Made by a program: the position numbers and the translations under genes
Assembly (NCBI GenBank): GCA_021730945.1
Contig: JAKFYH010000014.1
Location: 1 to 33,119 of the forward strand
DNA length: 33,119 nucleotides
Direction of reading: 5' to 3'
Origin: Acidobacteriota bacterium
GTDB lineage: Bacteria; Acidobacteriota; Vicinamibacteria; Vicinamibacterales; UBA2999
Notes under the pieces: model-generated
What the model was told of the DNA's origin: nothing
What the model saw: only the letters and a program-made list of their open reading frames with translations
Databases searched by the model: none
Part shown: piece by piece, positions 1 to 33,119 of the stretch
Numbering within the stretch: position 1 is the first letter of the stretch
How the letters are laid out: every line of letters starts with the position of its first letter

Positions 1-1
1 G

Positions 2-67
2 CCGAACGGCGCCGGCTCGAAACTCGTCACTGAACTGCCGCCGGACTCGTCGGCCGGCCTTGCTTGA
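2..67 (+). CDS. Possible 3' end of an unidentified gene (partial)
   Basis: An open frame enters from the left edge and stops at TGA 65-67. It encodes about 21 residues rich in Pro, Ser and Gly, and its codons are GC-rich like the chromosomal genes further right and unlike the AT-richer DNA that follows. There is too little to assign a family, and the frame could be fortuitous. If real, the compositional change just after it suggests a left boundary of the accessory segment near here. Confidence 0.25.
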   Translation, partial: PNGAGSKLVTELPPDSSAGLA

Positions 68-140
68 TCCCATACGTGCCATCGTATCCACCTTTCGGAA
101 GGTGTCCACGAAATCGGGTCAAGCTCAAAGCTGCCACTAC

Positions 141-170
141 TGTCACTACTGCCATGGCAGTAGTCTGACA
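141..170. repeat. Perfect 20-bp palindrome in a larger hairpin
   Basis: ACTACTGCCATGGCAGTAGT at 145-164 is its own reverse complement. The flanks TGTC (141-144) and GACA (167-170) extend the stem past a two-base bulge. A partial direct copy (TGCCACTACTG) lies just upstream at 132-142. This could be a REP-like hairpin, a protein-binding site or a recombination site of the accessory element. No neighbouring gene identifies its role. Confidence 0.6.
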
Positions 171-193
171 GGCATAAACGTTCCACCCAATTT

Positions 194-345
194 GCTACCG
201 CCACTGCCACCCCCCGCAGGGGTGGCGTGGTAGGTAGTAAGGGCGAGTTCGGGAAGGGGAACGAGAGTCAATTTTAAGAGCCTGAGCGCGCCAGGGGCCT
301 CCTGCTACCGTCCTTCAGGCTCGAAGAAGGGTGGCAGTGGTAGGC
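194..345. repeat. Related imperfect inverted repeats
   Basis: Two further imperfect hairpins reuse the same core as the 145-164 palindrome. GCTACCGCCACTGCCAC (194-210) opposes GGTGGCGTGGTAGG (221-234), and CTGCTACCG (302-310) opposes GGTGGCAGTGGTAGG (330-344). The shared word is GGTGGCAGTGGTAGG or its complement. The three sets within 220 bp look like copies of one small palindromic repeat family. The function is unknown. Confidence 0.45.
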
Positions 346-723
346 AGAGGGCAATTCAGCCTGGCACACAACTCAATGTAAACTGCGGCACCAATGTTTA
401 TGGCCAGCCACCGGGATGCCAGTTTGATACTTCGTTCACTCTACGGGGACATCGCGTTCGGATCCGCACCTTAGACTTATCGACTGACTGGCAAACGATC
501 CGTTCGCAGCTGCTTTCAATTGGGACGTGGGCTGAAGCCTAGTCATGTGGCAACGCTAAGAGATTGGCAGCAAACACTTGTGGTCGGCACGCCGAGATTC
601 GCGGCATAGCCTCAGAGTTTCCGGCCTAAGAGCCACAGCAGCCAGAATGCGGCCCTCGATCGGTTTGACAGACGACGTTCAACACTTTTCGCTGGGCAAC
701 GAAGAGCGTGAACCCCAAATAGA

Positions 724-1287
724 TTGGAGAGTTCGGTGAGCCAAGAACTACAGTTCGCAGCACTGGTCCTCGGCGTAATCAATCTGATGGCGGTCGCGAT
801 CAGCCTAATTCTCGCATACAAGCAACTTCGGAAAGCTCATGAGTGGAATCGGCGAAAAGCAAGCCAAGACTTACTCTTTCAGATGGTCTCTGGCGACGTG
901 CTTCAAATGCGCGTCACGCTTGAGCAAAGGTTCGGTGCCAGACCCTTTAATCAAGAGCAGCACTTTGACGATGTCTTGTCCGGACTACCAGAAGAAGAGC
1001 GTCGGGTAGTCCACTTCACTGCGCGAAATCTCTTGAATTACTACGAGACCGTTGCGATCGGCATCAAGAACAGCGTTCTCGAGGATGACATCTGCTTCGA
1101 CTTCTTACAGGACGTCCTCCGGGCATATTGGCGATGGGCCTCACCCTTGACCAAAGAGCACAGGACGCTGACACCATTAACCTGGATCGAGCTCGAATAT
1201 CTAAATCAAGCGTGGAGTGAACGAGCCCGCGTGAACCTGGAGCGACAGAAGAACCAAACTCGCGTCCCCGGGCGGGCGCGCACATAA
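724..1287 (+). CDS. Small membrane-anchored protein, DUF4760-like
   Basis: A 187-residue protein. Residues about 8-28 form one hydrophobic segment (LVLGVINLMAVAISLILAY), followed by a charged cytoplasmic-type domain with Trp- and aromatic-rich helices. The layout of an N-terminal helix followed by an all-alpha domain containing a NLLNYYE motif resembles DUF4760-type proteins, often found on accessory elements, but this is recognition by pattern only. The start is uncertain: TTG at 724 gives the full frame, and GTG at 736 would remove four residues. It lies 150 bp upstream of the recombinase on the same strand, in lower-GC DNA, so it is probably cargo of the same element. No function can be assigned. 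Confidence 0.6.
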   Translation: MESSVSQELQFAALVLGVINLMAVAISLILAYKQLRKAHEWNRRKASQDLLFQMVSGDVLQMRVTLEQRFGARPFNQEQHFDDVLSGLPEEERRVVHFTARNLLNYYETVAIGIKNSVLEDDICFDFLQDVLRAYWRWASPLTKEHRTLTPLTWIELEYLNQAWSERARVNLERQKNQTRVPGRART

Positions 1288-1437
1288 GCCTCTCAGTCGG
1301 CGCGTCGCCGTCGAATCCCCTGTTCCTTGCAAACAGGAATCGCGTCTTGTTAGCCAGGGGCGATTAGTGCAAGGGGGTAACGCTCCGGCCCTGTACTTTC
1401 GCCTATGAAAGCACTAGGCTGTCATCAGGGGAATCCA

Positions 1438-2664
1438 ATGCTATACAGGCGCGGTGAGATTTGGTGGTTCAGGATAAAGTTCGCGAGAACTGAGGTCCGG
1501 CAGTCAGCAAAGACCCGCTCGAAGGAGCTTGCGCGACGAGTGGAGCGTCAACGGCTGCGAGAACTAGAGGAAGGCTTTCACCGGCTCCCACGGCGGCAAG
1601 CTCCGTTGACGCTGGTCGCAGCGGCAGAACAATGGGTGCAAGGTCGTTCGCTTGTCTGGTCACCGAAGACGGCGCGAATTGAAAAAACCAGCGTAGAACA
1701 CCTTAGGCCAATCCTAGGCCATCGGCTACTCACAGATATCACGCCTGAGAACATTTCCGACTACCAGCGGATCAGACTTGCCGAAGGCGCATCGCCCAAG
1801 ACAATCAACCTGGAAGTGGGCACTGTTCGCGCTGTCCTCCGTCGCCATCGGTTATGGGCAAATCTTCAACCAGATGTCCGAATGTTGACGACAACCGACG
1901 ATCACGGCAAGGCGCTTGGCGCAGTTGAAGAACAAGCCCTATTGAAGGCCTGCGCTGAAAGCCGCTCCTTAGCGCTGCTCCCTGCGGTAGTCGTTGCCCT
2001 GAATACCGGTATGCGCCACGGAGAGGTCCTCAACCTCCAGTGGAGGGACGTCGACCTTGCCGCACGGCGGGTGCTCGTCCGTCACAGCAAGACTCAAGCG
2101 GGAACCGGACGAGTGATCCCTCTCAATGACCATTCACTGACGGTGCTGGAGTTTCTGAACGGGCGCTTTCACGATCAGCAGCCAGATCACTATCTGTTCG
2201 CCTCGGAGCGATACGGGGTCTCTGGTGACTCGGCTCTTGCCCACTCATACGCTGCCGATCCGACGAAACCAATCAAAAGTCTCAAAGAGGCTTGGGAGAG
2301 AGCCAAAAGGGTTTCCGGGGTTAAGTGCCGCTTCCACGACCTGAGACGCACAGCCGCCACCAGGATGCTTGAGGGAGGGAGTCCATTGCTGGTTGTCGCG
2401 AGCATCCTTGGTTGGAGTCCATCGACTGCGGCTCGCATGGCAAAGCGCTATTGCCACATCGGGAACGTCGCTCAAATGAACGCGGTTGAAATGCTGATGG
2501 TTGACTGCGAGGTCGAGGCGACAGATGCAAGGGGGCACAAAGAGTGGCACAGTGACAATGCGCCTTCGCTCTCAGAACACCGTAAGTTGTTGAAACTAAG
2601 TGGCTCCTCGGGCTGGACTCGAACCAGCAACCCTCCGGTTAACAGCCGGATGCTCTGCCATTGA
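1438..2664 (+). CDS. Tyrosine recombinase / phage-type integrase
   Basis: A site-specific recombinase of about 408 residues. The N-terminus (MLYRRGEIWWFRIKF) is the small arm-binding beta domain, a core-binding SAM-like domain covers about 60-160, and the catalytic domain covers about 165-345. The catalytic residues are visible: Arg193 (NTGMRHGE), His300 and Arg303 (HDLRR), Trp326 in place of the second His, and Tyr338 (RYCHI). The ATG at 1438 follows AGGGGAA (1427-1433) and gives the typical family start; the longer frame from 1405 adds 11 atypical residues. The C-terminal tail, ending GWTRTSNPPVNSRMLCH, is not protein family sequence: it is the antisense of tRNA-Asn, and the stop lies inside that tRNA. 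The gene abuts its presumed attachment site. All catalytic residues are present, so it may be active. Confidence 0.93.
   Translation: MLYRRGEIWWFRIKFARTEVRQSAKTRSKELARRVERQRLRELEEGFHRLPRRQAPLTLVAAAEQWVQGRSLVWSPKTARIEKTSVEHLRPILGHRLLTDITPENISDYQRIRLAEGASPKTINLEVGTVRAVLRRHRLWANLQPDVRMLTTTDDHGKALGAVEEQALLKACAESRSLALLPAVVVALNTGMRHGEVLNLQWRDVDLAARRVLVRHSKTQAGTGRVIPLNDHSLTVLEFLNGRFHDQQPDHYLFASERYGVSGDSALAHSYAADPTKPIKSLKEAWERAKRVSGVKCRFHDLRRTAATRMLEGGSPLLVVASILGWSPSTAARMAKRYCHIGNVAQMNAVEMLMVDCEVEATDARGHKEWHSDNAPSLSEHRKLLKLSGSSGWTRTSNPPVNSRMLCH
2601..2640. other. Probable integration (att) site in tRNA-Asn 3' half
   Basis: Tyrosine recombinases commonly integrate at the 3' end of tRNA genes and restore it, and this recombinase sits directly against the CCA end of tRNA-Asn. 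The crossover would lie in the anticodon/T-arm part, with the element extending to the left. I looked for a second copy of the tRNA 3' end in 1-1400 and saw none, so the other boundary is probably outside the window or degraded. Confidence 0.55.
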
Positions 2665-2675
2665 GCTACCGAGGA
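2601..2675 (-). tRNA. tRNA-Asn (anticodon GTT)
   Basis: The minus strand folds as a standard 75-nt tRNA. The acceptor stem is TCCTCGG (5' end at 2675) with CCGAGGA, discriminator G and an encoded CCA (2601-2603). The D arm contains TAGCTCAATGGCAGAGCA, the anticodon loop CTGTTAA reads GTT, and the T arm contains GGTTCGAGTCC. The last 64 bases of the recombinase gene overlap it on the opposite strand. The 3' half is the likely attB/attR segment of the element to the left. Confidence 0.97.
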
Positions 2676-2786
2676 ATACGGGCAGGACTTCCCTTGGTGA
2701 GAAGAACTCCCATCGTAAGACAGAACAGGCCCCCGCCGCAAGCATCACGGCCAACTGACCCCACATTTTCCCCGTCTAATGGCTCC

Positions 2787-5198
2787 ATGACCAACCTTTG
2801 GGACGATGCAAGGTTCGCGATTCGGCATGTGCACCGGCGCCCGCTGTTTGCCGCCACGGTGATTGGCACCCTGGCCCTCGCCATGGCGGCCGCCACCACC
2901 ACCTTCGGACTGGCCACCGCCGTCCTCGCCCGGCCCCTGCCCTTCGACGCGTCAGACCACCTGGTATTTGTCTGGGAAGCCGGCGAGGCTGGCGAGCCGT
3001 CGCGCGTCACCGCCTCGCGCTACTTCGCGTGGCGCAACGCCTCACCAGCGTTCACCAGCCTGGCGCTGTTCGGCGCCGCCGGCTTCACACTCGACCTGCC
3101 TTCGGGCGCCACCGCCATTGGCGGCGTGCGGGTCTCGGGCAACTACTTCCAGACCCTCGGCATTCAGCCCACGCTCGGCCGCACCTTCGCCGCCGCCGAC
3201 GAAGCACCCGGCAACGAACAGGTCGTGATCCTCTCGCACGCGTTCTGGCAAACGCATTTCGGTTCGCGAACGGACGTCATCGGCCAGACGCTCCGCCTCA
3301 GTAACCAGCCCTACACCGTGGTCGGGATCATGCCGCCGGTGGTGTTTCCCGGCTGGGCGGTCAACCCGGCCAGCGTAACCCTTGACCCCGGCCAGCGCCA
3401 GTTCTGGGTACCAATCGCCCGCACACCGCAACTCGAACGAAGCAGCCGTGCCCACGTCTTCGGCGTCGTCGGACGCCTGGCCGACGGCGTGAGCGCGCAA
3501 CAGGCAGAGGAGCTGCTGACGCGCGCCACCGATGCCACTGCGCCCGATGCGCACGGCGCGCACGTGGCGCCGTTTCGCGATCAGTTCGTGCGCGACGCGC
3601 GCACCCCACTGCTGACGCTGGCGGCAGCCGCGCTGGCGGTGCTGCTGATCGCGTGCGCCAACCTCGCGGCGCTCTACGCGTCGGCGTTCGAGTCGCGCCG
3701 AGGCGAATTCGCCCTGCGCGCGGCGATCGGGGCCGGACTCGGCCGGCTGGTCCGCCAACTCACCGTCGAAGCGCTGGTGGTGTCGCTCCTGGGTGGCGTG
3801 GCCGGCACCTGGCTCGCGCGCGCGGCGCTCACCACGCTGCCAGGCCTGTTGCCACCGTCCATTCCGTTCCTCACGGCACCGGCCCTCGACCTGCCCGTGA
3901 TCGCCTTCGCGGTCGCCTTGTCGGTGATCGCCACGCTGGTCCTCACCGCCTGGCCGATTGCGCGGATGCTTGTCACCGCGCCGGCACCGCGCGGCGTGGC
4001 CGTGGCCCAGCGCGGCCACGTCTACCGCGGGCTGGTGGCCGCGCAACTGGCGATCACCGTGGCATTGACGATGGCCGCCGCGTTGCTGTCGCAATCGCTG
4101 CTCTCAGTGCGCGGACGCGACCCCGGCTTCGCCCTGGATCGGGTCTTTGTCGCCGATGTCGGCGTGCCGTCGCCCCAGCCGGCGTCGGCCCGGCCCATCA
4201 TCACGGCCGAACAGGCGGTCCTTTTGGCCGTCGCCGCCCTGCCCGGAGTCGACGCGGTGGCCACCGCCTACGATCATCCGCTCGAAGCCAACTGGAGCCA
4301 GGGCGTCACCGTGACCGGCGACGTCAATGGACCCGAACAAGGCCGCTCCAGCGAACTGCGCATCGTCAGCCCCGGCTACTTCGACGCCATGGAGGTGGCG
4401 GTGATCGAGGGCCGCGCATTCACCGATCGCGACGACGTGGATGCGCCTGGCGCAGTGATGGTCAACGAGGCGTTCGCCCGCGAGCTGGGCGGCCGCGTCG
4501 TCGGCCGCGAGATTCGCTCGAACACCGCGCAGTTTCTCTACGGTGACGGCGCGCCCGGCACCTTCGCCATTGTCGGCATCGTCGGCAACGAACGGTCGCG
4601 CGGCCTCGAGCAGCCGCCGGGGCCGGCGGTGTACATGAGCACACGCCAGTTTCCGCAGGAGGCGTTCTCGCTGCTCGTGCGCACGGCCGGCCAGCCGATG
4701 GCGATCGCCGCCGATGTGCGCCGCACCCTGCGCACCGTCAATCCCGCCATCACCATGAGTCAACCCACGTCAGTCGATGCCCTGCTCGACCAGCAATTGG
4801 TCGCGCGGCGGGTCACCACGCAAGTGACGGGCGGATTCGCGCTCGCCGGCCTGGCGCTGGCGGCGCTGGGCATGTACGGCGTGCTCTCGATCATGGTGGC
4901 CGGACGCACGCGCGAGATCGGCGTGCACGTGGCGCTCGGCGCCTCGCCGGGCGCCATCGCGCGCGCCGTGGTCGGCGACAGCCTGCGCACCGCCGCCATC
5001 GGCCTGGCCGCGGGCGTGGCGCTGGCCCTCGCGGCCGGCCGCCTGCTCTCCAGCCTGCTGGTCGGCGTCACCGGGCAGGACCCGGCCACTCTCGCCGCCG
5101 TGGCGGGTTGCTTGCTGGTGCTCTCAGCCCTGGCAGCGTTGGCGCCGGCGCGGCGGGCCGCGCGCGTCGATCCGGTCGTGGCGTTACGCGCCGACTAG
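2787..5198 (+). CDS. ADOP-type MacB/FtsX-like orphan permease
   Basis: An 803-residue ABC permease without an adjacent cognate ATPase. It begins with a short soluble helix (DDARFAIRHVHRRP) and a first membrane helix (about 20-45), followed by a periplasmic MacB_PCD domain. The first FtsX module of three helices comes at about 275-420, then a second periplasmic domain, then a second FtsX module at about 670-795 that ends with the conserved ARRAARVDP motif. The duplication and the DDxRxAxR N-terminus are the hallmark of the Acidobacterial Duplicated Orphan Permease family. The ATG at 2787 is preferred; the frame is open back to 2661 but that part overlaps the tRNA and is not family-like. The gene next to it is a P450, so the context says nothing about its substrate. 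It is not obviously operonic with the ATPase at 6630. Confidence 0.9.
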   Translation: MTNLWDDARFAIRHVHRRPLFAATVIGTLALAMAAATTTFGLATAVLARPLPFDASDHLVFVWEAGEAGEPSRVTASRYFAWRNASPAFTSLALFGAAGFTLDLPSGATAIGGVRVSGNYFQTLGIQPTLGRTFAAADEAPGNEQVVILSHAFWQTHFGSRTDVIGQTLRLSNQPYTVVGIMPPVVFPGWAVNPASVTLDPGQRQFWVPIARTPQLERSSRAHVFGVVGRLADGVSAQQAEELLTRATDATAPDAHGAHVAPFRDQFVRDARTPLLTLAAAALAVLLIACANLAALYASAFESRRGEFALRAAIGAGLGRLVRQLTVEALVVSLLGGVAGTWLARAALTTLPGLLPPSIPFLTAPALDLPVIAFAVALSVIATLVLTAWPIARMLVTAPAPRGVAVAQRGHVYRGLVAAQLAITVALTMAAALLSQSLLSVRGRDPGFALDRVFVADVGVPSPQPASARPIITAEQAVLLAVAALPGVDAVATAYDHPLEANWSQGVTVTGDVNGPEQGRSSELRIVSPGYFDAMEVAVIEGRAFTDRDDVDAPGAVMVNEAFARELGGRVVGREIRSNTAQFLYGDGAPGTFAIVGIVGNERSRGLEQPPGPAVYMSTRQFPQEAFSLLVRTAGQPMAIAADVRRTLRTVNPAITMSQPTSVDALLDQQLVARRVTTQVTGGFALAGLALAALGMYGVLSIMVAGRTREIGVHVALGASPGAIARAVVGDSLRTAAIGLAAGVALALAAGRLLSSLLVGVTGQDPATLAAVAGCLLVLSALAALAPARRAARVDPVVALRAD

Positions 5199-5239
5199 AC
5201 ACCTTGTCAGGGTGACGGGAAAGGCAGAAAGTGTAGGAC

Positions 5240-6610
5240 GTGACCACGTCCCTCGCCTCCCCTCGCCACGTCCCCGGCCCATCGTCGTGGATGCCGGGCG
5301 GTGCTTACTGGGCGTTTCGCAAGGACCCGCTCGCCTTCTTCACCGACACCGCGCGCACCCACGGCGACCTCGCGGCGTTCGCGTTCGGTCCACAGCAGGT
5401 CTACCTGGTCAGCCGGCCGGAATGGATCGAAGACATCCTGGTGAAGTCGGCGGGCAAGTTCGCCAAGGGCGTGGCACTCGAGCGGGCCAAGGCGCTGCTC
5501 GGCAACGGCCTGCTGACCGCCGAGGGGCCACAACACCTCAAGCAGCGGCGCATGATCCAGCCGCTCTTCCATCGCCAACACGTCCAGGGCTTCGCCGACG
5601 CCATGGTCGGCCACGCCACGCGCTGGCGCGACCAGGTCACACCCGGCGCCGACCTCGACATCACCAGGGAAATGAGCGCCCTCACCCTCGCCATCGTCGG
5701 AGAAACCCTGTTCTCGAGCGACGTGCAAGGCGATGCGGACGAGGTGCGCGACGCGCTCGCTGACGCGGTGTCGGGATTCGCCTATGCGTTCATCCCCGGA
5801 GTGGCCACGCTGTCGAAACTGCCCCTGCCGATGTTCACGAAGATCCGCAAGGCGCGGGAGCGGCTCGACCGCGTCATTCATCGCGTGATCGCCGAGCGTC
5901 GCGCCGGCCAGCGCCAGTCACAGGCCTCGCCCGGCCGGCTCGACCTGGTGTCCATGCTGCTCGCCGCGCGCGATCCCGAGAACCCGGACGATACCGGGAT
6001 GAGCGACCAGCAGATTCGTGACGAGGCCATGACCATCTTCCTCGCCGGCCACGAGACGACGGCCAATGCCATGGCGTGGACGTGGCACCTGCTGGCGTCG
6101 GCGCCCGCGGTGGAAGCGCGCCTGCACGAGGAACTGGCGTCAGTGTTGGACGGACGAATTCCGGCGGTGGCCGACGTGCCGAAGCTGGAATGGACGCGCG
6201 CGGTGGTGTCGGAGTCGATGCGGCTATTCCCGCCGGCATGGACCATGGGCCGGCGCGTACTCGAACCGCACACGATCGGCGGACACGCGATCGCGAAGAA
6301 CGCCCTGGTGATCATGAGCCAGTGGGTGGTGCACCGCGACCCGCGGTGGTGGCCCGACCCCGAGCGCTTCGACCCGGCCCGATGGCTCCCATCATCATCT
6401 GCGTCGCGTCCGCGTTATGCCTACTTTCCGTTTGGCGGCGGATCGCGTGTCTGCATCGGCGAATCGTTCGCGTGGACCGAGGCCGTCCTGCTGCTCGCCA
6501 CCATCGCACAGCGGTGGCGCTTCACACGGTCCGGCCATCCCGCGCCCACCACCGAACCGCGCATTACTTTGAAACCGAAAGGGTTGAGGTTGAAAGCCGA
6601 CCCCCGGTAA
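5240..6610 (+). CDS. Cytochrome P450 monooxygenase
   Basis: A 456-residue soluble P450 that binds heme-thiolate and inserts oxygen into an unknown substrate. The I-helix motif LAGHETT is at about 268-274, the K-helix ExxR is Glu325-Arg328 (ESMRLFPP), and the heme loop [10 protein letters not shown] carries the ligand Cys405. No membrane anchor is present at the N-terminus. The start is GTG 5240, giving [14 protein letters not shown]; the Pro-rich N-terminus is normal for this type (CYP102/CYP4-like fold). No ferredoxin or reductase gene is adjacent, so electrons must come from elsewhere. It ends 19 bp before an ABC ATPase, so it may be co-transcribed with the Att-like transport genes, hinting at a lipid-type substrate (inference). 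Confidence 0.95.
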
Positions 6611-6629
6611 CGGCGCCGGGCGTCATAAG

Positions 6630-7322
<693 letters not shown>

Positions 7323-7340
7323 GGGTTTGTCGCCATTACC

Positions 7341-9989
7341 GTGCGGCTCTTCACCCAATTCATCCTGCGCCCCCTGGCCGCCGACAAGATGCGGACCGCC
7401 ACCACCATCCTCGGAGTGGCGCTGGGCATCGCGGTGGTGGTCGCGATCCAGCTGACCAACGCCAGTTCGATCCGCGGTTTTGAAACCGCGCTCGAAACCG
7501 TCGCCGGCAAGACGGCGGTGGAGGTGGTCGGCACCGGCGGTCTCGACGAAGACACCCTGCCGTCGCTCAACTGGCTGCGCGAATACGGCGTGGCCAGTCC
7601 GGTGATTGAAGGCAACGCCGCACTCGTGATCGGCGACCTGGAGACGCTGTCGCGGCGCGACATGGAGGCCGTGCGCGTACTCGGGGTCGACATTCTGCGC
7701 GACATGCCGTTTCGCGACTACCAACTGCTGGATGTCGGCCAGGACCGGGACACCGCGGTGGAGACGGCCGCGCCGCGAGGGACGGCCCCGCCGGCGCCAG
7801 CCCCGGTCCCCAACGTGACGACGCAGCAGTTCCTGGAGATCCTTACCGACGAGCGGTCGGTGGTAATCAGCGAGAAGCTGGCGACCCGCCGGGGCCTGGT
7901 CATCGGCAGCCAGTTGCGGATGATGTTTGGCGACCGCGTGAACAGCTACGTAATTCGCGGCCTGCTCAAGAACGAAGGGCCGGCGCGCGTGCTGGACGGC
8001 AACTTCGTGCTGATGGACATTGCCGCGGCGCAACTGGCTTTCGATCGGCTCGGCCGCATCGACCGGCTGGATGTGCTGCTGACGGCCGGCGCCGACGTCC
8101 AGGGCACGCTCGCCGCGATCACCGCCCGGTTACCTCCCGAACTGACCGCGCAACCGCCATCGCGCCGGGGCCAACAGGTCGAGACGATGCTCGCCGCGTT
8201 CCACGCCAATCTGACCGCGCTGTCCTGGATCGCGCTGATTGTCGGGCTGTTCCTGGTCTACAACACCGTCACCATTTCGGTGGTGGCGCGCCGCCAGGAG
8301 ATTGGCACGCTGCGGGCGTTGGGGCTGACCCGGCTCAAGGTGCTGTTCCTCTTCCTCGGCGAGGCGGCGGCGCTGGCGGTGGCCGGCATCGGTGTCGGAC
8401 TGGGCCTCGCCCGCCTGCTGGCCGACGCCGCCGTGGCCATGACCTCGGCCACCGTGAGCACCATCTACATTGCCACGGCAGCAGCGCCGCCCGACCTGGA
8501 CTGGGGACACGTGTGGCTGGCCACGGCCATGGGGCTGCCGCTGTCGCTGCTGGCCGCGGCGGTGCCGGCGCTCGAAGCCAGCCAGGTGCAGCCCACGGCG
8601 GCCATGCGCGGCAACGACACGCTCGACATGCGCGTGCGCCTGCGTCCGGCCATGTTGATGGCGCCGCTCACGGTGCTGGCGCTCGCCTTCGGCCTGACGC
8701 AACTGGGTCCGGTGAACGGACGGCCGCTGTACGGGTACCTGTCGGCGTTCGCGATCGTGATCGGCACCGGGTTGCTGGTGCCGGCGATCATGTATGGCCT
8801 CGCGCGGGTGAGCCGGGAAGCGCTGCGGCGGCGTCTGGGCGTGGAAGGCCTGCTCGCCCATGCCAACCTCACGTCCGCAATTCCGCGCCTGTCGATCTCG
8901 GTAGCGGCACTTTCGGTCAGCCTGTCGATGATGGTGGCCATCGCGATCATGATTGGCAGTTTCCGCGACACCGTCGTCTACTGGGTGGGCCAGACGCTGC
9001 AAGCCGACCTGTTCGTCGGTCCGGGCATCAGGCCGACCGTGGGCCAGGAACCAACCCTGTCGCCGACGGTGATCGAGGCGGTGCGGCGTCACCCGCGGGT
9101 CACGGCCATCGACAGCTTCCGCAACGTCGACCTGGTCTACGAGGGCAAGCTCACGGTGCTCGGGGCCGGCACGTTCAGTGTCGTGCTGGACCACGGTGCG
9201 GTGCTGTTCAAGAGCCCGGCCAACGCCCGCGACCGGGTGCGCGAAGCCATCGGCCAGGACGGCGTCATCATCTCGGAAGCCTTCTCGCACAAATTCGGCA
9301 AGCGCGAGGGCGACACGCTCACGCTGCCGACACCGAAGGGCCTGCACGGTTTCCAGGTGGCCGCGGTCTACTACGACTACTCGAACGATCGCGGCGTCGT
9401 GATCATGGACGCCGGCACCTTCCGCCGCTACTACGGCGACCTGGCTCCGAGCGGCCTGGCCGCGTTTCTCACACCCGGCTCGGACCCGGAACTGGTGCGC
9501 ATGGAGATCCTGGCGACACTTGATGAGGGGCACCGCGCCTTCATCTTCAGCAACTGGTCGCTGCGTGAAGAGGTGCTCCGGGTGTTTGACAGCACGTTTG
9601 CCATTACCTACGCCCTCGAGCTGATTGCCATCGTCGTCGCCATGCTCGGCGTCGCCGGCACGCTGCTGGCCCTCGTGCTCGAACGCCGCCGCGAGCTGTC
9701 ACTGCTGCGCCTGACCGGCGCCAACCAGGACCAGGTGCGCAAGATGGTGATTATCGAGGCGGCGCTGATCGGCGCCGTGAGCCAGGGCATCGGCCTGGTG
9801 ATGGGGTTTGCGCTGTCGATGGTGCTGATCTACGTGATCAACGTGCAGAGCTTTGGCTGGACCATCCAGTTTCACATGCCGACCTGGTTCCTGATCCAGG
9901 CGTCGATTGCCGTGGTGATTGCCACCGCGGTCGCGGGAATCTATCCGGCACGTCGGGCCGCGCAACTGGTGCTGTCGCATGAGGAATAG
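7341..9989 (+). CDS. Large FtsX-family ABC permease (AttF/AttG-like)
   Basis: An 882-residue inner-membrane permease starting at GTG 7341. The first helix is at about 20-40, followed by a periplasmic MacB_PCD-like domain of about 230 residues and an FtsX module at about 290-420. Two further helices come near 435-490, a second N-terminal helix with extracytoplasmic domain at about 515-745, and a final FtsX module at about 750-880 ending GIYPARRAAQLVL. It looks like two LolC/E-type permeases fused, which would explain a single permease gene beside one ATPase. The stop TAG overlaps the start of the next gene, implying coupling. An 8-bp tandem array begins four bases after the stop. Confidence 0.9.
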   Translation: MRLFTQFILRPLAADKMRTATTILGVALGIAVVVAIQLTNASSIRGFETALETVAGKTAVEVVGTGGLDEDTLPSLNWLREYGVASPVIEGNAALVIGDLETLSRRDMEAVRVLGVDILRDMPFRDYQLLDVGQDRDTAVETAAPRGTAPPAPAPVPNVTTQQFLEILTDERSVVISEKLATRRGLVIGSQLRMMFGDRVNSYVIRGLLKNEGPARVLDGNFVLMDIAAAQLAFDRLGRIDRLDVLLTAGADVQGTLAAITARLPPELTAQPPSRRGQQVETMLAAFHANLTALSWIALIVGLFLVYNTVTISVVARRQEIGTLRALGLTRLKVLFLFLGEAAALAVAGIGVGLGLARLLADAAVAMTSATVSTIYIATAAAPPDLDWGHVWLATAMGLPLSLLAAAVPALEASQVQPTAAMRGNDTLDMRVRLRPAMLMAPLTVLALAFGLTQLGPVNGRPLYGYLSAFAIVIGTGLLVPAIMYGLARVSREALRRRLGVEGLLAHANLTSAIPRLSISVAALSVSLSMMVAIAIMIGSFRDTVVYWVGQTLQADLFVGPGIRPTVGQEPTLSPTVIEAVRRHPRVTAIDSFRNVDLVYEGKLTVLGAGTFSVVLDHGAVLFKSPANARDRVREAIGQDGVIISEAFSHKFGKREGDTLTLPTPKGLHGFQVAAVYYDYSNDRGVVIMDAGTFRRYYGDLAPSGLAAFLTPGSDPELVRMEILATLDEGHRAFIFSNWSLREEVLRVFDSTFAITYALELIAIVVAMLGVAGTLLALVLERRRELSLLRLTGANQDQVRKMVIIEAALIGAVSQGIGLVMGFALSMVLIYVINVQSFGWTIQFHMPTWFLIQASIAVVIATAVAGIYPARRAAQLVLSHEE

Positions 9990-11160
9990 TTCAAGGTGCT
10001 GGGGTGCTGAGGTGCTGAGGTGCTCAAGTGCAGTGGTGCTCGCCGTGGCCATTTTGATGGGCGTGTCGATGGCCGGCCAGGCCCCAAGCCCAAGGCCCCA
10101 GGTGCCAGGCTCCGAACCCAAGGCCCCGTGGAAGGACGCCACCGCGGGCTTTGCGCATGTGTTCCCGCGCGATCATGCTTCGCATCCCGACTACAAGATC
10201 GAGTGGTGGTACTACACCGGCAACGTGAAGACCACGAGCGGCCGGAGGTTCGGCTACCAGATCACATTCTTCCGGGTCGGCATCGATCCGGCGCCGGCCA
10301 ACCCGTCGAAGTGGGCCATTCGCGATCTCTATATGACCCACCTGGCCGTCAGCGATCCCTCGGGCCGCCGCTATCGCTATGCCGAGAAGCTGTCGCGCGG
10401 AGGGCCGGGCCTGGCCGGTGCCCGGACGGATCGCTACGAAGTGTGGAATGACCGGTGGATGGCGAATCTTGACGGGAGCCGGCATCTGCTCAGGGCGTCG
10501 AGCCCACAGGCCGCGATCGAGCTCACGCTGGACGAAGGCAAGGCGCCGATCATCCACGGTGTCAACGGCATCAGCCAGAAGGGCGCCCTGGCCGGCAACG
10601 CCTCGCACTACTACTCACTCACCCGCATGCCGACCCGCGGCTCGATTACCGTCGATGGCGAACGCTTCGAAGTGACCGGCGACAGCTGGATGGACCACGA
10701 GTTTGGCACCAGCTTTCTGGAAGAGGGCCAGCGCGGCTGGGATTGGCTGTCGATGCAACTCTCAGATGGCCGCGAGCTGATGCTTTACCAGTTGCGGCGA
10801 GACGATGGCAGTGTCGACCCGCGGTCGAGCGGCACGCTGGTGGGCGCCGATGGCAAGACCAGGCACTTCGACGTCACCGCGTTCACGCTGACGCCCGGAC
10901 AAGCCAGCTTCAAGTCAAAGAACGGTGCGGTCTATCCCCTGGAATGGTCCATCGCCATCCCGTCGGAACAACTGGACCTGAAAGTCACGACGCCGCTGGC
11001 CGACCAGGAGCTGTCGCTCGAGCGTTCGACCGGCGTGGCCTACTGGGAAGGGATGATCGACGTCGGCGGTACTGCCGCCGGCCGCCCCATCACCGGCTCG
11101 GGTTACCTGGAGATGACCGGCTACTTCGGCAGCCTCGGACGGGTGCTGTCAGGGCAGTAG
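9979..11160 (+). CDS. Exported lipocalin-like AttH/CrtC-family protein
   Basis: About 393 residues from ATG 9979, which overlaps the permease stop by 11 bases. The N-terminus has basic residues, a hydrophobic core (VVLAVAILMGVSMA) and a likely cleavage site after AGQA, so it is probably exported. The mature part is the AttH/carotenoid 1,2-hydratase double lipocalin fold: WWYYTGN near the start, MTHLAVSD, DSWMDHEFGTSF and GWDWLSMQLSDGREL. These conserved stretches place it with AttH rather than with a true carotenoid enzyme. The first 15 codons are encoded by an 8-bp repeat array (9994-10041), so the real start may be later, for example GTG 10033. A 7-bp array (10078-10126) encodes the Pro-rich linker after the signal peptide. 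It is the partner of the ABC transporter upstream. Confidence 0.85.
   Translation: MRNSSRCWGAEVLRCSSAVVLAVAILMGVSMAGQAPSPRPQVPGSEPKAPWKDATAGFAHVFPRDHASHPDYKIEWWYYTGNVKTTSGRRFGYQITFFRVGIDPAPANPSKWAIRDLYMTHLAVSDPSGRRYRYAEKLSRGGPGLAGARTDRYEVWNDRWMANLDGSRHLLRASSPQAAIELTLDEGKAPIIHGVNGISQKGALAGNASHYYSLTRMPTRGSITVDGERFEVTGDSWMDHEFGTSFLEEGQRGWDWLSMQLSDGRELMLYQLRRDDGSVDPRSSGTLVGADGKTRHFDVTAFTLTPGQASFKSKNGAVYPLEWSIAIPSEQLDLKVTTPLADQELSLERSTGVAYWEGMIDVGGTAAGRPITGSGYLEMTGYFGSLGRVLSGQ
9994..10041 (+). repeat. 8-bp tandem array, unit AGGTGCTG
   Basis: Six consecutive 8-base units, four close to AGGTGCTG (9994-10025) and two degenerate ones, begin four bases after the permease stop codon. They overlap the N-terminal codons of the AttH-like gene. 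This is one of seven short-unit arrays in the window placed at operon junctions. Confidence 0.8.
10078..10126 (+). repeat. 7-bp tandem array in coding DNA, unit CAGGCCC
   Basis: Seven consecutive heptamers related to CAGGCCC (for example CAAGCCC, AAGGCCC, CAGGTGC, CAGGCTC) encode a Pro/Ser-rich linker between signal peptide and mature AttH-like domain. Seven is not a multiple of three, so the unit is read in all three frames in turn, which argues that the array came first and was absorbed into the gene. Confidence 0.75.
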
Positions 11161-11258
11161 GAATCCGAGCGACGGGCGGCAATCCTGCCTGGCCTGACCG
11201 GACCGACGATGGCGGCGCGACACCGGCGGGTTGCCCGCTGTGCTAGCGTGACCGACAC

Positions 11259-12641
11259 ATGCCGGATCACTTCGACCTGCTGATTACGGGCGCCCATGTC
11301 GCCACAGGCGCCTCGATCGCACCCGCCACCATCGCGGTAACCGGTGGCCGCATTGCCGCCCTCCTGGATTCCGCCGCGCGGCCACCGGCCGCTGAGGTGA
11401 TCGACGCCGGCGGCCTGCACGCGCTGCCTGGGCTCATCGATACGCACGTGCACACGCGCCACCCCGGCATTGCCGGGCGCGAAGATTTCCAGTCGGGCAC
11501 CGCTGCGGCCGCCGCCGGTGGCATCACCACGTTGTTTGAGATGCCGATTGCCACAGTGCCGGCTAACAGTGCCGCCGGCGTGGGGCGCCGCGTGGCCGCG
11601 ATGACGCCCCAGGCGCACATCGACTTTGCGCTCTACGGCGGCGCGGGCCACGAAAACCTGCACGACATTGCCGCCCAGGCGGCGGCCGGCGTGGTGGCGT
11701 TCAAGACCTTCCTGCAGCCGCCGCCGCCCACCCGCCTCGACGAGTTCTTCGGCCTGTGGTGCACCGACCATGCGGCGCTGCGGGGCGTGATGGCCGCGGT
11801 CGCGGCCACGGGCCTGCGGCACTGCTTTCACTGCGAAGACACGCCGATGTTCCAGGTCTTGCAGGCGAAGCTGGAAGCGGCCGGCCGGCGGCGCGGGCGG
11901 GCCCACGCCGAGAGCCGCCCGGCCATTGTCGAAGAGGTCTCAGTGGCGACGGTGCTGGCACTGGCTGCCGAGTCTGGTGGCCCGGTAGGCGTAGTGCACT
12001 GCTCGAGTGCGCGCTCGGCCCAGCTGGTGGCCGATGCGAGGGCGCGCGGCATCGACGCCACCGTGGAGACGTGCCCGCCGTACCTGTTCTTCACCGACGA
12101 GGCCCTTGATCGCCTCGGACCGTTTGCCAAGTGCAACCCGCCGCTGCGGTCGGAAGCGGGCGTGCTGGCGCTGTGGCGTGCCCTCGACGCGGGTCTCATC
12201 CACTACATCGGCACCGATCATTCGCCGTTCCTGGCCAACGAGAAGTCCTCGGCCGCCGACGACATTTTCAAGGCGCCGCCGGGACTGTGTGGCCTCGAGG
12301 TGATGGCGCCGTTGATGCTCACGGCGGTGTCCGACGGCCGGCTCACGCTGCCGCGCATGGTGGAGCTGTGCTCCACGCGCGCCGCCGAGCTGTTTCGCCT
12401 GGCGGGGAAGGGACGGGTGGCCGAGGGCGCCGATGCCGATCTCACGCTGGTGGATCTCGGCGCGGAATGGACCTACGACCGCCGGCAGGCAATCACCAGG
12501 TCGCGGGACAACATGGCCATCTACGACGGCGTACGCCTTCGCGGCCGCGTCGTCTCGACCTTTGTCCGGGGCGTGCGCGTGTTCCACGAAGGCGCCATCA
12601 CCGGGGCGGCCGGCCACGGCCGGTTCGTGAGGCCGTCGTGA
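11259..12641 (+). CDS. Cyclic amidohydrolase (allantoinase/hydantoinase/dihydroorotase family)
   Basis: A 460-residue binuclear metal hydrolase of the urease superfamily that opens cyclic amide rings. All expected ligands are visible: His63 and His65 (DTHVHTRHPG), Lys149 for the carbamylated lysine (VVAFKTF), His191 (HCED), His247 (VHCSS) and Asp320 (GTDHSPF). The Lys and the HCED/NPPLR motifs favour the allantoinase/dihydroorotase-like group over hydantoinase, but the substrate cannot be fixed. The last codon and stop overlap the start of an AroM-like reading frame (GTGA), so the two were translationally coupled. AroM relatives are often found with hydantoin racemase-like and amidohydrolase genes, which suggests a hydantoin or purine-ring catabolic unit whose second gene is now broken. 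Confidence 0.88.
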   Translation: MPDHFDLLITGAHVATGASIAPATIAVTGGRIAALLDSAARPPAAEVIDAGGLHALPGLIDTHVHTRHPGIAGREDFQSGTAAAAAGGITTLFEMPIATVPANSAAGVGRRVAAMTPQAHIDFALYGGAGHENLHDIAAQAAAGVVAFKTFLQPPPPTRLDEFFGLWCTDHAALRGVMAAVAATGLRHCFHCEDTPMFQVLQAKLEAAGRRRGRAHAESRPAIVEEVSVATVLALAAESGGPVGVVHCSSARSAQLVADARARGIDATVETCPPYLFFTDEALDRLGPFAKCNPPLRSEAGVLALWRALDAGLIHYIGTDHSPFLANEKSSAADDIFKAPPGLCGLEVMAPLMLTAVSDGRLTLPRMVELCSTRAAELFRLAGKGRVAEGADADLTLVDLGAEWTYDRRQAITRSRDNMAIYDGVRLRGRVVSTFVRGVRVFHEGAITGAAGHGRFVRPS

Positions 12642-12721
12642 CGCCCATCCTCGGTATCGTCACCATCGGGCAGACGCCGCGTCCCGACCTGGCCGAGGCG
12701 TTTGGCGCCGAGGCGGTGAAC
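12638..12721 (+). pseudogene. AroM-family N-terminal fragment
   Basis: GTG 12638 starts a reading frame opening TPILGIVTIGQTPRPD, the conserved beginning of AroM family proteins (about 220 residues when intact). The similarity fades after about 28 codons (AEAFGAEAV), and the frame then runs antisense through the amidohydrolase gene, whose stop codon is at 12755-12757. The gene is therefore truncated to its first eighth. Its GTGA overlap with the upstream amidohydrolase shows it was once a coupled partner. Confidence 0.7.
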
Positions 12722-12754
12722 CAACTTGTCCGCGAAAAATCTGCGGCTGGAGGT

Positions 12755-14497
12755 CTATGGCGCCTCGTATACGATGCGGCCCGCCACCAGCGTCAGCCGG
12801 ATGGCGCCCTTCAGCAATGCCTCCGGGTTCTGGGTTCCGACAACGAGCGGATCGATGTCCATCACCGTGATGTCGGCGGCGCGTCCCACGGCCAGCGTGC
12901 CGCGGTCGGCTTCGGCAAACCCCGCGTACGCGGCCCACGTCGAGTAGCCGCGCACGGCCTCTTCGGGCGTCATGCGTTGCGCCGGGTACCAGCCGCCCGC
13001 GGGCTGCAGCGTCTTGTCGCGGCGGGTCACTGCCGCGTGCAGGCCGTAGAAGATCGAGTGGTCGGAGCCCGTGAGGTCCGAACCAAAGGCCAGGCGGACG
13101 CCGTTTTGGCGGAACGTGCGCCACGCATAGGCGCCCTTCACCCGCTCGGGCCCAAGGCGGGTTTCGGCCCACGGCTTGTCTTCAACCGCGTGTGGCGGTT
13201 CCACCGAGGCAATCACTCCGAGTGCCGCGTAGCGGGCGAAGTCGTCCGGGTGCACGACCTGTGCGTGCTCGATGCGGTTGCGGTTGTTGCGCACGGCCGG
13301 GTTGCCGTCCTGCACCGACTTGATGAAGTCGAGCGTTTCGCGGTTGCCGGCGTCGCCGATGGCGTGGATGCCGACCTGGAAGCCTGCCGCCATCATCTCA
13401 GCGACCAGGGCCTGGTCGAACCCGTAGTTGCCGCCGCTGACGCCGCGGTGGCCCTTCTGATCGGCGTAGTCGTCAATCAGGCGCGCCCCGCGCGACCCGA
13501 GCGAGCCGTCGTAGTACGCCTTCACCGAGCGCACGCTCAGCATACCGGCCGGATCGAGCCGTGGGCCTTGTGCCAGCCATGCGCGGCTGAGCGCTGCGTC
13601 GCGCGCCGACAGCATGGCGTACACGCGCACCGGCAGTTCCCCAGAGGCGTCGAGCGCTTCGAACGCCGTCATCAGTTCGGCGTCGGCACCGGCCTCGTGC
13701 ACACCGGTGTAGCCGTCGCGGGCCATGCGCTTCAGCCCGGCCAGCACCCAGGCGCGGGCCTGGGCCGGCGTCGGCGGGGGCACGGCTCCCTCGAGCAGCG
13801 TCACGGCGCGGTTGAGCAGCGTGCCGGTGGGCTCGCCCACGGCGTCCTTCAGAATCTCGCCGCCGACCGGCGGCTTGGTGGCGCGGGTGATGCCGGCCTT
13901 TTCGAATGCCAGCTTGTTGCCCCACACCGCGAACCCGTGCAGGCTGTCGAGCACCACGGGGTGGTCAGGCACCTGCATGCTCAGCAACTGCATGGTGGGG
14001 TAGCGGCCGGCCCACGCGCCTTCATCCCAGCCCCGGCCCACTACCCACTCGCCCTTGGGCACCTTGGCCGCGTAGGCCACCGTGCGGGCGACCGCTTCCT
14101 CTTCGGTGGCGACACCGGTCAGGTCCAGTTGCGTCTCGGCCTGGCCGAGCTCGCGAACGTGCACGTGCGCATCGACCAGACCGGGGAGTGCCGTCGCACC
14201 CTTCAGGTCGACGACGCGCGTGGCGGCGCCGCGGTAGCCTTCGGCTTGCTGTGCAGAGCCGGTAAAAACAATGCGGCCGGCACGGACAGCAATGGCCTCG
14301 GCATCGGGCCGCCAGCCCTCGTTCGAGTGTGGCGCATTGGCGGCCGGGGTGCCGTCGGCGGCGGGGTCGGCCCACGTGAAGGTGTAGACGCGCCCGTTGG
14401 TCAGCAACGTGTCGGCGGGTTCCACTTCCGGCGCAGTCGTGCACGCGGCCGTGACGAGAAGGGCACAGGCCGAACCCAGCACAGCTCGAGTCGTCAT
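12755..14497 (-). CDS. Amidohydrolase family 3 lipoprotein (YtcJ-like)
   Basis: A 580-residue hydrolase of the amidohydrolase 3 (PF07969-type) family. The N-terminus MTTRAVLGSACALLVTAAC is a lipoprotein-type signal with Cys19 as probable lipidation site; the -3 residue is Thr, so the lipobox is imperfect. The metal motif His111-Val-His113 follows ALPGLVDA, and later motifs GWDEGAW, AIGDAGNRETL and FGSDLTGSDHS are typical of this family. The frame is open 64 codons further upstream, but ATG 14497 begins the signal peptide. The substrate is unknown; related proteins are annotated only as predicted metal-dependent amide hydrolases. It is transcribed against its neighbours and directly follows a broken AroM gene, so it probably arrived by insertion. 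Confidence 0.88.
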   Translation of the reverse strand: MTTRAVLGSACALLVTAACTTAPEVEPADTLLTNGRVYTFTWADPAADGTPAANAPHSNEGWRPDAEAIAVRAGRIVFTGSAQQAEGYRGAATRVVDLKGATALPGLVDAHVHVRELGQAETQLDLTGVATEEEAVARTVAYAAKVPKGEWVVGRGWDEGAWAGRYPTMQLLSMQVPDHPVVLDSLHGFAVWGNKLAFEKAGITRATKPPVGGEILKDAVGEPTGTLLNRAVTLLEGAVPPPTPAQARAWVLAGLKRMARDGYTGVHEAGADAELMTAFEALDASGELPVRVYAMLSARDAALSRAWLAQGPRLDPAGMLSVRSVKAYYDGSLGSRGARLIDDYADQKGHRGVSGGNYGFDQALVAEMMAAGFQVGIHAIGDAGNRETLDFIKSVQDGNPAVRNNRNRIEHAQVVHPDDFARYAALGVIASVEPPHAVEDKPWAETRLGPERVKGAYAWRTFRQNGVRLAFGSDLTGSDHSIFYGLHAAVTRRDKTLQPAGGWYPAQRMTPEEAVRGYSTWAAYAGFAEADRGTLAVGRAADITVMDIDPLVVGTQNPEALLKGAIRLTLVAGRIVYEAP

Positions 14498-14530
14498 GCC
14501 GAACAGGATAGCGCAGGCTTGCCGCCGGCG

Positions 14531-14647
14531 GGCCTGACCGCGAACGCGCTGGCCAAGCGCCTTCACGTGCCGGCGCCGCGGATCAACGACCCCGTGCGCG
14601 AACGGCGGGGCGTCTCCGCCGACACCGCCATGCGGCTGGCGCGGTAC
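14531..14647 (+). pseudogene. HigA-type antitoxin remnant
   Basis: This stretch translates in one frame to GLTANALAKRLHVPAPRIND followed by VRERRGVSADTAMRLARY, the XRE helix-turn-helix core of HigA antitoxins, in which the usual sequence is near-identical. The start codon region is missing on the left, and after ARY the expected FGTSxEFWLNLQ is replaced by unrelated residues ending at TAA 14708-14710. No HigB toxin is seen next to it. It is a decayed toxin-antitoxin piece beside an intact pair. Confidence 0.7.
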
Positions 14648-14720
14648 ACAGGGGAAGCGCTGGTCAGGACGCTTGCCGCAGCCGTTCAAACCGGCAGGCC
14701 CAGCTCGTAAAGCAGGCGCG

Positions 14721-14740
14721 TGATACCATTACGGATATCC
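14721..14740 (+). promoter_or_regulatory. Candidate operator of the RHH/MazF pair
   Basis: GATACC (14722-14727) and GGATATC (14733-14739) form an interrupted near-palindrome, and GGATATCC (14733-14740) is a perfect 8-bp palindrome, immediately before the ribosome binding site GAGGAG (14743-14748). RHH antitoxins with their toxins usually repress their own promoter through such sites. The assignment is by position only. Confidence 0.4.
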
Positions 14741-14753
14741 AAGAGGAGTATCC

Positions 14754-14990
14754 ATGTCGGCTATCTCACTCAAGCTCCCCGAAGACCTGCTCGCCGCCGC
14801 GGGCCGCTGCGCCGAGGCCTTGCAACTGACGCGGGCCGAGTACATCCGCCGCGCCGTCGAACAGATGAACCGCGGCACGCAGGAGCGCCTGCGCGCCCGG
14901 CGCCTGCGCGACGCGTCGCGCAAGGTGCGCGGCGAGAGCATGCGGGTCAACGAGGAATTCGCGGCCATCGAACACGACGTCGATGCGTAA
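14754..14990 (+). CDS. Ribbon-helix-helix antitoxin
   Basis: A 78-residue protein beginning MSAISLKLPEDLLAAAG, the beta strand and first helix of a CopG/MetJ-type ribbon-helix-helix DNA-binding domain, followed by the second helix (TRAEYIRRAVEQM) and a charged C-terminal tail that would wrap around the toxin. A strong ribosome binding site, GAGGAG, lies six bases before ATG 14754. The last eight bases overlap the start of the MazF-type toxin gene, the usual antitoxin-first arrangement. It should neutralise the toxin and repress the pair's own promoter. It is intact, unlike the HigA remnant 107 bp upstream. Confidence 0.85.
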   Translation: MSAISLKLPEDLLAAAGRCAEALQLTRAEYIRRAVEQMNRGTQERLRARRLRDASRKVRGESMRVNEEFAAIEHDVDA

Positions 14991-15333
14991 ACGCGGCGAA
15001 ATCTGGCTCGCCGACCTCAACCCTCGTCGGGGAACCGAAGCGGGCAAGACGCGCCCGGTGATTGTCGTCCAGGCGCAGGCTCTGCTCGATGCGGAGCATC
15101 CGTCAACGCTGATTGTGCCCCTGACGACGCAACTGGTGGATGATGCAGCACCGTTGCGCATTAGGATTCCCGCGGCGGGCAAGCTGAAGAAGGATTCTGA
15201 CGCCCTGATCGACCAGGTGCGCGCCATCGACAATGCCCGACTGGTGCAAGGTCCGTTGGCCAGACTGCTACCGAGCCAGATCAAGGCCCTCGACCACGCG
15301 CTGCTCGACGTCTTCGACTTGCCGGCGGTTTAA
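14983..15333 (+). CDS. MazF/PemK-type endoribonuclease toxin
   Basis: A 116-residue PemK/MazF family toxin, an mRNA interferase. The N-terminal barrel strand RGEIWLADLNPRRGTE, then GKTRPVIVVQ with the conserved Arg-Pro, STLIVPLTTQ with the catalytic-region Thr, and DALIDQVRAIDNARL with the conserved Asp-Gln are all in the expected order and spacing. The length is normal for the family and no frame damage is seen. It overlaps the antitoxin gene by eight bases. The cleavage sequence cannot be inferred. Confidence 0.92.
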   Translation: MRKRGEIWLADLNPRRGTEAGKTRPVIVVQAQALLDAEHPSTLIVPLTTQLVDDAAPLRIRIPAAGKLKKDSDALIDQVRAIDNARLVQGPLARLLPSQIKALDHALLDVFDLPAV

Positions 15334-15358
15334 TCGCGCAACGGCTCAACCTCGGCCG

Positions 15359-15364
15359 TATAAT
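15359..15364 (+). promoter_or_regulatory. Isolated TATAAT -10 box
   Basis: A perfect -10 hexamer in the context CCGTATAATCC, the same 11 bases found in the promoter at 15768-15778. No gene start follows; the kinase remnant begins 12 bases later. It is likely the stranded promoter of the former kinase gene. Confidence 0.4.
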
Positions 15365-15375
15365 CCAGCCACACT

Positions 15376-15507
15376 CGACTCGCGCGGTTCGAGCGCGAAG
15401 CCAAGACCCTGGCGTCGCTGAACCATCCCCACATCGCAGCCATTCACGGCTTCGAGAAGTCTTCGGGCGTGCAGGCACTCGTGATGGAGCTGGTCGAGGG
15501 CGAGGAC
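15376..15507 (+). pseudogene. Ser/Thr protein kinase fragment
   Basis: One frame reads RLARFEREAKTLASLNHPHI and continues to VQALVMELVEGED, the alpha-C helix to hinge region of PknB-like kinases common in Acidobacteria. The glycine loop and catalytic lysine region are missing on the left, and everything after the hinge is missing on the right, where a palindromic element begins. It starts only 12 bases after a TATAAT box (15359-15364), so a promoter appears to have been joined to the middle of the kinase by deletion. Confidence 0.8.
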
Positions 15508-15520
15508 GAAGCGGCTGGCA

Positions 15521-15755
15521 TTGATGATTGCCAATCGACCGATTTAGCGACTGTCTGGTGATGGACAATTCCTGAGATTGGGTGACTCGATTGGGGAATG
15601 CCGAGTTCGTGATGGCGCTGATTGACCGGCTCGTCGCGCCGGTCTCGCGATTCGAGCAACCAATCGAGGGTCGCCCAATCACGCCATGGATTCAGAGAAT
15701 CGCGCAACCGCGAAATCACGCAACAGTCGGCAATCGGTCGATCCTCGATTGTCAA
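15521..15755. repeat. 235-bp imperfect palindrome (MITE-like)
   Basis: The left part (15521-15600) aligns with the reverse complement of the right part (15660-15755). The shared stretches are ATCGACCGAT followed by GACTGT (outer), and GATTGGG followed by TCGATTGG (inner), with small gaps. The outer ends are TTGA on the left and its inverted copy TCAA on the right. There is no coding capacity and the GC content is lower than the surroundings. It separates the kinase fragment from the next promoter. It could be a miniature inverted-repeat transposable element or a structured RNA locus; no target-site duplication was recognised. Confidence 0.55.
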
Positions 15756-15775
15756 TTCCTCCCCTACCGTATAAT
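15749..15775 (+). promoter_or_regulatory. Promoter of the secreted protein/DUF6152 operon
   Basis: TTGTCA (15749-15754) and a perfect TATAAT (15770-15775) are separated by 15 bp, a short spacing. The ATG at 15782 begins seven bases after the -10 box, so transcription probably starts on or next to the start codon, giving a leaderless mRNA. No ribosome binding site is present. Confidence 0.65.
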
Positions 15776-15781
15776 CCCCGG

Positions 15782-16546
15782 ATGCTGACCAAGGGAACCA
15801 CACGAACCATTGGGGCGTTGGCCTGTGCGGCGATGCTGGCCACGGCCATGAGCGCCGCCGAGCAGGCACCTGCGGCACCCGCCGCCCGCCCTGCACCCGC
15901 CGCCCCCGTGAGCCGCTTCCCCGATCTCCAGGGCATGTGGAACGGCGGCACGCGCGCCCGGCCGATCAACAGTGAAACCGCGCCCTGGACCAAGGACAAC
16001 TTCCCCGTGCTGAACGAACGCGGTCTCGCGTTCCAGAAGGTCTTTGACGAGGCGATCGCGCCGAAGTACGACTGCGTGCCCTCATCTTCGCCGGCCATCC
16101 AGTACGACCCGTACTACATGCAACTGATGCAGTGGCCCGACCGCGTCGTCATGCGCTACGAGAAGGATGACCAGACGCGCACCGTCTGGCTCGATGGCCG
16201 CAAGCCCACCATCCAGGACTACAGCCTGCAGGGCTTCTCGGTCGGCCGCTACGAGGGCGACTTTCTGATCGTTGAAACCGACCACTTCCTGTTCGACATC
16301 ACCGGCTTTGACGACTACAACGGCATTCCGTCCTCGTCGCTGAAGAAGGTGACCGAGAAGTACTGGAAAGAGAACGGCGAGCTGAAGCTGACGCTGACGC
16401 TCGAGGATCCGCTGATCCTCCGCAAGCCGGCGTCCTACACCACGCGCTGGCTGCCGGCGGCGCCTGGCTACCAGCTCGAAGCCTGGGAGTGCGACGCCGA
16501 GTCGTCGCGCGCGCCGATCAAGATGATGGTTCCGAAGTACAAGTGA
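15782..16546 (+). CDS. Secreted protein of unknown function (DUF6152 neighbour)
   Basis: A 254-residue protein with an N-terminal signal peptide (GALACAAMLATAMSAAEQA) and an Ala/Pro linker, then a compact domain with motifs PDLQGMWNGG, PKYDCVPSS, YEGDFLIVETDHF and KVTEKYWKENGELKLTLTLEDP. The GMWNGG start and the VETDxF/LTLTLEDP core recur in a family often found just before DUF6152 genes in Acidobacteriota and some Proteobacteria; no biochemical role is known to me. ATG 15782 is chosen because a TATAAT lies directly in front. The frame upstream of it falls in the palindromic element. The next gene follows 17 bp later. Confidence 0.8.
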   Translation: MLTKGTTRTIGALACAAMLATAMSAAEQAPAAPAARPAPAAPVSRFPDLQGMWNGGTRARPINSETAPWTKDNFPVLNERGLAFQKVFDEAIAPKYDCVPSSSPAIQYDPYYMQLMQWPDRVVMRYEKDDQTRTVWLDGRKPTIQDYSLQGFSVGRYEGDFLIVETDHFLFDITGFDDYNGIPSSSLKKVTEKYWKENGELKLTLTLEDPLILRKPASYTTRWLPAAPGYQLEAWECDAESSRAPIKMMVPKYK

Positions 16547-16563
16547 GGGGAAAGCAGAAACCT

Positions 16564-16971
16564 ATGAACGCACACAGACTCATCCTCGCCGGTGCCGTGT
16601 TGGCGGCGGCCGCCGTGGCGGCACCGGCCATCGCGCATCACTCAAGCGGCCCGTTCTACGACCCGACCAAAAAGGTCGAGGTCAAGGGCGTGGTGACCAA
16701 GCTCAACATCCGCAACCCGCACTCGTTCCTCTATCTCGACGTCGACGAGAAGGGCACCAAGGTCGAGTGGCAGGTGGAGATGGGCACCGGCGCGCAGTTG
16801 GCGCGCAACAACCTGACGGTGGAAACGCTGAAGCCGGGCACGGAGATCCGGGTCGCGGGACAGCCGTCGCGCGCCGAAGGCTCGCACGGCATGTGCTGCA
16901 TCCAGTTGCTGATGAAGGCCGACGGCACCGCGATCCTGCGCGGCACCGTGCCGAAGGAGCCGGGATACTAG
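16564..16971 (+). CDS. DUF6152 family secreted protein
   Basis: A 135-residue protein with a clear signal peptide (LILAGAVLAAAAVAAPAIA) followed at once by HHSSGPFYD, the signature beginning of DUF6152. The rest forms a small beta-rich OB-like fold with VEVKGVVTKLNIRNPHSFLYLDV and a Cys pair (GMCCIQ). The ATG at 16564 follows GAGGGGAAAG. It is the second gene of a four-gene + strand group with the preceding secreted protein and two DUF6644 membrane proteins, a combination seen together elsewhere. A periplasmic role, possibly binding copper or another ligand through the His pair, is only a guess. Confidence 0.85.
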   Translation: MNAHRLILAGAVLAAAAVAAPAIAHHSSGPFYDPTKKVEVKGVVTKLNIRNPHSFLYLDVDEKGTKVEWQVEMGTGAQLARNNLTVETLKPGTEIRVAGQPSRAEGSHGMCCIQLLMKADGTAILRGTVPKEPGY

Positions 16972-16981
16972 TTCCGGCGAC

Positions 16982-17458
16982 GTGACCGACCTGTTCACCT
17001 CGATCGAGGGCTCGACTCTGGCCGCCTGGGTGCGGGAGTCGCCCTCGATCTGGGCCTACGCCACCATCCTCACCCTCCACACCGCCGGCCTCGCCATCGT
17101 CGTCGGCACCAACGTCGTGATCGACCTCCGCCTGCTCGGTTGGGCGCCAGGCATTCCCACTTCGGCGTTGCAATCGCTCGTGCCCATCATGTGGACCGGT
17201 TTCGCGATCAATTTCGCGTCGGGGGCACTCTTGTTCATCGCCGACGCCACGACCAAGTCCGGGCAGATCGTGTTCTGGGTGAAGTTGGTGTGCATCATCG
17301 TCGCCCTGCTCGTTGCGCGAGCCGTGGCGAAGCGACTCGGTCCGGCTGAAGCCGGACGCCACGTTGCTGCCGACTCGAACTTGCGACGGCTTGCGACACT
17401 ATCGCTCTTCCTCTGGGCAGCGGCCATCGTGGCCGGACGCCTCATGGCGTATCTGTAG
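16982..17458 (+). CDS. DUF6644-like membrane protein 1
   Basis: A 158-residue integral membrane protein starting at GTG 16982. About four hydrophobic helices are seen, with the family motif THLAGLAIVVGTN-like stretch LHTAGLAIVVGTNVVIDLRLLG, and LVPIMWTGFAINFASGALLF. It is paralogous to the next gene, sharing IDLRLLG/FDLRLMG and GFAIN. Before the last helix lies a segment LGPAEAGRHVAADSN that is encoded by a dispersed palindromic repeat (17334-17363) and is absent from the paralogue. No catalytic motif is visible. Confidence 0.75.
   Translation: MTDLFTSIEGSTLAAWVRESPSIWAYATILTLHTAGLAIVVGTNVVIDLRLLGWAPGIPTSALQSLVPIMWTGFAINFASGALLFIADATTKSGQIVFWVKLVCIIVALLVARAVAKRLGPAEAGRHVAADSNLRRLATLSLFLWAAAIVAGRLMAYL
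17334..17363. repeat. Dispersed palindrome inserted in a coding region ('RLKPDAT' repeat)
   Basis: TCCGGCTGAAGCCGGA (17341-17356) has 7-bp arms around GA. With its flanks it matches a repeat I recognise from Vicinamibacteria-type genomes, where out-of-frame translations give RLKPDAT or SGFSRTE; both appear here in other frames. It is read in frame inside the DUF6644-like protein. Confidence 0.6.
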
Positions 17459-17460
17459 CC

Positions 17461-17958
17461 ATGCCGGACCTGATGCCGTTCGCACAGTGGCTGCGCGCCA
17501 CCGCCGCCTCAGACTGGATCAACAGCAGCCGGTGGCTGTGGCCGCTGTGCGAGAGCCTGCATTTCATGGGGCTCAGCCTGCTGATTGGCATCACCGGGTT
17601 TTTCGACCTGCGGCTGATGGGTTTTTTCCAGCGCGTCTCGATCGGCGCGGCGCGCGCGCTGATGCCCGTCGCGCTGGCAGGATTCGCGATCAACGTGGTC
17701 ACGGGCCTCGTCTTCCTGATCGGGTTGCCCGAGCAGTACTTCAACAATCGCGTCTGGTGGTTCAAGGTCGCCTTCCTCGCGCTGGCCGGCCTCAACGCCG
17801 GCTTCTACGAGACGCGGCTGTCGGCCAAGGTGCTGGCTGTCGGGCCCGGCGGCGACCTGCCGCGAGCGGCGAAGCTGGTCGGCTTCGTCTCACTGGTATC
17901 GTGGTTCGCGGTGCTCTACTGCGGCCGGATGCTGGCGTTCATCGGCGACGCGTTCTAA
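17461..17958 (+). CDS. DUF6644-like membrane protein 2
   Basis: A 165-residue membrane protein, tandem paralogue of the preceding gene and starting two bases after its stop. Four helices are visible, with motifs WPLCESLHFMGLSLLIG, FFDLRLMGFF, PVALAGFAINVVTGLVF and VSWFAVLYCGRML. The Glu-Ser-x-His in the first helix (CESLHF) and a second Trp-rich segment (NNRVWWFKVAF) could be heme- or quinone-facing positions, but this is speculation. It belongs to the DUF6152/DUF6644 group and is probably expressed with it. Confidence 0.8.
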   Translation: MPDLMPFAQWLRATAASDWINSSRWLWPLCESLHFMGLSLLIGITGFFDLRLMGFFQRVSIGAARALMPVALAGFAINVVTGLVFLIGLPEQYFNNRVWWFKVAFLALAGLNAGFYETRLSAKVLAVGPGGDLPRAAKLVGFVSLVSWFAVLYCGRMLAFIGDAF

Positions 17959-18031
17959 GCCGCAGATTCAACGCAGACTACGCAATCAGACTGTGTCCGT
18001 CGATTCGGCCGTCATTTGACATGATAGATCC

Positions 18032-18997
18032 GTGAGAGTGGCCATCGTCGGTGCCGGCATCGCGGGGCTGTCGGCCGCGTCTGAACTTCGCAAACGCGGC
18101 CACCACGTCGTGGTGTTCGAGCGCGCGCGGGGGCCGGGCGGGCGGTGCGCCACCAGGCACGTGAGCGGGATCGAGATGCCCAAGAGCGCGGCCGGCGCCA
18201 CCCTCGCTTTCGATCACGGCGCACAGTACTTCACGGTACGTGACCCGCGTTTTCAGGTCGTGGTCGACGGCTGGCTGCGCGAGCGGGTGGCCGGTGTGTG
18301 GCCAGGCCGGCTGGTGAGCTTCGACAGCGAAGGCTGGGAAGATGTGGCCGGTCACACCGTCCGCTACGCCGGCCTGCCGGGCATGAGCGCCATCGCCTGG
18401 GCAATGGCCGGCACACTCGACGTGCAGTACGAGCAGCGCATTGAGTCGCTCGACCCGCTGCTCGCTCGGTTCGACCGGGTGATTGTCGCGGTGACGGCCG
18501 AGCAGGCCAGGCCGCTCGTGGCGCACATCCCCGACCTCTCATCACAGCTATCGCGCGTGGTCACCCGGCCATGCTGGGCGGTGCTGGCCGCATTCGACGA
18601 GCGGGTGGCCGCGCGCTTCGACGCCGCGTTCGTGCACGGCAGTCCGCTGGGCTGGGTGGCCCGCAACGGGTCGAAGCCCAAGCGGGAATGGAAGGTCGAG
18701 ACGTGGGTGCTGCACGCCACTGCAGCCTGGAGCACGGCGCACATCGACGACGACCCCGAGGTCGTCGGGTCATTCCTGATGGAAGCGTTCCACGACCTCG
18801 TCTCCTCGGGCCTGCCGCATGCGTTCTACGCCACGGCGCACCGCTGGCGTCACGCGGTCGCCGATCCGCCGCTGGCGGTGGGCGCGATTCATCACGCGCA
18901 ATCGCGAGTGACGCTGTGTGGAGATTGGTGCCTGGGGTCGCGGGTTGAAGATGCGTTTCTGAGCGGGTGTGCGGCGGCCTCAAGCCCCACGACCTAG
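18032..18997 (+). CDS. FAD-dependent amine oxidase-like / renalase-like oxidoreductase
   Basis: A 321-residue protein with an N-terminal dinucleotide-binding fold, VAIVGAGIAGLSAASEL (GxGxxG), an acidic strand end (VVVFERARGPGGRCATR) and the DHGAQYFTVRD motif of the renalase/NAD(P)-FAD amine oxidase-like group. The C-terminal FAD motif is LCGDWCLGSRVEDAFLSG. GTG 18032 gives the exact family start. Enzymes of this group oxidise amines or dihydronicotinamide side products; the substrate here is unknown. A TTGACATGATAG stretch about 15 bases upstream may belong to its promoter, but the two boxes are too close to call. It converges on the DUF4203-like gene with an 11-bp gap. Confidence 0.88.
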   Translation: MRVAIVGAGIAGLSAASELRKRGHHVVVFERARGPGGRCATRHVSGIEMPKSAAGATLAFDHGAQYFTVRDPRFQVVVDGWLRERVAGVWPGRLVSFDSEGWEDVAGHTVRYAGLPGMSAIAWAMAGTLDVQYEQRIESLDPLLARFDRVIVAVTAEQARPLVAHIPDLSSQLSRVVTRPCWAVLAAFDERVAARFDAAFVHGSPLGWVARNGSKPKREWKVETWVLHATAAWSTAHIDDDPEVVGSFLMEAFHDLVSSGLPHAFYATAHRWRHAVADPPLAVGAIHHAQSRVTLCGDWCLGSRVEDAFLSGCAAASSPTT

Positions 18998-19008
18998 GAC
19001 CCGAGTCC

Positions 19009-19653
19009 TTACTCCTTCGGAAGCCCCTTCTTCTTGTTTGGCTTCACGACCCGGCCCCGGTCGCCGCCGGTCCAGCGCATTTGCACCAGTGTGCCAAACG
19101 CGCCCAGCCCAATCCAGGCCCACGGCAACCACGACATCCCGGGTGCCGGGTTCAAGGGATACGCCACCCACACGTCGCCCTGCGCGGCCGCCTTCAGCGG
19201 GCCACTATCCCCCATCAACGCCAGGCCGCCGACCAGCAGCGTCCAGGCGCCGCCGAACGCCGTGCCCAGGATGATCACGTAGCGCTGCAGCCAGGTCGCC
19301 AGCACCGCGCCGGCCACCGAGAACAGGACCACGATAAATGGGTGCGGGTCGCCTTCGACCTGCGTCCAGATCACATTGACAATCAGCGCGCCGATGCCGG
19401 CGCCAACCAGCGCCACGCCCACGAAGTAGGCGGCCAGCAGCAGGGCCGCGCCGGCGATGCCGCCGACCAGGGCGCCAATCACCATCGGCGTGGTGTCGGT
19501 GGCACCAAACAGCGAACTGGCGGCCAGCGCGCCGATGATGAAACCAAACAGGCCCAGCACCACCTTGAACAGGCGGTAGCCGAGGAAGCAGGCGAGAAAC
19601 CCGCCGGCCAGCAGGACGGCGGCCGCTGGGACTTGATAGGCGGCGGGAAGCAT
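19009..19653 (-). CDS. DUF4203/TMEM198-like membrane protein
   Basis: A 214-residue membrane protein beginning MLPAAYQVPAAAVLLAGG. About six to seven hydrophobic helices with Gly-rich repeats (GYRLFKVVLGLFGFIIGALA, GALVGGIAGAALLLAAYFVGVALVGAGIGAL) match the DUF4203/TMEM198 fold, ending in a basic tail (KPNKKKGLPKE). The frame is open upstream, but that part overlaps recR. It is the last gene of the ffs-dnaX-ybaB-recR group, 13 bp after recR. The function is unknown and it is probably a passenger of the operon. Confidence 0.8.
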   Translation of the reverse strand: MLPAAYQVPAAAVLLAGGFLACFLGYRLFKVVLGLFGFIIGALAASSLFGATDTTPMVIGALVGGIAGAALLLAAYFVGVALVGAGIGALIVNVIWTQVEGDPHPFIVVLFSVAGAVLATWLQRYVIILGTAFGGAWTLLVGGLALMGDSGPLKAAAQGDVWVAYPLNPAPGMSWLPWAWIGLGAFGTLVQMRWTGGDRGRVVKPNKKKGLPKE

Positions 19654-19666
19654 GGGGTAGCCGATT

Positions 19667-20263
19667 CTACACTTCCCGGCGCCCGTCCATCGCTTTCCCG
19701 ACCGTGAGGTCGTCGGCGTAGTCGATGTCGCTACCGACCGGGATCCCGGTGGCAATGCGCGTAACCTTGACGCCGAGCGGCTTGAGCAGCCGCGCCAGGT
19801 AGATGGCCGTCGCCTCGCCCTCGACGGTGGGATTGGTGGCGAGAATCACTTCATCGACGCCGTCCACGCCAATCCGCGCGAGCAGGCCCTTGATCTTGAG
19901 GTCGTCCGGGCCGACGCCCTGCAGCGGCGAGATGGCGCCCATCAAGACGTGAAACACGCCCTTGAAGCCGCCGGTGCGGTCCACGACATTCACGTTCTGG
20001 GGTTCTTCGACCACGCAAATGACGCGGTGATCGCGGCCCTCGTCGCCGCACATCGGGCACGGGTCGCTGTCGGTGATGTTGTTGCAGGTAGTGCAGTAGG
20101 TGACGCGATCCTTGACCTCGCGGATGGCCTGGCACAGCCGCTCGGTTTCCTCGCGCGGCGTGCGCAGGATATGAAAGGCCAGCCGCTGGGCGCTCTTGGC
20201 GCCCACGCCGGGCAATCGCTTGAACTCGTCGACCAGGTCCTGCAGGGACTGGGGCAGGGACAT
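19667..20263 (-). CDS. recR: Recombination mediator RecR
   Basis: A 198-residue RecR, which acts with RecF/RecO to load RecA at single-strand gaps. The helix-hairpin-helix ([21 protein letters not shown]) is at about 10-30, the C4 zinc finger is Cys57, Cys60, Cys69 and Cys72 (CTTC and CPMC), and the Toprim domain follows with [11 protein letters not shown] and the Walker-like [13 protein letters not shown]. The length is normal. Its ATG overlaps the ybaB stop by one base (TGATG), the usual coupling of these two genes. Confidence 0.97.
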
Positions 20264-20559
20264 CAGAGTCCCGGGAGGCCCATGCCGCCGAGCATGCCGC
20301 CCATCTTGTGCTTCATCGCTTCATCGACCTTGCGATGCGCATCGTTGACGGCGGCCACGATGAGATCCTGGAGCATGGCGATATCGTCCTTCGACACCAC
20401 CTCGGGATCGATGGCCAGCCGCTGGAGGTGCTTGTGGCCGTTCACGGTCACGGTAACCATGCCGCCGCCGGCATCGCCCTGCACGGTCAACTGCGACATC
20501 TCCTGCTGCAGGCGCTCCTGCATCTCCTGCGCCTGCTTCATCATGTTCTGGATGTTCAT
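20263..20559 (-). CDS. ybaB: YbaB/EbfC nucleoid-associated protein
   Basis: A 98-residue YbaB/EbfC family DNA-binding protein, which dimerises into a tweezers shape. It begins [20 protein letters not shown], a long coiled helix, then the strand [21 protein letters not shown], and ends with a helix containing [12 protein letters not shown] and a GMGGMxGMGLPGL-type tail. The start codon at 20559 is followed upstream by a 70-bp heptamer array that fills the whole gap to dnaX, so the ribosome binding site must be supplied by the array (AGGA in most units, AAGA in the two nearest). Confidence 0.96.
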
Positions 20560-20560
20560 T

Positions 20561-20630
20561 GGGTCTTGGGTCTTGGGTCCTGGGTCCTGGGTCCTGAGTC
20601 CTGGGTCCTGAGTCCTGGGTCCTGGGTCCT
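20561..20630 (-). repeat. Ten-unit heptamer array, sense unit CAGGACC
   Basis: Ten contiguous 7-base units read GGGTCCT, GAGTCCT or GGGTCTT on +, which is CAGGACC in phase on the transcribed minus strand. The array spans the entire dnaX-ybaB gap: the dnaX TAG (20629-20631) lies at one edge and the ybaB ATG (20557-20559) at the other. The periodicity is perfect, with only base substitutions between units. Confidence 0.92.
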
Positions 20631-22413
20631 AGCGCTCTTCAATCGTCGTCTTGTCGACCGGGAAGATCTCCAGCACGGCCTGCACCGTGGCATTCGCCAT
20701 CGCCTCCGCCTTCACGTCGTCCGGAGTTCCCGGCTTCGCGGCGGCAGACTGGCTCCGGGGCGCTGCCACCGGCGACCCCAGGGTACTCGGTGCCGGCGCA
20801 GCCGGCGCATCACCCTCGGCGACGACGATCGTAATCGGGACGGCGCGGCCCGCCACCTTCTCGGCGATCGTCGACAGCCAGGCCTTCTGATCGTCGCACT
20901 GCCCCTTCGCGTTCTTCTTGTTCGCCTGGAACGAAAAGACGATGCGGTCGGCGGACACGTCAATCGAATGGGCGGACGCCACTACCAAATTGTAGAACGT
21001 CGACTTTCCGGCCTTGATCTCACTGAGGAAAGCATCTTTGAGACCGCCGACGGGATCGGTGCCTAGGGTGCGTACGGTGCCGGGGGTGCCGGGGTTGGTG
21101 CCGGGTGCCGGTGCCGGTGCCGTCGTTGCCGGTGCCGCTGCTGGCGCCTTGGCACCCGGCGGTGGCACCTTAGGCACGGCCGGCGCACTGGGCACCGCCC
21201 CCCTTGGCACATTAGGCACTGTACGCACCCTAGGCACCTGTGCCTGTGGCTGTGCCTGTGGCTGTGCCTGTGGTGCCGCTCGTTCGGCAAGGCCAAGCAA
21301 TTCGCCGAGCGGGACGAGCTTGCGAAGATGCATCAACCTGAGGAGCCCCATCTCAAGGTTGTAGCGCGGCTGGTCCGAGACCCGAATCTCCTGCTCGGTC
21401 CTGGTCAGCAAGTCGAACGCGCGCAGCAGGTCTTCGCGCGACCACTGGCCGGCCATGGCGAGCAGGCGTTCGCGCTCGGCATCGGCGGCGACGTCGGGAT
21501 CGGACGCGCGCTTGGGATCGACCGACAGGATCAGCAGGTCGCGGGTGGCGCGCGCCAGTTCGCGGCACAGCAGCCGCAGGTCGTAGCCGCGCTCGATCGC
21601 GCGCTCGACCAGCGCGAACGCCGCCGCCGCATCCTCGCCCACCACGGCCTCGAGCATGTCGAACACCAGGTCGCGCCCAACCAGGCCGAGCACAGTGACC
21701 ACGTCTTCAACGGTGATCTCGTCGCCGGCGAACGCGCGCACCTGGTCGAAGGCGCTCAGCGAGTCGCGCATGCTGCCTTCGCCGGCCCGCGCCAGCAACA
21801 GCAGGCCGGCTTCGGGAATTTCGATCTTCTCTTCGCTGGCGATCAGGCGCAGCCGGTCGGCCACCACCTTGGCCGAGATGGTCCGGAACTCGTAGACCTG
21901 CGAGCGCGACAGCACGGTGTCGGGAATCTTGTGCTGCTCGGTCGTCGCCATCATGAAGATGACGTGCGGCGGCGGCTCCTCGATCGACTTCAGCAGGGCA
22001 TTGAACGACGAAGCCGACAGCATGTGGACTTCGTCGATGATGAAGACCTTGTAGCGGTTGCGGACCGGCGCGATCGACAGCCCCTCGACAATGACCTCGC
22101 GAACGTTATCGACGCCGGTATGGGTGGCGGCATCGATTTCCAGCACGTCGATGTCGCGGCCCTCGGCAATCTCGATACACGCGTCGCACACGCCGCACGG
22201 CTCCGGCGTCGGCCCCTTCGCGCAGCAGAGCGCGCGCGCGAGAATGCGGGCGGTGGTCGTCTTGCCGCAGCCGCGCGGGCCCGACAACACGAACGCCTGG
22301 GCAATGCGCTTGCTCTTCAGCGCATTCTTGAGGGTGCGGGTGACCGCCTGCTGCCCGAGCACATCCTCGAAGGTTTGCGGACGCCACTTGCGGGCGAGGA
22401 CTTGGTAGGCCAT
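20629..22413 (-). CDS. dnaX: DNA polymerase III subunit gamma/tau
   Basis: A 594-residue clamp-loader ATPase. Start ATG 22413 gives MAYQVLARKWRPQ; the frame is open further upstream into the SRP RNA gene. Walker A is GPRGCGKT (45-52), the zinc site is Cys64, Cys73, Cys76 and Cys79, Walker B is IIDEVHML (Asp127, Glu128), and the sensor/arginine-finger motif is SRS (169-171) instead of the usual SRC. Domain III follows to about 370, then a Pro/Ala/Gln-rich linker (about 375-465) with a repeated Q-A-Q-P pattern, then a tau-like C-terminal domain (about 470-594). No frameshift signal was recognised, so a separate gamma is not predicted. Confidence 0.96.
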   Translation of the reverse strand: MAYQVLARKWRPQTFEDVLGQQAVTRTLKNALKSKRIAQAFVLSGPRGCGKTTTARILARALCCAKGPTPEPCGVCDACIEIAEGRDIDVLEIDAATHTGVDNVREVIVEGLSIAPVRNRYKVFIIDEVHMLSASSFNALLKSIEEPPPHVIFMMATTEQHKIPDTVLSRSQVYEFRTISAKVVADRLRLIASEEKIEIPEAGLLLLARAGEGSMRDSLSAFDQVRAFAGDEITVEDVVTVLGLVGRDLVFDMLEAVVGEDAAAAFALVERAIERGYDLRLLCRELARATRDLLILSVDPKRASDPDVAADAERERLLAMAGQWSREDLLRAFDLLTRTEQEIRVSDQPRYNLEMGLLRLMHLRKLVPLGELLGLAERAAPQAQPQAQPQAQVPRVRTVPNVPRGAVPSAPAVPKVPPPGAKAPAAAPATTAPAPAPGTNPGTPGTVRTLGTDPVGGLKDAFLSEIKAGKSTFYNLVVASAHSIDVSADRIVFSFQANKKNAKGQCDDQKAWLSTIAEKVAGRAVPITIVVAEGDAPAAPAPSTLGSPVAAPRSQSAAAKPGTPDDVKAEAMANATVQAVLEIFPVDKTTIEER

Positions 22414-22429
22414 TTGAACAGGGAAACTC

Positions 22430-22527
22430 GGCCCGGAGGTCCAGAGCACATCACGGAAACGACTTAGCGCTGCTGCCTTCCGGCCCTGACGCGATTCGCC
22501 GCCCTGAGATTGCCGAGGTTCCGGGCC
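22430..22527 (-). ncRNA. ffs: Signal recognition particle RNA, small bacterial type
   Basis: The minus strand carries the universally conserved domain IV core GTCAGGGCCGGAAGGCAGCA (the GGAA tetraloop and the asymmetric loop bound by Ffh). The ends pair perfectly: GGCCCGGA at the 5' end (22527-22520) and TCCGGGCC at the 3' end (22437-22430), giving a 98-nt hairpin RNA. It lies 16 bp before the dnaX start, a synteny (scr/ffs-dnaX-ybaB-recR) known in other bacteria. Confidence 0.95.
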
Positions 22528-22535
22528 GAATCGTC

Positions 22536-22541
22536 AGTGTA
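22536..22541 (-). promoter_or_regulatory. -10 box of ffs promoter
   Basis: TACACT on the minus strand lies eight bases before the 5' end of the SRP RNA, the correct distance for its -10 box. The -35 position holds only a weak TTCGGC. The dnaX operon may share this promoter by read-through, as no terminator is visible between the two. Confidence 0.5.
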
Positions 22542-22767
22542 CCACCAGCAGCCGGGCGGCCGAAACCGCCAGGGTGGGCGCCCACCGCGCGCACGCCTGG
22601 CGCACACCCCGCACACCCGCCGGCAACCGCCTAAGTCGTTATTCCACAACCACTTGATTCAGCGGCCCGGCGGCACTCATCTTGCTCTCGTGATAGTCGA
22701 CATGATCCACTTCCCGCCCGGCGGCCACGGCGACACTGAACTGTTCGGCGAACCCGACCGTCTCAGC

Positions 22768-23817
22768 ATGCTCAGCCTGGCCGCGCACGTCATCGTCATT
22801 GATGACGAGCCACAGAACGTGCAGTTGCTGATCGCGACGCTCAATCGTGCCGGCTTCCATTCGGTCACCGGTATCACCGATGCGCGGTCCCTGCCGGGCC
22901 TGGTGATCTCGGAACCACCCGACCTGGTCATCACCGACCTGCACATGCCCGACTGCGATGGCTTTGGCGTGCTGGAGATCCTCTCGCCCCTGATCAACCA
23001 GGAGCGCCTGCCCGTGCTGATGGTCACCGGCGACGGCTCACGCGATGCGCGCCAGCGGGCGCTGACGCTCGGGGCAAAAGATTTCGTCACCAAGCCGTTC
23101 GACCTGGTCGAGGTCCTCTTGCGGGTCCGTAACCTGCTCGAGAGCCGCATGCTGTTCCAGGACCTGCGCAAGCAGAACCGGACGCTGCTCGAATCGGCCG
23201 TCGGCACCAATCGCGAACTGGAGTCGACCCGGCTGGAAATGATCGAACGGCTCGCGCTCGCCGCCGAGTACCGCGACGATGAGACCAACCAGCACAACCT
23301 GCGAGTGGGCGAACTGGCGGCCAAGCTGGCGCTACGAATCGGCATGACGCCGGAAGAGGCCGGGTTGCTCCGTCGCGCCGCGGCCTTGCACGACATCGGC
23401 AAGATTGGCGTGCCCGACGCGTTGTTGCGAAAAGCCGGCCCGCTCACCGAGGGCGAGCAGCGCGTCATGCGCACCCACACCAGTATCGGCGCCCGCATTC
23501 TCGGCGGCAGCCAGAGCCCGCTGCTGCAACTCGCCGAGAAGGTGGCCGAGTCGCACCACGAGCGCTACGACGGCAGCGGGTACCCGAAAGGCCTGGCCGG
23601 CGTCAGCATCCCGATCGCCGGCCGCATCGTCGCGGTCGCCGATGCCTTCGATGCGATCACCAACGATCGCCCTTACCGCAAGGGGCGAAGCGTCGACCAG
23701 GCCCTGCAGATTCTGCGCGAAGAGGCCGGCCGCCAATACGATGCGCGGTTGATCGATGCGCTGCTGGCGATCGTCGAGGCTCAGGTATCGAGCAACGCCG
23801 AGGCCAGCCTGGCATAG
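22768..23817 (+). CDS. Response regulator with HD-GYP phosphodiesterase domain
   Basis: A 349-residue two-domain regulator. The receiver domain (about 5-125) has the acidic pair Asp12-Asp13, phospho-acceptor Asp57 (VITDLHMPD), Thr87 and Lys109 (FVTKPFD). A coiled linker (about 130-170) joins the HD-GYP domain with His208-Asp209 (HDIGKIGVPD), His263-His264 and Gly271-Tyr272-Pro273 (HHERYDGSGYP). HD-GYP enzymes hydrolyse cyclic di-GMP, so a partner kinase probably controls c-di-GMP levels through it. No kinase gene is adjacent. ATG 22768 is preferred; ATG 22702 would add 22 residues. Its end overlaps the end of dapE by 37 bases, tail to tail. Confidence 0.93.
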   Translation: MLSLAAHVIVIDDEPQNVQLLIATLNRAGFHSVTGITDARSLPGLVISEPPDLVITDLHMPDCDGFGVLEILSPLINQERLPVLMVTGDGSRDARQRALTLGAKDFVTKPFDLVEVLLRVRNLLESRMLFQDLRKQNRTLLESAVGTNRELESTRLEMIERLALAAEYRDDETNQHNLRVGELAAKLALRIGMTPEEAGLLRRAAALHDIGKIGVPDALLRKAGPLTEGEQRVMRTHTSIGARILGGSQSPLLQLAEKVAESHHERYDGSGYPKGLAGVSIPIAGRIVAVADAFDAITNDRPYRKGRSVDQALQILREEAGRQYDARLIDALLAIVEAQVSSNAEASLA

Positions 23818-24782
23818 ATGTCGACGGCCTGATCGAGCTCGGCGATCGACACGTGCTCTCGGTCGGTGTGCGCCACGTGGATCGAGCCCGGGCCCAGCAG
23901 GAGCGGTGTGCCCCAGTTAGACAGGAACGGAATGTCGCTGAAATACGAGAACACGGCGGTCTCGAACCCCGCCACCGTATGCAGACGGCTCGCGGGCAGT
24001 TCCAGAATTTCTTCGACCGCCACTCGATCCTTCAGCGCCGCGGCCAGAGTCGCCCGGATCGGCGCGTGCTCGCCCACCGTGCGGAAGAACACCTCGGCTT
24101 CGGCACTGGGCGGAATCACGTTGGGTGCCACGCCGCCCTTGATCACACCCACCGTGTAGTGCGTCGTGCCCAGCAGGGGATCCGACGGCCAGTCGGCCGC
24201 GCGCAACGCCATCAGGCAATCCAGCAGCTTTTCGATCGCCGACTCGCCCAGCTCGGGATAGCCGGAGTGAGCGGCTTTGCCGGCCGCGGTCAGCCGCACG
24301 CGAAACGCGCCCCGGGTCGCCGCACCCAGCCGCAGGTCGGTGGGCTCGCCGTTGATCAGGTAGCGCGCCTTCGAGGCAATCTTGTTGGCCGCCTTGGCGC
24401 CGTCGCTGCCGCGCTCCTCGCCGGCCACGAACACCAGGCCAATGCGAGTCTCGCCGCCGGCGCGCAGCCGCTCGGCGGCCGCCACCTGCGCGGCAAGGAT
24501 GCCCTTGGCATCGCAGGCGCCGCGCCCGAACAGCAGGTCGCCCTCGATTCGGCTCGGAAAGAACGGCGGCACGCAATCGAAGTGGGTCGAGAACACCACT
24601 TCGGGTTCGCCGACGGCGGCGATCACGTTGGTGCGGCCGTGACCAAGCGGCTGCTCCAGCACCGAGTAGCCGCGGTCGCGCAAGTACTGCGCCAGCACGC
24701 TCGCCACCTGGCCCTCCTGGCCGGTGGTCGATTCGATGTCGATCAGCTGGCGCGCAAGAGAAACATGGTCTACCGGATCCAC
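23781..24782 (-). CDS. dapE: M20 deacylase, DapE/ArgE-like
   Basis: A 333-residue M20-family metallo-amidohydrolase. Metal and catalytic residues are in place: His67 and Asp69 (STHFDCVPP), Asp91 (GRGACDAKG), Glu122-Glu123 (AGEERGSDGA), Glu146 (NGEPTD) and His305 (HVAHTD). The start GTG 24782 overlaps the dapD stop by 13 bases, and no other start is available. As the last gene of an asd-lysC-dapB-dapA-dapD operon it most likely removes the succinyl group from N-succinyl-diaminopimelate. It is shorter than typical DapE (about 375), and by sequence it could also be an acetylornithine/acetyl-lysine deacetylase, so the gene symbol rests on context. Confidence 0.8.
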   Translation of the reverse strand: MDPVDHVSLARQLIDIESTTGQEGQVASVLAQYLRDRGYSVLEQPLGHGRTNVIAAVGEPEVVFSTHFDCVPPFFPSRIEGDLLFGRGACDAKGILAAQVAAAERLRAGGETRIGLVFVAGEERGSDGAKAANKIASKARYLINGEPTDLRLGAATRGAFRVRLTAAGKAAHSGYPELGESAIEKLLDCLMALRAADWPSDPLLGTTHYTVGVIKGGVAPNVIPPSAEAEVFFRTVGEHAPIRATLAAALKDRVAVEEILELPASRLHTVAGFETAVFSYFSDIPFLSNWGTPLLLGPGSIHVAHTDREHVSIAELDQAVDIYARLASALLDT

Positions 24783-25603
24783 TGTTCGAGTTCCGTTCTC
24801 GCATCGGTCTTGCCGTCGCGATACTTGACAATGACGGGGGTGGCAAGCGACAGGCCCCATTGCTGGCCGGCCCCAACCGTGACGGCACGCGCGCCTGGCA
24901 CCACCACCGCGCCTTCGGGAATGACCAGCGGATGCCCGGCCGATGGCTTGATGATCACGCCGTTGACCAGGTCGTAGACCGGCGTCGATCCGGTCAGGAT
25001 CGTGCCGGCGGCGATCACCGCGCGCTGCTTGATGACGGCGCCTTCGTAGATGCCGGTGTTGCCGCCCACCAGCACATCGTCTTCGACGATGACCGGGAGG
25101 GCGCCCACTGGTTCGAGCACGCCGCCAATCTGCGCGGCCGCGCTCACGTGAACCCGGGCGCCGATCTGCGCGCACGAACCAATCAGGGCGTGCGAATCGA
25201 CCAGGGTGCCCTCGCCGACGTAGGCGCCGATGTTGATGTACATGGGCGGGATGCAAATGACCCCGCGAGCCACGAACGCGCCGCCACGGATGGCCGAGCC
25301 GCCTGGGACAATGCGAATGCCGCCGGCGACTCCGGGGCTCTGCACCGTCTGGGTGTCCTTGTCGTAAAACGGCAGGCCGGCCGACATCTCCACCAGATCG
25401 CCAAAGCGAAAGCCGAGCAGGATGCCCTGCTTGACCCAGGTGTTGACCGACCACCCGGTCGGCGTCGACCAGTCGGGCTGCGCCGAACGCACCGTGCCCG
25501 CCTCGAGCGCTGCCCGCAACTGCTCGAAGGCCGCACGCGCGGCGGCCTTGTTGGCGCCCGCGCCGGCGGCGACCAGCGATTCAATGGTTTCCTGCAGCGT
25601 CAT
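24770..25603 (-). CDS. dapD: Tetrahydrodipicolinate N-succinyltransferase
   Basis: A 277-residue left-handed beta-helix transferase that adds succinyl to tetrahydrodipicolinate. The N-terminal helical domain (MTLQETIESLVAAGAGANKA) is followed by GWSVNTWVKQGILLGFRFG and hexapeptide repeats such as GAFVARGVICIPPMYINIGAYVGEGTLVDSHALIG, then VPGARAV near the C-terminus. ATG 25603 overlaps the dapA stop as ATGA. The presence of dapD with a DapE-like gene indicates the succinylase branch of lysine synthesis; dapC is not in the window. Confidence 0.95.
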   Translation of the reverse strand: MTLQETIESLVAAGAGANKAAARAAFEQLRAALEAGTVRSAQPDWSTPTGWSVNTWVKQGILLGFRFGDLVEMSAGLPFYDKDTQTVQSPGVAGGIRIVPGGSAIRGGAFVARGVICIPPMYINIGAYVGEGTLVDSHALIGSCAQIGARVHVSAAAQIGGVLEPVGALPVIVEDDVLVGGNTGIYEGAVIKQRAVIAAGTILTGSTPVYDLVNGVIIKPSAGHPLVIPEGAVVVPGARAVTVGAGQQWGLSLATPVIVKYRDGKTDARTELEQWIR

Positions 25604-26484
25604 AGGAACCCCAGTTCCTTCAGCCAGCCATTCATCTTCTCTTTCGACGCCGGCCGCGGCGACACCATCGGCAGCCGGTAGGCCTCTTCGCACAGCCCCA
25701 TCGCCGCCATGGCGTACTTCACCGGTCCGGGATTGGACTCGATGAAGTTGCCGAGCATGATCGGCACCAGGCGCTGGTGCAGCGTCCGCGCGGCGGCGTA
25801 GTCGCCCCGTTCGGCCGCTTCGACCAGCCGCGCCATCTCGGCTGGAATCGCATTGGACGCCACCGAGATCAGCCCGCGGCCGCCGATCGCCATCAACGAC
25901 AGCGTCATCGCATCGTCGCCTGACAGCACCAGGAAGTCGCCGGGCACGACGCGGCAGTATTCGACCATCTGGGTGATGTTGCCGGAGGCTTCCTTGACGC
26001 CGATCACATTGGGAATCGTGGCCAGGCGCGCGAGCGTGGGCGCGTCGATGTTGCAACCGGTGCGGCCGGGCACGTTATAGAGCATCACCGGCAACGGCGT
26101 CGCGCCGGCGACGGCGGAGAAATGCTGAAACAACCCCTCGGGGGTGGGCTTGTTGTACCAAGGCGTGACCTGCAGCAAACCCTGGACGCCGAGGCTGTGC
26201 ATGTCTTTCGACAACTGCACGGCGGCCCGGGTGTCGTTGTCGCCGGCGCCCGCCATCACGGGCACCTGCCCGTTGGCTTCTTCGAGCACCAACTCGACAA
26301 CGCGGCGCCGCTCGGCCGCCGACAGCGCCGGCGTCTCGCCGGTGGTGCCGCACGGCACCAGGAAGTGAATGCCGGCATCGATCTGCCGCCGCGCCAGGCG
26401 CCTGACCGCGGCTTCGTCGACCGCGCCGCTCTTGGTGAACGGCGTCACCAGCGCCGTCCCGACCCCCGTAAACTGCGTCCTCAT
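25600..26484 (-). CDS. dapA: 4-hydroxy-tetrahydrodipicolinate synthase
   Basis: A 294-residue TIM-barrel aldolase that condenses pyruvate with aspartate semialdehyde. The signature PCGTTGETP (44-52), the Tyr of LYNVPGRTG (Tyr136) and the Schiff-base lysine Lys164 (GVKEASGNI) are visible, and the length is typical. GAGG about eight bases before ATG 26484 is its ribosome binding site. It sits 73 bp after dapB, a gap that contains a 14-bp perfect inverted repeat, and is coupled to dapD. Confidence 0.97.
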   Translation of the reverse strand: MRTQFTGVGTALVTPFTKSGAVDEAAVRRLARRQIDAGIHFLVPCGTTGETPALSAAERRRVVELVLEEANGQVPVMAGAGDNDTRAAVQLSKDMHSLGVQGLLQVTPWYNKPTPEGLFQHFSAVAGATPLPVMLYNVPGRTGCNIDAPTLARLATIPNVIGVKEASGNITQMVEYCRVVPGDFLVLSGDDAMTLSLMAIGGRGLISVASNAIPAEMARLVEAAERGDYAAARTLHQRLVPIMLGNFIESNPGPVKYAMAAMGLCEEAYRLPMVSPRPASKEKMNGWLKELGFL

Positions 26485-26511
26485 ACGTTTCCTCGCATCT
26501 AACAGAAGGCC

Positions 26512-26554
26512 AGGAGATCAGGAGAAAACTATTCTCCTCATCTCCTGATCTCCT
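26512..26554 (-). repeat. Octamer repeats forming a 14-bp hairpin between dapB and dapA
   Basis: On the minus strand three 8-base units related to AGGAGATC follow the dapB stop (TAG 26558-26560). The first 14 bases, AGGAGATCAGGAGA-type on either strand, are perfectly complementary to 14 bases across a 15-base spacer (26512-26525 with 26541-26554). The result is a strong intercistronic hairpin without a U-tract in the operon direction. It may act on mRNA stability or translation. Confidence 0.7.
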
Positions 26555-26557
26555 TTT

Positions 26558-27241
26558 CTATTCACTCAGCAGATCTCGAATCGAGAACCATCCGCGCCTT
26601 CCCACCAGCCACGCCGCGGCCGTGAGCGCTCCGCGGGCGAAGACCGCGCGGTCGCGCACCGTGTGCGTGAACTCAATCGTTTCCGAGGGGCCATCAAACC
26701 CGACGGTGTGTGTGCCCGGCACCGACCCGGCCCGCGTCGACGACACGTCGATCGGACGGGCGAAGCCTGCGCCCTCCATGCCTGCCTTGAGCGTGAGGGC
26801 GGTGCCCGACGGCGCGTCCTTCTTGAGGATGTGATGCGATTCGTGGATCCAGGCGCCGAACTCAGGGTGGTGGGCCAAATGGCGGCTCGCCTCTTCCACC
26901 GCCAGTTGGAACACGTTCATGCCGAGCGAGAAGTTCGACGCGGCGAGCACGCCGATGCCGGCGGCGGCAGCTGTCTGCTTCAGGTCGGCCTCGTACGCCT
27001 GCCACCCGGTGGTGCCAATCACCACGTTGATCTTGCGCGCGGCCAGTTGCGGCAGGTTGGCGACCACGGCGTCGGCCAGCGTGAAGTCGATGGCCACGTC
27101 CACCGGCCCGAAGTCGCCGTCGGCAATCGCGTGCGGGCCTGAGCGCTCGTCGATAACACCGGCCACGGTCGCCCCGTACGACGGCGCCAGCGACTCCACC
27201 AATTGGCCCATGCGGCCGTGTCCGAGCAGCAGGATGCGCAT
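26558..27241 (-). CDS. dapB: 4-hydroxy-tetrahydrodipicolinate reductase
   Basis: A 227-residue DapB. The nucleotide-binding start is ILLLGHGRMGQLVE, GTTGW marks the next conserved loop, and the substrate site is WIHESHHILKKDAPSGTALTL with the catalytic His-His and Lys. It is shorter than the E. coli enzyme (about 270), as is common in several phyla, with no sign of truncation. Its ATG overlaps the lysC stop by one base (TGATG), implying coupled translation. Confidence 0.95.
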   Translation of the reverse strand: MRILLLGHGRMGQLVESLAPSYGATVAGVIDERSGPHAIADGDFGPVDVAIDFTLADAVVANLPQLAARKINVVIGTTGWQAYEADLKQTAAAAGIGVLAASNFSLGMNVFQLAVEEASRHLAHHPEFGAWIHESHHILKKDAPSGTALTLKAGMEGAGFARPIDVSSTRAGSVPGTHTVGFDGPSETIEFTHTVRDRAVFARGALTAAAWLVGRRGWFSIRDLLSE

Positions 27242-28632
27242 CAGGCCCGCACCGGAGCGAAAAAGCGATCGTGCAGCCGGCCGAGCGCGGCGGGCAACTC
27301 GGCTTCGCTGACTACAAAGGTGATGTTCCGCCGCGACGCCGCCTGCGACACCATACGAATGGGCACGTCGCCCACCGAGCCGAGTACCTGCGAGGCCAGT
27401 GTCGGGTCGTCGTGCAGCCCGTCGCCCACCACGCAGATGATCGCCATGTCGTCCTGCCGCACCACCTCGGCAAACCCCGACAGCCCCTCGATGATGGCCG
27501 GCAGCCGCCGTGCATCGTCGATAGTCACCGACACGGTGACCTCCGAGGTAGTGACCACATCGACGGGGGTCTTGTGACGCTCGAACACTTCGAACAGGCG
27601 CCGCAAGAAGCCGTGCGCCATCAGCATGCGTGTCGAGGTGATGTCGACCACGGTCACGCCCTTCTTCGAGGCCACCGCAGTAAGCGGCCGTTCGCTTTTC
27701 GGCCGGGTCTCGGTAATCAGCGTCCCGCCCGCCTGCGCGCGGTGCGAGTTGAGGATCCGCACCGGGATGTTGCGCGCCACCGCCGGCTGGATGGTGGCCG
27801 GGTGCAGCACCTTGGCGCCGAAATACGCCAGCTCGGACGCCTCGGCAAATGACAGGTGCGGCACCACCTGTGGCGACTTCACGATGCGCGGATCGGCGGT
27901 CAGCATGCCGTCGACGTCGGTCCAGATCTGAATTTCGTCGGCGCCGAGGCAGGCGCCGATGATGGCCGCGGAGAAATCGGATCCACCGCGGCCGAGCGTG
28001 GTGGTGACGCCGCCGATGGTGGCGCCGACAAAGCCGCCAATCACCGGGATGCGTCCCGCCGCCAGCGCGGGGTCGGCATTGGCCATCAGGGCGCCGGTCG
28101 TTTCCTGGAACAGCGGAGCGGCGGCAGAGTGTTCGCCATCGGTGACCACTGCCTTGCGCGCGTCAACCCAGGCGCCTGGCAACTTGTACGCGGTCAGCGC
28201 GGCCGCCACGATCTGACTGCTCAGCACCTCGCCGGTGGCGGCGATTGTGTCGAGCCAGCGGGGCGAGACTTCCTGCAGCACGGCGAGGGCATGCACCACG
28301 CGCTCGAGTTCGTCGAATTCGCGGTTGAGCGAATCGACCACCGGCTGCCGCAGCGCGGCGTCATCGATCACTGCCGACACCGTCAGGTGGCGTTGCCGCA
28401 AGTCCTGCAGGCTGGTGCGCGCGCCTTCGACGTCGCCCGACCCCGCCAGCGCGGCCACGCCCAGCAGCCGGTCGGTGACGCCCGACAGCGCCGACACCAC
28501 GACGATGGGCCCGCGGGCATCGCCGCCTTCCTTCTGCGCCTCGGCCTGCCGTTCCGCCCGCACCAGCGCGATCAGCCGCTCAATCGCCGCGCGATCGGCC
28601 ACGGACGTGCCACCGAACTTCATCACCTTCAT
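27241..28632 (-). CDS. lysC: Aspartate kinase
   Basis: A 463-residue monofunctional aspartokinase, the first step of the aspartate family. It starts MKVMKFGGTSVAD, with the kinase motif KFGGTS, then GRGGSDFSAA and WTDVDGMLTADPR, and two C-terminal ACT domains (about 320-463) that would bind lysine and/or threonine for feedback inhibition (VTVVDITSTRML, and AIICVVGDGL). The gap to asd is filled by a heptamer array ending 11 bases before the start codon. Confidence 0.96.
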   Translation of the reverse strand: MKVMKFGGTSVADRAAIERLIALVRAERQAEAQKEGGDARGPIVVVSALSGVTDRLLGVAALAGSGDVEGARTSLQDLRQRHLTVSAVIDDAALRQPVVDSLNREFDELERVVHALAVLQEVSPRWLDTIAATGEVLSSQIVAAALTAYKLPGAWVDARKAVVTDGEHSAAAPLFQETTGALMANADPALAAGRIPVIGGFVGATIGGVTTTLGRGGSDFSAAIIGACLGADEIQIWTDVDGMLTADPRIVKSPQVVPHLSFAEASELAYFGAKVLHPATIQPAVARNIPVRILNSHRAQAGGTLITETRPKSERPLTAVASKKGVTVVDITSTRMLMAHGFLRRLFEVFERHKTPVDVVTTSEVTVSVTIDDARRLPAIIEGLSGFAEVVRQDDMAIICVVGDGLHDDPTLASQVLGSVGDVPIRMVSQAASRRNITFVVSEAELPAALGRLHDRFFAPVRA

Positions 28633-28643
28633 ATCAACTCACC

Positions 28644-28718
28644 GCACCTGGCACCTGGCACCCGGCACCTGGCACCAACCCTTTGGCACCCAAGGCACCC
28701 GCAAGCACCCAGCACCTA
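28644..28718 (-). repeat. Heptamer array between asd and lysC, sense unit CAGGTGC
   Basis: On the minus strand the units are mostly CAGGTGC or CGGGTGC (28644-28671 contiguous), then less regular copies up to the asd stop codon TAG at 28716-28718. The array fills nearly the whole 83-bp gap. The unit follows the same CAGG-plus-C pattern as the arrays at 10078, 20561 and 29782. Confidence 0.85.
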
Positions 28719-29753
28719 GAAAATCCCCTCCGCGTGCATCAACTCAGCGTTGAGGATGGCGGCGCCCGCGGCGCCTCTGACCGTATTGTGACCGAGCGCG
28801 ACAAACTTCGCCTGCATCACCGGGCAGGCGCGCAGCCGGCCGATGCTGATGGCCATGCCGCCGCCCAGGTCGGCGTCGAGCCGCGGCTGCGGCCGGTTGG
28901 GCTCGTCCATTAGGACGAGCGCCGGCTGCGGCGCGGTCGGCAGCTTCAGCTCCTGCGGCCGGCCGGCGAAGGTCCGGACGGCGTGGGCCAGGTCGGCGAT
29001 CGACGGCGTGGTCGCGAAATCCACCGACACGGTCATGGTGTGTCCGTCGATCACCGGCACGCGATTGGTGTGGGCGCTGACCGCTGCGACGTACGGCGTC
29101 CGCCCGCCATCACTGCCCAGAATCTTCAGTGTCTCGATCTCCATCTTCTCTTCTTCGCCGCCGATGAACGGGACGACGTTGCCGAGAATATCGAGTGACG
29201 GCACGCCTGGATACCCCGCGCCCGACACGGCCTGCATGGTCGACACCACGACCGAGCGGATGCCGAACTGGCGCATCGGCGCCAGCGCCATGGCCAGCAC
29301 CACGGTGGAGCAATTGGGATTGGTGACAATGGCGCCGGACCAGCCCTTGGCCGCGCGTTGTTCAGTGAGCAGCGACAGGTGATCGGCGTTGACCTCGGGA
29401 ATGAGCAGCGGCACCAGCGGATCCATGCGGAAGTTGCGGGCGTTACTCACCACGATGTGGCCGGCGGCGGCAAAGGCGCCTTCGATCTCGCCGGCGACCG
29501 ACGCGTCCAGACCCGAGAAGACGACCTTGGGACCGCGCCCCGGCGTGCAGGCCTCGACGATGCTGCTGGCAGATTCTTCGGGCATGGGCGTGGCCAGGCG
29601 CCACGGTGCCACCGACTTGTAAGCCTTGCCTTCGGAACGCTCGCTGGCGGCCAGCCAGGTCAGCCGGAACCACGGATGCCGCGCCAGCCGCGAGACGAAC
29701 TGCTGTCCGACCACTCCGGTCGCGCCCAACACGCCCACTTCAATCACGCTCAT
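28716..29753 (-). CDS. asd: Aspartate-semialdehyde dehydrogenase
   Basis: A 345-residue enzyme that reduces aspartyl phosphate to the semialdehyde. It begins MSVIEVGVLGATGVVGQQF (GxxGxxG NADP-binding), has VVSNARNFRMDPLVPLLIPE, the active-site Cys148 in VTNPNCST, and the later catalytic region VPVIDGHTMTVSV. These motifs match the archaeal/fungal-type branch rather than the E. coli-type branch. ATG 29753 is the family start; the frame is open 69 codons further, but that part crosses a terminator and a repeat array. It is the first structural gene of the lysine operon. Confidence 0.95.
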   Translation of the reverse strand: MSVIEVGVLGATGVVGQQFVSRLARHPWFRLTWLAASERSEGKAYKSVAPWRLATPMPEESASSIVEACTPGRGPKVVFSGLDASVAGEIEGAFAAAGHIVVSNARNFRMDPLVPLLIPEVNADHLSLLTEQRAAKGWSGAIVTNPNCSTVVLAMALAPMRQFGIRSVVVSTMQAVSGAGYPGVPSLDILGNVVPFIGGEEEKMEIETLKILGSDGGRTPYVAAVSAHTNRVPVIDGHTMTVSVDFATTPSIADLAHAVRTFAGRPQELKLPTAPQPALVLMDEPNRPQPRLDADLGGGMAISIGRLRACPVMQAKFVALGHNTVRGAAGAAILNAELMHAEGIF

Positions 29754-29781
29754 TGCTGTCCTCTGCGGCCTGGGAGTCCCG

Positions 29782-29823
29782 GGGTTTGGGGCCTGGGACT
29801 TGGGGCCTGGGGCCTGGGGCCCG
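29782..29823 (-). repeat. Heptamer array in the asd leader, sense unit CAGGCCC
   Basis: Six contiguous 7-base units (GGGCCTG and variants on +; CAGGCCC on the transcribed strand) lie between the leader terminator and the asd start. The unit is the same as that of the coding array at 10078-10126, almost 20 kb away. Confidence 0.85.
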
Positions 29824-29828
29824 GAAAC

Positions 29829-29861
29829 AAAAAAACCCGCCGGCGGTGAACCGCGGCGGGT
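29829..29861 (-). terminator. Intrinsic terminator in the asd leader
   Basis: On the minus strand ACCCGCCG (29861-29854) pairs with CGGCGGGT (29842-29835), with a small inner CGG/CCG pairing, followed directly by seven T (29835-29829, the first T shared with the stem). This is a strong rho-independent terminator placed about 80 bp before the asd start and about 135 bp after the probable transcription start. Confidence 0.85.
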
Positions 29862-29880
29862 GGCTGACGACCTCCTGAAC

Positions 29881-29900
29881 CTCTGGTAGTTCAGAACGAA
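29881..29900 (-). promoter_or_regulatory. Upstream hairpin of the asd leader
   Basis: CTGAAC and GTTCAG on the minus strand form a 6-bp stem with an 8-base loop (29873-29892 approximately) just before the terminator. The TGAAC arm could instead pair with GTTCA in the terminator loop, so the two structures may compete. This is a candidate pause or antiterminator element. Confidence 0.4.
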
Positions 29901-29901
29901 A

Positions 29902-29991
29902 TTACGAGCGTCCGCCCCTCGCGACACTGTTGGCCCACTTAGTGATGGCCCGCTTAGCACCGGTGTGCTTTCGCATGGAGGAGAACGTCAT
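29902..29991 (-). CDS. Possible 29-codon leader peptide of the lysine operon
   Basis: ATG 29991 to TAA 29902-29904 encodes 29 residues. Lys is at 8, 13 and 18, Thr at 2, 10 and 17, Trp at 19, and Arg at 7, 14, 25 and 28. The ATG lies 3-4 bases after the expected transcription start of the TATAAT promoter at 30003-30008, and no ribosome binding site precedes it, so it would be translated as a near-leaderless mRNA. Its position before a hairpin and terminator resembles amino-acid attenuation leaders, but the Lys and Thr codons are spaced rather than clustered. An inner ATG at codon 6 is an alternative start. Confidence 0.4.
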   Translation of the reverse strand: MTFSSMRKHTGAKRAITKWANSVARGGRS

Positions 29992-30002
29992 GGTCGGGAG
30001 CG

Positions 30003-30008
30003 ATTATA
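30003..30008 (-). promoter_or_regulatory. -10 box of the asd operon
   Basis: A perfect TATAAT on the minus strand, rare by chance in DNA this GC-rich. No good -35 box is found 16-18 bases upstream, so activation by a factor is possible. Transcription would start near 29995-29994. Confidence 0.55.
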
Positions 30009-30041
30009 CATCAGCCGATTGGGCGGGCGGGATCGGCCCAC

Positions 30042-30064
30042 ACTTCGCATTACAAAGTGCTTTG
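30042..30064. promoter_or_regulatory. Candidate operator of the winged-helix regulator
   Basis: ACTTCGCATTACAAAGT (30042-30058) is an imperfect palindrome with ACTT/AAGT ends. It overlaps CAAAGTGCTTTG (30053-30064), which has 5-bp arms. Both lie against the -35 box of the gene at 30101, whose partner gene encodes a winged-helix repressor-like protein. Binding here is inferred from position. Confidence 0.4.
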
Positions 30065-30090
30065 ACTACGTCGCCCATCCGCGATAGACT
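30062..30090 (+). promoter_or_regulatory. Promoter of the membrane protein/regulator pair
   Basis: TTGACT (30062-30067), a 17-bp spacer and TAGACT (30085-30090) form a good sigma-70-type promoter. The ATG at 30101 is 10 bases after the -10 box, so the mRNA would be leaderless or have a few bases of leader. Confidence 0.65.
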
Positions 30091-30100
30091 TGGGGGACTG

Positions 30101-30706
30101 ATGAATCCGGCGTCACGGCCAGACCCGTCTCCCGTCTCGCTCGGTGGCCATGCCGCCGACAACCTGTCGTTCATTCGCCAGGCGATGGAGCGCAGCGCCA
30201 CCTTTACCGCGGTGCCTGGGGTGGGCGGCTGCGTGATGGGCGCCATTGCCCTGATCGCCGCGCTGGTGGCCTCGTGGCAACCGACCGGCGACCGATGGCT
30301 GCTCACCTGGCTGACAGCCGCGGCCGTAGCGGCCGTGGTGGGGATTGGCGCCATGGCGCACAAGGCGCGGCGAGCCGGAGCCACCATCACCAGCGCCAAC
30401 GCGCGCCGGTTTGCGGCCGGCCTGGCGGCGCCGTTCATTGCCGGCGCGGCTATCACCTACCAACTGTGGGCGGTGCGGACGTTCACGGTGATGGCACCGG
30501 CGTGGCTGCTGCTCTACGGCGCCGGCCTGCTGACCGGCGGCATCTTCAGCGTGCCGGTGGTACGGGTCATTGGCGCCTTGTTCATGGTGCTCGGTATCGC
30601 GGCCATTGCCACGCCGCCGGGCTGGGGCAACCTCTGGCTGGCGGTGGGCTTCGGTGGCCTGCAACTGGGTTTTGGCGTTTACATAGCGAGGAATCACGGT
30701 GGCTAA
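30101..30706 (+). CDS. Polytopic membrane protein of unknown function
   Basis: A 201-residue protein from ATG 30101. A polar N-terminus (about 1-40) precedes about six hydrophobic helices, including GCVMGAIALIAALVASW, RWLLTWLTAAAVAAVVGIGA, FAAGLAAPFIAGAAITYQLW and a long Gly-rich C-terminal pair. The frame is open upstream to 29930, but the promoter at 30062-30090 fixes the start at 30101. It overlaps the next gene by eight bases. Pairing with a winged-helix regulator of the HTH_34 type is common in Acidobacteriota and suggests the two proteins act together, perhaps with the membrane protein modulating the regulator. No catalytic residues are recognised. Confidence 0.8.
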   Translation: MNPASRPDPSPVSLGGHAADNLSFIRQAMERSATFTAVPGVGGCVMGAIALIAALVASWQPTGDRWLLTWLTAAAVAAVVGIGAMAHKARRAGATITSANARRFAAGLAAPFIAGAAITYQLWAVRTFTVMAPAWLLLYGAGLLTGGIFSVPVVRVIGALFMVLGIAAIATPPGWGNLWLAVGFGGLQLGFGVYIARNHGG

Positions 30707-31088
30707 GAGCAACGCGGCACGCAAGCTTCGCGCGGACGTTTCGGCGCCCGCCAGACCGGCGGCCGATCGGCCGGCCAAACATGCCGGCGGCATCGCTACC
30801 GAACTCGACCGCCTGCTGCACGATCGCATGCGCCTGGGCATTGTCAGCGCGCTGGCGGCGTCCGACGACCTGTCGTTCTCCGACCTGAAGTCGGCGCTTG
30901 GTGCCAGCGACGGCAACCTCAGCGTGCATGCGCGCAAGCTCGAGGATGCGGGTTACCTGTCGTGCAGCAAGAGCTTCGAGGGGCGGACGCCGCGCACCGG
31001 CTACAAGCTGACGGCGGCCGGCCGCCGCGCGCTCGAGAAGTATCTCGACCACATGGACGCGATCATCAGGGCCACGCGGAAGGCGTAG
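30699..31088 (+). CDS. Winged-helix transcriptional regulator (HTH_34 type)
   Basis: A 129-residue DNA-binding protein starting at GTG 30699. A basic, Pro-rich N-terminus (about 1-35) precedes the winged helix: LDRLLHDRMRLGIVSALAA, then the HTH LSFSDLKSALGASDGNLSVHARKLEDAGYL, and the wing KSFEGRTPRTGYKLTAAGRRALEKYL. This is the MarR/ArsR-like HTH_34 fold with no visible effector domain. It overlaps the membrane protein gene and likely autoregulates it through the palindrome at 30042-30064. Confidence 0.88.
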   Translation: MAKSNAARKLRADVSAPARPAADRPAKHAGGIATELDRLLHDRMRLGIVSALAASDDLSFSDLKSALGASDGNLSVHARKLEDAGYLSCSKSFEGRTPRTGYKLTAAGRRALEKYLDHMDAIIRATRKA

Positions 31089-31094
31089 CGCTTC

Positions 31095-31129
31095 AGTTGA
31101 AAGTTGAAGGTTGAAAGTTGAAAGTTTAC
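31095..31129 (+). repeat. Heptamer array, unit AGTTGAA
   Basis: Four 7-base units (AGTTGAA, one GGTTGAA) and a partial fifth begin six bases after the regulator's TAG stop and end just before the ribosome binding site GGAGG (31130-31134) of the ankyrin gene. The unit does not fit the CAGG pattern of the other arrays, but the position and period are the same. Confidence 0.85.
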
Positions 31130-31140
31130 GGAGGCAGGCC

Positions 31141-31665
31141 ATGCGCTTTGTATTAAGAAGTTCTTTGATGCTGTGGGCATTGAGCGGGGCCGGGTGCGCG
31201 GCGTTCTGGGAGGTGCCGGGGTCGCCGTTGAACGAGGCAGCCTGGCGCGGCGATGTCGCCACCGTCCGCCAACTGGTGGCCGCCGGCAGCAACGTCAACG
31301 CGCCGGATGACCTGGGCGAAACGCCCATCTACTGGGCCGCGCAGGGCGGACACCGGCTCGGGCCGCATCAGTGCGGTAACGAGACCGCCAACCGTCCAGA
31401 GGTGATCGCCACGCTCGTGTCGCTCGGCGCCAACCCCAACATCCGCGACCGCCGGCCGGGCGGTTTCGGCCGCTCCTCCGGCTGGACGCCGCTGATGGTG
31501 GCGCTGCATCACCAACAGTTCCGGACGGCCGCGATGCTGCTGGAGAAAGGCGCCGACCCGAACATCCGCAGCGACCAGAACATGTCGGCCATGGACATGG
31601 CCAAGGCCGAGGGCGCGCCGCAGGAGCTCGTCGACCTGCTGGTAGCTAAGGGTTTTAAGAGTTAG
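31141..31665 (+). CDS. Ankyrin-repeat lipoprotein
   Basis: A 174-residue protein. [19 protein letters not shown] is a lipoprotein signal with lipidated Cys19. Three to four ankyrin repeats follow: [32 protein letters not shown] with an inserted loop, [41 protein letters not shown] and [11 protein letters not shown]. Ankyrin repeats bind proteins, so it is probably a periplasmic interaction partner; the partner is unknown. ATG 31141 is chosen for the GGAGG six bases upstream, although ATG 31111 is also in frame; that stretch is the repeat array. The stop is only four bases before the tRNA-Ser gene on the other strand. Confidence 0.88.
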
Positions 31666-31669
31666 AAAT

Positions 31670-31759
31670 TGGCGGAGAGAAAGGGATTCGAACCCTTGGT
31701 ACAATTTCTTGTACACACGCTTTCCAAGCGTGCTCCTTCAACCACTCGGACATCTCTCC
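31670..31759 (-). tRNA. tRNA-Ser (anticodon GGA)
   Basis: The minus strand folds as a 90-nt class II tRNA. The acceptor is GGAGAGA (5' end at 31759) with TCTCTCC, discriminator G and encoded CCA (31670-31672). The anticodon stem-loop CGCTTGGAAAGCG reads GGA, the long variable arm is GTACAAGAAATTGTAC, and the T arm has GGTTCGAATCC. The long variable arm and the GGA anticodon identify serine. Confidence 0.97.
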
Positions 31760-31885
31760 GGTCGACTCGCTCCACTCGCTCACGGCGAGCCGTTCGAATG
31801 GAATCAACAGTTTAGCGTTATATCCCATCGGGCGACAACGCCTGGTGTGAAGAAATCGTGATTGCGGGCGACCTGAGAGATGGGT

Positions 31886-32875
31886 TTAGCGCGCCGGGGC
31901 TGGCACCGTGTGACGCGCCAGCACCACGTTGTCGAGCAGCAGGTTGCGCGTCCAGATGAACTCAGCGGGGCCGAAAAGCTTCGCGTGCCTGACGTAGCCG
32001 GGCGTCGCCGTGACATCCGACGCAGGATAGACAGTGGCCCGCACCCACGAGGCGTCGTTAAACCCCGGCGCCGCCCAGTTGCCCGGGATCGCGAAATGCA
32101 GCGCCGAGCACGTCTTCGGATCGGCCAGGCCGCACGGGGCCTTGTTGCCGCCCTGTCGCTTCTCTGCCTGGCAGGCGGTGGAATCGTGGCCGCTGGTGGT
32201 CGTGACGCAGCCCGGGTCGCCGAGCGGCGCGATGTAGAACGTCTCCACTTTCCACTGCGGGCCGGTGATGGTGCCGTCGGAAAAGTGCGCGATCACGCCG
32301 CCGTCGCCAACGTTGTAGCGGTCGTACTCCAGGCCGATGCCAAGATGCGTCTCCCAGTCCACCGCCTTGATGGCGTAGGTGATGGGATACTTCGCGCGGA
32401 AGCGCACCACGGTGGAGTTAAACGGCGTCATGCCCATGCCGTCTTTCGCGATGAACGTGCCGTTGACGTAGAGCTCGTAGTAGTTGTCCGCGAACACATG
32501 GCCGGTGACCTCGACGCCGTCAGGATCGACCACCACGGTCTTGACCTGTGACATGTAGTCGGGAATATCGCCGGGCCCGGTGCAGTCGTTATAGACGTCC
32601 ACCGCGGCCGGGCCGGCATGCACGGCCGCCGGCACGGCCCACCGGCTGCCATCGGCGGCGGTCACCGTCCCGCAGGTCTGCTGGTTAAAGTTGACCTTAA
32701 GGCCGGACGTGCAAGCGGCGACGACGCCACAGTTGGTGCCGCTCACTTCGCCGGTCGTCACCGTGCCCCGTTGGGGCTGGCTGGCCACGGCCGCCACTTC
32801 GCCGGGCACGCCGCCCAACTCCAGCAACGCAACCATCAGCGCGAGAACCAGGCCAATTCCGATCGTAGTACGCAT
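31886..32875 (-). CDS. Secreted protein of unknown function
   Basis: A 329-residue protein with a signal peptide (GIGLVLALMVALLELGGVPG) at the N-terminus. The mature part is rich in aromatic, Asp and Gly residues and has about ten Cys, likely forming disulfides (TSGLKVNFNQQTCG, YNDCTGPG, GDPGCVTTT, CSALHF). Segments such as DNYYELYVNGTFIAKDG and FNDASWVRATVY resemble the galactose-binding-like domains of extracellular carbohydrate-active proteins, where Y-x-L-Y-V-N-G is typical, but no catalytic domain is seen. A sugar- or glycan-binding role is a guess. It is transcribed away from the partial gene at the right edge, 46 bp after that gene's stop. Confidence 0.7.
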   Translation of the reverse strand: MRTTIGIGLVLALMVALLELGGVPGEVAAVASQPQRGTVTTGEVSGTNCGVVAACTSGLKVNFNQQTCGTVTAADGSRWAVPAAVHAGPAAVDVYNDCTGPGDIPDYMSQVKTVVVDPDGVEVTGHVFADNYYELYVNGTFIAKDGMGMTPFNSTVVRFRAKYPITYAIKAVDWETHLGIGLEYDRYNVGDGGVIAHFSDGTITGPQWKVETFYIAPLGDPGCVTTTSGHDSTACQAEKRQGGNKAPCGLADPKTCSALHFAIPGNWAAPGFNDASWVRATVYPASDVTATPGYVRHAKLFGPAEFIWTRNLLLDNVVLARHTVPAPAR

Positions 32876-32921
32876 GATGTGAAATCTACCTCAGAAGCCG
32901 CGACAGCATGACTGTCCCGCT

Positions 32922-33119
32922 TCATTGCTGACGCGGCGGCGGTGGCAGCGCGGCACGCAGCGCCGCCTCCGTCACGCCCAGGGCCTTCGCCGCGGCGGCG
33001 AAGTTCAGCCGAGGACCGCCGTACTCGCGAACGATGGTCATCAGGGCCTGCTCGGTCACGCCCAGCTTCTTGGCGGCCTCGGCGAACCCGGGTGGCGGTC
33101 CGCCGCGTCCAGGCCCACC
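32922..33119 (-). CDS. Partial gene with duplicated HTH-like motif
   Basis: The last 65 residues of a protein whose start lies beyond the right edge; the stop is TGA at 32922-32924. After a Gly/Pro/Arg-rich stretch come two copies of one motif, FAEAAKKLGVTEQALMTIV and FAAAAKALGVTEAALRAAL, about 30 residues apart, then PPPPRQQ at the end. The A-x-x-LGVTE-x-x-L pattern looks like the helix-turn of a small DNA-binding helix pair, yet such repeats also occur in secreted acidobacterial proteins of unknown role. The function is not assigned. Confidence 0.7.
   Translation of the reverse strand, partial: GGPGRGGPPPGFAEAAKKLGVTEQALMTIVREYGGPRLNFAAAAKALGVTEAALRAALPPPPRQQ

Follow-up and report, generated by a model that had tools for sequence, protein, structure and literature searches.

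In the enterobacterial his, trp and thr leaders, codons for the amino acid that the operon produces are placed in a short open reading frame (ORF), and the leader RNA can fold into either an antiterminator or a terminator hairpin. For lysine synthesis, the textbook example of control is another device, the lysine riboswitch (L box; RF00168), which regulates the synthesis genes by premature termination. Here a leader is examined that stands ahead of an asd-lysC-dap operon of an Acidobacteriota bacterium (order Vicinamibacterales), within a stretch of 33,119 nucleotides that was analysed as a whole and is called the window below. Like the enterobacterial leaders, it has a short ORF with product codons ahead of the first gene, together with alternative antiterminator (predicted here) and terminator hairpins. 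It is unlike them in that Lys or Met would be sensed, in that the predicted 5′-untranslated region (5′-UTR) is very short or absent, in that few control codons lie among Arg codons with CGA before Lys, and in that it belongs to Acidobacteriota. From the lysine riboswitch it differs in that the aptamer is absent.

A leaderless leader ORF within an attenuator RNA is also described for trpL of Sinorhizobium meliloti (rnTrpL/peTrpL), which differs in having 14 codons, in serving a Trp operon (trpE) and in its alphaproteobacterial host, according to the available text of that report (PMC10117765). The same text presents SEP5 of Sinorhizobium, with six Thr and three Lys codons, as a suggested leader peptide; it is likewise a small ORF, located in the 5′-UTR of a gene that its authors link to Thr/Lys synthesis, yet the suggestion concerns a single genus and a site upstream of an aspartate dehydrogenase gene, and the account, in the part available, is without a terminator, alternative pairing or a codon change with the operon (PMC10117765). 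In the accessible portion of a 2010 survey, almost no attenuator predicted in Acidobacteria has an associated function, and leader peptides are given only for Proteobacteria, Actinobacteria and the survey's own hisS cases in bacilli (PMC2965389). Within the open-licence literature, in the portions available, no described or proven lysine leader-peptide attenuator was found and priority is not certain; as far as found, lysine would be a new specificity, and Acidobacteriota also a new phylum, for a known mechanism.

The original prediction, made from the window alone, read the region as an attenuator leader of the asd-lysC-dap operon, and the parts conserved in relatives support it. We propose a ribosome-mediated (leader-peptide) transcription attenuator that would sense charged tRNA-Lys, a reading to which we assign a probability of about 0.84; from comparison of sequences, such an attenuator is strongly supported for the leader family and, by homology, well supported for the window itself.

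The leader and its operon in the window

The operon behind the leader runs asd-lysC-dapB-dapA-dapD-dapE on the minus strand. The first controlled gene, asd (aspartate-semialdehyde dehydrogenase; 28716..29753), and lysC (aspartate kinase; 27241..28632) score above the cut-offs of NCBIfam NF006416/TIGR00978 and TIGR00657, respectively, and the nearest equivalog model of lysC is lysine-sensitive aspartokinase 3 (441.6 bits versus a cut-off of 455). The third gene, dapB (26558..27241), is just over the cut-off of TIGR00036 (124.6 versus 122), and dapA (25600..26484; TIGR00674) and dapD (24770..25603, approximate start; NF008808) are above theirs. The last gene (23781..24785, approximate start) encodes a dapE-family deacylase and was named dapE from its operon position, its best model (TIGR01910 DapE-ArgE, 135 bits) being under its cut-off.

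Ahead of asd, on the same strand, a TATAAT −10 box identified from the sequence (30003..30008) is followed by a leader ORF of 29 codons plus stop (29902..29991, stop at 29904-29902; peptide MTFSSMRKHTGAKRAITKWANSVARGGRS), a 6-bp hairpin CTGAAC/GTTCAG located 3′ of the stop codon (29875..29894) and an intrinsic terminator (29829..29861) that consists of strand 3 (29861-29851), a loop, strand 4 and a T-run (29835-29829). The terminator hairpin (29861-29835) has a folding energy of −20.6 kcal/mol and is followed by a run of seven T. These parts, including the three Lys and three Thr codons of the ORF, are all present as originally described. The distance from TATAAT to the leader ATG (29991) is 11 nt; transcription usually starts 6-8 nt below a −10 box, and a start at that distance would give a 5′-UTR of ~4-6 nt and a near-leaderless ORF. 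Within the ORF, the first putative control element is CGA-AAG (Arg7-Lys8; 29968..29973), a rare Arg codon followed by Lys, and the second is AAG-CGG (Lys13-Arg14; 29950..29955). A stretch within codons 23-27 (29911..29924), complementary to the terminator 5′ arm, forms the predicted antiterminator strand 2, and predicted strands 2 and 3 of the antiterminator flank the 6-bp hairpin; its stem is kept and its loop changed in the related genomes G001, G002, G003 and G008. The terminator loop GGTTCA had been considered as a pairing partner of CTGAAC and was rejected, as it is not kept in relatives.

The window leader RNA folds better than 200 of 200 dinucleotide shuffles (z −3.3). The promoter has no recognisable −35 element and the terminator stem is bulged, and a generic promoter/terminator scan of the window reported neither the leader TATAAT nor the terminator; a single sequence is thus no proof, and relatives were compared instead.

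A G+C-rich repeat array (~29819-29782) lies between the terminator and the asd start at 29753. The original prediction counted it among the parts ahead of asd; the array is present, but it is missing from close relatives (G008, G002 and G003) and was rejected as a part of the device. Short direct-repeat arrays near the leader were noted at 29782-29819 and ~20570-20690 of the window and in the asd upstream regions L017, L012 and L011, with units (CCCAGGCC, CAGAACCC, GCGAATAGC, GTCAAGAAGTGC and similar) that are different in each genome; they are possibly a fast-moving repeat class of Vicinamibacterales. A divergent plus-strand gene starts near the leader, its ORF spanning 29930-30706 and containing downstream ATGs at 29990 and 30101; GGAGGAGAA precedes the ATG at 29990, overlapping the leader ORF, and a promoter-like match is found near this gene at 30062-30090.

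The lysine riboswitch model RF00168 matched neither the window nor any of 161 order genomes, while the genome search, run with stricter filters at the cost of some weak matches, found it in 4 of 14 control genomes, which agrees with the earlier remark that no L box core was recognisable in the leader. The only Rfam models matched in the window at gathering score are those of a small SRP RNA and two tRNA genes (22428-22526, 2604-2675 and 31673-31759 (−)), and no T-box or other leader was among them. An E-value scan of 29740-30030 returned seven matches, all far below gathering. No known riboswitch model scores well, so that the covariance search does not refute the attenuator, and the lysine riboswitch and the other Rfam families were rejected as none of them matches the leader.

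Conservation of the layout in Vicinamibacterales

Of 162 order genomes, 108 gave an asd match at a threshold of E ≤ 1e-100. Eight of these were left unread (partial matches, or a start near a contig end), and 101 loci were taken from the other 100; G131 was left out, leaving a set of 100 asd upstream loci in 99 genomes. A short ORF (19-39 codons) plus terminator was found at 66 of the 100 loci, in 11 of the 15 families of the order, counts that are not independent across loci because the leaders share descent. The order of parts before asd in relatives is that of the window, and the terminator hairpin is located 19-54 nt 3′ of the ORF stop in all 66 leaders (two placed by hand). Comparison of asd upstream regions thus found leader and terminator conserved, and does not refute the original prediction. 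Start codons are ATG in 54 leaders and GTG in 12, and Lys codons occur in 62 (one mixed Thr/Met/Lys leader included). A −10 box was assigned in 58 leaders, 4-15 nt upstream of the start codon (39 of them at 9-11 nt) and reading TATACT or TATAAT in 41, although these promoter statistics, like the Lys enrichment given below, are partly circular because leaders were first selected by a K/R motif and a TATAAT-like box. The boxes were chosen by a script that needs a TAnnnT-like word near the start and favours TATAAT-like words. Most of the leader mRNAs with an assigned box would be leaderless or nearly so.

Several leaders were handled individually: two script picks, L086 and L116, were dropped, and L086 came back with a different ORF; L085 and L092 were entered by eye on account of their longer 5′-UTR, as were four Met leaders and the G092 leader (all discussed below), these without regard to 5′-UTR length. 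The circularity does not extend to a composition-free scan, the contrast between operons or the reversed-pattern control. The composition-free scan, which requires only a −10-like box, an ORF start 4-13 nt on and a terminator within 90 nt of the stop, recovered 47 of the 66 assigned leaders, with none at the 34 asd loci lacking an assigned leader and none at the 100 asd loci on the reverse strand. A nearly identical scan over a longer stretch yielded 0 of 28 leuA loci, 0 of 30 hom loci and 2 of 25 hisG loci; the scan is strict, since most His leaders visible by eye are missed.

The leader peptide itself was found in only 2 of 43 family genomes (the window's own and G008, 82% identity). Both Lys and Thr codons had been pointed out in the window ORF; the Lys codons are conserved, whereas the three Thr codons are unconserved in the genus, and Thr was rejected as the sensed residue there. 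Outside the main set, at least 80 asd loci belong to named genomes, 78 of which were examined (L138 and L164 are without a gene start). Leaders already known from the order are carried by 31 of the 78; the remaining 47, among them loci of order members that lack a leader and of other phyla, yielded no candidate with a near −10 box plus a K or Met motif. The original suggestion spoke of a control of lysine synthesis in this phylum; the range in which such leaders were seen is one order.

Among the 34 asd loci without a leader, 22 belong to families f13 and f14, where asd follows a different lysC within ~0.5 kb; at these loci (L197-L219) asd sits in another operon, downstream of that lysC, and the gene ahead of the lysC-asd pair resembles what we take to be a LOR/SDH-type protein. 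Upstream of this other lysC no leader was noticed by eye. In G044 and G051 asd lies behind a metY-like gene; G038, G090 and G096 have no dap gene behind asd within the 4-5 kb read (the G096 upstream region is partly masked); G050 carries its leader at lysC instead of asd; the G157 upstream region ends at a contig edge just beyond a terminator; and G047 is also without an assigned leader. An asd-lysC-dap operon without a recognisable leader was found only in G006, G007, G024 and G064. Upstream of asd in G007 (L008), promoter and terminator are kept and the ORF between them is lost; the −10 box directly adjoins what was the terminator hairpin, and the transcript would therefore have the hairpin at its 5′ end.

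Such an arrangement would suit a rival reading in which asd has its own promoter and the promoter, ORF and terminator upstream give a small transcript of their own, for a micropeptide or as a small RNA; this reading also draws on the strong terminator upstream of asd and on the rhizobial trp attenuator RNA, a dual-function small RNA in the available text of PMC10117765. It is, however, very unlikely, as the unit keeps to aspartate-pathway operons and, where the operon is divided, stands at lysC or dapB. A conserved micropeptide was rejected: across 14 equal-length f3 leaders, the differences by codon position number 846, 979 and 973, and third positions, which vary no more than the others, thus give no sign of a conserved protein.

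Control codons and operon content

Among 61 operons (asd- or lysC-first) in which one or more dap genes are visible, 57 have a leader with Lys codons, and six more such leaders precede asd-lysC where the fetched stretch or the contig ends. In G056, G079, G080, G097 and G103, which are among the 57, no lysC was found between asd and dapB. A different operon form is headed by asd in G098, G100 and G101 (f10) and in G088 (f4), with hom, metY and/or metX (genes of G101 named by NCBIfam models), three of these four operons also containing lysC. All four carry a Met leader without Lys, of which AAAMRMMAMRMTGIGGG is an example. Not counting the start, the four have 5, 5, 6 and 2 Met codons (two in G088), and their 119 residues together include 18 Met, 0 Lys and 12 Arg. 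Where the genes are arranged in other ways, G046 and G050 have Lys leaders at their lysC-dapB-dapA-dapD-dapE operons, and G092 has a second leader, of Lys type, at dapB-dapA, its asd-lysC leader being Thr/Met-rich with one Lys. Across these sequences, the identity of the putative control codon follows operon content.

A pattern search (−10 box, start, CGAAAGCGG) over 161 genomes returned 34 matches, versus 0 for the reversed pattern. Twenty-six of the 34 are leaders (asd 23, lysC 2, dapB 1); the eight elsewhere include three tRNA-Ser-like sequences (judged by eye) and three frame starts without a query gene. Since CGAAAGCGG is highly conserved in nucleotides, it might be an RNA site for a protein or metabolite and not codons. 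This we regard as extremely unlikely: the motif is in frame, single or doubled; ATG-CGA-ATG replaces it in three methionine operons, with CGA kept and AAG lost; leaders of the window's genus and of f12 vary the flanks and keep AAG; and no Rfam family matches.

The typical Lys leader peptide contains ...TRKRTGRKRATRVGG..., encoded by CGA AAG CGG. AAG-CGG is present in all seven leaders read from the window's genus, and the codon that follows Lys is most often CGG (65 of 145). In Lys-type leaders Lys makes up 145 of 1,631 residues (8.9%, versus 1.6% in eight window ORFs; partly circular, as explained above), and the commonest residue is Arg (303 of 1,631). This abundance, and the finding, in the available text of the source, that in the enterobacterial his leader translation is slowed by CGA codons alone (PMC4046918), would suit a leader that senses arginine or basic residues in general, with Arg-Lys-Arg slowing any ribosome and the device answering to Arg supply or to overall translation speed instead of lysine. 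That is an unlikely reading, because the residue that switches with the operon is Lys, replaced by Met, while Arg stays (12 of 119 residues in the Met leaders); moreover, arginine supply has no clear link to asd-lysC-dap, and lysC-first and dapB leaders retain Lys.

His-rich ORFs before hisG offer a further set in the same order. They were found at 24 of 25 loci (L267-L291) by one motif and at 25 of 25 by a looser one, the motif thresholds being without a chance control. The ORFs are near-leaderless where a −10 box was seen, and most are then followed by terminators, which were judged by eye; examples are MSGRPVVHTHHHHHVARGAGDGVRRR in G160 and MSLVHHAHRSHHHRSPKRPAGVCA in the window's genome (L268, G000:C8). 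They are probably His attenuators of Acidobacteriota. Upstream of hom in G123 (L330), the ORF MTQTRGTTATMMTPTVVMSITTTATPMRARHCRMM is followed by a terminator-like hairpin with a T-run, and lysC-asd is located further downstream on the hom contig; this ORF is a probable Thr/Met leader. In the leuA upstream regions no leader was seen.

Lys codons are few in many leaders when set against a classical attenuator, with one in 11 and two in 31 of 62. The Arg codon directly before Lys is strongly biased, being CGA in 75 of 83 cases, compared with 11 of 90 Arg codons directly after Lys, 16 of 130 of the remaining Arg codons and 9 of 289 in eight window ORFs. In three of the four Met leaders the last Met codon follows CGA, and the 25 His-rich ORFs have CGA at 3 of 74 Arg codons. 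The A-AAG within CGA-AAG could be a slippery site, an alternative to a slow-codon role for CGA; against it, CGA also stands before ATG, though in only three related genomes. For the his leader, Arg pairs with CGA strongly lose attenuation, which is read as slow translation in the available text (PMC4046918); the test system is Salmonella according to the accessible part of a sister paper (PMC11805395). It is tentatively suggested that CGA before Lys slows the ribosome ahead of a one- or two-codon sensor, making a slow-codon-primed sensor. If true, few codons would match the larger control-codon clusters of His leaders in the same order, and the design would be a distinct attenuator, for lysine in one operon form and for methionine in another.

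Predicted alternative pairing and the proposed mechanism

The part of the ORF that lies 3′ of the control codons shows complementarity to the terminator 5′ arm, which in most families, though not in the window's genus, exceeds that of shuffled or swapped partners; examples are ACCCGTGTCGG (codons for T-R-V-G) with CCGACACGGGT in f3 and TCGGCGGG (I-G-G) with CCCGCCGA in f10. The mean duplex energy of strands 2 and 3 is −18.9 kcal/mol for the leaders' own pairs, versus −14.7 for shuffled ORFs and −15.4 for partners from other families; the own duplex is stronger than the mean of its shuffles in 62 of the 66 leaders and stronger than the mean of its swaps in 57, and it falls within the best 5% of shuffles in 29. 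Family means favour own pairing in f2, f3, f8, f10 (G088, whose family is f4, was counted with f10 in this test), f12, f15 and the single f9 leader, and the preference is weak in f1b and f1c. The single f7 leader beats shuffles but not swaps, and the single f11 leader beats neither. For f1a, the group of the window's genus, the duplex (−18.1 kcal/mol) is no better than shuffles (−17.1) or swaps (−18.4), and for the window's own strand 2 (−17.5 kcal/mol) 23 of 100 shuffles are as good, which is not significant.

Pairing was also followed with a crude co-transcriptional model, in which the ribosome footprint is masked and the probability that strand 3 pairs with upstream RNA is calculated. Its mean is 0.78 when the ribosome stalls at the first control codon, 0.63 when it stalls at the last (0.53 for shuffles of this case) and 0.32 when it is at the stop, a drop to which the model itself contributes in part, since less RNA is free at that point. 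For the window leader the corresponding values (0.73, 0.67 and 0.68) are nearly equal, so that the crude model predicts no switch, and those for its neighbour G008 are 0.61, 0.72 and 0.02. The antiterminators predicted for 17 drawn leaders mostly enclose a small hairpin, which in the window is the 6-bp hairpin.

As a lysine-sensing leader-peptide attenuator, the device would operate as follows. Transcription would start just ahead of the leader ATG, and a ribosome would translate the leader without a Shine-Dalgarno site, close behind RNA polymerase. When lysine is short, it would stall at the AAG codons, typically in CGA-AAG-CGG, and strand 2 would pair with strand 3, the terminator 5′ arm, enclosing the small hairpin; the terminator would then be blocked and asd-lysC-dapBADE transcribed. 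When lysine is plentiful, the ribosome would reach the stop codon and disturb the antiterminator, and the terminator would then halt transcription ahead of asd. In this scheme we infer the start site, the translation, the stalling and the read-through, as well as the switch in the window's genus.

Within the order, leader peptides appear to be in use for Lys, Met and His alike, and the tracking of operon genes by the sensing codon would amount to a natural codon-swap experiment for the attenuation model. The leaders suggest how soil Acidobacteriota without a detected lysine riboswitch may control the lysine pathway, and the rare CGA codon gains a testable role.
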